Shown here piece after piece: positions 1 through 64,000 of a stretch of DNA of 64,000 bases (position 1 is the first letter of the stretch; every line of letters begins with the position of its first letter). The DNA is from Brumimicrobium aurantiacum. Lineage in GTDB: Bacteria > Bacteroidota > Bacteroidia > Flavobacteriales_D > Crocinitomicaceae. The translations under genes and the position numbers were made by a program. The stretch lies in assembly GCF_003402975.1 (NCBI RefSeq), contig NZ_QURB01000004.1:58966-122965 (forward strand), written 5' to 3'. The notes under the pieces were generated by a model that saw only the letters and a list, made by a program, of their open reading frames with translations, ran no database searches and was not told the DNA's origin.

Positions 1-127
1 ATGATGCAGGATTATAGATCCTTGTAGATCCGAATTCCGAATAAAAAACACACCGCATCGTTCCTCTGCGGCTATTTTTTGATTCAACAATTTCCTCACT
101 TGAAAACCAGTTTTCAGATGCTGAAAT
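1..127. repeat. Direct repeat copy A (127 bp)
   Basis: Bases 1-127 are repeated without a visible mismatch at 134-260, with six bases (128-133) between the copies. The unit holds a CCGCA/TGCGG hairpin (about 53-71) followed by a T run, and a second small hairpin TGAAAAC-CA-GTTTTCA. It lies on the 3' side of the minus-strand tRNA. The true left edge may lie outside the window. Confidence 0.9.
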
Positions 128-133
128 AAAGTA

Positions 134-260
134 ATGATGCAGGATTATAGATCCTTGTAGATCCGAATTCCGAATAAAAAACACACCGCATCGTTCCTCT
201 GCGGCTATTTTTTGATTCAACAATTTCCTCACTTGAAAACCAGTTTTCAGATGCTGAAAT
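134..260. repeat. Direct repeat copy B (127 bp)
   Basis: Second copy of the 127-bp unit at 1-127. Only this copy keeps its right-hand partner arm: bases 208-227 (TTTTTTGATTCAACAATTTC) are the exact reverse complement of 256-275, enclosing the small hairpin at 234-249. This suggests that copy B is the original end of the transcription unit and copy A a duplication of its inner part. Confidence 0.88.
173..213. terminator. Bidirectional hairpin terminator candidate
   Basis: Stem CCGCA (186-190) with TGCGG (200-204), flanked by a run of six A on the left (six T on the minus strand) and six T at 208-213. It could stop transcription in either direction. An identical copy lies 133 bases upstream at about 40-80. 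The stem has only five base pairs, so it is a moderate candidate. Confidence 0.45.
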
Positions 261-270
261 TGTTGAATCA

Positions 271-301
271 AAAAAGCTCAACGCGATGCGTTGAGCTTTT
301 T
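271..301 (-). terminator. Terminator of the tRNA-Arg gene
   Basis: Perfect 14-bp stem, AAAAAGCTCAACGC (271-284) with GCGTTGAGCTTTTT (288-301), loop GAT. It starts ten bases past the 3' end of the minus-strand tRNA and has a U-rich 3' side on both strands, as expected for an intrinsic terminator. Confidence 0.8.
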
Positions 302-310
302 CATTCTTAG

Positions 311-384
311 TGACCCCGGCAGGATTCAAACCTGCAACCGCTGGAGCCGAAATCCAGTGCGCTATTCAGTTGCGCCACGGAGCC
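311..384 (-). tRNA. tRNA-Arg (anticodon UCG)
   Basis: The minus strand folds into a complete 74-nt cloverleaf. The acceptor arms GGCTCCG and CGGGGTC pair with two G-U wobbles, the D stem is GCGC/GCGC, and the anticodon stem CTGGA/TCCAG encloses loop TTTCGGC, whose positions 34-36 read TCG (decodes CGA/CGG Arg codons). The T arm is GCAGG/CCTGC with loop TTTGAAT and the discriminator base is A. No CCA is encoded, which is common in Bacteroidota. Its 5' end (364-384) is the first unit of a tandem repeat running upstream. Confidence 0.93.
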
Positions 385-551
385 TTGCGTAGTGGTGAAA
401 CTAAATACCTCTTAAAGAGATTCAGTTGCGCCACGGAGCCTTGCGTAGTGGTGGAACTAAATACCTCTTAAAGAGATTCAGTTGCGCCACGGAGCCTTGC
501 GTAGTGGTGAAACTAAATACCTCTTAAAGAGATTCAGTTGCGCCACGAAGC
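364..551. repeat. Tandem 56-bp repeat carrying the tRNA 5' end
   Basis: Units start at 364, 420, 476 and 532 (period exactly 56; the last is a partial copy of about 20 bases). Each full unit has the first 21 nt of the tRNA-Arg gene plus about 35 nt of its upstream leader. Copy 2 differs by one base at 454 and the partial copy by one at 548. Read on the minus strand, each leader has a TAGTTTC element resembling a Bacteroidota -7 box, so each unit may carry its own promoter. Only the copy at 364 continues into a full tRNA. Confidence 0.92.
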
Positions 552-1116
552 TATAAATATCGAATTAAGTTAGTTTAAGATGTACTTCATAATCTATTAA
601 AATACATTCAAAAAAACGTCAACACAAAAATAGAAATTTAATGAACCATGGGAAGGAAATCTTCTTTCATTTTATAAAAAATGTAAAAAAGGTTCACAAA
701 AAAATATTAGAATATCATCGACGAACAAATCAATTCTTTATATAAAAGACAATTTTTTCGCCATAAAAGAGGTGAAAAAAGAGATGAAAAAAAAATTAAC
801 AAAAAAAAATTCACATTTTTTTCACAAATATTTTTTCGTCGAACAAATACATTGTTTTGTCGAAAAAAACTTAGCGTTCATGTAATTAATTCCAAAAATA
901 TAATATTGGATATATCCCAACAAAATCAGTGTATTACACACCTTACTGCTACAAAATCATACAGTAAATTCGTCGAATTTTACACTTCTATTTTCTTTAT
1001 TTTTTTGCGCAATTTCATCAATTTTCGCTTTATATATTACGTAATTTATACACCTAAAAGCCCGTAAAAACTGACCTTAACAAGATTTATTAACATGTAT
1101 AACGAAAATTTATTTG
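552..1116. promoter_or_regulatory. Long AT-rich leader with three TCGnCGAA sites
   Basis: No convincing gene is seen in about 600 bases between the tRNA array and the polysaccharide operon. The stretch is rich in A and T homopolymers (for example 770-835). Three related short palindromes stand out: TCGACGAA at 718-725, TTCGTCGAA at 835-843 and a perfect AAATTCG-T-CGAATTT at 966-980. The first two are followed by the same bases, CAAAT. They could be operator sites for the downstream operon; this is inference from position and symmetry. Confidence 0.35.
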
Positions 1117-1124
1117 TAGATTTG
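1117..1124 (+). promoter_or_regulatory. -7 promoter element of the polysaccharide operon
   Basis: TAGATTTG matches the Bacteroidota -7 consensus TAnnTTTG and ends 25 bases before the ATG at 1150. No clear TTTG -33 element is seen at the usual distance upstream. Confidence 0.5.
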
Positions 1125-1149
1125 AAATGTTTAAAAACATCAATTTATC

Positions 1150-1518
1150 ATGAACACACTAAAATATAATCTTTACTTTTTAGAATCTCAATTTATTGGA
1201 TATCCAATGGTAATAAAAATCACCATTTTATTAATTACCATTTTATCCATAATTTACTTGATTTCATTATTGAGAATTTTTCTTATTGCAAGAACTCAAA
1301 AAATTGACAAAATGAGAGAGGAAACTATCAAGAAGAGATATGAAAATACTTTGCAAAAGATTTTGTTTACCAAAGAAAATATTTCTATCACTGAAGTCCG
1401 AAACAAATTAGGCATCAAGAATAGACAGTTGAAAGAATGGGAGAAATCAAAAATCACTCACTTAATAATCGATTTGATAAAACAAAATCAAAAAATCGAA
1501 TTAAAAACTGAACAATAA
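1150..1518 (+). CDS. Truncated paralogue of the HEAT-repeat membrane protein
   Basis: A 122-residue protein with an N-terminal membrane segment (about residues 20-48) and a basic, helical cytoplasmic tail. It aligns from its first residue with the next gene: MNTLKYNLYFLES against MGSLMYQLYYLES, then a matching membrane helix, a basic stretch and a KILF/EILF motif. It stops where the neighbour continues into about 260 further residues with HEAT repeats. It is therefore a tandem duplicate keeping only the membrane anchor and linker. Whether it is functional (an anchor-only regulator or partner) or a decaying fragment cannot be told from sequence. The frame is open and codon use looks normal. 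It is the first gene of the polysaccharide operon. No known family recognised. Confidence 0.7.
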   Translation: MNTLKYNLYFLESQFIGYPMVIKITILLITILSIIYLISLLRIFLIARTQKIDKMREETIKKRYENTLQKILFTKENISITEVRNKLGIKNRQLKEWEKSKITHLIIDLIKQNQKIELKTEQ

Positions 1519-1522
1519 TCTA

Positions 1523-1572
1523 TTAATTTCCGTTACATTAGTAGATTGATTATGTAATATAACGGAAATTAA
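1523..1572. repeat. 13-bp inverted repeat between paralogues
   Basis: TTAATTTCCGTTA (1523-1535) and TAACGGAAATTAA (1560-1572) are perfect reverse complements; ACAT (1535-1538) and ATGT (1552-1555) can extend the stem past a small bulge. The right arm ends two bases before the TTG that may start the next gene, so the structure could control its translation, act as an attenuator, or be the scar of the duplication that made the two paralogues. There is no U run after it. Confidence 0.7.
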
Positions 1573-1574
1573 TT

Positions 1575-2720
1575 TTGGGTTCATTAATGTATCAGCTTTA
1601 CTATCTTGAGTCAGCATTTGTTGGATTCCCATTTTTGATTAAAATCATTATTATATTATCCATTTTAATAGTTTTAATTTATATATCTTCGATTATTAAT
1701 ATTCTCTTTATTGCTAAGGGAAGAAAAAAAATAGAAAATCGGAAAAAGCTTATTAGGTCAAATTACGAACAAAAGTTAACCGAAATCTTATTCAACCCAA
1801 AAAACCTTACCCAATCAACAATAAGATCTGAATTAATTACTAACGAAATTGAATTTAAGGACTGGAGTAAAGTGTTTTTAACCAAACTAATTTTCGAAAT
1901 TATCAGTAAAAAAATGGACTTAAATATAAATAATTACAAAGAGACACTTAAGGCTCTCGATCTTCCTTCATATTGGGAAGAACAATTACGTAATAAAAAT
2001 ATTAAGGATGAAAGTATTGCTCTTCGTATTTTAGACGATATGAGTGAGGAAGCTTCTAGTAACGCCATTTCAAACAAAACAATTTCCCAAAACAAGAATT
2101 TAAGAAAGCATGCCAAGAGTATATTCATGAAGTTTGATTCAAATGATGCTTTTAAATTCTTAGAGGATGATTTTGACGAAGATTTTAATCCTTTAGACGC
2201 TATTCGAATACATGATTCATTAAAGGATAAATCCAAATCAAAATCTTTACCTCCATTAATCAGATATGCCCATTCAGCCAAAAACAAATTCTATATTGCA
2301 TTTTTAATTAAAGAAATCGGTTTTTTCAAACAAATTGACAGTGTTGACACATTAATTGACATGTTTCAAGAACCAAAGACTGAGGACGTTGTTAAAGCAC
2401 AAATAGCCGAAACTTTAGGTGTACTAAAATACGAGCCAGCAATTCCTATACTCATTGATGGTTATGACTTTGGTTCAACAGAAACACAAAGTAGTATTCT
2501 ATTTTCACTTGGAGAACTTGGTGGTGAGAAGTCAATAGAGTTTTTAAGTAAGCTTTATTACGAAACTCACAATAAAGAAATAATTATAAAAATATTACAG
2601 AATTTGCACTTAATTGATAAAAATAAAACTACTTTTAATAAGCTTAAAAGCTCAGCATCTACTGATTTCGAAAAATCAATATTTGATTACATAGATAAAG
2701 GTCATTCAGTTAGGAAATAG
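1575..2720 (+). CDS. HEAT-repeat inner-membrane protein of polysaccharide operon
   Basis: A protein of 381 residues with one N-terminal membrane helix (about residues 22-48), a basic cytoplasmic linker, a helical middle region, and HEAT-like helical repeats in the C-terminal part (about 225-350, for example around QIAETLGVLKYEPAIPIL and ILFSLGELGG). HEAT repeats normally bind proteins, so a scaffold or regulator of the adjacent glycosyltransferase is plausible but inferred. Start: TTG at 1575 gives an N-terminus that aligns residue by residue with the upstream paralogue; an ATG at 1587 is the alternative and would remove four residues. The next gene starts 20 bases downstream. Confidence 0.8.
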   Translation: MGSLMYQLYYLESAFVGFPFLIKIIIILSILIVLIYISSIINILFIAKGRKKIENRKKLIRSNYEQKLTEILFNPKNLTQSTIRSELITNEIEFKDWSKVFLTKLIFEIISKKMDLNINNYKETLKALDLPSYWEEQLRNKNIKDESIALRILDDMSEEASSNAISNKTISQNKNLRKHAKSIFMKFDSNDAFKFLEDDFDEDFNPLDAIRIHDSLKDKSKSKSLPPLIRYAHSAKNKFYIAFLIKEIGFFKQIDSVDTLIDMFQEPKTEDVVKAQIAETLGVLKYEPAIPILIDGYDFGSTETQSSILFSLGELGGEKSIEFLSKLYYETHNKEIIIKILQNLHLIDKNKTTFNKLKSSASTDFEKSIFDYIDKGHSVRK

Positions 2721-2740
2721 TAATAATCGATTAAAAGTAA

Positions 2741-4195
2741 ATGGAAAATATAACTTTTTTCTATCAATATTTCATCTTTATTTACTCTCTATCCATGACT
2801 GTAATCTACATCAGTCTGGCAGTTTTTGGGTACATCAACATAGTAAGAAACAAAAGAAAATATACATCAAAAGAAGAAGATGACTTAAATCTACTTCCTG
2901 AAGTTGCTCCAGGTATTTCTGTTGTGGCACCTGCTTATAATGAAGAGGTTATTATTATTGACAATGTTAGATCACTTTTAAACCTAGAATACCCTAATTT
3001 TGAGGTTGTTATTGTAAATGATGGTAGTAAAGATAAAACATTAGAATTACTGATTGAAGAATTTGATTTAGTAGAAATTCCTTATCCTTACATTCAAAAG
3101 GTAATTTGTAAGCCTATAAAAAAGATTTACCGCTCAAACACTAAACGATTCAGAAGGCTTACAGTAGTTGACAAAGAAAATGGTGGAACTAAGGCGGATG
3201 CGATGAATGCTGGGGTAAATGTTGCTCAATACAACTATTTCATCAACACAGATGTAGATTGTTTACTTGCCAAAGACACACTTACAAAATGTATCCTCCC
3301 AGTACTGGATTCTAACACCAGAGTAATTGCTGTTGGAGCAACATTGAGAATGGTAAACAGCTGTGAGGTTACGCATGGAGAAATCACACGTGTTCGACCT
3401 CCTGAACGCGTGATTCCTTTATTCCAAGAAACAGAATATCTTCGATCTTACTTGCTTGCCAAAATGGGATGGTCAATGTTTAATGTCATCCCAAACGTTT
3501 CAGGAGGTTTCGGCCTTTTCTACAAACCTGTTGTTATTAATGCTGGTGGTTATGATCCTTTATCTCATGCTGAAGACATGGACATGACCTTAAGGATGAT
3601 TGCATATATGCGAAATATCAATGAAAAATATAAAATTGTTCAAATTCCAGACACTTGCTGTTGGACAGAAGGGCCGCCAAACCTAAAAGTACTCAGAAGA
3701 CAACGTTCACGTTGGGGACGAGGCTTATTACAAATATTTGTAATTCATAGAAAATTTTTATTCAATAGAAAATATGGTAGAATGGGATTATGGGTGATGC
3801 CATACGCCCTAATTTTTGAGTTCTTAGCACCCATCATCGAATTTATCGGATTAATCTTCCTTTTCTTCTTACTCGTAAACGACCAAGTGAATTTCTCTAC
3901 CTTCTGGTTAATGCTATTATTCGTATATTTGATAGGAATCACGATTTCACTCGTTGCTATTTCCTTTGACATACTAACGAAGAAACATTACAATACATAT
4001 AGAGAATACCTTAAACTAATTATATTCTCTTCATTTGAAGCAATAGTATATCATCCCTTGATTGTTCTTTTTAGTTTACAGGGGTATATTCAGTTTTTAA
4101 CACGTAAGAATTTTAGTTGGGGAGATATGACAAGACAAGGATTTAAACAAACAGAAACCACGGATGAAAATATTCGACCTGAAGTAAAATTATGA
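2741..4195 (+). CDS. Processive family 2 glycosyltransferase (PgaC/IcaA-like)
   Basis: A membrane GT2 enzyme of 484 residues that should polymerise a beta-linked polysaccharide from nucleotide sugars at the inner membrane. Visible motifs: an N-terminal membrane helix (about 8-35), VVAPAYNEE (61-69), NDG (93-95), the metal-binding TDVD (170-173), SGGFG (254-258), AEDMD (277-281) and the processive signature QRSRW (321-325), followed by about four C-terminal membrane segments (350-465) and the WGDMTRQG tail seen in PgaC-like proteins. All expected catalytic residues are present. It sits between the HEAT-repeat protein and an outer-membrane TPR barrel, the gene order of an export machine. The sugar cannot be deduced: GlcNAc, glucose or another are all possible. 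Confidence 0.9.
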   Translation: MENITFFYQYFIFIYSLSMTVIYISLAVFGYINIVRNKRKYTSKEEDDLNLLPEVAPGISVVAPAYNEEVIIIDNVRSLLNLEYPNFEVVIVNDGSKDKTLELLIEEFDLVEIPYPYIQKVICKPIKKIYRSNTKRFRRLTVVDKENGGTKADAMNAGVNVAQYNYFINTDVDCLLAKDTLTKCILPVLDSNTRVIAVGATLRMVNSCEVTHGEITRVRPPERVIPLFQETEYLRSYLLAKMGWSMFNVIPNVSGGFGLFYKPVVINAGGYDPLSHAEDMDMTLRMIAYMRNINEKYKIVQIPDTCCWTEGPPNLKVLRRQRSRWGRGLLQIFVIHRKFLFNRKYGRMGLWVMPYALIFEFLAPIIEFIGLIFLFFLLVNDQVNFSTFWLMLLFVYLIGITISLVAISFDILTKKHYNTYREYLKLIIFSSFEAIVYHPLIVLFSLQGYIQFLTRKNFSWGDMTRQGFKQTETTDENIRPEVKL

Positions 4196-4208
4196 TTATA
4201 ACTAATAA

Positions 4209-7013
4209 ATGAAGATCCTAATAAAATACACAATAGCATTTTGCCTTTCTTTCGGTACTTTTTGTGCGTATAATCCTATTTATGCCCAAGAAGAAACTAA
4301 TCTTGAAGACAGAAGTGAGTATATTGATGGAATTATAGAATTATTTAAAAATAATAAATGGGAAGAAGGAAAAAGGGTAATCGATGAAGGATTAAATGAA
4401 TACTCAAATGACTCCGATTTAAGAATGTTAAATGGTAAATATTATCATTACAAAGGTCAAAATGACAAAGCAAGATTTGAACTTGTTAAATCATTACAAA
4501 TAGACCCTAAAAATGTTGATGCAAAGCAAATTCTTGTAAATGTTGAGTTGGAAACAAAACGATATTCAAGTGCGATTTGTTATGTAAATGAACTGTTAGA
4601 AGTTAACCCATATTGGAAAGGTTTATGGCGTAAAAAAATTCAATTATATAGATTACAAAATAACCACGTAGAAGCAGACCGATTACAAGAAAGAGTAAAC
4701 CAAATATACCCTAAGGACGAAGAGATTAGAAAAGATTACCTCTACTCCTTAGAACTGGAAGCAAGAAAGAAACGTAAAGAAGGGGATATAAATGGCGCAA
4801 TTAAGGTGAGAAAAAAATTGCTACAAGAGAATCCTGATCAAGTTGAAAACTATACTATCATTTCGGACAATTACATTAAGTCTGGAGATTTATATACTGC
4901 GTTAGGCTATATCGATAGAGGTTTGTCTCGCTTTCCGAACAACAAGGATTTAATCGATAAAAAATCAGGAATTTTAGCAGAACAAAATAGATATACAGAA
5001 TTATTACCTTTCCTCAAAAGTAAAGGTAAAACCCAACAATATGACTATTATTTATTGGAGGCGGCTAGATATTCAAAAAATCAAGAAGCACAGATTCTTT
5101 ACGGAAAAGTATTTGAAGACAACCCTGGAAATGATGAAGCTTTTGAAAATCTTTATAACTATTTGATTGCCGCAAATCAATATAACGAAGCGCTTAGAAT
5201 TATTAAGATTCATAGACAAAGTACTGGAAATTCGAAGAATTTATTGATGAGGGAAATCATGACCTATGAATTGATTGGAAATGACACTAGGAGTGCGGCA
5301 CTAACCAAAAGATTATATGAAAGTTACCCTAATGACTATGATGTACAATCCGCCTATGCGCTTATAATGTTAGAGGAAGCAAAGGACAAAATGAGTCAGC
5401 AGTTATATGCTGAAGCGATAAAAGATTGGTATATTGTTTTAGACAAGAGTAATGATTCTGAATTAGAGTATCAGGCAAGAAAATCTATTTTTAACTCCTA
5501 CTATCAAATGAATCAATACACTGAAGCACTAAATGTTTTGAATGAATTGATCGCCGAGCGACCTGAAGACAATGATTTATTTCTAAAAAGAGCAGACCTA
5601 TATTACAACCAAAAAAAATATGATCAAGCAATTCTTGCCTATAATAAACTTTTAGAAAAGGCTAAAGGAAAAGAAAGGCAAAAATACCTATATGGTTACT
5701 CTGCATTAAACACAAAAGTCGTGCAGGATCTCGTTAGCCAATACCATTATGACCAAGCTTTGAGAATAACAGAAAGTTGGATTGAGAATGACACAACTCA
5801 AGAATTTGCATATCGCTATGCTATTAACTTGTCCTATCAAACCAATAATCCTGACAAAGCTAAATTTTATGCAGAAGAAGGAAATAAAAAGTTTCCAAAT
5901 AACTTATTCTTCAAGATAAAATTAGCAGAAATTAGCGCTAAAAACCCTGAGAATTATAGTGTTGTCTATTATAATCTAAGCAATGAGCTCAATGAACACC
6001 CATATGATCGTGATTTGATTAATGCACATGCACAAGCAACCGAAGATTATGGCCATCAATTAATTCGCGGAAACAAGAGTCCTGAGGCGATAAGAATACT
6101 TAAAGAGGCAGTGAGAAGATCTCCCGAAAATATTGTTTTAAAGCATACACTTGGTCAAGCCTATGAGAAAATTAAAAATTACGATTCAGCATACTATTAT
6201 CAATCCTTTTACGTTCCCTCGGCAATGGAGATGCATGAGTTCAAACAATACATGAATTATTTGTATAATAGAACCCTCGATAATGAAATCGGTGTTCATC
6301 ATATTAGAAGTCGACCTGGAGATATAGATGTTATTAATCCTATTTCAGGGATACACTACACTAGGTATAAAGATAAAAACACCTACACTGGTAGGGTTAA
6401 TTATGCAGGTAGACCACCAGGAAAAGGATATCAATTGATGGGAATTTGGAATAGAGAGTGGAACTCGAAAACGAGAACAACAATAGATGCCGCCATTGCC
6501 AATCAATTTTTCCCAAGGATAAGCATCAACGGTTTACTTTCCAGAGATATTCAAAAATTTAAAGAATTTAGTGCAGAGATAGGTTTGGGATACAGATATC
6601 TTGATACAACAGGATCGAGTGCAAACCTAGACGACAGAGCTATGTATAACTTACTTTTAGGTGCTAAAAAAGTTATTGATGAATTTAGTTTATATGCTAA
6701 ATACAATAGTTTTATTTTAGATTATAATTATTTATTTAATTTTTCACTTAGTGCAAGATACAGCATCTGGTCACCGAAGCACTATCTAACAGCTGTAACT
6801 GGCTTTGGTTCATCTCCAGCAATTCAACTTTTAGACTATCAAATTTATGATGGAATTTCATCAATCAATACCATGGTAGGTGGAGGATTCTCATATATGT
6901 TTACGAAAAACATTACTTTTAGTCTTTTAGGAACATGGCATAATTACAGAACTGATGACGGGACCTTTAGAAATCATCACAACTTATTTCTCAATGTAAA
7001 TGTGGCATTTTAA
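4209..7013 (+). CDS. TPR protein with YaiO-type outer-membrane beta-barrel
   Basis: A secreted protein of 934 residues with a signal peptide (about 1-26, cleavage near YAQEE), a long series of TPR helical repeats (about 30-690), and a C-terminal beta-barrel of roughly 230 residues. The barrel has alternating aromatic strands and ends in phenylalanine, as outer-membrane proteins do for Bam recognition. The architecture, periplasmic TPR followed by a barrel, matches PgaA-type polysaccharide exporters, and the barrel resembles the YaiO family. It likely conducts the product of the adjacent GT2 across the outer membrane. It starts 13 bases after the glycosyltransferase and overlaps the next gene by 14 bases, so translation is probably coupled. 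The family call for the barrel is by pattern only. Confidence 0.82.
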   Translation: MKILIKYTIAFCLSFGTFCAYNPIYAQEETNLEDRSEYIDGIIELFKNNKWEEGKRVIDEGLNEYSNDSDLRMLNGKYYHYKGQNDKARFELVKSLQIDPKNVDAKQILVNVELETKRYSSAICYVNELLEVNPYWKGLWRKKIQLYRLQNNHVEADRLQERVNQIYPKDEEIRKDYLYSLELEARKKRKEGDINGAIKVRKKLLQENPDQVENYTIISDNYIKSGDLYTALGYIDRGLSRFPNNKDLIDKKSGILAEQNRYTELLPFLKSKGKTQQYDYYLLEAARYSKNQEAQILYGKVFEDNPGNDEAFENLYNYLIAANQYNEALRIIKIHRQSTGNSKNLLMREIMTYELIGNDTRSAALTKRLYESYPNDYDVQSAYALIMLEEAKDKMSQQLYAEAIKDWYIVLDKSNDSELEYQARKSIFNSYYQMNQYTEALNVLNELIAERPEDNDLFLKRADLYYNQKKYDQAILAYNKLLEKAKGKERQKYLYGYSALNTKVVQDLVSQYHYDQALRITESWIENDTTQEFAYRYAINLSYQTNNPDKAKFYAEEGNKKFPNNLFFKIKLAEISAKNPENYSVVYYNLSNELNEHPYDRDLINAHAQATEDYGHQLIRGNKSPEAIRILKEAVRRSPENIVLKHTLGQAYEKIKNYDSAYYYQSFYVPSAMEMHEFKQYMNYLYNRTLDNEIGVHHIRSRPGDIDVINPISGIHYTRYKDKNTYTGRVNYAGRPPGKGYQLMGIWNREWNSKTRTTIDAAIANQFFPRISINGLLSRDIQKFKEFSAEIGLGYRYLDTTGSSANLDDRAMYNLLLGAKKVIDEFSLYAKYNSFILDYNYLFNFSLSARYSIWSPKHYLTAVTGFGSSPAIQLLDYQIYDGISSINTMVGGGFSYMFTKNITFSLLGTWHNYRTDDGTFRNHHNLFLNVNVAF

Positions 7014-9144
7014 ATTAAATATAAACTTTTATTTCATCTTACTAGTGGCGAGTATGGGATGTTCTGCAAAAAATCATACTACCATAAATGCGAAAGGCTT
7101 CGTAATTAGTCATTCGGCAAATAACGAAAGTGTTGAACTTAGTACTTTAGCAATTTCAATTTTGAAAAAGCACACCAATGATCATTCAATCATACAAAAA
7201 TATTCTGATGAAAAATATCGTGATTATAAAAGAATACACTTCGAAGTAAATCCAGACCTTACACATGACTACTGCATTACGAAGACTTCTAACACCCTCT
7301 CAATCATTATAAAAAGCAAGCATTCAGCCATTTGGATAATTCATCAATTGACTGAAGACTTAAGTAAGTTTGACTCCCGTATCAATGCAGATGAACTCCT
7401 ACCTTCAACCGTAAACTTCAAAAAATCCAATTGCAATACTTTTGATTTTAATTATCGAGATCCTCATTACTCTACCAATCAAATAGAAGGAAACTCACTC
7501 ATCTTTGGAAATAATAATGTGGACATTGATTGGGGACTTTGGGGACATAATTTAAGCAAAATTATTCCTCATAATGCTGATTCCAGTATTTATGCGATGG
7601 TGAATGGAAAAAGAAATAAAAATCAATTTTCATTCTCATCTTCTAAACTGATAGAAATATTTGATGAATATGTACGCAATAACTTTGGTGATGGTTCTTC
7701 ACATGGTTACCACTTTATGATTATGCCCCAAGACAATCAATTGGTGTGCACCTGTGATGATTGCAAAAAATTAGGAAACACAGAAAAAAACGCTACGCCT
7801 GCAGTAAGCTTTTTCATCAAAGAAATGGCGAATAGATTTCCACACCATAAGTTTTTCACATCGGCATATCATACCACCCAAGAACCTCCAAAAGAATTTT
7901 TAGGTAAAAACACTGGGGTATTCTTAAGCTCTATCAACCTAAAAAAAGGTGTAAATCTTAACAAAAACCAACCTGAAACTACACGATTTCTTGAAAACCT
8001 AAAAAAATGGAAGGATTTAACTGAAAATATTTATTTATGGGATTATTCATCAAACTTTGATGACTACCTCACTCCTATTCCTGTTTTATATTCCCTACAA
8101 GAACAATTAAAATTCTACAACAAACACGGAATAAATGGGATATTTTTGAATGCTAGTGGTTATGATTATTCGCCTTTTGATGACCTTAAAACATTTGTAG
8201 CTGGGGAATTAATGAAAAATATAAATTCCAATATTGATACACTCATAGAAGTCTATTTAAAAAAACAATACCCAAAGAGTCATTCTCTTTTAGCTGATTA
8301 TTATATCTCCTTGGAACGTGATTTTGCCGCGTTAAAAAAACCGTATAATATGTATGGTGGTATTAATGAAATATTGAAAACATATCTTAATCCTGATGAT
8401 TTCATTGTATTCTATGATAAATTAGCTTCGAAATTAAAACAAACTGACTTTGACGAAATAGAACGAAAAAAATTAGATAAGCTATATACTGCACTTTCAT
8501 TTACTCGCTTACAGATTGCATATAATCATCCATTTAAGAAATATGGATGCGTTGCAAAGAAGAAAGATGGCATAAGCCTTAAACCTGAGATTTCTCATTT
8601 CTTAGTGGAATTGAAAAATCATTTTCACTATGATAATTTATCTAAATACAAAGAAGCAAGTGGAAACTTAAATGATTATATTCACTTTTGGGAAGAGATA
8701 ATTCAACAAAAGACATATCAGAATCTTTTACTTTTAGAAAAACCAATATATGTTCTTGTAGGAAATATTAATGGTGTTAAATATTTAAACAATGGGTTAC
8801 CTGCTTATGAAAATGATTATCATCATGGATGGCACATTAGTTATACCAATACGAAGTTTAAGTGTCATACAGAAGGTTTCAACGGGAAAAAAATCATTGA
8901 ATTAAGGTTTTTAAATAATAATCGCCATGGCTTTTACCCACCATCTCAAATTAATTTTACAGATGGAGAAGAAAAAATAAGAACCATCAGTATTGGCAAT
9001 TATGATACGAATATAAATTCATTAATAGTCAGGGTTGAACTTGATTTTACAGAACATACATCAATAGAAATAGAATTCATTCGTAGACCTTATTCAAAAA
9101 GTATGGTGGGATGTGATGAAATAAGAATTTTAAATGAATTATGA
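7000..9144 (+). CDS. DUF4838-type glycosidase-like lipoprotein
   Basis: 714 residues. The N-terminus has a hydrophobic stretch ending in SMGC (Cys21), a weak lipobox, so it is probably a lipoprotein. Residues about 60-130 resemble the accessory N-domain of family 20/67 glycosidases. The centre (about 200-460) fits DUF4838, with the characteristic CxCxxC motif (CTCDDC near residue 250) and a TIM-barrel-like pattern of hydrophobic strands. The C-terminal 130 residues look like a beta-sandwich. In this operon it may cut or edit the exported polysaccharide, as PgaB does with PNAG, but no NodB deacetylase motif is seen. Activity is inferred. Start at 7000 overlaps the barrel gene by 14 bases, supporting coupling. 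Confidence 0.75.
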   Translation: MWHFKLNINFYFILLVASMGCSAKNHTTINAKGFVISHSANNESVELSTLAISILKKHTNDHSIIQKYSDEKYRDYKRIHFEVNPDLTHDYCITKTSNTLSIIIKSKHSAIWIIHQLTEDLSKFDSRINADELLPSTVNFKKSNCNTFDFNYRDPHYSTNQIEGNSLIFGNNNVDIDWGLWGHNLSKIIPHNADSSIYAMVNGKRNKNQFSFSSSKLIEIFDEYVRNNFGDGSSHGYHFMIMPQDNQLVCTCDDCKKLGNTEKNATPAVSFFIKEMANRFPHHKFFTSAYHTTQEPPKEFLGKNTGVFLSSINLKKGVNLNKNQPETTRFLENLKKWKDLTENIYLWDYSSNFDDYLTPIPVLYSLQEQLKFYNKHGINGIFLNASGYDYSPFDDLKTFVAGELMKNINSNIDTLIEVYLKKQYPKSHSLLADYYISLERDFAALKKPYNMYGGINEILKTYLNPDDFIVFYDKLASKLKQTDFDEIERKKLDKLYTALSFTRLQIAYNHPFKKYGCVAKKKDGISLKPEISHFLVELKNHFHYDNLSKYKEASGNLNDYIHFWEEIIQQKTYQNLLLLEKPIYVLVGNINGVKYLNNGLPAYENDYHHGWHISYTNTKFKCHTEGFNGKKIIELRFLNNNRHGFYPPSQINFTDGEEKIRTISIGNYDTNINSLIVRVELDFTEHTSIEIEFIRRPYSKSMVGCDEIRILNEL

Positions 9145-9650
9145 TGAAAAGAGTATTTTATGCACTCATGGCTTTACTTACGATAGTTTTAACGATGAAC
9201 AGTTGTCAAGATGTATCGAATAAAAAAACAAGCATTCAAATTGTGGATAATCATCGACAATACTATCCTATTTTAAGAGGTCAAGAGCTAGAAGTTATGT
9301 TTACCATTAAAAATACAGGTAAAAACCCATTTATTCTCTCCGATCTTTTGATCACATGCGGGTGTATTGCTCCAAAAAAGTCATCTATACGATCAATTCC
9401 TGCAGGAAAAGAAGGTACCCTAATACTAAACTATGATAGTTCGAAGAATATTGGTGAAGTAAAGCACTATATTGACATCTATGGAAATTTAGAAAAAACT
9501 GAAAAATCATCAATTGTATTTGGCGTAAATGTGGTACCTCAAAGTGACTATACCAAGGATTACGAAGAACTCTTAAAAGAAAATATTGCAAATGGATTAC
9601 ATGAGTTTACAGATGGGCAAGAGCATCAAAGACTTTACTATTTAGAATAA
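9141..9650 (+). CDS. DUF1573 lipoprotein
   Basis: 169 residues with a signal ending LTMNSC (Cys22), likely lipidated. Residues about 40-135 form the DUF1573 Ig-like fold: a FTIKNTGKNPF strand, then the hallmark LITCGC and a PAGKEG turn. DUF1573 domains are extracytoplasmic beta-sandwiches of unknown role, frequent in Bacteroidota. It overlaps the DUF4838 gene by four bases (ATGA) and is the last gene of the operon. A second ATG directly follows the first. It may be a structural or binding partner of the polysaccharide machine. Confidence 0.82.
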   Translation: MMKRVFYALMALLTIVLTMNSCQDVSNKKTSIQIVDNHRQYYPILRGQELEVMFTIKNTGKNPFILSDLLITCGCIAPKKSSIRSIPAGKEGTLILNYDSSKNIGEVKHYIDIYGNLEKTEKSSIVFGVNVVPQSDYTKDYEELLKENIANGLHEFTDGQEHQRLYYLE

Positions 9651-9945
9651 ACATCAGTTGAGATTAATTTTAGTATTCCCTAATCACAACAATCTCATAT
9701 TGGACTGTATCTCTAACTTATGAAGCTAAATAACATTTAATTAAACAATTAAAAAACAAGCTCATACCATTATCATTCAATCTACCATATCTATTAAGCC
9801 AACAAGAAGTATATTCATATTATTTCGAAATTTATTATCTTTACAAGATCAATTACACGAATTGTGAAGAATTAAACTGACGAACTCGTATTTTATTTGA
9901 AATACGCTAAGGTTTATCACCAACTAAAATTTAATTACAGAAAAC
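9651..9945 (+). promoter_or_regulatory. Intergenic leader with hairpin upstream of TPR-AraC gene
   Basis: 295 bases with no gene. TATCTTTA at 9836-9843 resembles a -7 element. A perfect hairpin follows, CGTATTT (9887-9893) with AAATACG (9900-9906), loop TATTTG, about 40 bases before the ATG at 9946 and so within the presumed 5' leader. No strong terminator for the polysaccharide operon is visible, so read-through into the regulator is possible. Confidence 0.4.
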
Positions 9946-11520
9946 ATGAAATCAAGTATTATCATAATTTTGATCATTCTGTTTAGTTTTAAAGCCTTTG
10001 GAAAGCAAAGCTATTTCGATAGTATTTATCGTTATACAGGTCAAAAGTTAATGACTACGGATCCTCAACAAGCATTAAAAAATGTTGATATACTTTATGA
10101 CATTTCAAAAAGCAATGATGAATTAATAAAATCTCTCTTATTAAAAGCAGGTTTACTGATGTTATACGGAATTAATGATGAGGCCGTTGTCATCTTCAAT
10201 CAAGCTGAAGTATTTGCTCAAAAAGAGAAAGATTATACTGCATTAACAAGAATCTATGGTTATAGGTCTTCAATATATAGAGAATCCGGTTTGGCTACTT
10301 CTCAACTTAAATCTCTTGAAAAAGCACTCGTTTATTGTAAGAAAATTGAAGAATATAATGTGCGCGTTAGATTTCTTGGAAATATTCAACATGAAAAAGC
10401 TTTACTTTTAAAAAATGAAAAAAAATACAACCAATCAATAGATGTCATAAGAAAATCTATTTCCTTATTCAATCAGATTAAAGATACCACCATAGTGGAT
10501 GTCGCCTATCATTTAACAAATAGCTTTGGTTTAATGTCTGAGAATAAGCTACTCCTTGGAGAAACAGATTCCTCATTTTATTATTTAGATTTGGCAGAGA
10601 AGCATCATTATTTATCCAACTATCCACAACCTACCATGCTTGGATTAATTTATAATGGAAAAGGTGAAGCCTATTTAGCCATTGATGAATTTGAAAAGGC
10701 CGAAGAAAACCTTCTAAAAGCAAAAAAGTGGGCTGATCAGACCAATTTTTTCGAACTTAAAAAGGAAGTTTACCCACTCTTAAAAGAGCTTTATCAAAAA
10801 ACAGGTCAAAATAGTAAATTTGATATGTACAAAGAAGAGTATAATAACATACTTGAAATGGAGAAAAACTCAAGATTAGTTATTGCCGATAAACTTATAG
10901 ATGCACTTTATGCTGAACAAAAGAACTTAGAAATAAAAGAACAGAAAAATTCAAGAATCATACTATGGTTATGTGTATTAACGGGCTTTTTAATCATTCT
11001 ACTTTCATGGTACATCTACAAAAAGAGGAAAAATCAAAAGAAATTTGACGAATATATTAATACATTAAACTCGAAAAATCAGGATGAAACTCTTGTAGGA
11101 ACCAATAATGTTGATGAAGAGCCAAGTGATTCGAAAAATTATATTTCAAAAGAAAAAGAACAAAGTATTTTAGAAGGCTTACAAAAGTTTGAGAAAGATG
11201 AATTATATCTGGATAGCAATGTCTCTTTAACTTCCGTTTCAAGTATAATTGGTGTTAATCAAAGGTATTTAACCTATGTGATTAAGAAGCATCTCTCAAC
11301 TGATTTTGCATCATACATCAATGAATTAAGAATTAATTACATTGTACAATTATTACGTAAAGAACCAATTTACCTATCCTATAAAATAAGTGTATTGGCC
11401 GAAGAAATTGGTTTCTCTTCACATAGTAGATTTACAGTAAACTTTAAAAAAGTAACAGGAAAAACTCCTTCTGCATACATCAATTATGTTAGGAATCAGA
11501 ATGAAAGAATGAGTGCTTAG
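9946..11520 (+). CDS. Membrane TPR sensor with AraC-type DNA-binding domain
   Basis: 524 residues: signal peptide (about 1-19), TPR repeats in the periplasm (about 30-310), one membrane helix (about 344-362, ILWLCVLTGFLIILLSWYI), a basic stop-transfer and charged linker, then an AraC/XylS double helix-turn-helix in the cytoplasm (about 400-520). Its second half has the usual signature AEEIGFSSHSRFTVNFKKVTG followed by PSAYI, written here in two parts. Such one-protein transmembrane regulators are common in Flavobacteriia and sense unknown periplasmic signals. Position directly after the polysaccharide operon suggests that it controls that operon. Its stop codon is one base from the stop of the convergent response regulator, with no room for a terminator. 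Confidence 0.85.
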   Translation: MKSSIIIILIILFSFKAFGKQSYFDSIYRYTGQKLMTTDPQQALKNVDILYDISKSNDELIKSLLLKAGLLMLYGINDEAVVIFNQAEVFAQKEKDYTALTRIYGYRSSIYRESGLATSQLKSLEKALVYCKKIEEYNVRVRFLGNIQHEKALLLKNEKKYNQSIDVIRKSISLFNQIKDTTIVDVAYHLTNSFGLMSENKLLLGETDSSFYYLDLAEKHHYLSNYPQPTMLGLIYNGKGEAYLAIDEFEKAEENLLKAKKWADQTNFFELKKEVYPLLKELYQKTGQNSKFDMYKEEYNNILEMEKNSRLVIADKLIDALYAEQKNLEIKEQKNSRIILWLCVLTGFLIILLSWYIYKKRKNQKKFDEYINTLNSKNQDETLVGTNNVDEEPSDSKNYISKEKEQSILEGLQKFEKDELYLDSNVSLTSVSSIIGVNQRYLTYVIKKHLSTDFASYINELRINYIVQLLRKEPIYLSYKISVLAEEIGFSSHSRFTVNFKKVTGKTPSAYINYVRNQNERMSA

Positions 11521-11521
11521 A

Positions 11522-12214
11522 TTAAGATCCCTTAATCACAAGCTTAAACCCTATACCGTGAATATTTTCAATGACAACATTTTCGTCTTCGGATAAGTAT
11601 TTTCTCAACTTTGTAATAAAGACATCTAAAGAACGTCCAACGAAATAATCATCTTTTCCCCATACGGCATTCAACACCATTTCTCTCGCAACAACTTGAT
11701 TCTCAAACTTGGTTAGCATTTTCAAAATCTGTGCTTCTTTTTTCGTTAGTTTCTTTTCAAAAGTTGCATTTTTCAGTGTGTAATTCGCCAAATCATAAAC
11801 ATAACTTCCAATACGAACTATATCGTTTTCTTCTTCTCCAGTGTGAATATTTACCCTTTTCAATAAAGCTTTTACACGTACATTTAATTCTTTTGTACTG
11901 AATGGTTTTGTAATATAATCATCTCCACCTACATTAAATCCTTTCACTTTATCATCAGTCATTGATTTAGCCGTCAAGAAAATTATAGGAATACTTTTAT
12001 TTACCTTTCGAATGTCTTCGGCTAAACTAAATCCATCTTTTTTTGGCATCATCACATCTAGGATACATAGGTCATAAACCTCATCGTTAAAGCGTTTAAA
12101 GCCTTCCATTCCATTAGATGCCAACGACACATCATATCCTTCTAACTTTAATTGATCTGAAATGATAAATCCTAAGTTCGTATCATCTTCTACTAATAAT
12201 ATTTTTGGTTTCAT
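11522..12214 (-). CDS. OmpR/PhoB-family response regulator (RprY-like)
   Basis: 230 residues. The receiver domain (1-118) has the acidic pocket E9-D10-D11, the phospho-acceptor Asp53 in ILDVMMP and the conserved Lys in YITKPFS. The C-terminal winged helix (about 130-228) has the OmpR signature around LTKKEAQILKML and VGRSLDVFITKLRKYL. It is the partner of the histidine kinase just upstream (gap of 11 bases), forming a pair resembling Bacteroides RprX/RprY. Target genes cannot be read from the sequence. Confidence 0.9.
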   Translation of the reverse strand: MKPKILLVEDDTNLGFIISDQLKLEGYDVSLASNGMEGFKRFNDEVYDLCILDVMMPKKDGFSLAEDIRKVNKSIPIIFLTAKSMTDDKVKGFNVGGDDYITKPFSTKELNVRVKALLKRVNIHTGEEENDIVRIGSYVYDLANYTLKNATFEKKLTKKEAQILKMLTKFENQVVAREMVLNAVWGKDDYFVGRSLDVFITKLRKYLSEDENVVIENIHGIGFKLVIKGS

Positions 12215-12225
12215 TGCTTATAAAT

Positions 12226-13569
12226 TTATTGAGTGGGTAGCCAAAATGTAAACGTACTACCTTGTCCTATTTTACTCTGAATGGATATTTTCCCACCGTG
12301 TTTTTCAATTATTAATTTCACATAATACAATCCAAGTCCAAAACCTTTTACATCATGCTTGTCTCCAGTAGGAACGCGGTAAAATTGTTCAAAAACTTGT
12401 TTTATATGCTCCTTGTCTATTCCTATTCCATTGTCCTTAATACTTATCTGTATACCATCCTCTTTGTCAATAGAAGTCACCTTTACATCTGCCTTTCCTT
12501 CCGTATATTTCACCGCATTATCAAACAAATTAAAAATGATATTTGTGATATGTACAAGGTCTACCTTAACGATAATATTATTCGCCTTTAAATCTAATTC
12601 AATCTTTCCACCTTGAAGAATCTGATTAAACCTAAAGTTCTCTGCCGATTCATCTATCAACTCATGAATATCTACATTTTCAAATTGAAGGTCCAACTCA
12701 TTTCGATCTAATTTGGCCATATTTAACACTCTTTCAACCTGCTCTTTTAAACGCTTATTCTCCTTATAAATTATCTCAGCATATCTTTTTAAACGTTCTG
12801 GTTCATTCGTAAAATCACCATTCATGAGCATTTCACTTGACAACCCAATGGTTGAAATAGGCGTCTTTAATTCATGAGTCATATTGTTTACAAAATCTGT
12901 TTTTACCTCCGATAAGCGTTTCTGTCGGATGATAACAGAAACGGCAAAAGCAAAAAAGATAAATAGTACACCGACAATAAAAGTAATATAAAGCCAAGGT
13001 GAACTTTCTACAATTAGCTCCTTGCTGGGTTGAGAAATTAATCCAGGAAAATATACAGTAAAATAATGTCCATCCCTTTTCCAAACCAATTCAGGAGAAG
13101 TGATCCCTAAGGAACTATCACTTGTTGGTGAGTATAACGAGTCTTTACTAAAACGAATAAGATTTCCATAAACTATACTATCATTATAACAATCGTATAT
13201 TCCATATTGAAAATCTTGATTAATATCATGTTCGTAAAAAGTTCGTTTTAATATCTGCTCTAAATAATAGGGGTGTAAGTTTTCATGGATATCAACAAGG
13301 TAATAATTCGAACTCTTTTGTTTTACTGCACCGTAAATAAAAGAACTATCTAAATGTTCATTTCCAATTTCTTCAACAGCATTACGTAATGCAACCCTTA
13401 CTGATTCTTCAAATTGGCGTACATTCAGGCTATCTTGACGATCTTGTAAAATTAAAGCATCTTTTTGAGCCTTTATGGTTCGATCAATCCAAAAAAATTG
13501 AACCATTAAAATGGAGATAATCGACAAAACACCGATTATAATAACTGCATTAATGGTTCTTCTATTCAT
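12226..13569 (-). CDS. Membrane sensor histidine kinase (RprX-like)
   Basis: 447 residues with two membrane helices (about 8-28 and 192-214) bracketing a periplasmic domain of about 160 residues. It has no HAMP domain; the kinase begins directly after a short linker. The H-box is NMTHELKTP with His232; the ATPase domain has FDNAVKYTE (N box), DNGIGID (G1) and GFGLGLYYVK (G2). All catalytic boxes are intact. It is transcribed before its response regulator, and after kbl. A 12-bp perfect hairpin lies eight bases upstream of its ATG, which may separate it from kbl or modulate its expression. Confidence 0.92.
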   Translation of the reverse strand: MNRRTINAVIIIGVLSIISILMVQFFWIDRTIKAQKDALILQDRQDSLNVRQFEESVRVALRNAVEEIGNEHLDSSFIYGAVKQKSSNYYLVDIHENLHPYYLEQILKRTFYEHDINQDFQYGIYDCYNDSIVYGNLIRFSKDSLYSPTSDSSLGITSPELVWKRDGHYFTVYFPGLISQPSKELIVESSPWLYITFIVGVLFIFFAFAVSVIIRQKRLSEVKTDFVNNMTHELKTPISTIGLSSEMLMNGDFTNEPERLKRYAEIIYKENKRLKEQVERVLNMAKLDRNELDLQFENVDIHELIDESAENFRFNQILQGGKIELDLKANNIIVKVDLVHITNIIFNLFDNAVKYTEGKADVKVTSIDKEDGIQISIKDNGIGIDKEHIKQVFEQFYRVPTGDKHDVKGFGLGLYYVKLIIEKHGGKISIQSKIGQGSTFTFWLPTQ

Positions 13570-13577
13570 AATCTAAA

Positions 13578-13612
13578 ATAACTGAGGTAAATTCAATATC
13601 TACCTCAGTTAT
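13578..13612 (-). terminator. 12-bp hairpin between kbl and histidine kinase
   Basis: ATAACTGAGGTA (13578-13589) pairs perfectly with TACCTCAGTTAT (13601-13612), loop of 11 bases. On the minus strand it lies just after the kbl stop and just before the kinase start. Only a short T run follows (TTTAG), so it may be a weak terminator or attenuator rather than a full stop. Confidence 0.6.
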
Positions 13613-13620
13613 ACAATTAA

Positions 13621-14811
13621 TTAGTCAATAACTTTTAACTCCTTCCCTACTTTGATAAACGCTGCAATCGCTTTATCTAAATGGGCTTTCGTGTGTCCTG
13701 CTGAAATTTGTGTACGAATTCTTGCCTTCCCTTTAGGAACAACAGGATAAAAGAATCCAATTGCATAAACTCCTTCTTCTAACAATTTATCAGCAAACTC
13801 TTGTGATAATGCTGCATCATAAAGCATTATTGGTACTATCGGTGAATCTCCTTTTACAATGTCAAACCCTGCCTCAATAATTGCTTTCTTAAAATATGCT
13901 GTATTCTCTTCTAATCGATCTCTTAATGAAGTATCTGTACTTAAAATATCAAATACTTTAATTGCCGCTCCAACTATTGAAGGTGCTAAAGAATTTGAGA
14001 ACAAATATGGACGCGAACGCTGACGTAACATATCAATCACTTCTTGATTAGCAACAGTATATCCACCCATTGCTCCACCTAGCGCTTTTCCTAAAGTACC
14101 TGTGATAATGTCTACTCTGTCCATTACATCATAATATTCTGGAACTCCTCGACCTGTTTTTCCAACAAATCCTGCAGAGTGACACTCATCACTCATAACC
14201 AAAGCATCATATTTATCTGCTAAATCACAGATTTCGTTCATTTTCGCAAAGTCACCATCCATTGAGAATACTCCATCAGTAACAATTATTCTAAATCTTT
14301 GGTCTTGTGCCTTTTTCAATTGCTCTTCAAGATCTGCCATGTCACTATGCTTGTAACGGTAACGTTGTGCTTTACACAAACGAACTCCATCAATAATAGA
14401 AGCATGATTCAATTCATCAGAAATAATTGCATCTTCTTTACCGAATAATGGTTCAAAAACACCACCATTTGCATCAAAAGCAGCTGCATATAAAATAGTA
14501 TCTTCCTTTCCGTAGAAATTTGCAATCTTTTGCTCTAACTCTTTATGAATATCTTGCGTTCCACAGATAAATCGAACAGATGACATACCGAAACCATGAG
14601 TATCCAATGCTTCTTTTGAAGCTTGAACAACCTCTGGATGAGAGGATAAACCTAAATAATTATTGGCACACATGATTACCACGTCGTCACCACTATTCAC
14701 TTTCACTTCTGCTCCTTGAGGAGATACTATGATTCGCTCATTTTTATAAACTCCATCAGATTTTATCTCCTTCAATTCTTTTGTCAAATGTGCTTTGATA
14801 TTTCCGTACAT
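13621..14811 (-). CDS. kbl: Glycine C-acetyltransferase (2-amino-3-ketobutyrate CoA ligase)
   Basis: 396 residues, the usual Kbl length. A PLP enzyme of the alpha-oxoamine synthase family that splits 2-amino-3-ketobutyrate with CoA into glycine and acetyl-CoA, the second step of threonine breakdown. Motifs: CANNYLGL (48-55), NHASIIDG (135-142), [11 protein letters not shown] (207-217) and the PLP lysine in GTLGKALGG (Lys242). Related enzymes (BioF, serine palmitoyltransferase) are the alternatives, but the MYGNIKAHL start and overall sequence match Kbl best. Threonine dehydrogenase is not in the window. A TAnnTTTG box lies 22 bases before the ATG. Confidence 0.9.
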
Positions 14812-14832
14812 ATATTAGCTTTTTGTTTTAAA

Positions 14833-14840
14833 CAAAATTA
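14833..14840 (-). promoter_or_regulatory. -7 promoter element of kbl
   Basis: On the minus strand the bases read TAATTTTG, an exact TAnnTTTG match, ending 21 bases before the kbl ATG. A leader of this length is normal for these bacteria. Confidence 0.55.
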
Positions 14841-14845
14841 ATGAA

Positions 14846-17800
14846 TTATCGCAATAGATTAACATGACCTGTTAATTCCTTTTTAACATTTTCGCTATCT
14901 TCATACATTATTTTCCAGATATATGTTCCATCCTTACATATTTCACCACCATAAGTTCCATCCCACACACCATCGATATCAAAACTTTCGAAAATGACTT
15001 CTCCCCATCTGTCAAATATCAACAAATGGAAGTCATCTATATTCCCAGCCACAACAAAGAAACCATCATTAAATCCATCTCCATCTGGCGTAAATGAATT
15101 TGGAACATAAATAATTCCCTCATAATGAATCTCTACTTCATCTGTAGCTTTACATCCATTTTCATCCTCATACAATACATTATAAACGATTGATTCAGTC
15201 GGCGTGGCTATTGGATCTTGGCAATCTACACATGATAAGTAACTAGGAGGTGACCATGTATAGCTTCCGCCAACTCCGCTTCCTTGTGCACTCAATTGCA
15301 CCTCATCTCCAATAAAGCCGTAATAATCTGGATTTGTCTGCACATTTGGAGCTGGAAAATGTGATATTTCAACGTCTGCTTTAGCAGTACAACCATATTC
15401 ATCAGTAACGGTTACTGTAAATGTTGTTGGATTATTTGGCGAGGCTGTAGTTACTGAAGAATTAGGAGACGATACAAGTGCAGCAGGTTCCCAATGATAC
15501 CCTACTCCTCCACTTGCCCATAGGAAAACTTGCTCTCCAGGACATACTATAGTGTCATTCCCTGCTTCTGGTGTAGTTTCAATGACTTCGATATAGACGC
15601 TATCTAAGGTTGAACCACAAGGATTCACAAATTCAACATAATACCATCGATCAACTGTGGTACTGATGATAACATTTTGCCCTGTTACGGTATTAATATC
15701 CACATTCGGAGACCAATTAATAGTAGGGGCTGGAGATACCGACAAGTTTAGCACATCGCCTTCACATAAAAACGCTGTGTCTTGAACAACTGGTTGTGGT
15801 GGACCTTGAAAAACAGTTACATTTACCTGTTCAGTTAATGTACAGCCGTCAGCAGTAATCATCTCTACATCATAAGTCGCATTAACGGTAGGAGAAATCC
15901 ATAACGTATCATTAGTTGCTGGACCAATCATCGAAGAAGGCTCATTTGACGTCCAAGTATAATCAACTCCACCACTTGCCCAAATCGCAACAGTATCACC
16001 AATACAGGTTTCTAAATCAACAATGGAACTTGCACTATCGACAAAAGTTTCTAAAGTTACTGTGAGGGTATCAGCTCCACAGGAATCTGAAACGATTACA
16101 GTAAAAGTGGTGGTTGTATCAATAGTCGCTGTGGGGTTTGGCAATGTTTCATCGTCTAAGAATTGTGCTGGAGACCATATATAATTACTTCCTCCAGAAG
16201 CTTCCAATTGAAAGTCATCACCGGGGCAAATCTTATCCGTAGGTTGAGTTACAGCACCTTCAAACCCACCAATTTCAATGGTTAAATAACTTGTATCAGA
16301 TTCAAAACAGCCATCACTATCCATCACAACAAACATCACCTCAAATACTCCAGCAGAATCATACATATGAACAGGTGTGTCAACATTACTTGTAGAACCA
16401 TCCCCGAAATCCCAAAAGTAAGTATCTCCATTCTGAGAATTATTCGCAAAATACACCGAATCATTCTCACAATAGAGCACATCTGGAACTGAAGTAGAAG
16501 AATACATTGCTCCTAAATCAAACTTCCATGCCGCTAAATTACAGTTTGAACTATTATTGGTTTCAGAATAAGCACCAGGAGTGGTCGTAAAACCATTTGC
16601 ATCACCTCCACATGCCCCGCATACCGCATGATAAATCCGTCCTTGTTTGTCAAAACGACTTGTCCCACCGTCCACATGATTTGAACTACTCGCTACTCCC
16701 CCCATAAAAGTTCCATAGTTGAGTCCTTGGGCATTTTCTGATAAAACACCTATATAAAAATTACTCCCATTTGTTGTGGTTTGATAGGCATTTGCAGTTG
16801 TAGGAAAACCTTGAGAAGTACTACCTGTTGCTTGGCCTGACTGGTTGGTTACTCCCCCCCAACCTGTGTAATAAATTTCATTGCAGTTAGAAACTAAAAA
16901 GGCTGTTGGTGAAATTTCAACAGTATTATTTCCTCCACCTACGATTGTTGACCAATTTAAAGTTGATAAATCTGTTGAATATTGTTGAATAAACTGACCA
17001 GAATTTGGATTACTATAAACACCTGGTGTTACTGTCATATTTCCTTCGGACTGTCCAAAAACATAAACCCTATCCATCTGGTCCAACTGAACAAAAAAAG
17101 ATTGATCATAATCATTCGTACCAATATAGGTTCCACTTAAAACATTCGAGGTGATTCCATCTAACTCAAAAATATAACCATCAATTCCTCCTTGAATAGA
17201 ATTGCTAAATCCATTCTGGACAGGCATATCTGGTGAATTTGTACCACCACTGACATAAATATTATTTGTGCTCGAAACCTGCAATGAATAACCTGCGTCA
17301 ATCGCTGTACCTCCAAGATAAGTAGACCAAATTAAATTATTTAATCCTGGACTAAGCTTTGCCACAATGGCATCTTGCCCCCCTCCAATAGTTGAGGAAA
17401 ATCCATTTACGATAGGAAAGTCTGGCGATTGAGTAGAACTGGTAATCAGAACATCTCCGTTTAAATCTAGTATTATTTCACCCCTAAAAACATCACCATA
17501 ATTATAATTTAATGCACCAACATTTAATCCATCATTTTCTGATCCTCCAAGTAAGGTACTCGCTATCAAATTCGAACCATCAGAGCTTAAGTGTGCGACA
17601 ATTAGATCTGTCCCATTAAAATCTATAGCTATTTGAGAAGTTAAAGTTCCGCTATTATGTGTCGTTTGATAAGCATTAGATGACAAAGGGAAATTTGATG
17701 ATGTTGTAGAACCTAAAATATAAAGCTCTCCTTGTGCATTCGTTACAATTGAATTTGGCGTTTCGTTTCCATCCCCACCAATATAAGTTGAATAAAGCAA

Positions 17801-18724
17801 ACTGGTTCCATCACTTGAAAACTTAGTTATTCCAATATCAATTTTAAAAAGTCCATAGCCTCCATTAAATGTCTCATCATAAGCACCAGTAGATAATGGA
17901 TATCCGGTACCAAAAACAATTCCACCGGCATATAAATTAGCATTTCCGTCAGGTGCAGCAGTAAATCCCCAATTATCTGCATTAGACCCCGTGAAAGTTG
18001 AAAAAGTTAAACTAGGATCTATAATCAATGTTGAAGTGGTATCATATCCTTCTGGGAAATCAAAAGTAACTACATCTTCAGATCTTTTAAAAACCGATTT
18101 TACTGGAGATTGAAAACGTGATTCAGATTTCGTCCACACCTTCAAACCATCTTCAATAATAGGTCCGAATCGCGTAAAAATCTCTACTTTCTCATCTGAA
18201 ACAGAAAGCTTATCCATTCCTTCATGACGAATTTGAATAATTGAAGGATCTACTCCAGGTTCAACATGAAATGAGTATTTGATATTCTCTGAAGTCATTT
18301 CTAATATCAAATCAATTCCTGGGTAAAAATCTAACATTTCAAGCTTCTTAAATGAGCGCACTTTAGAATGCCAATTAGTAGAATCATTACCTAAAAAATA
18401 ATTACTGTAAAATGAAGATGTGTCTTTTTCATTAACCTTTCCCTTCCAAGAGGAATTTACAAAATGACTATGAACAGTATGTGATTGAATTTTATCTATG
18501 CTATCTCCATGATGTGCAGCATGATAAACATCTCCTAAATTATTCAAGGCGTATGTAAACTTGTCTTTTTCAATAAAAAAATCACCTTTTTGAAGATTTA
18601 CCCGATAAAGAATTTTCGCATCCCATTGCCCTCTATTTGGCTCAAACCAAGTTTCTCCGTCTTGCCCTAAAGCATTCGAAAAAACACTGATAAAAACTAT
18701 ACAGAAAAGGATTATACGAGTCAT
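14846..18724 (-). CDS. Giant T9SS-secreted SBBP/PKD repeat protein
   Basis: 1292 residues. Signal peptide (about 1-20, cleavage after NALG). Residues about 25-235 match the DUF7948-type domain that opens with EPNRGQW. A series of SBBP-like beta-propeller repeats follows (about 235-690; recurrent STYLGG and STYIGG motifs), then a PKD domain with YFWDFGDGS, several further PKD/Ig-like modules, each with a CxGD or CPG turn, and a C-terminal gliding-motility-associated domain (about 1205-1292: VPNSFTPDGDGFNDGFFV, FDRWGEVIFES). That domain is the type B sorting signal of the type IX secretion system, so the protein is exported and attached to the cell surface or released. A likely adhesin or surface-layer component; no enzymatic motif seen. 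Confidence 0.9.
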   Translation of the reverse strand: MTRIILFCIVFISVFSNALGQDGETWFEPNRGQWDAKILYRVNLQKGDFFIEKDKFTYALNNLGDVYHAAHHGDSIDKIQSHTVHSHFVNSSWKGKVNEKDTSSFYSNYFLGNDSTNWHSKVRSFKKLEMLDFYPGIDLILEMTSENIKYSFHVEPGVDPSIIQIRHEGMDKLSVSDEKVEIFTRFGPIIEDGLKVWTKSESRFQSPVKSVFKRSEDVVTFDFPEGYDTTSTLIIDPSLTFSTFTGSNADNWGFTAAPDGNANLYAGGIVFGTGYPLSTGAYDETFNGGYGLFKIDIGITKFSSDGTSLLYSTYIGGDGNETPNSIVTNAQGELYILGSTTSSNFPLSSNAYQTTHNSGTLTSQIAIDFNGTDLIVAHLSSDGSNLIASTLLGGSENDGLNVGALNYNYGDVFRGEIILDLNGDVLITSSTQSPDFPIVNGFSSTIGGGQDAIVAKLSPGLNNLIWSTYLGGTAIDAGYSLQVSSTNNIYVSGGTNSPDMPVQNGFSNSIQGGIDGYIFELDGITSNVLSGTYIGTNDYDQSFFVQLDQMDRVYVFGQSEGNMTVTPGVYSNPNSGQFIQQYSTDLSTLNWSTIVGGGNNTVEISPTAFLVSNCNEIYYTGWGGVTNQSGQATGSTSQGFPTTANAYQTTTNGSNFYIGVLSENAQGLNYGTFMGGVASSSNHVDGGTSRFDKQGRIYHAVCGACGGDANGFTTTPGAYSETNNSSNCNLAAWKFDLGAMYSSTSVPDVLYCENDSVYFANNSQNGDTYFWDFGDGSTSNVDTPVHMYDSAGVFEVMFVVMDSDGCFESDTSYLTIEIGGFEGAVTQPTDKICPGDDFQLEASGGSNYIWSPAQFLDDETLPNPTATIDTTTTFTVIVSDSCGADTLTVTLETFVDSASSIVDLETCIGDTVAIWASGGVDYTWTSNEPSSMIGPATNDTLWISPTVNATYDVEMITADGCTLTEQVNVTVFQGPPQPVVQDTAFLCEGDVLNLSVSPAPTINWSPNVDINTVTGQNVIISTTVDRWYYVEFVNPCGSTLDSVYIEVIETTPEAGNDTIVCPGEQVFLWASGGVGYHWEPAALVSSPNSSVTTASPNNPTTFTVTVTDEYGCTAKADVEISHFPAPNVQTNPDYYGFIGDEVQLSAQGSGVGGSYTWSPPSYLSCVDCQDPIATPTESIVYNVLYEDENGCKATDEVEIHYEGIIYVPNSFTPDGDGFNDGFFVVAGNIDDFHLLIFDRWGEVIFESFDIDGVWDGTYGGEICKDGTYIWKIMYEDSENVKKELTGHVNLLR

Positions 18725-18728
18725 TAAT

Positions 18729-18736
18729 CAAATATA
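18729..18736 (-). promoter_or_regulatory. -7 element almost touching a start codon
   Basis: The minus strand reads TATATTTG, a TAnnTTTG match, ending only four bases before the ATG of the SBBP/PKD protein. If used, transcription would start at or near the ATG and give a leaderless or nearly leaderless mRNA. The element may equally be a chance match in AT-rich DNA. Confidence 0.35.
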
Positions 18737-18874
18737 ATAAATGAAAAATTAAATATGGATTAAATTACAGTAATTCAACCAATAATAAGACTCTTCTTTT
18801 ATGGTTATCGTTGCTTTTTAAAACTATTTAAAAACACTCTTCCCATTTTATATGGATAAAAGGGATTTTAAAAG

Positions 18875-18882
18875 TATTTTTG
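18875..18882 (+). promoter_or_regulatory. -7 promoter element of the amidotransferase gene
   Basis: TATTTTTG (TAnnTTTG) ends 22 bases before the ATG at 18905, a typical leader length. It probably drives the three-gene unit up to gpmI. Confidence 0.55.
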
Positions 18883-18904
18883 CAAAAGAAAAATATCAAA
18901 GCCC

Positions 18905-20806
18905 ATGAGTGATGCAATTAAGCATGAGTGCGGAATAGCACTTTTAAGACTAAAAAAACCATTAGAATTTTATATTGATAAATACGGTTCAGCCTTTTAT
19001 GGTCTAAACAAGATGTATTTATTGATGGAAAAACAACACAATCGAGGTCAAGATGGTGCTGGATTGGCAAACATAAAGTTAGACATGAGTCCTGGAGAAC
19101 GTTATATTTCTCGTAGGAGGTCTGTAGACCAAAAACCAATTCAAGATATTTTCACAACGATCAATCAACGTTTTGAAGACATTGCCGAGCATAGTCCAGA
19201 AAAATTAAAAGACATTGACTTTTTAAAGAAAAATGTTGGGTTTACTGGAGAGCTATTTTTAGGGCACCTAAGATATGGAACTTCTGGAAAAAACGGAATT
19301 GAAAGTTGCCATCCATTCTTACGTCAAAACAACTGGATGACAAGAAACCTTGTTGTTGCAGGTAACTTTAACCTTACGAATGTTGATGAATTATTTGATG
19401 TTTTATTAAATTTAGGTCAGCATCCGAAAGAAAAATCTGATACTGTTACAGTGCTTGAGAAAATTGGACATTTCTTAGACGAAGAAAATGAGGATTTATT
19501 CCAACAATATAAATCTCAAGGCTACAACAATAAAGAAATCACCTCAAAAATTGCAGAACACCTTGATATTGTAAAAATACTTAAGCGTGCCTCTGAAGAT
19601 TGGGATGGTGGTTATACAATGTCTGGATTATTTGGTCATGGAGATGCTTTCGTATTGAGAGACCCAGCAGGAATCCGTCCAGCATTCTGGTATGAAGATG
19701 ATGAAATTTTTGTAGTAACATCTGAACGTCCTGTTATTCAAACAGCATTCAACCTTAAAAAGGAAGATATAAAGGAATTAAATCCAGGACATGCTTTAAT
19801 ATTGAAGAAATCAGGAGAAGTTTCTGAAGAAAAAATAAACGAACCTACAGCTAACGCAGCTTGTTCTTTTGAGAGAATTTACTTCTCAAGAGGAAATGAT
19901 TTTGATATCTACAACGAACGTAAATTACTTGGTCAATATCTAGTTCCTCAAATCATTGACAGCATTAACAACGAATTGGACAATGCTGTTTTCTCCTTTA
20001 TTCCGAACACGGCAGAAATGTCATTTTATGGTATGATGAAGGGATTGGAAGACTACCTTAATGTTGAGAAAATTGATGCGATCAAAGCTTTAGGAAATGA
20101 ATTAACAGACGAAAAACTTCAGCAAATCCTTACACGTAAGACTCGTTTTGAGAAAATTGCGATTAAAGATGCAAAACTTAGAACTTTCATAACACAGGAT
20201 GATGCACGTGACGACATGGTTGCTCATGTTTACGACATTACTTATGGTACAGTTAAACGCAATGAGGATAATCTTGTAGTGATTGACGACTCTATAGTGA
20301 GAGGAACAACTTTAAAACAAAGTATCCTTAGAATTCTTGATCGTTTGGAACCAAAAAAGATTGTAGTGGTTTCATCTGCTCCTCAAATCCGTTACCCAGA
20401 TTGTTACGGAATTGATATGGCTAAAATGGGGGACTTCATTGCTTTTGAGGCAGCCATTGAATTACTTAAAGAAAATGGAAAAGGTTACTTAATCGATGAC
20501 ATTTACAAAAAATGTGTTGAGCAACAAAACCTTCCTAAAGAGCAAATTAAGAATTACGTTAAAGAGATATACGCACCATTTACTCCGCAAGAAATATCAG
20601 ATAAAATTGCGCAATTATTAACGCCAGTTGATATGAAATCGGAAGTAAAAATTGTTTACCAAACAATAGAAAACCTTCACAAGGCTTGTCCTAACAACAC
20701 AGGAGACTGGTACTTCACTGGAAACTACCCAACTCCAGGAGGAAACAAAGTTGTGAACAAGGCATACATGAACTATATTGAAGGAATTAGTGAACGTGCT
20801 TATTAA
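18905..20806 (+). CDS. Amidophosphoribosyltransferase-like class II amidotransferase
   Basis: 633 residues: an N-terminal class II glutaminase domain followed by a phosphoribosyltransferase domain, as in PurF. The catalytic Cys would be Cys9 (HECGIALLRL) after removal of an eight-residue propeptide, as in B. subtilis PurF. Other glutaminase motifs are RGQDGAG and GHLRYGTSG. The PRPP-binding loop VIDDSIVRGTT (459-469) is complete. It is about 130-160 residues longer than usual PurF (470-510), with extra sequence in the glutaminase half and at the C-terminus. It is probably the long Bacteroidota PurF paralogue and may make phosphoribosylamine for purines; whether it is the main PurF of the genome is unknown. 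Confidence 0.8.
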   Translation: MSDAIKHECGIALLRLKKPLEFYIDKYGSAFYGLNKMYLLMEKQHNRGQDGAGLANIKLDMSPGERYISRRRSVDQKPIQDIFTTINQRFEDIAEHSPEKLKDIDFLKKNVGFTGELFLGHLRYGTSGKNGIESCHPFLRQNNWMTRNLVVAGNFNLTNVDELFDVLLNLGQHPKEKSDTVTVLEKIGHFLDEENEDLFQQYKSQGYNNKEITSKIAEHLDIVKILKRASEDWDGGYTMSGLFGHGDAFVLRDPAGIRPAFWYEDDEIFVVTSERPVIQTAFNLKKEDIKELNPGHALILKKSGEVSEEKINEPTANAACSFERIYFSRGNDFDIYNERKLLGQYLVPQIIDSINNELDNAVFSFIPNTAEMSFYGMMKGLEDYLNVEKIDAIKALGNELTDEKLQQILTRKTRFEKIAIKDAKLRTFITQDDARDDMVAHVYDITYGTVKRNEDNLVVIDDSIVRGTTLKQSILRILDRLEPKKIVVVSSAPQIRYPDCYGIDMAKMGDFIAFEAAIELLKENGKGYLIDDIYKKCVEQQNLPKEQIKNYVKEIYAPFTPQEISDKIAQLLTPVDMKSEVKIVYQTIENLHKACPNNTGDWYFTGNYPTPGGNKVVNKAYMNYIEGISERAY

Positions 20807-20814
20807 AAATTAAA

Positions 20815-21711
20815 ATGAAAAAGCAAACAGCAATATTTTTCTACTTACTAGGAGTATATGCTGTCATGCAATTTATTTGGTGGGGGTATCATTTGATTGA
20901 GCTGTCTTCGGAAGTAAACTCAAATGATACCCAAACCAAAAGACTCATAATGATCATTGGAGAAGGCTTAGTTTTCTTCATTATTTTAATTCTTGGTCTT
21001 TGGAAAATAAGACACTCCTTTCAAAAAGAAATTAAATTATCTAAAAGACAAAACAATTTTCTTTTGTCTGTGACGCATGAGTTAAAAACACCTTTAACCT
21101 CCAATAAATTATACCTTCAAACCTTACTTAAACGAAAAGGACTTGAAAGACAGCAACAAGAAGAAATGCTGAACTTTGCCATCAAAGAAAACAAGCGATT
21201 GGAGGATATGATAGACAATATTCTTACCGCCACAAGAATTGACAATCACCGTTTACAATTAAACAAAGTAGAGTGTAATCTAAGTGAAATTATTTCAAAT
21301 AATGTTCAAAAATGGTCGGCTTCTCGAATCCCTGTAAGTACATCTATTGAAGAAAACATTCACATTCACGCTGATCTTTTTATCATAGAAACAACACTTA
21401 ACAATCTACTTGACAATGCCTTAAAATATGCAGGAAAAGAGGCTCAAATTGAAGTCTATTTAAAAAAGGAAAAAAACCTAATCACTTGGGGAGTTAAGGA
21501 TAATGGTAAAGGGATTGATCCTGAAAATGCCAAAGATATTTTCAAGAAATTTGTACGTGTTGGAAATGAAGAAACACGCACTGAAAAAGGAACAGGTTTA
21601 GGTCTATATATTGTAAAAAACTTAATCAAATTTCATGGAGACACCATAACTTATGAAATGAATAAGCCAAATGGTGCCCATTTTAAAATCACTATACATG
21701 AAAAACAATAA
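20815..21711 (+). CDS. Orphan membrane sensor histidine kinase
   Basis: 298 residues. Two N-terminal membrane helices (about 5-28 and 44-65) with a very short loop between them, then a HisKA domain with VTHELKTPLTS (His88) and a complete HATPase domain: LDNALKYAG, DNGKGID and GTGLGLYIVK. There is almost no periplasmic sensor region, so it may sense membrane state or a partner protein. No response regulator is adjacent. It lies eight bases after the amidotransferase gene and its last codons overlap the start of gpmI, placing a signalling gene inside a metabolic operon. Confidence 0.88.
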   Translation: MKKQTAIFFYLLGVYAVMQFIWWGYHLIELSSEVNSNDTQTKRLIMIIGEGLVFFIILILGLWKIRHSFQKEIKLSKRQNNFLLSVTHELKTPLTSNKLYLQTLLKRKGLERQQQEEMLNFAIKENKRLEDMIDNILTATRIDNHRLQLNKVECNLSEIISNNVQKWSASRIPVSTSIEENIHIHADLFIIETTLNNLLDNALKYAGKEAQIEVYLKKEKNLITWGVKDNGKGIDPENAKDIFKKFVRVGNEETRTEKGTGLGLYIVKNLIKFHGDTITYEMNKPNGAHFKITIHEKQ

Positions 21712-23224
21712 CAAGGTTGGTTTAATTATTCTAGACGGATGGGGAATTGGAGACAAGAGTAAAGCCGACGCGGTATTCAACGCCAACACGCCAACCATGG
21801 ACAATCTTACACTTAAATACCCAAACGCCACACTCACAACGTTTGGAGAAATGGTTGGTTTACCAGAAGGCCAAATGGGAAACTCAGAAGTTGGACACCT
21901 CAATATTGGTGCTGGTAGAATTGTTTACCAAGAATTAACTAGAATCAACAAATCAATTAGAGAGGGAGACTTTTTTAAATTAGACTCCTTGTGTAAAGCC
22001 TTTGAAAAAGCAAAGCAAAACAATCAAAAGGTTCACTTCATGGGACTCGTTTCTGAAGGAGGTGTTCACAGTTCTCAAAGCCATCTTCATGCTTTATGTG
22101 ACATGGCAATGCAATATGATCTTCAAAAAGTGTATATCCATGGGTTCTCAGACGGACGTGATTGTGATCCTAAAAGTGGAAAAGCTTTCTTCAACAATTT
22201 AGAGAAACATATCAAAGACAGCCCTATCAAACTCGCAAGCATTATCGGCCGCTATTTTGCAATGGATAGAGATTCTCGATGGGAAAGAATTGAAGAGGCA
22301 TATAACTTAATAACCAAAGTTGTTGGTCGAACTTTTGACAATTCTAATGCCGTTTTTGACACATGGTATAATGAAGAAGTTACGGACGAATTTATCCGTG
22401 CTTCGAAAATCGATCATGGCGATGAAAATACAAGTATAGAAGATGGAGACTTGGTTATAAGTTTCAATTTCAGAACTGATAGACCAAGAGAAATCATTAC
22501 TGTTTTGAATCAGCAGAAAATTGATGGATATTTGATGGAACCATTGAATCTGGATCTATACACCATGACCTCTTACGATGAAACATTTAAAAATGTTGAG
22601 GTTATTTTCAATAAAGAAAATTTACATAATACAATCGGCGAAGTTTTAGCCAATCATCATAAAACACAGGTGAGAATTGCTGAAACTGAAAAATATCCAC
22701 ACGTTACATTCTTCTTTTCTGGTGGAAGAGAGGCTCCGTTTCAAAATGAAAAAAGATTATTGGTCAACTCACCAAATGTAGCGACATACGATTTACAACC
22801 AGAAATGAGTGCTCCAAAAGTAACCAAAGAAATCACTGATGAAATTAATTCAAATACACCTGACTTCTTTTGTTTAAACTTTGCAAATCCTGACATGGTT
22901 GGTCACACTGGTGATTACAACGCCATAATTAAAGCGGTGGAGACAGTAGATAACTGTTTGAATGAGGTAATTAATACAGGACTAAACAAAGGTTATGAAT
23001 TTATCGTAATTGCAGACCATGGAAATGCAGACAAAGCTTTAAATGCAGATGGTTCTCCAAACACAGCACATTCACTTAATCCTGTACCAGTAATATATGT
23101 CACCAAAGATTTGGTAACATTAGAGAGCGGAATATTAGCAGACGTAGCCCCTACAATATTACACCGAATGGGAGTGGACATTCCATCAGAAATGACAGGT
23201 AAAAACCTCATAAAAGAAGCATAA
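21698..23224 (+). CDS. gpmI: 2,3-bisphosphoglycerate-independent phosphoglycerate mutase
   Basis: 508 residues from the ATG at 21698; longer versions from 21671 add nine residues that the family lacks. It interconverts 3- and 2-phosphoglycerate in glycolysis with two Mn ions. The alkaline-phosphatase-type core is clear: LDGWGIGD (metal Asp near 13), QMGNSEVGHLNIGAGR with the phospho-serine Ser63, the middle domain with HGFSDGRDCDP, and the C-terminal metal motifs NFANPDMVGHTG and ADHGNAD. It overlaps the end of the histidine kinase by 14 bases. A strong bidirectional terminator follows. Two other glycolytic genes, pgk and eno, lie elsewhere in the window. Confidence 0.95.
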   Translation: MKNNNKVGLIILDGWGIGDKSKADAVFNANTPTMDNLTLKYPNATLTTFGEMVGLPEGQMGNSEVGHLNIGAGRIVYQELTRINKSIREGDFFKLDSLCKAFEKAKQNNQKVHFMGLVSEGGVHSSQSHLHALCDMAMQYDLQKVYIHGFSDGRDCDPKSGKAFFNNLEKHIKDSPIKLASIIGRYFAMDRDSRWERIEEAYNLITKVVGRTFDNSNAVFDTWYNEEVTDEFIRASKIDHGDENTSIEDGDLVISFNFRTDRPREIITVLNQQKIDGYLMEPLNLDLYTMTSYDETFKNVEVIFNKENLHNTIGEVLANHHKTQVRIAETEKYPHVTFFFSGGREAPFQNEKRLLVNSPNVATYDLQPEMSAPKVTKEITDEINSNTPDFFCLNFANPDMVGHTGDYNAIIKAVETVDNCLNEVINTGLNKGYEFIVIADHGNADKALNADGSPNTAHSLNPVPVIYVTKDLVTLESGILADVAPTILHRMGVDIPSEMTGKNLIKEA

Positions 23225-23243
23225 ACACATTTTTATATCAAAA

Positions 23244-23272
23244 AAAAAGAGGAGCAATTAGCTCCTCTTTTT
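23244..23272. terminator. Bidirectional terminator after gpmI
   Basis: AAAGAGGAGC (23246-23255) pairs with GCTCCTCTTT (23261-23270), loop AATTA, with an A run before and T run after. It serves gpmI on plus and the convergent choice-of-anchor-L gene on minus. Confidence 0.88.
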
Positions 23273-23294
23273 AGTTTCAAAAGTTTCAATCTAG

Positions 23295-25475
23295 TTACTC
23301 ATTCACCAATTGAACAAATCCTTGTTCAGATTTTGATTGACCGTTTAAATCAATAATTGTAAATTGATAAAAGTAAGTACCATCAGTACACTCAGCTCCT
23401 GAATTATCTTTTTGTCCATTCCATTTGAAGTCTACATCAGTACTTTCAAACACAACGTTCCCCCAACGGTTAAGAATAACTATTTCCAAAGATTGTGCAT
23501 TTTCTGCATTTAAAGTAAAGAAGTCATTAACTCCATCTCCGTTTGGTGTAAATATATTTGGCATTTCATAACCTAAAGGAAGTGTTACAGTTACAGTTCT
23601 TGAAGTTTCATCAGAACAGTTTCCTTTTTCTGTCACAAGTGTCACAGTATAAACACCTTCTTGATAATATGTTGAATACTGGTCACTTAAATCTCCAACT
23701 ATATTTGATTCTCCGTTTCCAAAGTCCCAGTAATAAGTTGTTGCAGGATCAGAATTATTTACAAAAGTAACATCTAAAGGTGCATAACCAGATTCAGGTG
23801 TAGCCTCAAAAGAAGCTGTCGGCGGTGGTTCTTGCTCTAAGAAAATACTATCCATTACAGTACATACGTCATCTTTAATGGAGAAGTAATACCATCCTGA
23901 AGGCTTATTCCCCCAAACAGTTCCGTTAATAAAATCAGTACTATTTGAACCTGGACCTATCCATTTATATACTGGCGTTCCAGTATAGCCAGATTGGTCT
24001 CCATAACCAAAAACAATTCCATTATCTATTCCACATTCTGCCATCTGTTGTTTTAAAGAATCAATCTTTAAGGTTTGGTTTACATTTATAGTCGTGGTAT
24101 CTGTAAACTTAAAGCCACAGGAATCAATTGAAGTAACTATATATGTAGTCTCACCATTACTAAGTGCTTCCGCAAATGCATTCGCCCCTGTTTCTCCATT
24201 ACTCCACTCGTAGGTGTAAGGAGGAAATCCATCTTCGGTATATGCCCATATCGGAACACTATCATTTGCACAAAGTAAAGAAGTATCAGAGGCTGTTACT
24301 GTTGAAATTGGTTTGTCAGTAATCCATATTGTTCCTTCTGAAAAAACGGTATCACCACATGGTGTTATTGAATAAGCTGTAATTGTAACACTTTCATCTG
24401 GTTCGACAACACCATCATTTACTGGACTAATTGTTAAGGCAATAGTATCTACTCCGGGTAAAAAAGTTATAACACCACCAGGAGCAAAAACAGGATAATC
24501 ATCGACTTCTAAAGCAGTACCACCAACTGTCAACACAACATCTAAGGTATCTGCTAATTGATTTTGAGGTCTAACAAGGTTAACAGTCGCTTCCATACAT
24601 CCTTCAACAAGTAATGTATCAGAATAGCTCTGGTCTGTTTCAATTTTAATATCTACAACTGCAGATGAAAATGAATTTGCTTCTAAGAAAACTCCAGAAT
24701 CTAGTCCTGAATCGAAAACATTTGAAATCGCCAACTTAATATGAAAAGTATCACTACATGTTAGACTTGAATTTGCGGGTAAAAGAACTGTACTCCCATT
24801 ATAATCTGACATTGGCAATCCCGCAGCAGAATAAATTGGATTATATGATGTTGTAAAATAAATAGCATTCGCTTGCCAATTTGGATCTACTGCCGCACAG
24901 TTGGCCGCAGTCCCCCCTCCTGTTGGCACACCTCCATTCACAGAGTTTATCCCTACAGGGATATTATTGGAATTTGGTACAGTGGCTATATTTACAGCAT
25001 TATTGGTATATGGGCCTGAGATTCCTGGTCCTGAAATAAAAAATCCAAAAACATCGTTGTAGTTAGAACATGTATAACCAGAATATTCCATTGAAGAGAA
25101 AATATAATTAAAGGACAATGTATCACCTGATGGTACAAAATCAAATTCAATAATTGCACCATTGGTTATATTACCACCAATCGCAGCTAAATCGGGATCA
25201 TTCGTGACTTGACCTCCATTAGTATGCATCAAAACTCCTCCGCTTATTGGAAAACCAGGGTCAGTATTCGAAAATCTTCTTACACTTGATTGAGTTTGAT
25301 TTGCTTCAGCTGCACTTCCGTTATAGGTAATATTAAAGGCATTTATACCAGCGCCTAAAAGCACATCTTCAACTGCTTGAGCAGGTGTCATTGTTGGTTG
25401 AATTAAATTCATTTGTTGTGCAGAAACCCCAAAGGAGAATAACACTATAATAGAGAGTAATAAATGTTTTATCAT
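23295..25475 (-). CDS. Choice-of-anchor-L T9SS surface protein (726 aa)
   Basis: Signal peptide (about 1-19, cleaved near VSAQQ). Residues about 20-270 form a choice-of-anchor-L domain: VLLGAGINAFNITYNGS, FDFVPSGDTLSFNYIFSS and FGFFISGPGISGPYTNN. A Calx-beta-like segment follows (about 275-390), then Ig-like modules, a PKD domain with YYWDFGNGES, and a gliding-motility C-terminal domain (about 635-726: MPNIFTPNGDGVNDFF, LNRWGNVVFES) that directs export by the type IX system. It is closely related over its first 270 residues to the protein at 53088-55841. A likely surface-exposed, Ca-binding adhesion protein; function inferred. Confidence 0.9.
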   Translation of the reverse strand: MIKHLLLSIIVLFSFGVSAQQMNLIQPTMTPAQAVEDVLLGAGINAFNITYNGSAAEANQTQSSVRRFSNTDPGFPISGGVLMHTNGGQVTNDPDLAAIGGNITNGAIIEFDFVPSGDTLSFNYIFSSMEYSGYTCSNYNDVFGFFISGPGISGPYTNNAVNIATVPNSNNIPVGINSVNGGVPTGGGTAANCAAVDPNWQANAIYFTTSYNPIYSAAGLPMSDYNGSTVLLPANSSLTCSDTFHIKLAISNVFDSGLDSGVFLEANSFSSAVVDIKIETDQSYSDTLLVEGCMEATVNLVRPQNQLADTLDVVLTVGGTALEVDDYPVFAPGGVITFLPGVDTIALTISPVNDGVVEPDESVTITAYSITPCGDTVFSEGTIWITDKPISTVTASDTSLLCANDSVPIWAYTEDGFPPYTYEWSNGETGANAFAEALSNGETTYIVTSIDSCGFKFTDTTTINVNQTLKIDSLKQQMAECGIDNGIVFGYGDQSGYTGTPVYKWIGPGSNSTDFINGTVWGNKPSGWYYFSIKDDVCTVMDSIFLEQEPPPTASFEATPESGYAPLDVTFVNNSDPATTYYWDFGNGESNIVGDLSDQYSTYYQEGVYTVTLVTEKGNCSDETSRTVTVTLPLGYEMPNIFTPNGDGVNDFFTLNAENAQSLEIVILNRWGNVVFESTDVDFKWNGQKDNSGAECTDGTYFYQFTIIDLNGQSKSEQGFVQLVNE

Positions 25476-25635
25476 AATTAATAGTTTTAAAGACGTGTTG
25501 TTAAGTTAACATTAAAACGTTTTGAAAACTAATATGGTTGCATCTTATTATGAAATAATTAACAATTATAAGCCATATAATGCAAAATCAAAACTTTAAC
25601 ACAACCTTGCAATTGACTGAACCAAGATAATTTTC

Positions 25636-25643
25636 TAACTTTA
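25636..25643 (+). promoter_or_regulatory. -7 promoter element of the M20 operon
   Basis: TAACTTTA, one base off TAnnTTTG, 16 bases before the ATG at 25660, with TTGAC at 25613-25617 at about the right distance to act as the -33 element. Confidence 0.45.
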
Positions 25644-25659
25644 CTGCAAAAGAAATTCT

Positions 25660-27051
25660 ATGAAAAAAACACAAGATTTTATACAAAAAAATCAACAACG
25701 ATTTTTAGATGAACTATTTGAATTACTTCGCATTCCTTCGATTTCAGCTGACCCAGAACACAAAGGTGATGTAAAAAAAGGTGCGGAATTAGTTGCTCAA
25801 CATTTAATTGAAGCTGGAGCTGATAATGTAGAAGTTTGTGAAACTGCTGGTCATCCAATTGTTTATGGTGAAAAAATCATTGACAAAGATTTACCAACCG
25901 TTCTCGTTTATGGTCATTATGATGTTCAACCAGCAGACCCAATTGAATTGTGGGATTCTCCAGCTTTTGAACCAGTAATTAAAAAAACAGACATTCATCC
26001 TGAAGGAGCAATTTTTGCACGTGGGGCATGTGACGATAAAGGTCAAATGTTCATGCATATAAAAGCATTCGAAGCCATGAGCAAAAGTGGTGAAATGCCT
26101 TGTAATGTAAAATTCATGATTGAAGGTGAAGAAGAAGTTGGTTCAGAAAATCTTGGTATTTTTATTAAAGAACAAAAAGAGAAACTTGCAGCGGATATTA
26201 TTTTAGTTTCTGATACAGGAATTATCTCTAATGAACATCCTTCAATCACAACAGGATTACGTGGTTTGAGCTATGTAGAAATTGAAGTAGTTGGGCCAAA
26301 TCGCGATCTACACTCTGGTTTGTACGGTGGATCTGTGGCTAATCCAATCAATGTGCTTTCAAACATGATTGCCCAGTTACATGACGATAAACATAAAATT
26401 ACAATTCCAGGATTCTACGACAAAGTAGAAATTCTTTCTGATGAGGAAAGAGCTGAAATGGCTCGCGCTCCGTACGACGAAGATGAGTACAAAGCTTCAA
26501 TAGACATTAAGGATGTACAAGGAGAAGAAGGATACTCAACACGCGAAAGAGGTTCTATCAGACCAACACTAGATGTTAATGGAATGTGGGGTGGCTATAT
26601 CGGTGAAGGAGCGAAAACTGTTCTTCCGTCGGCTGCATTTGCTAAAATTTCAATGCGATTGGTTCCTCATCAAGATCCAGATGAAATTACAGAACAATTT
26701 AAAACATACTTTGAAAGTATCGCACCTGATTCTGTAACTGTAAAAGTTAAACCACATCACGGTGCTATTCCTGCTGTTACACCTATTGATTCAAATGGAT
26801 ATATTGCGGCAAGTAACGCTATGGAAAAATCTTTCGGGAAAAAACCTATTCCATTGAGAAGTGGTGGAAGTATTCCAATTGTAGCACTGTTTGAACAAGT
26901 GCTAGGATTGAAAACAGTTCTAATGGGATTCGGATTAAACAGTGATGCAATCCATTCTCCAAATGAGCATTACGGTGTATTCAACTTCAATAAAGGGATA
27001 GAAACAATTCCTTACTTCTTTGAAGAATTTGCAAAACTTGAAAAACAATAA
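25660..27051 (+). CDS. M20-family dipeptidase
   Basis: 463 residues, a cytosolic di-zinc peptidase of the M20 family (CNDP dipeptidase-like). Metal and catalytic motifs: GHYDVQP (His86, catalytic Asp88), the bridging Asp in GACDDKGQ (Asp125), EGEEEVGS (155-162, catalytic Glu and metal Glu), the metal Asp in SDTG (Asp185), and a C-terminal His in AIHSPNEHY. The dimerisation domain (about 205-370) contains the usual RDLHSGLYGG. It lacks a signal peptide. It probably hydrolyses dipeptides from imported peptides. Its stop codon shares a base with the start of the next gene (TAATG), so translation is coupled. Confidence 0.9.
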   Translation: MKKTQDFIQKNQQRFLDELFELLRIPSISADPEHKGDVKKGAELVAQHLIEAGADNVEVCETAGHPIVYGEKIIDKDLPTVLVYGHYDVQPADPIELWDSPAFEPVIKKTDIHPEGAIFARGACDDKGQMFMHIKAFEAMSKSGEMPCNVKFMIEGEEEVGSENLGIFIKEQKEKLAADIILVSDTGIISNEHPSITTGLRGLSYVEIEVVGPNRDLHSGLYGGSVANPINVLSNMIAQLHDDKHKITIPGFYDKVEILSDEERAEMARAPYDEDEYKASIDIKDVQGEEGYSTRERGSIRPTLDVNGMWGGYIGEGAKTVLPSAAFAKISMRLVPHQDPDEITEQFKTYFESIAPDSVTVKVKPHHGAIPAVTPIDSNGYIAASNAMEKSFGKKPIPLRSGGSIPIVALFEQVLGLKTVLMGFGLNSDAIHSPNEHYGVFNFNKGIETIPYFFEEFAKLEKQ

Positions 27052-27533
27052 TGAAAAGCTTAAAGTTTATTTTCGCCATTCTTGCCTTTTTGTTTCTTAC
27101 AACAGGTTGTATTGAAAACCCAGAGTTTAAAGGAGTTTCAAACTTCAAAGTTGATCAAATCAATCAGGGCAAGCTTGCTTTCAACGTTGATGTTTCAGCA
27201 TACAACCCTAATTGGTATAATCTAAAGGTGAGAAAATCAACCCTCAATATATACCTGAATGACCAATATGTTGGAGAAGCATTTTTACTAGATAAGTATA
27301 AAATGAAGCGAAAAACCACAACTTTGGACAATGTTCCTGTGGAAGTATTACTTGAACCCGGCATAATGATGAAATTGGTCAAAATTGCCATGGGAGGAAA
27401 TGTAAAACTAAGGCTCGAAGGTAAACTCAAAGCCTCTGCGTTTGGGATTCCTGTAAGCAAACAGGTAGATCAAACTAAAGAACTCAATCCAAAAGATTTA
27501 GATATAAATTTAAAAGATTTAATCGGATTCTAA
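27051..27533 (+). CDS. LEA14-like lipoprotein
   Basis: 160 residues. The N-terminus LFLTTGC (Cys20) is a lipobox, so the mature protein is a lipoprotein. The rest has the pattern of an LEA type 2 (LEA14/WHy) beta-sandwich: [19 protein letters not shown] and a later [12 protein letters not shown] strand. Such domains are small binding modules of unknown role in Bacteroidota. It overlaps the M20 peptidase stop by one base and precedes the DUF255 protein by eight bases. Confidence 0.8.
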
Positions 27534-27541
27534 AAAGTGAA

Positions 27542-29557
27542 ATGACAATGCACACCAATGATTTAATTAATTCAAGTAGTCCATATTTATTGCAACATGC
27601 GCATAACCCTGTCAATTGGGTTGAATGGAGCGAAAAGGCGTTTGAAAAAGCAAAGCAAGAAAACAAACTTGTACTGATTAGTGTAGGTTATTCTGCTTGT
27701 CATTGGTGTCATGTCATGGAACGCGAAAGTTTCGAAAATGAAGAAGTCGCAGCTTTAATGAATAAATATTTGGTTTGTATAAAAGTCGACAGAGAAGAAC
27801 GACCAGATGTAGATCAAATTTACATGAATGCTGTTCAACTCATGACGCAACAAGGTGGTTGGCCTTTAAATTGTTTTGCTTTACCTGATGGAAGACCAAT
27901 ATTTGGAGGTACTTATTTCAGAAAAGATCAATGGATGAATGTTATCCAACAACTTTGGAATACTGTTCAAGAAGACGAAAAACGTGTTTTAGAATATGCT
28001 GAAAAACTTACCGATGGAGTCATCAATTCTGAGCTTGTAAAACCCGTTGAAGTAAAACAAGATTTTGATCCGATTCAACTCGAAAACATGATTCAAATTT
28101 GGAAGAAAAATTTTGATTTTGATCATGGAGGAAATGACAGAGCTCCTAAATTCCCGATGCCGAATAATTACGAGTTTTTACTGAATTATGGTGTACTCAA
28201 AGATGACAGAACACTAATTAAACACACCCATTTCACCTTACACAAAATGGCTTTGGGTGGAATTTATGACCAAATTGGTGGTGGTTTTTCACGTTATTCA
28301 GTTGATCATCAATGGAAAGTACCACATTTTGAAAAAATGCTGTATGACAATGGTCAATTATTATCGCTTTACGCAAAAGCCTACACTCACCAAAATGAAT
28401 TGCTCTATAAAGAAGTAATCTCACAAACAATTGATTGGCTCTTTCGTGAAATGCGACATGAAAACAAAGGTTTTTTCTCGGCACTTGATGCAGATTCAGA
28501 AGGTGTTGAAGGAAAATACTATACCTGGACAAAAGCTGAACTTCAAGAAATTCTTAAAGATGATTTTCAATGGTTTTCCGAATTTTACAATGTCAACGCA
28601 CAAGGTTATTGGGAAAATGAAGTATATATACTTCTTCGAAACCACAGGAAGGAAGAATGGTGTAGGGAAAACAATATTACCCTTGAGGAATTTAATGAAA
28701 AACTTAAACTTGCTCATCAAAAACTAAACGAGGTTAGAGCAAAAAGAATTAAACCCGGATTAGATGACAAACAACTAACTGCCTGGAATGCTATCACCAT
28801 AAAAGGATTAGCTGATGCTGGACTTGCACTAAACAATTCGTTTTATATTCAAGCGGCGGTTGATGCTGCAAATTGGATTTTAGAATATCAATGGGATGAA
28901 AAAACAAGCCAATTGTTACGAACAAGAAAAGACGGGGTTTCAAAAATCAATGGTTTCCTGGAAGATTATGCCAATGTAATTGATGCTTTCATCACTTTAT
29001 ATGAAGCAACATTTGACATTAAATGGTTAGAAACTGCAAATAAACTAACCGATTTCACCATTCAGCATTTTTATGATGAAGATTCTAAAATGTTCTTTTT
29101 TACAGATAAAGATTCAAAATTAATCACACGAAAACTTGAGATTAATGACAATGTCATTCCGGCTTCGAACAGTATCATGGCAAGAAATTTATTTAAAATA
29201 AGTAAGTTTTACTATTTGAGTAAATATGAAGAAATGGCCAAGCAAATGTTATCAAACATTTACAGTCAAATATCACAATACGGTTCAGCATATTCTAATT
29301 GGGGAATTCTAGCTTTAGCAATGAATACTCCATTTTACGAAGTAGCGATAACAGGCTCCAAATCAAAAGAACAAAGAGCGATACTTGGGAAAGAATATAT
29401 TCCAAATGCAATATTTGCAGGTGGAAATAAGATGAACATTCCTTTTTTAGAAGACAAGAACTTTTCTAAAGAAAGTATGTTTTATGTCTGCGAAAACTTC
29501 ACATGTCAAGCACCTACAGATTCCATAAAAGAAACTTTAAAAAAATTAAAGGCATAA
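27542..29557 (+). CDS. DUF255 thioredoxin-domain protein (YyaL/SSP411 family)
   Basis: 671 residues (an ATG six bases downstream at 27548 gives 669 and matches typical family starts as well). Residues 1-165 form the DUF255 thioredoxin-like domain with the conserved NPVNW and [10 protein letters not shown], whose Cys53 and Cys56 make a CxxC pair. The remainder is the six-hairpin, (alpha/alpha)6-type domain found in this family ([30 protein letters not shown]). Members occur from bacteria to animals (SPATA20), but the biochemical role is not settled. Last gene of the M20-LEA-DUF255 unit; an imperfect hairpin terminator follows. Confidence 0.9.
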
Positions 29558-29585
29558 AAAAAGTCCATCCGAAGATGAACTTTTC
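29557..29585. terminator. Terminator after DUF255 gene
   Basis: AAAAGTCCATC and GATGAACTTTT pair with one C-A mismatch around a CGAA loop (about 29559-29584), with an A run before and a short T run after. It probably acts on both convergent genes. Confidence 0.6.
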
Positions 29586-29605
29586 TAATATTATTTAAGT
29601 CTATT

Positions 29606-29968
29606 TTACTCTAAAAAATTAGAATAAAACTCCATTATTGTATAATCTGTTCCTTCAAAGTTTACGGTTCTTACACCTGTTGAAAGTAAGAATCTCGTAA
29701 TTACTCTTTTTGCTTGTTGATCTTGATTTACTAAATCAATTCTAGCAAGATTCGTATTATCATCAAAACTTACATTAAAGTAATCTGTATAATATTGTGA
29801 TGATTTTTCAACATCTTCAGTCGTAACTTCACTTGGCATAGTAAATTCGATAAAGTCTTCAGCTAAATTCTCTTTCAAATTTGCTGCCGTCCCCTCCACT
29901 GTTGCTGTTTGGGCAAATCCTAAACTAGTTAGAAATGCCATTGCGAATAGTATTATTAGTTTTTTCAT
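29606..29968 (-). CDS. Small secreted protein of unknown function
   Basis: 120 residues with a clear signal peptide (MKKLIILFAMAFLTSLGFAQ, cleavage about residue 19). The mature part (about 100 residues) is acidic, with a regular alternation that suggests an alpha/beta fold, and has no cysteines. No family recognised. It is transcribed alone, convergent with the DUF255 gene and divergent from rnhB. Confidence 0.7.
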   Translation of the reverse strand: MKKLIILFAMAFLTSLGFAQTATVEGTAANLKENLAEDFIEFTMPSEVTTEDVEKSSQYYTDYFNVSFDDNTNLARIDLVNQDQQAKRVITRFLLSTGVRTVNFEGTDYTIMEFYSNFLE

Positions 29969-30131
29969 AGTTCAATGTTTTATAAGAAGACTTAATAATA
30001 TTATAAAAAGTTGCTTTTACAAAGAAATAGTCTACTTTTTTTTAAATGTTACTCATCAAATCAACTTTATTTAAGGAGAAAAAGGCAAATGTTATGCCAA
30101 GAGTTTTTTGCATTTTTGCAAAAACGAGAAT

Positions 30132-30716
30132 ATGCATCCTTTTTACACACCAAATACCATTGAAGCAGGTTGCGACGAAGCTGGAAGAGGCTGTCTCGCT
30201 GGACCAGTTGTTGCTTCTGCAGTTATTCTACCATTAAATCATGGTATTGATGCCCTGAACGATTCCAAACAATTAAGTGAAAAGAAGCGTCAGGCCTTAG
30301 TACCTATTATTAAAGAAAAAGCAATTGCGTATGGTATTGGATATGTAACTCCACAAGAAATTGATGAAATAAACATTTTGAATGCCAGCTTTTTGGCTAT
30401 GCATAGAGCCATTGATCAACTTGTTGTACACCCCGAATTATTGTTAATTGATGGGAATCGATTTAATCCATACCCCAATATTCAGCATCAATGTATTATT
30501 AAAGGAGACACGCTTTATCAAAGTATTGCTGCCGCTTCCATTCTCGCAAAAGAATCAAGAGACGACAGTATGAGGAACCTACATCTTGAATTGCCTCACT
30601 ATAATTGGCAAAAAAACAAAGGTTATCCAACAAAAGCACATAAAGCAGCCATTCTTCAAAATGGAATTAGCAAACATCATAGAAAGTCCTTTAAATTATT
30701 TCCGAATCAAAAATAA
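30132..30716 (+). CDS. rnhB: Ribonuclease HII
   Basis: 194 residues from the ATG at 30132, which fits family N-termini; an ATG at 30108 would add eight residues. It removes ribonucleotides and RNA from RNA-DNA hybrids during replication and repair. The active-site Asp-Glu pair is in [10 protein letters not shown] (Asp15, Glu16), a further acidic residue is in LLIDGNRF, and SILAKESRD holds the last conserved Asp. A palindromic TTTTTGCATTTTTGCAAAA just upstream (about 30104-30122) may include the promoter. Single-gene unit. Confidence 0.94.
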
Positions 30717-30803
30717 ACTTACAATGATTGATTTATTAGCGCTTACAACAATAAATCGTTAATAAAAATCACAAATGCCTTACAATTATTTATTTTTAAG
30801 CTT

Positions 30804-30811
30804 TAGCTTTG
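30804..30811 (+). promoter_or_regulatory. -7 promoter element
   Basis: TAGCTTTG, an exact TAnnTTTG match, ends 14 bases before the ATG at 30826 and likely drives the two-gene unit 30826-33879. Confidence 0.5.
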
Positions 30812-30825
30812 AAAAAAATAGATGA

Positions 30826-33009
30826 ATGAAACGTTTTCTTCTTATTAGCATTGTTATCGCTGCCATTGCATGGATTGGCTATTCTACCTATGAACTGTGG
30901 TTAAATACCGACAATACCATATCTCCTGAATATGTTTTTTGCGATCAAGATGAGTCCATTCTCTTGATTAACAAGTTTGATGAAACAAAAAGTGCAAATT
31001 ATTTTAATGCAATTCAGAAGAATCCACTTGCCAATTCTTTAAGTAATTTAGATTCAATTGGTCAATTAGAGTTAAAAATTTATGCCAGTGGAAATCGTCC
31101 AATTGTTATTTTCGAAAAAGAAACCAAATGGAAAGATGAAGAAGTACTGCTCATCAAAAGCCATTTCAAGCTAACACAACTTGATTTCACGAAAAAAGGT
31201 GGTCATTTTATGGTTTCACAAAACTTCGAAGCATGTCAAAAAAACGAGGAAACTGATGATTCAAGAATAGATTTCCTAATTGATGGAGATAAAAAAGCCT
31301 CCGCTAATTTCTGGAAAAAAGAAAATGACCAATGGAAAAGAACAGACGTTTATAATTTAAACAAAGGATTTTTCGAATACCGCTCAAGTGATCCTGAAGC
31401 AATTTATGGAGAGGCTGTTCAAGATATTCCTGTGTTTTCTTCCGTAATTCCGTATTCAAGTTCAACTTATTCATTTAAGGAACGATTTTACGCTGCAGAA
31501 AATGACAGTGTTTTTAAAAATGGACCTATGAATGCTTGGGTTGACAAAGGATTTGTTAAATTAAATTACAATGGAAAACCTGTTATTGTGAGTGATTATC
31601 GTTCACAGCAAAAACCAAGTTTAATCTTAATTGAACAAGCCCAGAACGAAGACTCTGTATTCGTAATGGATGACATGCATTCTTTTAGTGGATTTCAATT
31701 CACCAAAGACTTTCCAACCGTAAAAAACAGTCGAATTTATGTCATAGAAATTGAAGACAAGGTTTTATTGGTTGAATCAAAAAATACGGCCCGAAAAATA
31801 TTAGTTGATTATCAATTGGGAAAAACCCTAGCTTTAAGTCCAGAAAGGCAAGATCAATTTTTTGGTGGACTTCCTTCCCATGTAAACTTAAGAGACATTT
31901 CTACAGATAAAAAAGCAAGTTTAACATGGAAAAATAAATTACTTTTTGAGGTGAATACAAAACCACCAAACGAACAATTGAACATAAAAGACAAAACCAC
32001 TTGGTCGGCCTCAGCAGATTTCGAACCCTACAATTTAGTTCCAATAACAGATCATCTGCGTAAAGGAACCTCTGTTTTGAGTTACAATCAATCAGGAAAA
32101 TATGAATTAATTGGACCTAATGGTAACACCATCTGGAAAGGTGATTTAAAGACACCAATTAAAGGAAAAGTAAAAGTGATTGATGTATTTGACAATAATA
32201 AACATCAATTCATTTTCAAAACCAATAAGCAAGTTCACTTAATTGATTTGAATGGAAATACAGTTGGAGGTTTTCCATATCAGTCACAACATGTGTTAAC
32301 TTCTGGTTTCAGCGACTTTGTATGGAATGGAACAAAACGTTTCTTAATTGGAAATGAAAAGGGAGAAATCATAATGTTGAACAGTGCAGGACAAGAACTA
32401 AATATTATACAACTTGGAAGTGAAGCGATTATTTCGACACCTTTTGCCTTAAATATAAAGGGAAATTTACGTGTTTGGGGATTAAATGCTTCACTTGAGC
32501 AATTATTAGGTTATCTTGAAACTCCCGCCAAAGCAAAAAGATTAGGCAAAACTAGTGGGCAAACAGCTATTAAACACAACGGAAAAGTAGTCTCCTACTT
32601 TGAAAAAGATGGAAAAATATATAGCCAAAAAACGAAATCAAACGGAACACTCGAAAAAGTGAAGCTCATTGAAGAAGGAAAAATATTTGATGTTAATGAA
32701 CAACATTTAATCATTTCAAAAGGAAATTACTTTAAGGTGCTTGACCACCATCATGATATTATCTACAGCAAACAATTACCGTTTAATGAAGTTGGTAGTT
32801 TTGAATTTGTTGAATCGCAATCAACTACAATTGTACTAGATTATCTACAAAACAAGATACATGCGTATAACAAAACTGGAGATGAGTTAAAGGACTATCC
32901 GAAAGAAGGACGTAATTTATCTTTCAGTGCCTATAACAAATACGATCAAACGTTATACACTTACACTATAATTTCTCAATCGATTATTTGTTTTAAAAGT
33001 AAACTATAA
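30826..33009 (+). CDS. Membrane-anchored extracytoplasmic protein, unknown
   Basis: 727 residues. One N-terminal membrane helix (about 4-24) acts as signal anchor, leaving a long periplasmic part. The first about 300 residues are mixed alpha/beta. From about 420 onward, short strand-turn repeats such as IGPNGNTIWKGDL, IDLNGNTVGGFP and LIGNEKGEIIML recur, suggesting a beta-propeller of PQQ/WD type. No catalytic motif and no family recognised. It is followed after 12 bases by a lipoprotein gene; the two probably work together in the envelope. Confidence 0.7.
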   Translation: MKRFLLISIVIAAIAWIGYSTYELWLNTDNTISPEYVFCDQDESILLINKFDETKSANYFNAIQKNPLANSLSNLDSIGQLELKIYASGNRPIVIFEKETKWKDEEVLLIKSHFKLTQLDFTKKGGHFMVSQNFEACQKNEETDDSRIDFLIDGDKKASANFWKKENDQWKRTDVYNLNKGFFEYRSSDPEAIYGEAVQDIPVFSSVIPYSSSTYSFKERFYAAENDSVFKNGPMNAWVDKGFVKLNYNGKPVIVSDYRSQQKPSLILIEQAQNEDSVFVMDDMHSFSGFQFTKDFPTVKNSRIYVIEIEDKVLLVESKNTARKILVDYQLGKTLALSPERQDQFFGGLPSHVNLRDISTDKKASLTWKNKLLFEVNTKPPNEQLNIKDKTTWSASADFEPYNLVPITDHLRKGTSVLSYNQSGKYELIGPNGNTIWKGDLKTPIKGKVKVIDVFDNNKHQFIFKTNKQVHLIDLNGNTVGGFPYQSQHVLTSGFSDFVWNGTKRFLIGNEKGEIIMLNSAGQELNIIQLGSEAIISTPFALNIKGNLRVWGLNASLEQLLGYLETPAKAKRLGKTSGQTAIKHNGKVVSYFEKDGKIYSQKTKSNGTLEKVKLIEEGKIFDVNEQHLIISKGNYFKVLDHHHDIIYSKQLPFNEVGSFEFVESQSTTIVLDYLQNKIHAYNKTGDELKDYPKEGRNLSFSAYNKYDQTLYTYTIISQSIICFKSKL

Positions 33010-33021
33010 AATTCCTACAGA

Positions 33022-33879
33022 ATGAAAAATACAAGTCAATTCTTACTATTATTCGTAATGATGATTTCATTATTTTCATGTGATCAAAAAGAAAAATCTA
33101 ATGAATCTCCAACGACGGAGCTTCAAGACTCTTTAGTTACTGAATACAAAAAAACAAGCGAGGATGAACTTTTTGCCAACCACCCGAATGCAAAAAAAAT
33201 GAAGGAAATTGAGGAGCGAATTGATCCCAATAATCGTGTGGAATCTTTGTACTGGGAAAAACAAACAAAAAACGGGTCGCAATTTACAAAAGTAGCTGCC
33301 TTCATCAATGATGATGGACAACCAATGAAAATTACAGAATACTTTATTGATGGAAATTTCCAACCTCAAGGCCAAAGACATTATTTCTTAGAAGACAATA
33401 ATATGATCGCTTTTAAAGAACAAAAAGACACTTGGATTGATTCATTAAACACAATGTACACGGAAAAGAGAACGATTTATCAAGACAATGCGCCTGTATT
33501 AACACAAGTTCGTTCTGCCAAATCATACATAGAAATTGAAGAAAAAAAATGGAAAGACATTGGTTTGGAACACCATTCAATTGAAAAAGTCAATAATATT
33601 TTATCTGGCGAAGGTCAATTCCAAACGCATTTTATAAGTGTAATTAAAACCGACCAACTTTATCTATTATTAGGAGAGGCTAAACCAAAAACTGAAGAAA
33701 GATATACCACTGCGGTTCGTGTTGATGAAATGACGCCTTTTATTGAGGATTTACTTCAAAACTTGGATGAATATAAATTCAGACCCGTTTATATTCAATT
33801 TACAGTAGTTGGAGGAAACAATACACCGGAATATAGAGTTTTGACAGATATCAAATGGAAAGAGAAAGTCAAAATATAA
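33022..33879 (+). CDS. Lipoprotein of unknown function
   Basis: 285 residues with a lipoprotein signal ending SLFSC (Cys20), followed by a charged linker (DQKEKSNES) and a mixed alpha/beta body of about 240 residues with no cysteines. No family recognised. It sits 12 bases after the membrane-anchored protein at 30826 and 31 bases before nadC; a promoter-like box lies between it and nadC, so the envelope pair is likely a separate unit. Confidence 0.72.
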   Translation: MKNTSQFLLLFVMMISLFSCDQKEKSNESPTTELQDSLVTEYKKTSEDELFANHPNAKKMKEIEERIDPNNRVESLYWEKQTKNGSQFTKVAAFINDDGQPMKITEYFIDGNFQPQGQRHYFLEDNNMIAFKEQKDTWIDSLNTMYTEKRTIYQDNAPVLTQVRSAKSYIEIEEKKWKDIGLEHHSIEKVNNILSGEGQFQTHFISVIKTDQLYLLLGEAKPKTEERYTTAVRVDEMTPFIEDLLQNLDEYKFRPVYIQFTVVGGNNTPEYRVLTDIKWKEKVKI

Positions 33880-33898
33880 TACGTTTCAAATATCTCAT

Positions 33899-33906
33899 TA
33901 ATTTTG
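33899..33906 (+). promoter_or_regulatory. -7 element just upstream of nadC
   Basis: TAATTTTG, an exact TAnnTTTG match, ends only four bases before the nadC ATG at 33911. Used as a promoter it would place the transcript start at or next to the start codon. Confidence 0.4.
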
Positions 33907-33910
33907 CAAC

Positions 33911-34747
33911 ATGATTGATCAAATAATAAAATTTGCATTCGAAGAGGACATTCAAGAAGGAGACCATACTTCACTGTCTTGTGTTCCAGAAAATGCAACT
34001 GGAAAAGCCAAGCTATTGGTAAAAGAAGATGGAGTTCTTGCAGGAATGGAATTGGCAGAAAGAATTTTCAACTACTACGATAGCGATCTTAAAATCACAG
34101 CATTTAAGAAAGATGGAGATACAATAAAAGTTGGTGAAATTGCTTTTGAAGTTGAGGGTAAATCACAATCCATTTTAGCTACAGAAAGAATTGTTCTCAA
34201 TTTTATGCAAAGAATGAGTGCAATTGCAACACAAACAAGATCGGTGGTTGACAGTATCAAACATACAGATGCTAAATTATTAGACACAAGAAAAACAACA
34301 CCTGGAATTAGAGCCATTGAAAAATGGGCGGTGAAAATTGGTGGTGGACACAATCACAGATTTGGACTTTATGACATGATCATGATTAAAGACAATCACA
34401 TTGATTATTCTGGTGGAATTGAAGCGGCTATAACTAAAGCTAATCAATATATACAAGATAAAGATCTTGACATCAAAATCGAAATTGAAGTACGTGATGA
34501 AAAGGAACTAGATGAAGTTTTGGCCATTGGAAATGTGGATAGAATCATGCTGGATAACTTTACGCCTGAAAAAATTAAAGAAGTTCTTTCTAAAATCCCT
34601 TCGAACATTGAGACGGAAGCTTCTGGAGGAATAAATAAAAACAATATTGTTGGTTATGCAGAATCTGGGGTAAATTATATCTCTTCAGGTGCACTTACTC
34701 ATTCTGTAAAATCAATGGACTTAAGCCTAAAGGCGATATACAACTAA
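33911..34747 (+). CDS. nadC: Nicotinate-nucleotide pyrophosphorylase (carboxylating)
   Basis: 278 residues, the normal length. It converts quinolinate and PRPP to nicotinate mononucleotide in NAD synthesis. N-terminal EDIQEGDHTS, then the substrate-binding block LDTRKTTPG (124-132) and KIGGGHNHR (142-150) with the quinolinate-binding Arg, His and Lys residues, followed by MIKDNHI and the C-terminal EASGGI phosphate-binding turn. nadA and nadB are not in the window. It heads a unit with a small unknown protein and a thioesterase. Confidence 0.95.
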   Translation: MIDQIIKFAFEEDIQEGDHTSLSCVPENATGKAKLLVKEDGVLAGMELAERIFNYYDSDLKITAFKKDGDTIKVGEIAFEVEGKSQSILATERIVLNFMQRMSAIATQTRSVVDSIKHTDAKLLDTRKTTPGIRAIEKWAVKIGGGHNHRFGLYDMIMIKDNHIDYSGGIEAAITKANQYIQDKDLDIKIEIEVRDEKELDEVLAIGNVDRIMLDNFTPEKIKEVLSKIPSNIETEASGGINKNNIVGYAESGVNYISSGALTHSVKSMDLSLKAIYN

Positions 34748-34759
34748 ACAAAGTAAAAA

Positions 34760-35242
34760 ATGACACAGATTACCGAAAAATACATCACTGAAGCAACATT
34801 AAAAATTGATGGTTTAACAGAAGACAGTCTAGAACGAATTTCTGAGGCACATGTCTTGGCACAAGATGTATTTGTTGGATACATACTTTCATCTGCAGTA
34901 GAGTATGAAAACGATGCCTTACTCGATTATTTGATTTATTATTTCAATATTTTTTCAGAAGCATTCTCTATGCAAGGTGTTAAAATGAAAAAGATTGACG
35001 AAGAAATGATTGATGGTTTTCAAGAAGAATATATTCAAACTTTAGATGAATATATGGAGACTGATGATCAGGATTTAATTGCAAGTATGTGTAATCAGCC
35101 AATGATGGTATCTTTCTTAATTCACGAAATAACTGGTGAAGACGAAACCGGAGCTGTCATGGAAGAAGATCTTGCTTCTCATGTATTTATCGTGGGAGTT
35201 GCAATGATTGCATTGATGAATAGAGCAATTATCAAAGACTAA
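34760..35242 (+). CDS. Small acidic helical protein of unknown function
   Basis: 160 residues, strongly acidic and predicted mostly helical, no signal peptide and only one cysteine. No known motif. It lies 12 bases after nadC and seven before the thioesterase, so it is very probably co-transcribed with them. Function unknown; conservation of the neighbourhood in related genomes would be the best clue. Confidence 0.7.
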   Translation: MTQITEKYITEATLKIDGLTEDSLERISEAHVLAQDVFVGYILSSAVEYENDALLDYLIYYFNIFSEAFSMQGVKMKKIDEEMIDGFQEEYIQTLDEYMETDDQDLIASMCNQPMMVSFLIHEITGEDETGAVMEEDLASHVFIVGVAMIALMNRAIIKD

Positions 35243-35249
35243 AATAATT

Positions 35250-35657
35250 ATGGAAGCCAAGGCGATTGTTAACAAAATGATGGAAAAGGATGCTTTTTCT
35301 CAATGGTTGAACATCGAAATCCTTGAAATTAATCCAGGTTTTTGTCAATTAAAAACCTCGGTTCTTCCGGAAATGGTAAATGGTTTTAATATTGCGCACG
35401 GCGGAATTTCCTATAGTTTATCTGACTCTGCTTTGGCCTTTGCTGCCAATGCATACGGGAAACAATGTGTGAGTATTGAAACCTCTATTTCCCATACTCG
35501 ACCAGCCAAAATTGGAGATGAATTAATGGTTACCTGTACAGAATTAAACAGAGGTAAAACCATCGGAATTTACGAAGTTAAAATAAAAAACCAAGCTGAT
35601 AAAATCATTTCCTTGTTCAAAGGAACGGTACATATTTCTGATCGAGATTGGTCATAA
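35250..35657 (+). CDS. PaaI-family hotdog thioesterase
   Basis: 135 residues with the single-hotdog fold pattern of PaaI/YdiI enzymes: MVNGFNIAHGGISYSLSDSA, where the GFNIAHGG stretch marks the central helix and active-site region and the Asp after SLS fits the catalytic acid, then SIETSISHTRPAKIGDEL. Likely hydrolyses acyl- or phenylacetyl-type CoA thioesters; the substrate cannot be told. Genes for phenylacetate breakdown are not nearby. Last gene of the nadC unit, convergent with the aldehyde dehydrogenase gene 16 bases away. Confidence 0.85.
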   Translation: MEAKAIVNKMMEKDAFSQWLNIEILEINPGFCQLKTSVLPEMVNGFNIAHGGISYSLSDSALAFAANAYGKQCVSIETSISHTRPAKIGDELMVTCTELNRGKTIGIYEVKIKNQADKIISLFKGTVHISDRDWS

Positions 35658-35673
35658 AAACACCATTACAGAG

Positions 35674-37050
35674 TTAAACTCCCATAATCCAGCGAATAAT
35701 TTTCAATTTCTTTAAGGAATAAGGTGGATATTTTATACTCGGATCAAGCCAGGTTGCTTTGTCCAAGACACTTTTTTGATGGCTAAATGTATCGAAACCT
35801 GCTTTTCCATGGTAATTTCCTATTCCACTATTCCCCACTCCTCCAAACGGAAGATTACTATTCACAATGTGCATTATTGCATCATTAACAGCTCCTCCAC
35901 CAAATGAAAGTTCATCAATGATTCTATGTTTCACTGAGCGCTGACCTGTAAAAACATAACATGCTAAAGGCTTAGGTAATTTTTTCACTGCTGAAATGGC
36001 TTCAGAAATATTATCATAGGTGATAACGGGTAAAATTGGACCGAAGATTTCTTCCTGCATAACATCATCTTCAAATGTCACATCATGCATGATCACTGGA
36101 GGGAAATAACGATTGCTTTCATCAAAATCACCTTGATAATAAAGCTTTTCCTCATCTATCATTTCTTTTAAACGCTGATAATTTTTATCATTAATGATTT
36201 GAACGTAATTTTCATTTTTAAAGGCAAAATCCATCTCAATGATGCGTTGCTTTAACTTTTCAAGAAATTCATCTTTGATCGAGGCATCCACCATTACATA
36301 ATCTGGAGCAATACACGTTTGACCTGCATTTAAAAACTTACCCCAAACCAAGCGTTTTACAGCTACATCTAGATTACAACTTTTAGTGATAAAAGCAGGA
36401 CTCTTCCCACCTAATTCTAATGTAACTGGAGTCAGATTTTGCGCCGCCGCCTTGTATACAATCTTACCAACATTGACACTTCCTGTGAAGAATATTTTAT
36501 CCCATTTTAATTCGAGCAAATTAGTTGTTACCTCTACTCCACCTTCAACAACATGAAAAAAAGAAGCATCAAAATTATCGTTGATCATTTTTGCGATAAT
36601 TTCACTTGTCGCTGAAGGGACCTCACTCGGTTTTAAGACAACAGTATTTCCAGCAGCAATTGCTGCAATAACTGGCGCAAAAGAAAGTTGAATTGGATAA
36701 TTCCACGCGCCAATAACCAAACAGGTTCCTAAAGGTTCAGGATAAATAAAACTTTTTGCAGGAAAATTAATCATATTGGTGCGCACGCGTTTACGCTTCG
36801 ACCATTTTCGTACTTTAGAAATGGCTTCATCAATATCTAAATACAATAAGGCTAACTCATTGGTAAAAGTATCAAACTTCGACTTTTTAAAATCAGCATA
36901 AATAGCAGCATTCATTGCTTCTTCATTTGCTTTCAGTATCGATTTCAGCAGTTTTAATTGTTTAATTCTAAATCCAATTTCTTTAGATGAATTCGTATTA
37001 AAAAAAGAATTTTGATCTGCGACTAATTGATGTAAATTTTGACTTTGCAT
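35674..37050 (-). CDS. Class 3-type aldehyde dehydrogenase
   Basis: 458 residues, the short ALDH3 type. Catalytic residues are present: Asn117 in GAWNYP, Glu212 in LELGGKSP and the nucleophile Cys246 in NAGQTCIAPD; cofactor motifs GNTVVLKPSE and FTGSVNVGK also fit. It oxidises aldehydes with NAD(P). The family often handles long-chain or aromatic aldehydes, but no specific substrate can be assigned. The last about 20 residues are basic and mildly hydrophobic, which could favour membrane contact. Single-gene unit. Confidence 0.92.
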   Translation of the reverse strand: MQSQNLHQLVADQNSFFNTNSSKEIGFRIKQLKLLKSILKANEEAMNAAIYADFKKSKFDTFTNELALLYLDIDEAISKVRKWSKRKRVRTNMINFPAKSFIYPEPLGTCLVIGAWNYPIQLSFAPVIAAIAAGNTVVLKPSEVPSATSEIIAKMINDNFDASFFHVVEGGVEVTTNLLELKWDKIFFTGSVNVGKIVYKAAAQNLTPVTLELGGKSPAFITKSCNLDVAVKRLVWGKFLNAGQTCIAPDYVMVDASIKDEFLEKLKQRIIEMDFAFKNENYVQIINDKNYQRLKEMIDEEKLYYQGDFDESNRYFPPVIMHDVTFEDDVMQEEIFGPILPVITYDNISEAISAVKKLPKPLACYVFTGQRSVKHRIIDELSFGGGAVNDAIMHIVNSNLPFGGVGNSGIGNYHGKAGFDTFSHQKSVLDKATWLDPSIKYPPYSLKKLKIIRWIMGV

Positions 37051-37186
37051 ACTCTAAAGTATAAATATTTAATGACAAACATACTAATCAGTAAAATTGT
37101 TCCATTATCATTCTTTCAATTCATGGGTTTAGAGTAGAATAATCATTCATTTTACTATATTTATGAACTTATTCTAAGGAGTTTTC

Positions 37187-38626
37187 ATGCAAAAGAAATT
37201 TTTCAGTAATTTATTTTTCATCGTTCTGCTCAACTTGCTTATCAAGCCATTTTATATTTTTGGAATTGATGTACAGGTTCAAAATATTGTGGGCGCAGAA
37301 GATTATGGACTATACTTTACCTTACTAAATTTCTCATTTTTACTCAATATGTTTTTAGACATTGGAATAACCAATTACAACACTAAAAACACCGCCCAAA
37401 ATCCGAGCACCGTTAGCAAATACATTGGCTCTTTTTTCGGATTAAAAATAATGCTAGGCATTTTATATTCCATTATTACAATAGGTTTTGCCTTAATATT
37501 AGGCTACTCTGATAAGGAGATGTACCTGCTTAGTTTTTTCATTCTCAATCAAGTTTTCATTGGGTTAATTCAATATTTGAGAAGTAATTTTGCTGGTTTA
37601 CACATGTTTAAACTCGATGCTATCATCTCAGTGCTCGATCGTTTACTCTTAATACTTATTTCAGCATTTCTAATCTATGGTTTTTCATTTGAAGGAAGCT
37701 TTAAAATAGAATGGTTCATCTATGCACAAACCTTTGCCTACGGTGTTTCTTTATTGACAGCACTAATTTTGACCATTAGAAAAATCGGTAAAATCAAAAC
37801 CAAAGCCAATCGTGTTTTGTCATGGGCCATTTTAAAACAAAGTACACCATTTGCGATATTAATCTTATTGATGTCCTTATACACAAGAATGGATGCCGTA
37901 ATGCTTGAAAGATTATTACCTGACGGAAAAGCACAATCAGGAATCTACGCACAAGGTTTCAGGTTATTGGACGCTGTAAATATGTTTGCTTTTTTAGTTG
38001 CTGGACTATTACTTCCCATTTTTTCGAGGCTAATTGGAGAAAAACAAAATGTACGGCCAATTTTACAAGTGGCTGGTAAATTTCTTGTTGGCGTAGCTTT
38101 GATCGTTGGTATTGGTATGGCTTTCAATGCAAATTTGACAATTGAAACCATTTACCATAATAATACTGAAGATGCTGGAAATGTTTTTTTCTGGTTGATT
38201 CTAAGTTTTATTCCGTTATCAATATCACATATATTTGGAACATTACTTACTGCAAATCACAGTTTAAGGATTTTGAATCAAATGGCTATATTTGGTGTAG
38301 TGCTCAATTTCGGAATGAACTACTATCTTATTCCTCGATTTGAAGCCGAAGGTGCCGCTGTCGCTACCTTATGCACACAATCATTAACGGCGTTTCTACA
38401 ACTTATTTTAGTGATGCGTGTTTTCCAATTTAAAGTTCATTGGAATAGTTTATTAAAACTAATAATGTTGGCAGTAGTTTTTATCCCTGTAGCTTATTTT
38501 GCGCATGAAAACATTGAAAATTCATGGAACATTATTCTCACTTTGGGTATCGGTTTTGTCCTAATGATAGCTTTAGGTTTGGTCTATTTTAAAGACCTCA
38601 TTGCAATGGTCAAAACCAAAAGTTAA
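37187..38626 (+). CDS. Polysaccharide flippase / O-antigen transporter family
   Basis: 479 residues with about 12-14 membrane helices spread evenly along its length and basic cytoplasmic loops, as in Wzx/MurJ/MATE-type lipid-linked sugar flippases. No glycosyltransferase or sugar-nucleotide genes are adjacent, so the substrate is unknown; it could serve lipopolysaccharide or another envelope glycan. Alone on its strand between an aldehyde dehydrogenase and a small unknown gene. Confidence 0.82.
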   Translation: MQKKFFSNLFFIVLLNLLIKPFYIFGIDVQVQNIVGAEDYGLYFTLLNFSFLLNMFLDIGITNYNTKNTAQNPSTVSKYIGSFFGLKIMLGILYSIITIGFALILGYSDKEMYLLSFFILNQVFIGLIQYLRSNFAGLHMFKLDAIISVLDRLLLILISAFLIYGFSFEGSFKIEWFIYAQTFAYGVSLLTALILTIRKIGKIKTKANRVLSWAILKQSTPFAILILLMSLYTRMDAVMLERLLPDGKAQSGIYAQGFRLLDAVNMFAFLVAGLLLPIFSRLIGEKQNVRPILQVAGKFLVGVALIVGIGMAFNANLTIETIYHNNTEDAGNVFFWLILSFIPLSISHIFGTLLTANHSLRILNQMAIFGVVLNFGMNYYLIPRFEAEGAAVATLCTQSLTAFLQLILVMRVFQFKVHWNSLLKLIMLAVVFIPVAYFAHENIENSWNIILTLGIGFVLMIALGLVYFKDLIAMVKTKS

Positions 38627-38642
38627 TCCACACATCTATCTT

Positions 38643-38960
38643 TTAAGCACGGATTTGTTTAACGCGGTGAAGTGGTGTAAATTCTTCAATTTCTATATGA
38701 TCCAATCCTTTTTTCTCAAAATTCAGGGTATAGATTAATCCTTCATCTGTTGGATAGTATTCGAAATCCTCTGTCAAAGAAAGGGCAATTCCTTTAGCAT
38801 TCAATTTTGCCAATAGTTGATTTAAATCCGTTGGACCAAGAACTAAAACAGTTTCAATTAAGATTTTACCTTGAATTGTTTGTACCTCCACCTCTGCAAG
38901 ATTTGTACGTTCTTCTATTTGAATATGCTGAATTGTCATTTTTTTAAATACGTTTTTCAT
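38643..38960 (-). CDS. Small protein of unknown function
   Basis: 105 residues, no signal peptide, an alpha/beta pattern with a likely ferredoxin-like arrangement (TIQHIQIEERTNLAEVEV, then LNQLLAKLNAKGIALSL). No family recognised. A second ATG eight codons in, after KNVFKKM, could also be the start. It has its own promoter-like box and an operator-like dyad upstream. Confidence 0.65.
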   Translation of the reverse strand: MKNVFKKMTIQHIQIEERTNLAEVEVQTIQGKILIETVLVLGPTDLNQLLAKLNAKGIALSLTEDFEYYPTDEGLIYTLNFEKKGLDHIEIEEFTPLHRVKQIRA

Positions 38961-38983
38961 AACTCTTGTTTTTAATTACACTA

Positions 38984-39018
38984 CAAATGTAGAAGTCTAG
39001 AACGTAATCTATTTACGT
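38984..39018 (-). promoter_or_regulatory. Promoter with adjacent operator-like dyad
   Basis: The minus strand reads TACATTTG (38984-38991), a TAnnTTTG match 23 bases before the ATG of the 105-residue gene. Ten bases upstream lies a perfect dyad ACGTAA-TCTAT-TTACGT (39002-39018), in the position where an activator or repressor could bind near the -33 region. Confidence 0.42.
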
Positions 39019-39160
39019 AGTGATTTTTTTTAGCTAGAGCTTCAGGAATTTATTTATATAGTCTGCATTAAATTCCCGTTAAATACTTTATAAAAACCAA
39101 GAGTTTTCCTATCTTGCCAACACGCGATAAAAGCGATAATACAATAGAAAAATACAAACA

Positions 39161-40453
39161 ATGAAATACGAAAGAATCGACAAAAGATTATTTGAAAGAA
39201 ACAGAACGAAGTTCATGCAACAAATGAAAGCCAACACTGTTGCGATTTTCAACTCAAATGACATTTATCCAATTAGTGCAGACAGTACTATTCCATTTGA
39301 ACAAAACAGAGACATGTTTTATTTATCTGGAGTTGACCAAGAAGAAAGTATTTTGGCGTTATTTCCAGATGCGTCTAACCCGAAACACCGTGAAATTTTA
39401 TTCTTAAAAGAAACAAACGACCATATTGCTGTATGGGAAGGAGAAAAATTAACGAAAGAAGCGGCTTTTGAAACTACAGGAGTAAAAACTGTTTATTGGT
39501 TACAAGAATTTGATACAATTCTTAAGCAATTAATGGCTGAAGCAGAAGGGATTTACATCAACACAAATGAACATTTACGTGCAAATACAGAAACACAAAC
39601 ACGTGAAGATCGATTTATAAAACAATGGAAAAAAGACTACCCAGCTCATCAAGTTCACAAAAGTGCACCAATTTTACACCGCATTAGAAGTGTAAAAGAA
39701 GATATTGAATTAGACTTAATGCAGAAGGCATGTGACATCACTGAAGGAGCTGTAAAACGTGTATTGAAATTTGTTGAACCAGGTGTTTATGAGCATGAAA
39801 TTGAAGCTGAAATCATCCATGAATTCATCAGAAATCGTTCAAATGGTTTTGCTTACACTCCAATTATTGCGTCGGGTAAAAATGCATGTGTATTGCATTA
39901 CATCGAGAACAATCAACAATGTCAAAAGGGAGATGTAATCTTGATGGACTTTGGAGCGAAATATGCTAATTACGCTGCCGACCAAACAAGAGCCATCCCA
40001 GTGAGTGGACGATATACAGACCGACAAAAAGAGGTATACAACGCTGTACTTCATGTTAAGAAAGAGTCTGAGAAAATGCTTGTTCCTGGAACTTTAATTC
40101 CAGAATATCACCAAGAGGTAGGTAAATTAATGGAAGAGCAATTGGTCAATTTGAAATTACTTGACAAAACAGACATTAAAAACCAAAATCCAGATTGGCC
40201 AGCATACAAAAAGTACTTCATGCACGGAACTTCTCACTTTATAGGTTTAGACACACATGATTCTGGTTTATACCACAAACCTATTGAGGCAGGAATGGTA
40301 TTTACATGTGAGCCAGGAATCTATATTCCAGAAGAAAATCTAGGTATTCGATTGGAAGATGATTTAATCATTCAGGATGGAAAACCTGCCAAAAACATGA
40401 TGTCTGGAATTCCTTTAGAAATTGAGGAAGTAGAAGATTACATGAACAGTTAA
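39161..40453 (+). CDS. Xaa-Pro aminopeptidase (aminopeptidase P family)
   Basis: 430 residues. The N-terminal AMP_N domain (about 1-150) and C-terminal M24 pita-bread domain are both present. Metal ligands: Asp in ILMDFGAKY and in YAADQTRA, His in HGTSHFIGLDTHDSG, Glu in FTCEPGIY and in IRLEDD. It removes N-terminal residues that precede proline, in the cytoplasm (no signal peptide). The next gene, an alpha/beta hydrolase, starts 14 bases downstream and is probably co-transcribed. Confidence 0.93.
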   Translation: MKYERIDKRLFERNRTKFMQQMKANTVAIFNSNDIYPISADSTIPFEQNRDMFYLSGVDQEESILALFPDASNPKHREILFLKETNDHIAVWEGEKLTKEAAFETTGVKTVYWLQEFDTILKQLMAEAEGIYINTNEHLRANTETQTREDRFIKQWKKDYPAHQVHKSAPILHRIRSVKEDIELDLMQKACDITEGAVKRVLKFVEPGVYEHEIEAEIIHEFIRNRSNGFAYTPIIASGKNACVLHYIENNQQCQKGDVILMDFGAKYANYAADQTRAIPVSGRYTDRQKEVYNAVLHVKKESEKMLVPGTLIPEYHQEVGKLMEEQLVNLKLLDKTDIKNQNPDWPAYKKYFMHGTSHFIGLDTHDSGLYHKPIEAGMVFTCEPGIYIPEENLGIRLEDDLIIQDGKPAKNMMSGIPLEIEEVEDYMNS

Positions 40454-40467
40454 TCAAAGAGAAATAA

Positions 40468-41235
40468 ATGATTAAAAATCAAAATATTTTGAATTACAGG
40501 ATAGTCGGAAATGGCTATCCTGTTGTTTTTTTACATGGCTTTTTGGAATCAAACTCCATGTGGAAATCACTTTTACCTGAATTAGAAAAAATACGAGCTA
40601 TTTGTATTGAACTACCTGGTCATGGAGAATCTCCGTTATTGTCTACTCCATTACAACTTGAAACGATTACTGATTCTGTAAAATCAACCATCAAAAGTTT
40701 AAATATTGAACAATTCTCAATCGTTGGACACTCGCTTGGTGGATATGTAGCCCTTCATCTTGCAGAGGATAAAAATTTAAACATAGACCGCCTTACCCTA
40801 CTTCACTCCCATCCTTGGGCTGATCCTAAAAACAAAAAGAGAGATAGAGATAGAGTTGCCAAGATCGTTGAATACAATAAACTGATGTTTTTAAACGAGG
40901 CAATACCTAGTTTATATTACGAACCACAATTTTTCGAAACGAAAATTAATCAGTTAATCGAAGAGGCAAATGAAATGTCAGAACAAGCAATAATTCAAAC
41001 ATTAATTGCTATGAGAGACAGGGAAGAAAAAGTAAAGGTATTAGAGGATTGGAAAGATAAAATTTCAATTATTCAAGGAGAGTTTGATTCGTTAATTGAC
41101 GCTCAAAAACTTGAAAAATTGGCAGAGGAAAATGGAAATGAATTTAACTTGATAAGGTCAATTGGTCACATGGGACATCACGAAAATAAAATTGAGGTGG
41201 CTAGATTAGTGAATTCTTTTGTAAGTAAAATTTAA
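40468..41235 (+). CDS. Alpha/beta hydrolase
   Basis: 255 residues with the alpha/beta-hydrolase fold: oxyanion motif FLHGFLESNSMW, nucleophile elbow VGHSLGG (Ser near residue 90), the acid in QGEFDSLID and the final His in SIGHMGHHE. No signal peptide. The family spans esterases, MenH-like synthases and others, so the substrate is open. It follows the aminopeptidase P gene closely. Confidence 0.88.
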   Translation: MIKNQNILNYRIVGNGYPVVFLHGFLESNSMWKSLLPELEKIRAICIELPGHGESPLLSTPLQLETITDSVKSTIKSLNIEQFSIVGHSLGGYVALHLAEDKNLNIDRLTLLHSHPWADPKNKKRDRDRVAKIVEYNKLMFLNEAIPSLYYEPQFFETKINQLIEEANEMSEQAIIQTLIAMRDREEKVKVLEDWKDKISIIQGEFDSLIDAQKLEKLAEENGNEFNLIRSIGHMGHHENKIEVARLVNSFVSKI

Positions 41236-41575
41236 TTATAAACTCAACTTCCATTATCATTAAAAACCCACAAATCTGTTGTTTTAACTACTGTAATTAT
41301 TTTTTTCATAATATTAATTTTATAATTCCATAACAATATAGGGGCAATAAGTGTTCAAAACTCAAATAAAATTTAAATAAACATATCTATTGAGTTAAAA
41401 GTTGAAATTTCACTTTTTTCGGGAAGACGTATTTCTAGAAATCAAAGAATATTTCAAATTTGAATTAAAGATGACATTTGATTAATATTCTGGTTTCACT
41501 CAAAAAAAATGAATAATTTAATTTTATTTTAACAGGCCAAATTTTTATTATTAATTTAGATCAAAATATATATTT
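41236..41575. other. 340-base gene-free stretch before LytTR regulator
   Basis: Very AT-rich, no open frame of note, no strong hairpin terminator. TTTCAAATTTGAAT near 41455 is a short palindrome and could be a binding site. TATATTTA directly before the ATG at 41576 resembles a -7 box, but its nearness to the ATG makes this uncertain. Nothing else is recognised. Confidence 0.4.
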
Positions 41576-42355
41576 ATGGAACTACGCGCTATTATTGTAG
41601 ATGACGAAGATTTAGCTAGAAAAAACCTAGCAATTATGCTTGACAACTATTGTCCAGAGATTGATATAGTTGGAGAAGCTGGTGATATCAATGAAGCCGA
41701 AGAGAAGATTATTGAATTGCAACCTGATGTTGTATTCTTAGATATTCGCATGCCCTCAGGTTCTGAAGGATTCGATTTACTTGAACGTTTAGAAGACAGA
41801 AATTTCCTTGTTGTTTTTGTTACTGCATTTAAAGATTATGCCATTCGCGCATTTCAAACCAATGCTGTACACTATATTTTAAAACCGATAGATGACGAGG
41901 ATCTTCGTACAGCAGTTGACAAGTTAATTGCCACGAAGGAGACTTTTACCAAGCATCCAGAAAATTACGACAACTATTTTAATGCATTACAGAATCTTGC
42001 AGACCGCCTAGTTCATAACAAGGTAAATAACCGAATTGCCATTTCACATACTAAAGGTGTAAAAATTGTTGAAGATGACAATATCGCTTACCTCGAAGCA
42101 AGTGGAAACTGTTCTATGATATATTTCAAAGATGGAACACGTTATCTAGATACGCGTACTTTAAAAGTTTACGAAGAAATTTTAAACAGTAATAAGTTTT
42201 ACCGTATCCATAAATCATACATCATCAATTTAGATATGATTAAAGAATATATCAGCGAAGATGGTTATATTATACAATTAAAAAATGATGTTCAACTTCC
42301 TGTTGCAAGAAATAGAGTGAGTGCATTTTTGAAAACCATCAAAGGTAAAGCATGA
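41576..42355 (+). CDS. LytTR-family response regulator
   Basis: 259 residues. The receiver domain (1-120) has D9-D10-E11, the phospho-acceptor Asp56 in VVFLDIRMP and the Lys in YILKPID. The C-terminal LytTR DNA-binding domain (about 155-257) has the typical IAYLEASGNCSMIYFKDG and FYRIHKSYIINL blocks. It pairs with the membrane kinase whose gene overlaps its stop by four bases (ATGA). Targets unknown. Confidence 0.92.
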   Translation: MELRAIIVDDEDLARKNLAIMLDNYCPEIDIVGEAGDINEAEEKIIELQPDVVFLDIRMPSGSEGFDLLERLEDRNFLVVFVTAFKDYAIRAFQTNAVHYILKPIDDEDLRTAVDKLIATKETFTKHPENYDNYFNALQNLADRLVHNKVNNRIAISHTKGVKIVEDDNIAYLEASGNCSMIYFKDGTRYLDTRTLKVYEEILNSNKFYRIHKSYIINLDMIKEYISEDGYIIQLKNDVQLPVARNRVSAFLKTIKGKA

Positions 42356-45276
42356 AGCTGCTGATTATATTTTCGCTTTTGATTTTTGGATGTTTTCAAT
42401 TTTCTTTTGCGCAGAAGTTTTCCTTCATCCAATACAATACCAACAAGGGACTTCCACAGTCTCAGATTAACAGTATAACGCAAGATTACAAAGGTTATAT
42501 TTGGGTTGGTACATATGGTGGATTAGCTCGTTTTGATGGAAATAATTTTACCAATTTCGGGAGAAACAGCGGACTTTTAAACAATAGAATAACTAAGTTA
42601 AAAATGATTAATGAAGAACTTTTCATTGGTCACCCTCAAGGAATTTCTATTAAATCTCCTAACAATACTTTCCAATCGATTCCACATCAACAAGATTCAG
42701 TTTTAAATGATATATCTGGTTTTTCAGTTATTGATTCAACAATTTATATCTCTACGAATGGTGGAGGATTATATGAACTTGACAGAGAAAACGAAAAAAT
42801 TATATCTATTCCGAAGAGTCCATCAAGAATACGAGATATTATTGAACACAAAGGCCTAATTTATTTAGCAACACGAACGGGATTACACACTTTTGACGGT
42901 AATGAAATAAAGTCAATTGAAAACTCAGAAAATTATTCTTTTTCAGGCCTAGAGAGAAAAGGAAATGTAATTTATGCCAGCTCTTTTAATGGAATAATTT
43001 TCAAATTCAATGTCAATGATTTAATAATAGAAGAAACTTTCTCTAATGACTTTCTTATGTTTAGAAATATCCTTTCTGATCATAAAGATCATTTTTGGTT
43101 GAATTCAAGAAATGGAATACTACTAGTGAAAGAAAACGATACTATTGAAATCACTGAATCGAAAGGTTTGCCTACCAATGATATTTATGAAATATTTGAA
43201 GATGACGAAGACAATATTTGGCTAGGAACAAATGGAAAAGGACTTATTCGATTTACGGATGAAGTTTTTACCTATTACAATAAAAGCAGTGGCTTGCCTA
43301 GTGATTTAATTATTTCCTTGGAAATGGATAAATATGGAAATAAATGGATTTCAACCATCGATCAAGGGGTTTTTAGAATTGATAATAAAGGTGACATTCA
43401 CAAAATCAATTTTATCCCTAGTGCTGTTTGGCAAATTGTAAATGCAGACAACATGATCATCTTCGCTTCCAATTTTGGTTTATTTGTATACGATTATAAA
43501 AAATTTAGAAGCTATTATAAAGAAGAAGACAATTTGCCTTCAAACCGAATCAAAGGAGTTTACGAACTCAACGATAGTACATACATAATAAGTACAACAG
43601 AAGGAAGTGTCTTATTTGACAAAAACAGTAAAGAAATACGTCAAGGAGATCCATTACTAAAGGTAATAAGAGGAGTTCGTGATTTTGACACAAAAAATGA
43701 CAGAATTTATGCAGCAGCTCCCAACGGAATTTTTTCATTTGGAGACGATTTTGTCATCAAGAAAGACTACTTCGATTCGGGTATTAACTGTATTGAAAAA
43801 GACCAGTCTGAACAGTTATGGATTGGTACAGAAAACGGACTATACATCAAACGCAATGGCAAATACATACGCCATATTTTAGATAAAGAAAAGGATTTGG
43901 AATTTGTCAATTTCCTCCAAAAATATGATACACTCATGTTTGTAGGAACAAATAACGGACTTTATGAAATTGGTGTTTCCATGAAGCATAAATACCACTA
44001 TGGAATCACTTCCGGATTGATAGATTTGGAGACCAATTTAAATTCAAATTATCTAGAAAAAAACAGGTATTTATGGTTTGGAACGGCATCAGGATTAATG
44101 AGAATGGATTTAGAGAATAGGAATTCATTAATGAAGAAAGCTCTGCCAAAAATCCAATTAACAGGAATAAGCATTAATAATGAAAAAATAAACTCCAAAC
44201 AAACAGAACATTTCAACGATCGATCGAAAGATTTAGCCCTATCCATGAGCTATAAAAACAACAATATTACCTTAAATTTTGATGGCATCTACATGACCAA
44301 CCCAAGTAGTTTACGATATAGTTACTTCCTTGAAGGATTCTCTTCAAAATGGTCACCACCAAGTAAAAATTCAACAGCTAGCTATACCAATTTGCCTGCA
44401 GGAGAATACCTTTTCAAAATACAAGTCAATAATGGAAGTGAAATTAAATCCGAAGAATTTCATTTACCAATCATCGTTTTTCCTCCATTCTATAATACAT
44501 GGTGGTTCTATTTAATTATCACCATTATAGTTACGATCATCATTTATACGATTGATAAAATGAGAAGAAAAAAACTTGAAAATAAAAATTATCAAGTGAA
44601 GTTGGAATTTCAAAATAAGTTATCAAAATTTGAGCAGCAGTCACTAAATGCAAGTATGAATAGACACTTTATTTTTAACGCCTTAAATTCTATTCAATAT
44701 TACATTAATTCTTCGGACAATAAATCTGCAAACAAATATTTATCGCGCTTTGCCAAATTGATTCGTAAAAATCTCGACAGTTCATATCACGAAGATGGAA
44801 TGGTCGCCTTGTCAGAAGAAGTAGAAAGACTTAAACTTTACTTAGAATTAGAAACCATGCGTTTCAATAATCGATTTACCTATTCTATTAATGTAGAAGA
44901 GGCCGTGGAAGCAGATGTTTTAAAAGTTCCTGGAATGTTTTTGCAACCGTTCGTAGAGAACAGTATAATTCATGGTATTTTACCCGTAAAAGATAGAATT
45001 GGGGAGATTTCAATCAATATTAGCGAACATTTCGACCACATTCGAATTGAGATAAAAGACAATGGTATTGGAATAGAAAATTCACTCAAAATAAAGGATG
45101 AAGGACACGAACATCAATCTCAAGGAATGATGATTGCTAAAGGAAGAATTGAATTACTTCAAAAAATATCTGCGCGATCAATAGAAATGGTTGGCCCCCA
45201 TCAAATCAAGGAAAATAACCGATTAGTCAACGGAACTGTTGTTACTTTCAAAATCATGAAACAATATTTGGAATAA
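42352..45276 (+). CDS. Two-component propeller sensor histidine kinase (LytS type)
   Basis: 974 residues: signal peptide (about 1-20), a periplasmic beta-propeller made of two-component regulator repeats (about 28-590; recurrent GYIWVGTYGGLARFDG, NIWLGTNGKGLIRF and LWIGTENGLYI motifs), a Y_Y_Y domain (about 640-710), one membrane helix (about 718-738), and a LytS-type histidine kinase with SMNRHFIFNALNSIQ (His772) and a HATPase with FVENSIIHG and DNGIGIENS. The architecture resembles the sensors that in Bacteroidota read extracellular glycans, but here the kinase is the His_kinase/LytTR kind and no polysaccharide-use genes are beside it. Ligand unknown. Confidence 0.92.
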   Translation: MKLLIIFSLLIFGCFQFSFAQKFSFIQYNTNKGLPQSQINSITQDYKGYIWVGTYGGLARFDGNNFTNFGRNSGLLNNRITKLKMINEELFIGHPQGISIKSPNNTFQSIPHQQDSVLNDISGFSVIDSTIYISTNGGGLYELDRENEKIISIPKSPSRIRDIIEHKGLIYLATRTGLHTFDGNEIKSIENSENYSFSGLERKGNVIYASSFNGIIFKFNVNDLIIEETFSNDFLMFRNILSDHKDHFWLNSRNGILLVKENDTIEITESKGLPTNDIYEIFEDDEDNIWLGTNGKGLIRFTDEVFTYYNKSSGLPSDLIISLEMDKYGNKWISTIDQGVFRIDNKGDIHKINFIPSAVWQIVNADNMIIFASNFGLFVYDYKKFRSYYKEEDNLPSNRIKGVYELNDSTYIISTTEGSVLFDKNSKEIRQGDPLLKVIRGVRDFDTKNDRIYAAAPNGIFSFGDDFVIKKDYFDSGINCIEKDQSEQLWIGTENGLYIKRNGKYIRHILDKEKDLEFVNFLQKYDTLMFVGTNNGLYEIGVSMKHKYHYGITSGLIDLETNLNSNYLEKNRYLWFGTASGLMRMDLENRNSLMKKALPKIQLTGISINNEKINSKQTEHFNDRSKDLALSMSYKNNNITLNFDGIYMTNPSSLRYSYFLEGFSSKWSPPSKNSTASYTNLPAGEYLFKIQVNNGSEIKSEEFHLPIIVFPPFYNTWWFYLIITIIVTIIIYTIDKMRRKKLENKNYQVKLEFQNKLSKFEQQSLNASMNRHFIFNALNSIQYYINSSDNKSANKYLSRFAKLIRKNLDSSYHEDGMVALSEEVERLKLYLELETMRFNNRFTYSINVEEAVEADVLKVPGMFLQPFVENSIIHGILPVKDRIGEISINISEHFDHIRIEIKDNGIGIENSLKIKDEGHEHQSQGMMIAKGRIELLQKISARSIEMVGPHQIKENNRLVNGTVVTFKIMKQYLE

Positions 45277-45290
45277 CAATATAAAATTTA

Positions 45291-45298
45291 TACATTTG
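45291..45298 (+). promoter_or_regulatory. -7 promoter element of a small lipoprotein gene
   Basis: TACATTTG, an exact TAnnTTTG match, ends 25 bases before the ATG at 45324, so the lipoprotein is probably transcribed separately from the kinase. Confidence 0.5.
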
Positions 45299-45323
45299 AC
45301 TGTAGGGTTTCAAATTTAAGAAC

Positions 45324-45593
45324 ATGAAAAATTTAATTTACATATTTACTATGGGACTTTTAATCTTCGCAGTTGTTTCTTGTGACAAAGAAGATATTAA
45401 GCCTCAACAGGATGTTAATAGCGAAACTTCTGAGTTACGTAGAGTAGACAGCGAATACGTTCTTAACAATTGTAACGATGAAGAAGAAAAGAATAGAGGT
45501 AATACAGTGACCAAAAAAATCTTAGACACAAACGACATCATTACAGACCCTAATCGCGATGAAGATGAAGAAAGAAAAGTTAAGAGAAAATAA
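45324..45593 (+). CDS. Small acidic lipoprotein
   Basis: 89 residues: lipoprotein signal ending AVVSC (Cys20), then a 69-residue polar tail very rich in Asp, Glu, Lys and Arg (NCNDEEEKNRG, DPNRDEDEERKVKRK), probably disordered. No family recognised. It has its own promoter-like box and a strong terminator, so it appears to be a monocistronic unit placed after the LytTR system; it might be a target of that system, but this is a guess. Confidence 0.65.
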   Translation: MKNLIYIFTMGLLIFAVVSCDKEDIKPQQDVNSETSELRRVDSEYVLNNCNDEEEKNRGNTVTKKILDTNDIITDPNRDEDEERKVKRK

Positions 45594-45618
45594 CTCAAAA
45601 TAAAATTATATAATTATT

Positions 45619-45648
45619 TAAAGAGCTGCATTTGTAGCTCTTTTTTTT
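45619..45648 (+). terminator. Terminator after small lipoprotein gene
   Basis: AAAGAGCT (45620-45627) pairs with AGCTCTTT (45636-45643), loop GCATTTGT, followed by a run of T to 45648. A strong intrinsic terminator. Confidence 0.88.
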
Positions 45649-45784
45649 ACCCCAACTTTTTTCTTTATAATTCGAAATCAAAATATCAAATAGAACGAAT
45701 CAATTATAATCTCTAAAATAAACAGGTCAATAAACAAAATTGACGTTTCAAAATTTATTCTAACTAACTAGAAATATAAGAAGT

Positions 45785-45805
45785 ATATTAGTAAAGAACT
45801 AATAT
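45785..45805 (+). promoter_or_regulatory. Hairpin or operator directly before a start codon
   Basis: ATATTAGT (45785-45792) and ACTAATAT (45798-45805) are perfect reverse complements with a five-base spacer, ending eight bases before the ATG at 45814. It could be an RNA hairpin that masks the start or a dimeric protein-binding site. Confidence 0.5.
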
Positions 45806-45813
45806 TAAAAGAC

Positions 45814-47370
45814 ATGTCTAAAACAGCTTCTCCTGCATTATTTGAGTTAGTAAAAAGTCTTACAAAAAGTGAAAAACGTTATTTTAAGATATACGCTTCT
45901 AGACATACTATAGGCGAAAAAAATAATGGCATTCGCATATTTGACTTTATTGATAAACAAGACAAGTTTAATGAGGAGGAGTTATTTGACTTTTTTAAAG
46001 GTGAAGCTTTCTTAAACCAATTTCCGATAACAAAGAATAGATTATACGATCAAATCATTAGTTCACTTGATGCTTTTCATTCTTCAAAAAGCCAATTGGC
46101 TCAATTGTATAAAATGCTTCACAGTATTGAAATACTTTACGAAAAGGGACTTTATGACCATGCATTAAGGGAGCTGAAAAAAGCTAAAAAATTAGCTAAG
46201 AAACATAATAAGTTAGCGATACTTCTTCAAATCACAAACGAGGAAAAGAAAATCATTGAAACACAAGGTAGTCAAAATTCAAAAACAGATGAACATAATA
46301 AACATGATCTTGAAGTAACAGAATTAGTTAAACAATATAAATTACATCATGATGTTTGGATGCTTAAAAACAAGTTGTTTATTCAACTCAATAAAAGTGG
46401 TCAAGCAAGGTCACAATCAGACATAGAAGCATTTGAAGAAATTTACAACACCTTCAAGGTATTAGATAAACCTAAGGACTTAACATTTGAAAATCAATAT
46501 TTGATATACCATTTTGAAAGTGCTTATGCTTTTGCAGTGCTTAAACATGAAAAGTCACTTGAAGTTCTCAAACAAAATCTTCAACACTTTAAAGATCACA
46601 AAAACAAGATTAAAAACTATCCTAATCAATACTTTTCTATCCTAACGAATATCATTCACCTTGAATCGAAAAAAGGAAATACAAAAATCATTCATAATCA
46701 TTTGAATGAATTAAAAGCATTTCCAAGTCAATTAAAATCAAACCTTACAGTAGATTTAAAAATCAAACTTTTCTCAAGTATCAATAGTATTGAACTTAAA
46801 ATATTAAATCACGAAGGAAATTTTCAAAAAGCGACAGCACTTGCCCCAATAATTTCAGAAGGAATTACAAAATACAGTGAAGAACTCACCCCTTTCCGCA
46901 AGGCATATCTTGCCTTCAATATATCCATTGCATTTTTCGGAAATGAAGACTTCAGTGAAAGTTTAAAATGGATTAATTTAATTCTTAATGATAAAGAACT
47001 TGATCAAAAAGATGACATTATATCATTTTCTCATTTATTAAACTTACTTATTCATTTTGAGTTGAAGAATACCAAACTTCTTCCTTATGCGATAAAAAAC
47101 ACAAAAAGATTTCTTTCAAAGCGAAAGAGAACATATAAATTTGAAACCTTGTTTTTAAAGCAGCTTTCTAAAATTTCAAATGCACAAAGTCAATATGAAA
47201 TCGAAGACTTATTACTTAATGTTGATGATGAAATTAGAGCGCTAAAAGAAGATCCTTTTGAATCTGTAGCGTTCGACTATTTTGATTTTCATGTTTGGCT
47301 AATATCAAAGGTTAAAAACAAACCATTTCAACTTGTCAAAAGAGAAATTTACCTTTCTAAATCAGCTTAA
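45814..47370 (+). CDS. Conserved helical-repeat protein, unknown
   Basis: 518 residues, cytoplasmic, almost entirely helical and rich in Lys and Leu. The N-terminal SLTKSEKRYFKIYASR motif and the following fold resemble a family I have seen across Bacteroidota without assigned function. The middle and C-terminal parts look like TPR-type helical repeats (ALRELKKAKKLAKKHNKL). No catalytic motif. Probably a scaffold or regulator. It is alone on its strand, convergent with the metallo-hydrolase, and preceded by a compact hairpin. Confidence 0.72.
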   Translation: MSKTASPALFELVKSLTKSEKRYFKIYASRHTIGEKNNGIRIFDFIDKQDKFNEEELFDFFKGEAFLNQFPITKNRLYDQIISSLDAFHSSKSQLAQLYKMLHSIEILYEKGLYDHALRELKKAKKLAKKHNKLAILLQITNEEKKIIETQGSQNSKTDEHNKHDLEVTELVKQYKLHHDVWMLKNKLFIQLNKSGQARSQSDIEAFEEIYNTFKVLDKPKDLTFENQYLIYHFESAYAFAVLKHEKSLEVLKQNLQHFKDHKNKIKNYPNQYFSILTNIIHLESKKGNTKIIHNHLNELKAFPSQLKSNLTVDLKIKLFSSINSIELKILNHEGNFQKATALAPIISEGITKYSEELTPFRKAYLAFNISIAFFGNEDFSESLKWINLILNDKELDQKDDIISFSHLLNLLIHFELKNTKLLPYAIKNTKRFLSKRKRTYKFETLFLKQLSKISNAQSQYEIEDLLLNVDDEIRALKEDPFESVAFDYFDFHVWLISKVKNKPFQLVKREIYLSKSA

Positions 47371-47374
47371 TACA

Positions 47375-48013
47375 CTACCAGAGAATAGGATTACTTTTTT
47401 TCTCTTCTCCTATAGTTGTTTCCGGACCATGTCCCGTATAAACGAGTGTTTGATCTGGAAGGTTAAACATCTTTTCCGTTATAGAATGTTTTAATGTATT
47501 GAAGTCTCCTCCTGGTAGATCCACTCTACCATAACTTCCTTTAAATAGCACGTCTCCATTAATTACAAGCTCATCTTTAGCACTATAAAAAACGACATGA
47601 CCTGGAGCATGACCTGGACAAAATATGACCTCAAAAGAAATATCTCCAAAAGTTAAAGTTTCACCTTCCTTGATATATACATCTGGTAAAGGAGAGGCTT
47701 GAAATTGATTTAGTCCATACATTTGTGCACTTCTTTCTCCCATTTCTAGAGTGACGACATCCTTTTCGTGTAGATATAAATCAACATTATATTCACGTTT
47801 AACAAAGTCATTACCCATAATATGATCTAAATGCCCATGCGTATTTAGCAATGCTCTGACATTTAACTCATTTTTACTGATATAATCTCTAAGTAATTGC
47901 CGTTCTTCTTCGAAGTAACAACCTGGATCAATAATTACAACGTTTTTATTGTCATCTATTGCCAAGTAGGTATTTTCTTGAATCGGGTTAAAAGTGAACT
48001 TAACTATTTTCAT
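47375..48013 (-). CDS. MBL-fold metallo-hydrolase (glyoxalase II-like)
   Basis: 212 residues of the metallo-beta-lactamase fold. The metal motif THGHLDH fits HxHxDH when read from the first His, with a further His in CPGHAPGHVVF, Asp in INGDVLF and the last His in YTGHGPETT. The size and motifs match YcbL/glyoxalase II-type thioester hydrolases. Cytoplasmic. It could detoxify methylglyoxal adducts, but the specific substrate is not proven. Convergent with the helical-repeat gene four bases away. Confidence 0.88.
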   Translation of the reverse strand: MKIVKFTFNPIQENTYLAIDDNKNVVIIDPGCYFEEERQLLRDYISKNELNVRALLNTHGHLDHIMGNDFVKREYNVDLYLHEKDVVTLEMGERSAQMYGLNQFQASPLPDVYIKEGETLTFGDISFEVIFCPGHAPGHVVFYSAKDELVINGDVLFKGSYGRVDLPGGDFNTLKHSITEKMFNLPDQTLVYTGHGPETTIGEEKKSNPILW

Positions 48014-48152
48014 AACGCTATTTTAATCATGACAACAAACAAAGTGTTGCGCTTTAACTTTAGTGAATTAACTCCAAAATTAGCATCTTTGTAATTGTAA
48101 AGTATAGATTTTAAGTAAAAATTAAAATTCACAACATCAAAAATATAGATTC

Positions 48153-49340
48153 ATGGATAAAAGCATAAAAAATCAAGTCATTGCAAAGTCAGAGGAGCTT
48201 TTTGAAAAAGTAGTTGCTTACCGAAAGCATTTACACAAAAATCCCGAGTTGTCTTACCAAGAATTTGAGACCATGAAATTTATTTCGGAACAGCTTACGA
48301 AAATTGGTATTCCGCATGAAACGGGTATAGCTGATACTGGAATTATGGCAATGATTAAGGGAGATCATCATACGAAAGAGCAAAGTTGCATTGGATTACG
48401 TGCTGACATTGATGCATTGCCAATTCAAGAGCAAAACGATGTTGAGTATGCTTCACAAAACGAGGGTGTAATGCACGCATGTGGTCATGACGTACATACA
48501 TCTGTACTTCTTGGTGCTGCAGAAATCCTGTTCAGCATGAGAAATGAGTTAAAAGATCCTGTAAAGTTAATTTTTCAACCAGGCGAAGAAAAAAACCCTG
48601 GAGGAGCAAGTTTAATGATTCAAGCAGGATGTCTTCAAAACCCTACTGTGAAAGAAATGTATGCTTTACATGTATTCCCGGATTTCAACGTAGGCCAAGT
48701 TGGGACAAAAGAAGGACTATACATGGCTTCATGTGATGAAGTATATATTGATATTACAGGAAAGAGTGGACATGGTGCCACTCCACACGAAACAATTGAC
48801 AGTATACTGGTTGGCGCAGAAATAGTAACTTCTTTACAACAAATTGTCAGCAGAAAATGTGACCCAAAAATTCCTTGCGCTCTAAATTTTGGTCATTTTG
48901 AAGCCATTGGAACGACAAATGTAGTTCCGGAAAAGGTTCATATCAAAGGGACTTTTAGAACAATGAATGAAGAATGGCGAGCAAAAGCATTGGAGCAAAT
49001 TATTCATCAGTCTGAGAGAATTGCTGAGGCACACGGTGCCAAAGCAGAGGTAAACATCAGCAAAGGATATCCTTTTTTGGAGAATGACATAGACCTAACC
49101 AGAAATTTTGTTTCAAAGGCCAATGATTGGCTTGGAGAAGAAAATGTTCATGACCTTCCTATTCGTTTAACGGCTGAAGATTTTTCGTTTTACGCTCAAG
49201 AAATTCCTACGTGTTTCTTTAGAATAGGTGTAAGAAATGAAGAAAGAGGTATTATTCACGGAGTTCATAATTCCAAATTCGACATTGATCATGAAGCATT
49301 AAAAACAGGAATGCAGATGATGGTTATGTCGTGTTTATAA
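48153..49340 (+). CDS. M20D amidohydrolase (N-acyl-amino-acid hydrolase)
   Basis: 395 residues of the M20D family: RKHLHKNPELSYQEFET at the N-terminus, GLRADIDALPIQEQ, the metal Cys and His residues in MHACGHDVHTS, FQPGEEKNPGG with the catalytic Glu, and a C-terminal AEDFSFYAQEIP. Members cleave acyl or amide groups from amino acids (hippurate, N-acetyl amino acids, IAA conjugates). No signal peptide. Single-gene unit ending at a strong bidirectional terminator. Confidence 0.92.
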   Translation: MDKSIKNQVIAKSEELFEKVVAYRKHLHKNPELSYQEFETMKFISEQLTKIGIPHETGIADTGIMAMIKGDHHTKEQSCIGLRADIDALPIQEQNDVEYASQNEGVMHACGHDVHTSVLLGAAEILFSMRNELKDPVKLIFQPGEEKNPGGASLMIQAGCLQNPTVKEMYALHVFPDFNVGQVGTKEGLYMASCDEVYIDITGKSGHGATPHETIDSILVGAEIVTSLQQIVSRKCDPKIPCALNFGHFEAIGTTNVVPEKVHIKGTFRTMNEEWRAKALEQIIHQSERIAEAHGAKAEVNISKGYPFLENDIDLTRNFVSKANDWLGEENVHDLPIRLTAEDFSFYAQEIPTCFFRIGVRNEERGIIHGVHNSKFDIDHEALKTGMQMMVMSCL

Positions 49341-49354
49341 GCAATATTTGATTC

Positions 49355-49393
49355 AAAAAAAAGCACATTCATCTATTTTGAATGTGCTTTTTT
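49355..49393. terminator. Bidirectional terminator
   Basis: AAAAAAGCACATTC pairs with GAATGTGCTTTTTT around a nine-base loop (49357-49393). A and T runs on both sides allow it to serve the M20D gene and the convergent recQ. Confidence 0.9.
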
Positions 49394-49411
49394 CATTTCT
49401 AACTGAAATTA

Positions 49412-51604
49412 TTAATTGGCCATCTCTGACATAAACTTAATTCTCATTAAACGCAATTCTTCTTCAGTATAATCTCCATCAAACTCATCAAATGCTTCTT
49501 GAAGAGAATCTGTTTCTGCTTCTGAAAAATAATCGTAAATCTCTTCTTGATTATCATCATCTAAAATTTCATCGATGTAATAATTAATATTCACTCTTGT
49601 TCCAGAGTTAACTATCATTTCTATTTCATCAATAATTTCATCCATGGATTTTCCTTGTGAACTGCTAATATCCTCTAATGGAAGTTTTCGGTCAATATTT
49701 TGAATCAATTGAACTTTTAATCCTGATTTATTTACCAAAGATTTTACCACCATATCTTGTGGACGCTCTATTTCATTGCTTTCAACATATTCTTTAATTA
49801 AAGCTAAGAATGGCGCACCATAACGTCTTGCTTTACCTTGTCCAACACCTTGAATATTTGTCAATTCTTCTTTTGTAATAGGATATTGGAAAGACATATC
49901 TTTCAAACTTGCTTCTTGGAAAATCACGAAAGGAGGAATGTCTTTATCTCTTGAAATTTGTTTACGTAAATCTAATAAACTCTGGTAAAGTACTTCATCA
50001 AAAGCATCCTTCATTCCACCACCCATCGAAGCATCGGTATCATCACTAAATTTAGTATAATCATGCTCTTTCACCAAAGTAAATGAATGCGGGTTTTCTA
50101 AGAAATCTCGTCCTTTTTCGGTCATTTTAATTACACCATAAGACTCAATATCTTTAGATATTAATCCTGCAACAAGTGCTTGACGTATTACAGCATTCCA
50201 AAATACTTTATCATTTTCTTTACCTATACCAAAATGCGGAAGCGTATTGTGTTTGTATGAATTAATTTCTGTGGTGTCTTCTCCGTTTAAGAAAGAACAA
50301 ATATGCGTTGCTCTTTGCATTTCCTTAAGTTCTAGAACTGCATTAAGGAGGTAAGTAACCTCTTGTTTTCCTTCTGTTTTCTCTTTAGGATTACGACAAT
50401 TATCACACATTTCTGCACAATTTGAATCGTCATATTCTTCACCAAAATAATGTAAGAGGTATTTTCTTCTACAAATTGAAGTTTCAGCATAAGAAACAAT
50501 TTCGAAAAGTAGTTGTCTTCCGACCTCTTGTTCTGCTACAGGCTTACCTTGTAAAAACTTCTCTAGTTTCTCAATGTCTTTATACGCATAAAAAGCAACA
50601 CACTCTCCTACTCCACCATCTCGACCAGCACGACCTGTTTCTTGGTAGTAACTTTCAAGGGATTTTGGAATATCATGATGGATTACAAAACGCACATCTG
50701 GCTTATCTATTCCCATACCAAAAGCTATGGTTGCAACAATCACATCAACCTCTTCCATAAGAAAGGCATCTTGATGCTTTGCACGTGTTGCGGCATCCAT
50801 TCCAGCATGGTATCCAAGTGCATTAATTCCGTTTACACGTAATACCTCGGATAATTGCTCAACCTTTTTACGAGAAAGGCAATAGATAATACCGGATTTC
50901 CCTTTCCGATTTCGGATATATTTAATGATTTCCTTTTCAACATTCTGCTTTGGACGCACTTCATAATATAGGTTATCTCGATTAAATGAAGCCTTATATA
51001 AATGCGCATCCAACATATTCAAGTTTTTCTGAATATCTTGTTGAACTTTTGGTGTTGCTGTTGCGGTTAAGGCAATAATTGGAACATTTGAAATTGCTTC
51101 AAAAATCTCACGTAATCGTCTATATTCAGGGCGAAAATCATGTCCCCACTCAGAAATACAATGGGCTTCATCTATGGCAAAAAATGAAATTTTTACGGAA
51201 GTAAAAAAATCAATATTCGCTTGCTTTGTTAATGATTCAGGTGCAACATAAAGCAATTTTGTTTTCCCTGCTTTTATATCTTCTTTCACCCTATTAGCCT
51301 CTGTTTTTGATAGAGAACTATTCAAAACGTGAGCCACAGAATCATCTTCACTTACATTCCTAATGGCGTCTACTTGATTTTTCATTAGTGCAATCAGCGG
51401 AGAAACGACAATTGCTGTTCCTTCAGACAACAATGCTGGAAGTTGATAACACATCGATTTTCCACCGCCTGTTGGCATAATTACAAAAGTGTTCTTTTTT
51501 GCCAAGATACTTTTAATAATAGATTCTTGATCACCTCTAAATTGATCATATCCAAAATACTTACGTAACGCAAGATTTAACTCAGAAACTCCTGAAACTG
51601 ACAT
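49412..51604 (-). CDS. recQ: ATP-dependent DNA helicase RecQ
   Basis: 730 residues. Helicase core: FRGDQESIIKSIL (motif 0), TGGGKSMCYQLP (Walker A), DEAHCISEWGHDFRPEYRRL (DEAH box and aromatic-rich loop), ALTATATP, and QETGRAGRDG (motif VI). The RQC zinc site is present (CRRKYLLHYFG, then CAEMCDNC), followed by a winged helix and an HRDC domain (about 525-600). An acidic C-terminal tail of about 110 residues is longer than in E. coli RecQ. It unwinds DNA in recombination and fork repair. Confidence 0.96.
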   Translation of the reverse strand: MSVSGVSELNLALRKYFGYDQFRGDQESIIKSILAKKNTFVIMPTGGGKSMCYQLPALLSEGTAIVVSPLIALMKNQVDAIRNVSEDDSVAHVLNSSLSKTEANRVKEDIKAGKTKLLYVAPESLTKQANIDFFTSVKISFFAIDEAHCISEWGHDFRPEYRRLREIFEAISNVPIIALTATATPKVQQDIQKNLNMLDAHLYKASFNRDNLYYEVRPKQNVEKEIIKYIRNRKGKSGIIYCLSRKKVEQLSEVLRVNGINALGYHAGMDAATRAKHQDAFLMEEVDVIVATIAFGMGIDKPDVRFVIHHDIPKSLESYYQETGRAGRDGGVGECVAFYAYKDIEKLEKFLQGKPVAEQEVGRQLLFEIVSYAETSICRRKYLLHYFGEEYDDSNCAEMCDNCRNPKEKTEGKQEVTYLLNAVLELKEMQRATHICSFLNGEDTTEINSYKHNTLPHFGIGKENDKVFWNAVIRQALVAGLISKDIESYGVIKMTEKGRDFLENPHSFTLVKEHDYTKFSDDTDASMGGGMKDAFDEVLYQSLLDLRKQISRDKDIPPFVIFQEASLKDMSFQYPITKEELTNIQGVGQGKARRYGAPFLALIKEYVESNEIERPQDMVVKSLVNKSGLKVQLIQNIDRKLPLEDISSSQGKSMDEIIDEIEMIVNSGTRVNINYYIDEILDDDNQEEIYDYFSEAETDSLQEAFDEFDGDYTEEELRLMRIKFMSEMAN

Positions 51605-51624
51605 ATTTAACTAATTTTCTATCC

Positions 51625-51653
51625 TAAATATACAAAAAATAAACAATTGCAAA
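51625..51653 (-). promoter_or_regulatory. recQ promoter
   Basis: On the minus strand TTTG (51650-51653) is followed after 17 bases by TATATTTA (51625-51632), a near match of the Bacteroidota -33/-7 pair, 20 bases before the recQ ATG. Confidence 0.5.
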
Positions 51654-51805
51654 TTATTAAACACTTCTATTTTGCTTTTATTTAGATTCCTTATAAATAG
51701 CGTGAATTATCCTTAAAAAACGGCATCAATTATTTAAAGTCCAATCAATCATAATTTTAAGTATAACCGTGAATACGAATCAATATCCTATATTAAAGAT
51801 TGTAT

Positions 51806-51813
51806 TATTTTTG
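51806..51813 (+). promoter_or_regulatory. -7 promoter element of pgk
   Basis: TATTTTTG, a TAnnTTTG match, ends 17 bases before the pgk ATG. Confidence 0.55.
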
Positions 51814-51830
51814 TAAAAAAATTCAACATC

Positions 51831-53024
51831 ATGAAAACTATAGCAGACGTTAACTTTGAAAACAAACGTGCTTTAATCCGTGTAGATTTTAATGTGCCCC
51901 TAAATGAAAAAAGAGAGGTCACTGACAACACAAGAATCAAAGCTGCCATTCCATCAATTAAAAAAGTTTTAGAAGGTGGAGGTAGTGTTGTATTAATGTC
52001 ACATCTTGGTAGACCTAAAGGTGGATATGAGGAAAAACTTTCTTTAAAGCACATTATTCCTGAATTAGAACAACTTGTTGGTTCAGAACTTATGTTTTTA
52101 GAAGATTGCATCGGTGAAAAATCCACTGAATACACCAAAAATATTAAAAAGGGAGAGGTCGTATTATTAGAAAATTTACGTTTTTATGATGAAGAAAAAG
52201 CAGGTGATAAAGAATTTGCTGAAAAACTAGCTCAACATGGTGACATTTATATCAATGATGCTTTTGGTACCGCACATAGAGCTCACGCAAGTACAGCTAT
52301 TATTGCTGATTACTTTCCGAATGACAAATATTTCGGGGTTTTACTAGAAAAAGAAATCAAGAATATTGACATTCTATTACACGATCCAAAACCGCCAACA
52401 ACAGCAATTATTGGTGGTGCTAAGGTTAGTTCCAAAATTACAATAATTGAGAAGCTAATGGATTCTGTGGATCAAATTATTATTGGAGGAGGAATGGCCT
52501 ATACATTTGTTAAAGCACTTGGAGGTTCAGTAGGAAACTCTCTTGTAGAAGACGACTATATTGAAACTGCCAATAAAGTTTTAGAAATGGCTAAAAACAA
52601 AGAAGTTCAAATTCATCTACCTTCAGACACTGTTATTGCAGATAAATTTGCCAATGATGCGAATTCAAGAACTTGTAACATCAATAGTATTCCTGAAGGA
52701 TGGATGGGCTTAGATATCGGAACAGATTCTATTGAATTGTTTAATAAAGTTATTCAGTCTTCTAAATCTATTTTATGGAATGGACCAATGGGTGTTTTTG
52801 AAATGGAATCATTTAATGGAGGAACAGTAGCCATTGCGAATGCTTTGGTAAATGCTACAAAAAACGGAGCCTTCACATTAATTGGTGGTGGTGATTCTGT
52901 AGCTGCAATCAATCTTCTTGGGTTAGCTGATGAAGTAAGTTATGTATCAACAGGTGGTGGTGCAATGCTAGAATACTTAGAAGGAAAAGAATTACCTGGA
53001 ATTGAATCGATCACAAAAGACTAA
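51831..53024 (+). CDS. pgk: Phosphoglycerate kinase
   Basis: 397 residues, normal length. It transfers phosphate from 1,3-bisphosphoglycerate to ADP in glycolysis. Substrate-binding motifs RVDFNVPL and MSHLGRPKG, then LENLRFYDEEKAGD, the hinge GGAKVSSKI, and nucleotide-binding GPMGVFEMESFNGGT and IGGGDSVAA are all present. Monocistronic with its own promoter-like box and a strong bidirectional terminator. Confidence 0.97.
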   Translation: MKTIADVNFENKRALIRVDFNVPLNEKREVTDNTRIKAAIPSIKKVLEGGGSVVLMSHLGRPKGGYEEKLSLKHIIPELEQLVGSELMFLEDCIGEKSTEYTKNIKKGEVVLLENLRFYDEEKAGDKEFAEKLAQHGDIYINDAFGTAHRAHASTAIIADYFPNDKYFGVLLEKEIKNIDILLHDPKPPTTAIIGGAKVSSKITIIEKLMDSVDQIIIGGGMAYTFVKALGGSVGNSLVEDDYIETANKVLEMAKNKEVQIHLPSDTVIADKFANDANSRTCNINSIPEGWMGLDIGTDSIELFNKVIQSSKSILWNGPMGVFEMESFNGGTVAIANALVNATKNGAFTLIGGGDSVAAINLLGLADEVSYVSTGGGAMLEYLEGKELPGIESITKD

Positions 53025-53040
53025 TTCAATATAATTTTTA

Positions 53041-53077
53041 AAAAAAATGGGTTCCCAATAAGGAACCCATTTTTTTA
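53041..53077. terminator. Bidirectional terminator between pgk and T9SS protein
   Basis: ATGGGTTCC (53047-53055) pairs with GGAACCCAT (53062-53070), loop CAATAA, with an A run before and T run after. Serves both convergent genes. Confidence 0.92.
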
Positions 53078-53087
53078 TAATTCAATT

Positions 53088-55841
53088 TTATTTTATAACA
53101 TTAAGTACTCCATCCCAAACATACTTATCGTCGTTGATCATATTACTTGCTTTAACTTTCCACACATAAACACCTGCTGGCACGATGATATTTCCAGAAC
53201 CATAGGTTCCATCCCATCCTACGTTAAGATCGTGAGATTCCCAAACTTTTTCACCCCATCTATTATAGATTTCAATGGTTACATTCATATTATCAACACC
53301 CTGAATCATAGGTTTCCAAGTTGGGTTTAACTCATCCCCATTTGGAGTGAATGAATTTGGAGCAAAGATTGTTACATCAGGAATAACTTCCACAATATTT
53401 GTACTTGTATCTTTACATCCATGCTCTGAAGTTGTAATCAACTCCACCTCATATTCACCTGTTTTATCATTTGGGAAAGTAGACGTTGGGTTTACTGAGG
53501 TAGCAAAAATCGGATCTCCTTCTTCAAAATTCCATTCATATGAATATCCATTTACACTTTCATTTTGAAAAGTAACATTCGGATTTAATATTGTTGCTGG
53601 CATTGGGAAGAAAGTAAAATCGGCAGATGGTTTTGGATAAACTCTAAGCATTTCATTTACTGAGGCAGAATCAACACAGCCCTCTGGCGTGACTACCACC
53701 ATTTGTACATCGTAGGTTCCTTGATTTTCAATATTCACCTCAATTGTGTCATTGTCCATAAATGTCATTCCATTAGAAATATTCCAATAAGTTTCATTTA
53801 CTAATGAATCAGCAGTCTGGTTAAATAGCACGAACTCCGCAGGAGTACAAATTTCTCCATCAACAACATCAAAAACGATATCTGGAAGGCCTGCTACTAC
53901 AACTTCAACCGTTGACGATTTAGGAGTAGATTCACATCCATCTGTTACTTCAACAGTATACGTTGTTGTAACGCTTGGAGAAACATCAATAAGATCTCCA
54001 TTGCCAACAGTCACTCCATTATCATCAGTCCAGACATAATTATACGGTCCACCATCACCACCCGAGGCACTGGCCGTAATTTTTATATTTTCTCCTGGAC
54101 AAATTGTTGAGGAGTCTGAAGTAACAAGTGTAATTTCAGGAAGTACATCAACCTCTATATCCAAGGTATCAGTTAAACAACCAAGAACAGATTCAGCAAA
54201 TACAGAATAAGTATCTTGATTTGTTGGTGTAATCACCTGCGTTCCATTTAAATCAGAGCTATGACTCCAATTATAAACAAATGAACTACTTCCGCTTCCA
54301 GTTGCCACCATAGTTGCCGTTCCGTTTTCACAAATTGTAGTATCATTTGTCACACCTAAAGTCACCTCCTCATAATCTACAATTATTGAATCCATGACTT
54401 GTGTATTACAACTATCATTTGATTCTGTTAAATACATTATATATTGACCTGGTGTATCAAAAGCCACATCGGCATTTAAAGTCTGATCATCGGGTGTAAA
54501 AGTAACGTTACCTGGCCCACTATAGGTCCATAGAATTTCATTAGATGAAATTGTTGAAGCTCCATTAAGTGTTCCTTGTCCTCCATTACATATTACGGTA
54601 TCATTTCCAGCGTTTGGTACTAAATCAACCGGACTATCCGCAATCCAAATTTCACCAGTACTAAATGTTGTGTCTCCACATGGATTCACTGAATAGGCTA
54701 CTATCTCAACATTTTCTGGTCCTTCTGTTATTCCATCATCAATTGGAACGACGTTAAGACAAACCGAATTAACCCCAATACCTAGAACTACACTATCACC
54801 AGAATTTTGAGTATTGGTTAAATTATAGTCTACTCCTCTCGTGGCTGTTCCTGAAGTCTGAAAATAAACGACAGCCTGATTAGAGTTTTGAGCTGCTGTA
54901 CGATCAAAACAGAAAGTCCCGGTATGACAACTTTCAACAATGACAGAATCAGAGAATGTAGAAGTTAGATTACTTGCACTTAATTGAAAAGCAGGTTCAG
55001 AAGCAAAAGATCCGGCCTTCAAGAACACACCAGAATCGAAACCTGTATCCATAACATTGGAAATTGCCAATTTAATATGATACGTTTGACCACAAATCAC
55101 ACTAGTATTAGCTGTTAACTCAACTGTACTCCCATTAAAAGATGAAAAACCAGGTAAAGATGAATTGCTAAAAAGGGTGTTATAAGACTGCGTAAAATAA
55201 ACTGAATTTGATGTCCAATTTGGATCTACTGCGGCACAATTTGCTGCTGACCCACCAAATGAAGGACTTCCACTATTTACGGAATTAATTCCAACTGGAA
55301 TATTGGTTGTACCTGGAACTACTGCAATATTCTTCGCATTATTGGTATAAGGTCCAGAAATCCCTGGTCCTGAAATAAAGAATCCAAACACATCATTATA
55401 ATTAGAACATGTATAACCCTGATATTCTACAGAACTAAAAATATAATTAAAAGAAAGCGAATCTCCATCTGGAATAAAATCGAATTCGATGATTGTTCCG
55501 TTGGTCACATTATTTGTGGTAATTGCCGATAAATCGGGGTCTATAATATTTGGAGCTCCGGATGTTTGTAACAAAACTCCTGAATCTAATGGAAAAACAG
55601 GAGAAGTATTTGCAAATTCAATAACGGAGGCCTGAGGATTTTGTGCATCCAACGGACTTCCATTATAGGTTATGTTTGTTGCTGTAACTCCGGCACCAAG
55701 TAGAACATCATTCACTGCATAAGCAGGTGTAATATTGGGATTTGTTAAGGTGATTTGCCCCATCAAACTATTGGATAGTAAAAAAGCAAATAAAAAAGAG
55801 AACAGCTTTACAACTGTTGATAAGCATGTGTAATTTTTCAT
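53088..55841 (-). CDS. Choice-of-anchor-L T9SS surface protein (917 aa)
   Basis: Signal sequence (about 1-28, cleaved near LMGQ). A choice-of-anchor-L domain at about 30-285 is strongly similar to that of the protein at 23295-25475 (shared FSYI/FNYIFSS, CSNYNDVFGFFISGPG, NIPVGINSVN). A Calx-beta-like segment (about 290-410), several Ig/PKD-like modules, a PKD domain with YEWNFEEGDP, and a gliding-motility C-terminal domain (about 825-917: APNSFTPNGDELNPTW, YNRWGEKVWES) follow. Exported by the type IX system. It has about 190 more residues of Ig-like repeats than its paralogue. Likely an adhesive surface protein. Confidence 0.9.
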   Translation of the reverse strand: MKNYTCLSTVVKLFSFLFAFLLSNSLMGQITLTNPNITPAYAVNDVLLGAGVTATNITYNGSPLDAQNPQASVIEFANTSPVFPLDSGVLLQTSGAPNIIDPDLSAITTNNVTNGTIIEFDFIPDGDSLSFNYIFSSVEYQGYTCSNYNDVFGFFISGPGISGPYTNNAKNIAVVPGTTNIPVGINSVNSGSPSFGGSAANCAAVDPNWTSNSVYFTQSYNTLFSNSSLPGFSSFNGSTVELTANTSVICGQTYHIKLAISNVMDTGFDSGVFLKAGSFASEPAFQLSASNLTSTFSDSVIVESCHTGTFCFDRTAAQNSNQAVVYFQTSGTATRGVDYNLTNTQNSGDSVVLGIGVNSVCLNVVPIDDGITEGPENVEIVAYSVNPCGDTTFSTGEIWIADSPVDLVPNAGNDTVICNGGQGTLNGASTISSNEILWTYSGPGNVTFTPDDQTLNADVAFDTPGQYIMYLTESNDSCNTQVMDSIIVDYEEVTLGVTNDTTICENGTATMVATGSGSSSFVYNWSHSSDLNGTQVITPTNQDTYSVFAESVLGCLTDTLDIEVDVLPEITLVTSDSSTICPGENIKITASASGGDGGPYNYVWTDDNGVTVGNGDLIDVSPSVTTTYTVEVTDGCESTPKSSTVEVVVAGLPDIVFDVVDGEICTPAEFVLFNQTADSLVNETYWNISNGMTFMDNDTIEVNIENQGTYDVQMVVVTPEGCVDSASVNEMLRVYPKPSADFTFFPMPATILNPNVTFQNESVNGYSYEWNFEEGDPIFATSVNPTSTFPNDKTGEYEVELITTSEHGCKDTSTNIVEVIPDVTIFAPNSFTPNGDELNPTWKPMIQGVDNMNVTIEIYNRWGEKVWESHDLNVGWDGTYGSGNIIVPAGVYVWKVKASNMINDDKYVWDGVLNVIK

Positions 55842-56040
55842 ATTAAGTAGATTTAAACTAATAAACGATATAGTTCATTGATTAAACGAATAGAAACAAA
55901 TGAACGTTGCCATTCTTTTCTTTAAATCTAAGAATAAATACAAGAAATTAAAATATCAGAATCAAAACTAATTAAATTCATCACTTTATATGAGAAAAAC
56001 AAAACGTTAAAAAGTGATTTTGATATAAGAGTAGCGTTAG

Positions 56041-56103
56041 CAAAAAAAAAGCATAAAACAAACATAGCCACTCTATCTAGTGAAACTATGTTTGATTTAT
56101 GCT
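56041..56103 (-). terminator. Very long hairpin terminator of carA-eno
   Basis: Bases 56050-56067 pair with 56086-56103 over 18 positions with one mismatch, and CACT/AGTG extends the stem inside. The minus strand continues into nine T. It stops transcription coming from eno. Confidence 0.92.
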
Positions 56104-56118
56104 AAAGTTTAAAATATA

Positions 56119-57435
<1,317 letters not shown>

Positions 57436-58551
57436 TTAAGATTTCTTATTTGAATTCATGTTTGCAATGAAATCGTCAAAAAGATACCTAGAATCATGTG
57501 GTCCAGCCGATGATTCTGGGTGATATTGTACAGAGAATACAGACTTATCTTTCAAAGCAATTCCTGCTACGGTATTATCATTCAAGTGCGAATGTGTAAT
57601 TTCGATATTGTCATTACCTTCTGCACTAGAACGAGACACAACGAATCCATGGTTTTGACTTGTGATTTCACCTTTTCCTGTTTTATGATTTAAAACTGGG
57701 TGATTTAAACCTCTGTGACCTTGGTGCATCTTTTCAGTAGTTAAACCTTGACTAGCAGCGATTAACTGATGCCCCATACAAATTCCGAAAACAGGAATAT
57801 TTGTATCAATAATTTCTTTTACCAATTGGTGAGAAGAAGTCATTGCTGCAGGATCTCCAGGACCGTTTGACAACATAAACCCATCTGGATTATACGCCAA
57901 AAGATCTTCTAAGGCAGTATCCATTGGGAATACCTTTACCTCACATCCTCTCTCGTTCAAACACTTAGCAATAGTACTTTTTGAACCAAAGTCCATTAAA
58001 GCAACTTTTAAAGTACTTTCTTCTGAAGTTGCAGGTAAAACATAAGCTTCTTTAGTAGAAACTTTACTTGCTAATTCTAAACCTTCCATAGAAGGTACAT
58101 TTTTCAATTCTTCGGATAAGCTTTCAATAGAGTCTGAATCAACAGAAGAAATAATTGCGTTCATTGCTCCTTTAGAACGAATGTGACGCACCAAAGCACG
58201 AGTATCAACATCTGAGATACCTACTTTATTGTTTTCTTCTAAAAATTCTTGAAGAGATGAATCAGAAATTTCACGTGAAGCGACTTCTGAAAACTTTTTA
58301 ATGATTATACCAGCACATTGCATGGATTTTGACTCTGACTCAGGCTCTGCCGTACCGTAATTACCGATATGTGGCGATGTCATTGTTACTAACTGACCTA
58401 GGTACGAAGGATCTGTAAAAACCTCTTGATAACCTGTCATTCCAGTATTAAATGCTAGCTCTCCGGCTGCCTTACCTATTTTCCCTATTGCTTTACCGTG
58501 AAAAGTAGTTCCGTCTTCTAAAACTAAAACTGCATTTGCTCGTTCAATCAT
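57436..58551 (-). CDS. carA: Carbamoyl-phosphate synthase small subunit
   Basis: 371 residues. The N-terminal CarA-specific domain (about 1-145) has TGMTGYQEVFTDPSY and VDTRALVRHIR. The C-terminal class I glutaminase has the nucleophile Cys in FGICMGHQL, and the His and Glu in VQYHPESSAGPHDS. It supplies ammonia to CarB for arginine and pyrimidine synthesis; carB is not in the window. It is first in a carA-eno unit, a pairing known in related Flavobacteriia. A TAnnTTTG box lies 17 bases before the ATG. Confidence 0.96.
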   Translation of the reverse strand: MIERANAVLVLEDGTTFHGKAIGKIGKAAGELAFNTGMTGYQEVFTDPSYLGQLVTMTSPHIGNYGTAEPESESKSMQCAGIIIKKFSEVASREISDSSLQEFLEENNKVGISDVDTRALVRHIRSKGAMNAIISSVDSDSIESLSEELKNVPSMEGLELASKVSTKEAYVLPATSEESTLKVALMDFGSKSTIAKCLNERGCEVKVFPMDTALEDLLAYNPDGFMLSNGPGDPAAMTSSHQLVKEIIDTNIPVFGICMGHQLIAASQGLTTEKMHQGHRGLNHPVLNHKTGKGEITSQNHGFVVSRSSAEGNDNIEITHSHLNDNTVAGIALKDKSVFSVQYHPESSAGPHDSRYLFDDFIANMNSNKKS

Positions 58552-58568
58552 GTCTAATATAGTTTTGG

Positions 58569-58576
58569 CAAAAATA
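58569..58576 (-). promoter_or_regulatory. -7 promoter element of carA-eno
   Basis: The minus strand reads TATTTTTG, a TAnnTTTG match, ending 17 bases before the carA ATG. Confidence 0.55.
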
Positions 58577-58702
58577 ATATATTATAGTGATTAAACATTC
58601 AAATAAATTAAATAATGTTAGACTTTTTATTTGCTTTCACAGACAGCTAAAACAAGTTTATGTAAAGTCTAAAATATCACTTCATTATATTCATTTAAAG
58701 AA

Positions 58703-58742
58703 ATAAAAAAAGGTGTTTTTACATAAATGTACAAACACCTTT
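58703..58742 (-). terminator. Terminator of the dsbD-type gene
   Basis: AAAGGTGTTT (58709-58718) pairs with AAACACCTTT (58733-58742), extended inside by ACAT/ATGT; on the minus strand a T run follows. Strong. Confidence 0.88.
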
Positions 58743-58775
58743 CAGTTATGGTAGAGACTTTACCTCTTAATTATT

Positions 58776-60893
58776 TTATTTATAAGCTTTCAAACCTGCT
58801 TCTAACCATGCTTTAAAATCTTCAGGGTTTCTATGGTTTTCATAGTCTGCTGAACCGATATTCAAATCAACACCTTCTCCATTTTGCATAATGTAATAAG
58901 GTTGAGCCGTAACTTGGTATTCAGAAACTTGACGGTACATATTTTTATCTCCTGTAGTCTTCAAGTCTTTCTCTCTACCATTAGGAAAAGTCACTGTAAC
59001 TTTTTCCTCTTCTGGCAACTCGATTCTTTCATCAACATAAAGAGAAACTATCACTACGTCATCTCTTAAGATATCGATAATTCCAGGTTCTCCCCAAACG
59101 CTTTGTTCCATCTTTCTACAATTCACACAATTGTGTCCAGTAAAATCAACAAACAAAGGCTTATCAACTTTCTTGGCATGCGCTAAAGCTTTATCATAAT
59201 CATGGAAAACCATAATATTTTGAGGTCCTAAATGTGTTCCTTCAACAAAGTCTCCTTTGGCAACAGGCGCAGCACCGCCTCCTCCAAAACCAAGTGGAGA
59301 TTCACTGTAACTCATTGGTGGTGGAAATGCACTAATAATCTTCAACGGCGCTCCCCACATTCCAGGAATAAGGTAAATTACAAAAATCAAAACTGTTGTT
59401 CCAAACAAAGTTCGTCCTACAGAAAGCTTTTCAATTGGACTATCGTGTGGCAATCTAATTTTACCAAATAAATATAGTGCTAGAACAATAAAGATTCCAA
59501 TCCAAATCGCCAAGAATACTTCACGCTCTAACCAATGTGTTTGTAAAGCTAAATCGGCATTTGATAAAAATTTAAATGCTAAAGCTAATTCTAAGAATCC
59601 TAGAACAACTTTAACCGCATTCAACCAACCACCTGACTTAGGAAGTGTATTCATCCATCCTGGGAAGGCTGCAAACAAAGCAAAAGGCAAAGCTAAAGCG
59701 AGTGAAAATCCAAACATCCCGATAAAAGGAGCCATCCCTCCTTCAGAAGCCGCTTGAACCAACAAGATACCTACAATTGGCCCGGTACATGAAAATGAAA
59801 CCAAAGCCAAAGCCAAAGCCATAAAGAATATACCGATGAAACCTCCTTTATCTGCTTTTGCGTCTGCTTTATTCGCCCAAGAACTTGGCAACCTAATTTC
59901 AAATGCTCCCATAAACGAAACAGCAAATACTACCAATAAGACAAAGAATATTATGTTAAAGGTAGGATTTGTAGACATCTCATTTAAAGCGCTCGCTCCA
60001 AAAACACCTGTCACAACAGTTCCTAAAACGATGTAAATTACAATAATTGAAACACCGTATTTAATTGCATTACTAACCCCTTGTTTCTTAGTTTTACTTT
60101 GCTTAGTAAAGAAACTTACTGTCATTGGGATCATTGGAAAAACACAAGGAGTCACTAATGCGACTAACCCACTTCCAAAAGCAACAGCAAAAATCCACCA
60201 CAATGAACGGTCAGCAGGATCGCCTTTACTTTCTTTCTTTTCTCCCGATTCTGTGAAAACAGGCTCTTCTTCAGCTTTAGACTCATTGCTTTTCGCATCA
60301 TCATTATTTGATACATTTTCATCCGACTCATCAATAATTAAATGCGCTTCCTCTGTTTCTTCTGGTTTCTTTTCGTCCAAATCTGAAACTTTCATCAAAC
60401 CATCATCTTCTGGTTCTTCTACTTTGATTTCACATCCTTTGACTTGAACAGTAAAAACATCTTCGAAAGGGAATAAACACTTTACAGAATCACAAGGTTG
60501 AAAACCAAAGTCAAGCTTAAGTTCAAAAGCTTTATCTGTATTGATCTTTATTTTTTGTTTGATTTTAAAAGAACCTTCGTGATAACGCAGATTCTCTTCA
60601 GATTCTTCGTCATATTTTTCAATTGGAGCAGGCTCTATCACACCTCCTACTAAATCGAATTTAGAAGATTTATGGATTTTAAAAGTTGTTGGGATACCAA
60701 AGTTATCCGGTGGAAGTGTTAAAGCATTAATATGCCAATGGTCATCAACTGTGAATTCACCAATTATTTCAGCTTCACAACCTGATTGGTTTACTGTAAA
60801 ATTCCAATCAACTTTATCTTCTGGATACTCAGCTTGAGAAAACCCAAAAAGACTGTAAACAATCATTATTAACAAACTTAGTGATCTAATCAT
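58776..60893 (-). CDS. DsbD-type thiol:disulfide interchange protein
   Basis: 705 residues. Signal peptide (about 1-20). An N-terminal periplasmic beta-domain (about 25-155) of DsbD-alpha type with two cysteines in CDSVKCLFPF. A low-complexity acidic linker (about 160-225, many Glu, Asp, Ser). A CcdA-like membrane domain (about 230-530), with the Cys pair in VTPCVFPMIP and SFSCTGPIVG. A C-terminal thioredoxin domain with HNCVNCRKM. Together these pass electrons from cytosolic thioredoxin to the periplasm. All expected Cys pairs are visible. The acidic linker is longer than in E. coli DsbD. Single-gene unit. Confidence 0.9.
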   Translation of the reverse strand: MIRSLSLLIMIVYSLFGFSQAEYPEDKVDWNFTVNQSGCEAEIIGEFTVDDHWHINALTLPPDNFGIPTTFKIHKSSKFDLVGGVIEPAPIEKYDEESEENLRYHEGSFKIKQKIKINTDKAFELKLDFGFQPCDSVKCLFPFEDVFTVQVKGCEIKVEEPEDDGLMKVSDLDEKKPEETEEAHLIIDESDENVSNNDDAKSNESKAEEEPVFTESGEKKESKGDPADRSLWWIFAVAFGSGLVALVTPCVFPMIPMTVSFFTKQSKTKKQGVSNAIKYGVSIIVIYIVLGTVVTGVFGASALNEMSTNPTFNIIFFVLLVVFAVSFMGAFEIRLPSSWANKADAKADKGGFIGIFFMALALALVSFSCTGPIVGILLVQAASEGGMAPFIGMFGFSLALALPFALFAAFPGWMNTLPKSGGWLNAVKVVLGFLELALAFKFLSNADLALQTHWLEREVFLAIWIGIFIVLALYLFGKIRLPHDSPIEKLSVGRTLFGTTVLIFVIYLIPGMWGAPLKIISAFPPPMSYSESPLGFGGGGAAPVAKGDFVEGTHLGPQNIMVFHDYDKALAHAKKVDKPLFVDFTGHNCVNCRKMEQSVWGEPGIIDILRDDVVIVSLYVDERIELPEEEKVTVTFPNGREKDLKTTGDKNMYRQVSEYQVTAQPYYIMQNGEGVDLNIGSADYENHRNPEDFKAWLEAGLKAYK

Positions 60894-60991
60894 CTTTTAA
60901 ATATTTTATGTAGAGCATAACTCTATGGTGTTAAATAACGCTTTTAGGCTTCTAATATTTCCTTGTATTTTTACAATATCAAAGTAGTAAG

Positions 60992-61020
60992 CAAAAAAAA
61001 AGCACGACAAACTGTCGCGC
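60992..61020 (-). terminator. Terminator of the 96-residue gene
   Basis: GCACGACA (61002-61009) pairs with TGTCGCGC (61013-61020) with one mismatch, loop AAC; the minus strand continues into a T run of about ten. It stops transcription from the gene at 61112-61402. Confidence 0.8.
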
Positions 61021-61111
61021 CCCAAATTTAAACAATCTCTTTTGATTTAACTTCAGAATTAATATAATCATTCTTGTATTCCTACGGATTCAAAAATTGA
61101 TCATTCGAAAG

Positions 61112-61402
61112 TTAGAGTGTTTCAATTTTTATAATATTTGCAATCGGAAGCCACATACCTCCTTTCAAACAAATATAATTCAATCCTGCTGCCCAAATAG
61201 TAGTTTCAACTTGTTTCACTCCTTCAGAATCCTCAAAAACTATCGCAACCTTCACATGGTCAATATTACCCAATTTGGTTGCTTCAATTAATTTTTCCAT
61301 CAATCCTTCTTGTTGGACATGACTCAATTCCTTTGGAAACTTCAGTTGAGGAATAAGTTCTTTCTCTATTATTTGGGGTTTTGTCTTTACTACTTCTTGC
61401 AT
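61112..61402 (-). CDS. Small protein of unknown function
   Basis: 96 residues, no signal peptide, an alpha/beta pattern: a charged helical first half, then VKVAIVFEDSEGVKQVETTIWA and WLPIANIIKIETL as strands. A WxPxxxIxxI-type ending is common in small regulatory or adaptor proteins, but no family is recognised. It has a good terminator, which supports it being a real gene. It stands alone between dsbD and trhO. Confidence 0.62.
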   Translation of the reverse strand: MQEVVKTKPQIIEKELIPQLKFPKELSHVQQEGLMEKLIEATKLGNIDHVKVAIVFEDSEGVKQVETTIWAAGLNYICLKGGMWLPIANIIKIETL

Positions 61403-61575
61403 GGCTCATAATTTTAAAAGTGTATTAAAAATACTATAATTAATGATTTAATACAAGTTTTATCTTCAAATTATTAATCAGCTCAATTTACCCCTAAGAA
61501 TGAATAAGCAATTGAGCAAAATGAAAACAAAGCAAAAAACAAAAACCTAAAACTCAATTACTCACACATTTCCTT

Positions 61576-61583
61576 TATCTTTG
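61576..61583 (+). promoter_or_regulatory. -7 promoter element of trhO
   Basis: TATCTTTG, an exact TAnnTTTG match, ends 33 bases before the ATG at 61617. Confidence 0.55.
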
Positions 61584-61616
61584 CAAAATCTTTAATCATT
61601 AATAAAAATACATAGC

Positions 61617-62702
61617 ATGCAACTGTGGAATAAATTAAGTAAGGAAGAATTGGTAGAAAAACTAAAAGAACGCGGAACAAAATTCGTTACCGTTTCTTTT
61701 TACCAATATGCTTCAATCCCAAACACACAAGTATTTAGAGATCACCTTTTCCAAATGTGGTCGAATCTAGGAATCGTAGGTAGGACTTACGTAGCTACCG
61801 AAGGAATTAACGCCCAAATTGGTGTTCCAGCGGATAAATTTGAACAATTTAAGAAGGAACTATATGAAATTTCATTCTTGAACAACATTCGACTAAACCT
61901 AGCTGTAGACGAGTCTGAAGCAGAATTCCCATTCTTAAAGTTAAAAATTAAAGTCCGTAAAAAAATCCTAGCAGATGGGTTAAATGATGAGACTTTTGAC
62001 GTAACTAACAAAGGGAAACACCTTAAAGCCGATGAGTTTAATGAATTAATCAATGATCCAGAAACGATATTGATTGACATGCGAAACCACTACGAGACGG
62101 AAGTTGGTCATTTTAAAGGTGCCATCACTCCGGACGTAGATACTTTCAGAGAATCTTTACCTATTATAGAAGAAGAAATCTTATCTGGTAACGAAGATAA
62201 GAACATTGTGATGTACTGTACTGGTGGAATCCGATGTGAAAAAGCTTCTGCATGGTATAAACACCGAGGATTTAAAAATGTACATCAATTAGAAGGTGGA
62301 ATTATTAAATATGCAAATGACTGTACTGACAAAGGTTTAGAAAATAAATTTATCGGTAAGAACTTTGTATTTGATGAGCGACGAGGTGAACGTATTACCG
62401 AAGACATTATTTCTGTTTGTCACCAATGTGGAGAGCCTGCTGATACACATACCAATTGCGTGAACGATGCTTGTCACTTGTTATTTATTCAATGTGATAG
62501 TTGTAAAGAAAAAATGGAAAACTGTTGTTCAACTGAATGTCAAGAAATCCATAACCTGCCTGAGGAGGAACAACGTGCATTAAGGAAAGGAAAAGAAAAT
62601 AGCAATAAAATTTTCAAGAAAGGTAGATCTGAAAAGCTAAAGTTTAAGAGCAATAATCAAAAGCCTTTTAAGGTGGCTGAAGCGGTTAAGCTAGAGAAGT
62701 AA
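61617..62702 (+). CDS. trhO: tRNA uridine(34) hydroxylase / rhodanese-related (UPF0176)
   Basis: 361 residues. An N-terminal ferredoxin-like domain (about 15-110) with VSFYQYASIPN and VATEGINAQIG, followed by a rhodanese domain (about 130-235) with the catalytic Cys in MYCTGGIRCEKAS. A Cys-rich C-terminal part (about 265-310, CHQCGEPADTHTNC, CDSCKEKMENCCSTEC) probably binds zinc. TrhO makes 5-hydroxyuridine at tRNA position 34. The last about 45 residues are basic, which would help RNA binding. Confidence 0.9.
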   Translation: MQLWNKLSKEELVEKLKERGTKFVTVSFYQYASIPNTQVFRDHLFQMWSNLGIVGRTYVATEGINAQIGVPADKFEQFKKELYEISFLNNIRLNLAVDESEAEFPFLKLKIKVRKKILADGLNDETFDVTNKGKHLKADEFNELINDPETILIDMRNHYETEVGHFKGAITPDVDTFRESLPIIEEEILSGNEDKNIVMYCTGGIRCEKASAWYKHRGFKNVHQLEGGIIKYANDCTDKGLENKFIGKNFVFDERRGERITEDIISVCHQCGEPADTHTNCVNDACHLLFIQCDSCKEKMENCCSTECQEIHNLPEEEQRALRKGKENSNKIFKKGRSEKLKFKSNNQKPFKVAEAVKLEK

Positions 62703-62727
62703 GCGACGATATACGTAGAGATGAATC

Positions 62728-62891
62728 TTGAAGTATAGGATTACGCAGAGGTGCGCAATGTTTTCGCGGAGTTACGCAAAGATTTCGCAGTGGCAATTGT
62801 GTGGATTTGGTTTTCAAGGGGTTTCGTGGAAAACTGTCTTGAAGCATAGTGTTACGCAGAGTTTCGCGGGGTTTCGCAAAGTTTCGCAGAG
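62728..62891. repeat. Tandem-repeat array upstream of GxxExxY gene
   Basis: Two related elements, at about 62728-62790 and 62837-62891. Each begins CTTGAAG(T/C)ATAG and continues with decamer-like units. In the second they run exactly in step: ttacgcagag, tttcgcgggg, tttcgcaaag, tttcgcagag (62852-62891). The sequence is much more GC-rich than the surroundings. Its inverted partner lies at 63525-63574. Confidence 0.85.
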
Positions 62892-63035
62892 GGGGGCCAT
62901 TTGGTTTAAAGTTGTGCAAAGATATAAGAAGTGGAAGTATGGAAGTTTAGCATGGATCAATAATAGTTTTCTTTTAGACCTTGTTATTCAACAATTTTAT
63001 TTATCTTAGGTAATAACTTAAAAACCTAAATCAAA

Positions 63036-63413
63036 ATGAAAGAAAACGAAATCTCCTCGATTATAATTGGTTGTGCCATAGAAGTACACAATACATTAGG
63101 ACCTGGTTTACTAGAGTCAGCTTATCAACAATGTTTGATATATGAATTAGAGAAAGTTGGACTAGGGGTTGATAAAGAGGTGAAAATGCCAATTATCTAT
63201 AAAGAAATAAAAATAAACCAAGGCTACCGCATCGATCTACTCGTTGAGAAAAAAGTAGTTGTCGAATTAAAAACCGTAGAATCTTTAATTGATGTTCACG
63301 AGGCACAATTATTAACTTATTTAAAACTTGGCAAATACAAATTAGGACTTCTTTTAAATTTTAAAACAAAGCTAATGAAACATGGAATTAGAAGAATGGT
63401 CAATAATTTATAG
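63036..63413 (+). CDS. GxxExxY protein (PD-(D/E)XK nuclease-like)
   Basis: 125 residues. The name-giving motif is GLLESAY near residue 28 (GPGLLESAYQQ), and the YRIDLLVEKKVVVELK stretch (about 68-83) fits the D...ExK core of the PD-(D/E)XK nuclease fold. GxxExxY proteins are frequent and multi-copy in Bacteroidota; their function has not been demonstrated to my knowledge. Here the gene sits alone, flanked on both sides by arrays of decamer-like repeats in opposite orientation, which suggests a mobile or repeat-associated cassette between trhO and lgt. Confidence 0.9.
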   Translation: MKENEISSIIIGCAIEVHNTLGPGLLESAYQQCLIYELEKVGLGVDKEVKMPIIYKEIKINQGYRIDLLVEKKVVVELKTVESLIDVHEAQLLTYLKLGKYKLGLLLNFKTKLMKHGIRRMVNNL

Positions 63414-63524
63414 CAAACAACCTTCTTTAACCAAAGAGAATGAAAAAGGTCCAATACGCCTACCAAAAAAACAACTCCAGCCAAACCCTAACTTAACTCT
63501 AAATACTCCAATCAAACCTCAGTT

Positions 63525-63574
63525 CATCTCCGCGTAACTCTGCGAAAACTTTGCGCGACTCTGCGTAATTCTTC
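63525..63574. repeat. Inverted decamer array downstream of GxxExxY gene
   Basis: Read on the minus strand, bases 63574-63525 give TTGAAG-AATTACGCAGAG followed by CGCGCAAAG, TTTTCGCAGAG and TTACGCGGAG units, the same family as the arrays at 62728-62891 in opposite orientation. Together they bracket the GxxExxY gene. Confidence 0.82.
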
Positions 63575-63638
63575 AAAAAACTCCTCACTCTTTAATTCAA
63601 AAAAAGTATCTTTCGAGAACATTTAAAAAACGTACGTT

Positions 63639-64000
63639 GTGATTTTAGGAATTGATTGGAAAATGGACTCTCAACTAATTGATGGTTGGAGCACCCCGAA
63701 TTTATACGGAATATTATTTGTCACCGGATTAATCATTGGATTTTATGTTATTAAACGCATGTTTAAAGCAGAAGGAATTCCTGAAGAATGGTTAGACAAA
63801 TTATTGATTTATGTTGTTGTAGCTACGATAGTTGGAGCTCGACTTGGCCATGTATTCTTCTATGACTGGCATATTTATCGCGAAAATCCAATTGATATTT
63901 TCAAAGTTTGGGAAGGCGGCTTAGCAAGTCACGGGGGGGCAATCGCAATTCTAATTGCACTTATTCTTTATAGCAAACTTGTAACCAAAAAATCGGTGTG
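63639..64000 (+). CDS. lgt: Prolipoprotein diacylglyceryl transferase (5' part)
   Basis: The gene runs off the window after about 120 codons. Lgt puts a diacylglyceryl group on the lipobox Cys of lipoproteins at the inner membrane. Seen: a first membrane helix (YGILFVTGLIIGFYVIKRMF), a second in VVVATIVGARLGHVFFYDW with the conserved GARLGH, and VWEGGLASHGG with the essential His and Gly residues. GTG at 63639 is the most likely start; an in-frame TAA lies at 63624 and the next ATG (63663) would cut eight codons. Lgt serves the many lipoproteins predicted in this window. Confidence 0.9.
   Translation, partial: MILGIDWKMDSQLIDGWSTPNLYGILFVTGLIIGFYVIKRMFKAEGIPEEWLDKLLIYVVVATIVGARLGHVFFYDWHIYRENPIDIFKVWEGGLASHGGAIAILIALILYSKLVTKKSV

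Follow-up and report, generated by a model that had tools for sequence, protein, structure and literature searches.

The compact gene cluster at 1150 to 9650 of a 64,000-nucleotide stretch of the Brumimicrobium aurantiacum genome (contig NZ_QURB01000004.1, positions 58,966 to 122,965; hereinafter referred to as the window) raises the question of whether it encodes a polysaccharide synthesis and export system, as an earlier note had suggested, and how such a system would be controlled. The gene set is real, conserved and horizontally mobile, and its most plausible reading is an exopolysaccharide module. Its most interesting point, a near-obligate pair formed by a HEAT-repeat protein and a GT2 synthase, exceeds what the earlier note had found.

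Gene content and layout of the operon

All of the reported genes were found in the open reading frame listing on the forward strand of the window between 1150 and 9650. They encode a 122-aa paralogue of the HEAT protein without HEAT repeats (1150..1518; similarity to the HEAT protein N-terminus), a membrane-anchored HEAT-repeat protein (1587..2720; PF13646, HEAT_2, E=5e-9), a PgaC-like GT2 synthase (2741..4195; PF00535, E=2e-20), a predicted outer-membrane export protein composed of a signal peptide, a long TPR array and a C-terminal YaiO-type barrel (4209..7013; TPR_19, E=1e-31; PF19413, E=3.5e-7), a DUF4838 lipoprotein predicted to be a glycosidase (7000..9144; PF16126, E=2e-37), and an Ig-like DUF1573 lipoprotein (9141..9650; PF07610, E=3e-15). 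The identities proposed for the HEAT, GT2, TPR, DUF4838 and DUF1573 genes were thus each confirmed by a Pfam match. The HEAT gene start was taken as the first ATG (1587), and a TTG is present in frame at 1575. The spacing from 1150..1518 onward is 68, 20 and 13 bp of intergenic sequence, followed by overlaps of 14 and 4 bp, in agreement with the tight packing described before. A further gene on the same strand, encoding a TPR-TM-AraC regulator (9946..11520; HTH_18, E=3.5e-14), lies outside the range given for the system and was assigned to the same cassette, since it is missing at the empty site described below.

The count of five or six genes also held, except that the product of 1150..1518 is an anchor paralogue and not itself a HEAT protein: it showed 37% identity to the N-terminal/TM part of the HEAT protein. 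Two further Brumimicrobium species have retained the gene (pN/pS 0.22-0.41), and these ratios, which are rough because synonymous sites are saturated, indicate purifying selection across the three species. The paralogue was seen in three Brumimicrobium species only. Possible roles for it are to bind the synthase as a second subunit or to antagonise the HEAT protein.

The GT2 synthase and the adjacent HEAT protein

Among the E. coli synthases compared with the GT2 family profile, PgaC scored highest (118 bits), followed by YaiP (54 bits) and BcsA (28 bits). The window GT2 scored 119 bits against TIGR03937 (PgaC_IcaA), under the cut-off of 422 bits, and by its sequence the family diverges from all named synthases. 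The motifs ND94G, D171xD173, E278D279 and Q321RxR324W325 were invariant in 51 sequences, and four to five hydrophobic segments were identified in the protein. The window GT2 therefore carries the complete set of processive GT2 features (D, DxD, ED and QxxRW together with membrane segments), as had been claimed. No comparable second GT2 copy was found in the genome.

The HEAT protein contains one TM segment (residues 16-34) followed by positive charge, and the same was observed in 48 of the 48 relatives having a TM segment; the HEAT repeats are accordingly predicted to be cytoplasmic. The earlier note had placed the HEAT protein where other systems have PgaD. As a statement on genomic position this proved stronger than its author knew (57 of 61 loci, see below), and it is confined to position: the HEAT profile scored PgaD at 1.7 bits, which amounts to no profile similarity, and a distant PgaD was rejected as an identity for the HEAT protein on this score.

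The TPR-YaiO barrel protein

TPR matches covered most of the 4209..7013 product. The YaiO family PF19413 was silent when the whole protein was scanned and emerged when the C-terminal third was scanned alone, matching the C-terminal 334 residues with 30.8 bits against a cut-off of 23.9 (E=3.5e-7); the family was strong in the barrels of relatives (E=1e-14 to 1e-40). The presence of both a TPR array and PF19413 on the same protein bears out the proposed TPR-barrel fusion. In the AlphaFold model, the barrel (residues 601-934) consisted of 14 strands with a pLDDT of 87.6. Foldseek matched this model to OmpG, PelB and BcsC, with PelB and BcsC within the top ten PDB matches. The predicted fold is thus supportive of an exporter and unspecific, as ordinary porins match too. 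The score against TIGR03939 (PGA_TPR_OMP) was 21.9 bits, which did not reach the cut-off of 366.65. No proven export role for YaiO barrels was found in the literature searched.

The DUF4838 and DUF1573 lipoproteins

The DUF4838 protein scored 129.3 bits against PF16126 (cut-off 26.6), with D245 invariant and D348 near-invariant. Its AlphaFold model (pLDDT 86) was matched by Foldseek to the multi-domain TIM-barrel glycosidases GH20, GH84, GH115 and GH138, which include enzymes of beta-N-acetylhexosaminidase type; TM-scores were low when the full length was considered. Against the PDB, nothing was found with the single sequence, and an alignment query gave a match of the C-terminal domain to a beta-hexosaminidase. 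In addition, one relative carries a GH20b domain. On these models the protein is predicted to be a GH20/GH84-like glycosidase. A transcriptome study labels a DUF4838 protein from a different Bacteroidota strain as GH163, endo-beta-N-acetylglucosaminidase (PMC9870897), and a characterised GH163 enzyme cleaves GlcNAc-beta-1,2-Man (PMC10154615).

Lipoboxes were recognized by eye in both lipoproteins (ASMGC in DUF4838, MNSC in DUF1573). An acidic surface-export signal after the lipobox Cys was absent from both, and a periplasmic orientation is therefore suggested for the two proteins.

DUF4838 had been proposed to stand in for a NodB deacetylase. Since DUF4838 is glycosidase-like, its counterpart in PgaB could be the hydrolase half, but not the deacetylase half. 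A Pfam scan found no NodB deacetylase in the window operon, and phmmer with PgaB found no PgaB-like open reading frame in about 60 neighbourhoods; three NodB-family genes are located elsewhere in the genome.

Distribution of the HEAT-GT2 pair in Bacteroidota

Of the 396 Bacteroidota genomes sampled, 95, approximately a quarter, contained relatives of the GT2 (E<=1e-60), and 61 distinct GT2 loci from about 60 neighbourhoods of genome-search matches entered the census. A HEAT gene was located directly upstream of the GT2 gene in 57 of the 61 loci, with a median gap of -4 bp, that is, an overlap. Elsewhere in the same loci, only 5 of 834 open reading frames matched the HEAT profile (Fisher p=5e-79 for adjacency, with a profile partly built from these HEAT genes themselves). 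Generic background was rejected as the source of the HEAT matches on this low number, and because all five belonged to such loci or adjoined them. For members with low scores (20-50 bits), the match reflects generic repeat similarity, yet these members occupy the same position. The upstream partner in one locus (L058, 10676-12115) departed from the usual single membrane anchor in that its N-terminus matched LysM.

Other components were more variable. A CheY-like receiver was encoded within four genes of the GT2 gene in 41 of the 61 loci, its acceptor Asp being conserved in 37 of these 41, and a YaiO barrel was present in 42. A PF00884 domain was found in 18 loci, eight of them with the domain fused to the GT2, and one representative PF00884 protein resembled lipoteichoic acid synthase (LtaS) and phosphoglycerol transferase I (OpgB); from this similarity, PF00884 variants are suggested to decorate the polymer. 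In one such fusion of 1266 aa (L052, 7112-10909), the GT2 is joined to the alkaline-phosphatase-superfamily (PF00884) domain, and a polymer-decorating synthase is possible. NodB or GH18 domains had been considered for the fused GT2s of 1150-1270 aa and were rejected, the one scanned carrying a PF00884 domain instead. Another locus (L049, 5639-18182) contained two HEAT-GT2 pairs in one array, in the order HEAT-GT2-PF00884-YaiO-HEAT-GT2-YaiO-DUF4838-receiver.

DUF4838 was encoded in 15 GT2 loci. Across the 396 genomes it was found in 29, and 13 of about 28 good genes were within ~6 kb of this GT2 (binomial 3e-19 at a generous 1% chance rate); about half of the DUF4838 genomes had the gene without this GT2. 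DUF4838 is thus truly associated with GT2 loci, yet optional, since it is missing from 46 of the 61. DUF1573 was detected in seven loci, all of the window's clade: it is the third gene past the GT2 gene in seven of the seven other clade members and occurs in no other census locus, so that the DUF1573 lipoprotein is specific to this clade. The sister clade (11 loci) has HEAT-GT2-YaiO, mostly with DUF4838 and a receiver. The window set is therefore one variant of a much wider, phylum-wide HEAT-GT2 system, and the isolation attributed to it before is weaker than claimed.

Recurrence and horizontal transfer of the cassette

The gene-neighbourhood search advised in the earlier note recovered the order HEAT-GT2-TPR barrel-DUF4838-DUF1573 in seven other loci, and conservation of the genes without co-occurrence was not seen. 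The carriers are B. glaciale, B. oceani, Chryseobacterium lacus and four further genomes; a Chryseobacterium MAG near-identical to Chryseobacterium lacus has it as well. In the GT2 tree, the loci with the five-gene order formed a single, fully supported clade in which at least three families were mixed, and two members of one family fell in separate places within it. This topology indicates that the cassette has undergone horizontal transfer. The branches of the YaiP/PgaC outgroup were very long, and the deep root was left unused.

Within the genus sample, the GT2 was carried by 3 of 10 genomes, the window's own included. An empty site was identified in sister genome G043 (L112, C2:56000-64000), where an 881-aa gene, tRNA-Arg, a 231-aa gene, a response regulator and a kinase are present and neither the cassette nor the AraC gene is found. 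In B. glaciale, the cassette is flanked by a 230-aa gene on one side and by this same response regulator on the other. The AraC/TPR regulator is shared by the Brumimicrobium carriers and a single other one. In the window, the cassette is bordered on the left by tRNA-Arg(tcg) (310..384, reverse strand), the same tRNA that flanks the empty site. Also at this border are a perfect tandem duplication of 133 bp (1-260) and an array (364-551) with 3.4 copies of a 56-bp unit, in which the 5' end of the tRNA-Arg gene recurs. Integration at the tRNA may have left these repeats in 1-551 behind.

Comparison with known systems

The operon shares with E. coli pgaABCD a PgaC-related GT2, a TPR-barrel fusion, a glycan-processing lipoprotein and a membrane partner adjoining the synthase. 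It differs in having the HEAT protein and DUF4838 where E. coli has PgaD and the PgaB deacetylase/hydrolase, in its YaiO barrel with 14 predicted strands, and in a genome without GGDEF proteins. The Pga-like logic described before thus stands in the affinity to PgaC, the TPR-barrel fusion and the glycosidase-fold lipoprotein. Since the PgaC_IcaA and PGA_TPR_OMP models scored under their cut-offs and neither a PgaD-like protein nor an in-operon NodB gene was detected, the operon is, on sequence-based membership, not a Pga operon but one of the same plan. The E. coli yaiP-yaiX-yaiO genes with yaiS, to our knowledge uncharacterised as a cluster, likewise group a GT2, a YaiO barrel and a glycan-modifying gene; however, YaiO is a 257-aa protein without a long TPR array, no HEAT gene is present, and the putative deacetylase YaiS is found where the window has DUF4838. 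Cellulose systems (BcsA/BcsC/BcsZ) resemble it in combining a synthase, a TPR-barrel exporter and a periplasmic glycosidase, whereas similarity of the GT2 family profile to BcsA is low (28 bits), a BcsB-like protein is absent from the operon, and the genome is without GGDEF. The Bacteroides GH163/DUF4838 endo-beta-N-acetylglucosaminidases share the Pfam family with the window gene, and the GH163 label has been given in print to another DUF4838 protein (PMC9870897), but the characterised enzyme breaks down host N-glycans (PMC10154615), and the window gene is part of a predicted synthesis operon.

No experimental description of the HEAT-GT2 system or of the window gene set was found in the literature searched, in accordance with the earlier note. 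PMC9870897, on a co-culture of Polaribacter and Micromonas, gives MED152_03905 (GT2) as 8.8-fold and MED152_03915 (DUF4838, GH163) as 18.5-fold increased, and lists the two unlinked, as separate CAZymes. The tags leave space for one gene between them, which fits the GT2-YaiO-DUF4838 order of the sister clade; judging from these entries, we infer that the two genes belong to an operon of this type and are a probable relative.

Proposed function and alternatives

The anatomy of the operon points to polymer synthesis and export, and a synthase-dependent exopolysaccharide system, with the HEAT protein as partner or control of the synthase and DUF4838 as a glycosidase, is the reading that we consider likely. 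The inner-membrane GT2 would polymerise a sugar nucleotide, with UDP-HexNAc as the best candidate, and pass the chain to the periplasm, where the TPR scaffold would lead it to the YaiO-type outer-membrane barrel. The polymer probably contains HexNAc. The DUF4838 lipoprotein may act as a glycosidase that trims, edits or clears the polymer, and the DUF1573 protein would be an accessory lipoprotein.

In Proteobacteria, c-di-GMP acts as the switch for most exopolysaccharide synthases. No GGDEF protein was found in the window's genome (99.8% complete), control genomes giving the expected matches, and activation of the PgaD/c-di-GMP kind known from E. coli (PMC8461298) is therefore unlikely there. 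The HEAT protein, located beside the GT2 with its repeats predicted to be cytoplasmic, could be an obligate synthase partner and control point, comparable in role to PgaD plus c-di-GMP. Its partner position, predicted cytoplasmic face and the nearby receivers with the conserved Asp suggest a regulatory subunit; the main alternative is a structural or assembly role. In most relatives the stand-alone CheY-like receiver would probably signal to the HEAT protein, and in the window's clade control may have shifted to transcription through the AraC/TPR regulator. We tentatively propose, as an idea that may well prove wrong, that the phosphorylated receiver docks on the HEAT domain and switches the PgaC-like polymerase, which would make the HEAT proteins a new class of allosteric subunit in Bacteroidota without c-di-GMP and a phosphorelay counterpart of PgaD/c-di-GMP.

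Other products have to be weighed. A bona fide PNAG system, with poly-beta-1,6-GlcNAc as product and only the accessory proteins unlike pgaABCD, would agree with PgaC as the nearest of the synthases compared and with a DUF4838 fold pointing to HexNAc. We consider it improbable, as the GT2 is far under the PgaC_IcaA equivalog cut-off (119 vs 422 bits), the operon has no NodB deacetylase, the neighbourhoods gave no phmmer match to PgaB, and no PgaD-like profile match was obtained. A different polymer, such as a heteropolymer or a phosphoglycerol-decorated glycan, of which DUF4838 would be the specific clearing or remodelling enzyme, is a real possibility although not a likely one: the GT2 family is divergent from every named synthase, and PF00884 is carried or fused in 18 of 61 loci, the one scanned resembling LtaS/OpgB, but the window clade is without this domain and a single GT2 favours a simple homopolymer.

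A non-processive GT2, one that forms a glycolipid or modifies a lipid carrier while the barrel has a separate function, is very unlikely. The best single-sequence PDB matches of its N-terminal half are generic GT-A enzymes; against this stand the invariant QxxRW and ED motifs, the four to five membrane segments, a BcsA match across GT2 residues 257-379 and the frequent linkage to a TPR barrel (42 of 61). We give hardly any credence to a catabolic operon in which DUF4838 would break down glycans from outside and the GT2 would be only incidental. PMC9870897 discusses the DUF4838/GH163 gene amid N-acetylglucosamine use, and DUF4838 is present without this GT2 in about half of its genomes, but a SusCD-like pair is missing from the operon and the gene order, with a synthase and a barrel, is fixed clade-wide.

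Significance

Bacteroidota have a central place in the ecology of marine carbon and of the gut. If the HEAT protein of the preferred exopolysaccharide reading is a control subunit, it would explain how matrix polymers are regulated in this phylum, and the GT2-HEAT pair is a small unit in which this is directly testable. DUF4838/GH163 genes in such operons would then be parts of synthesis and not glycan-degradation genes.
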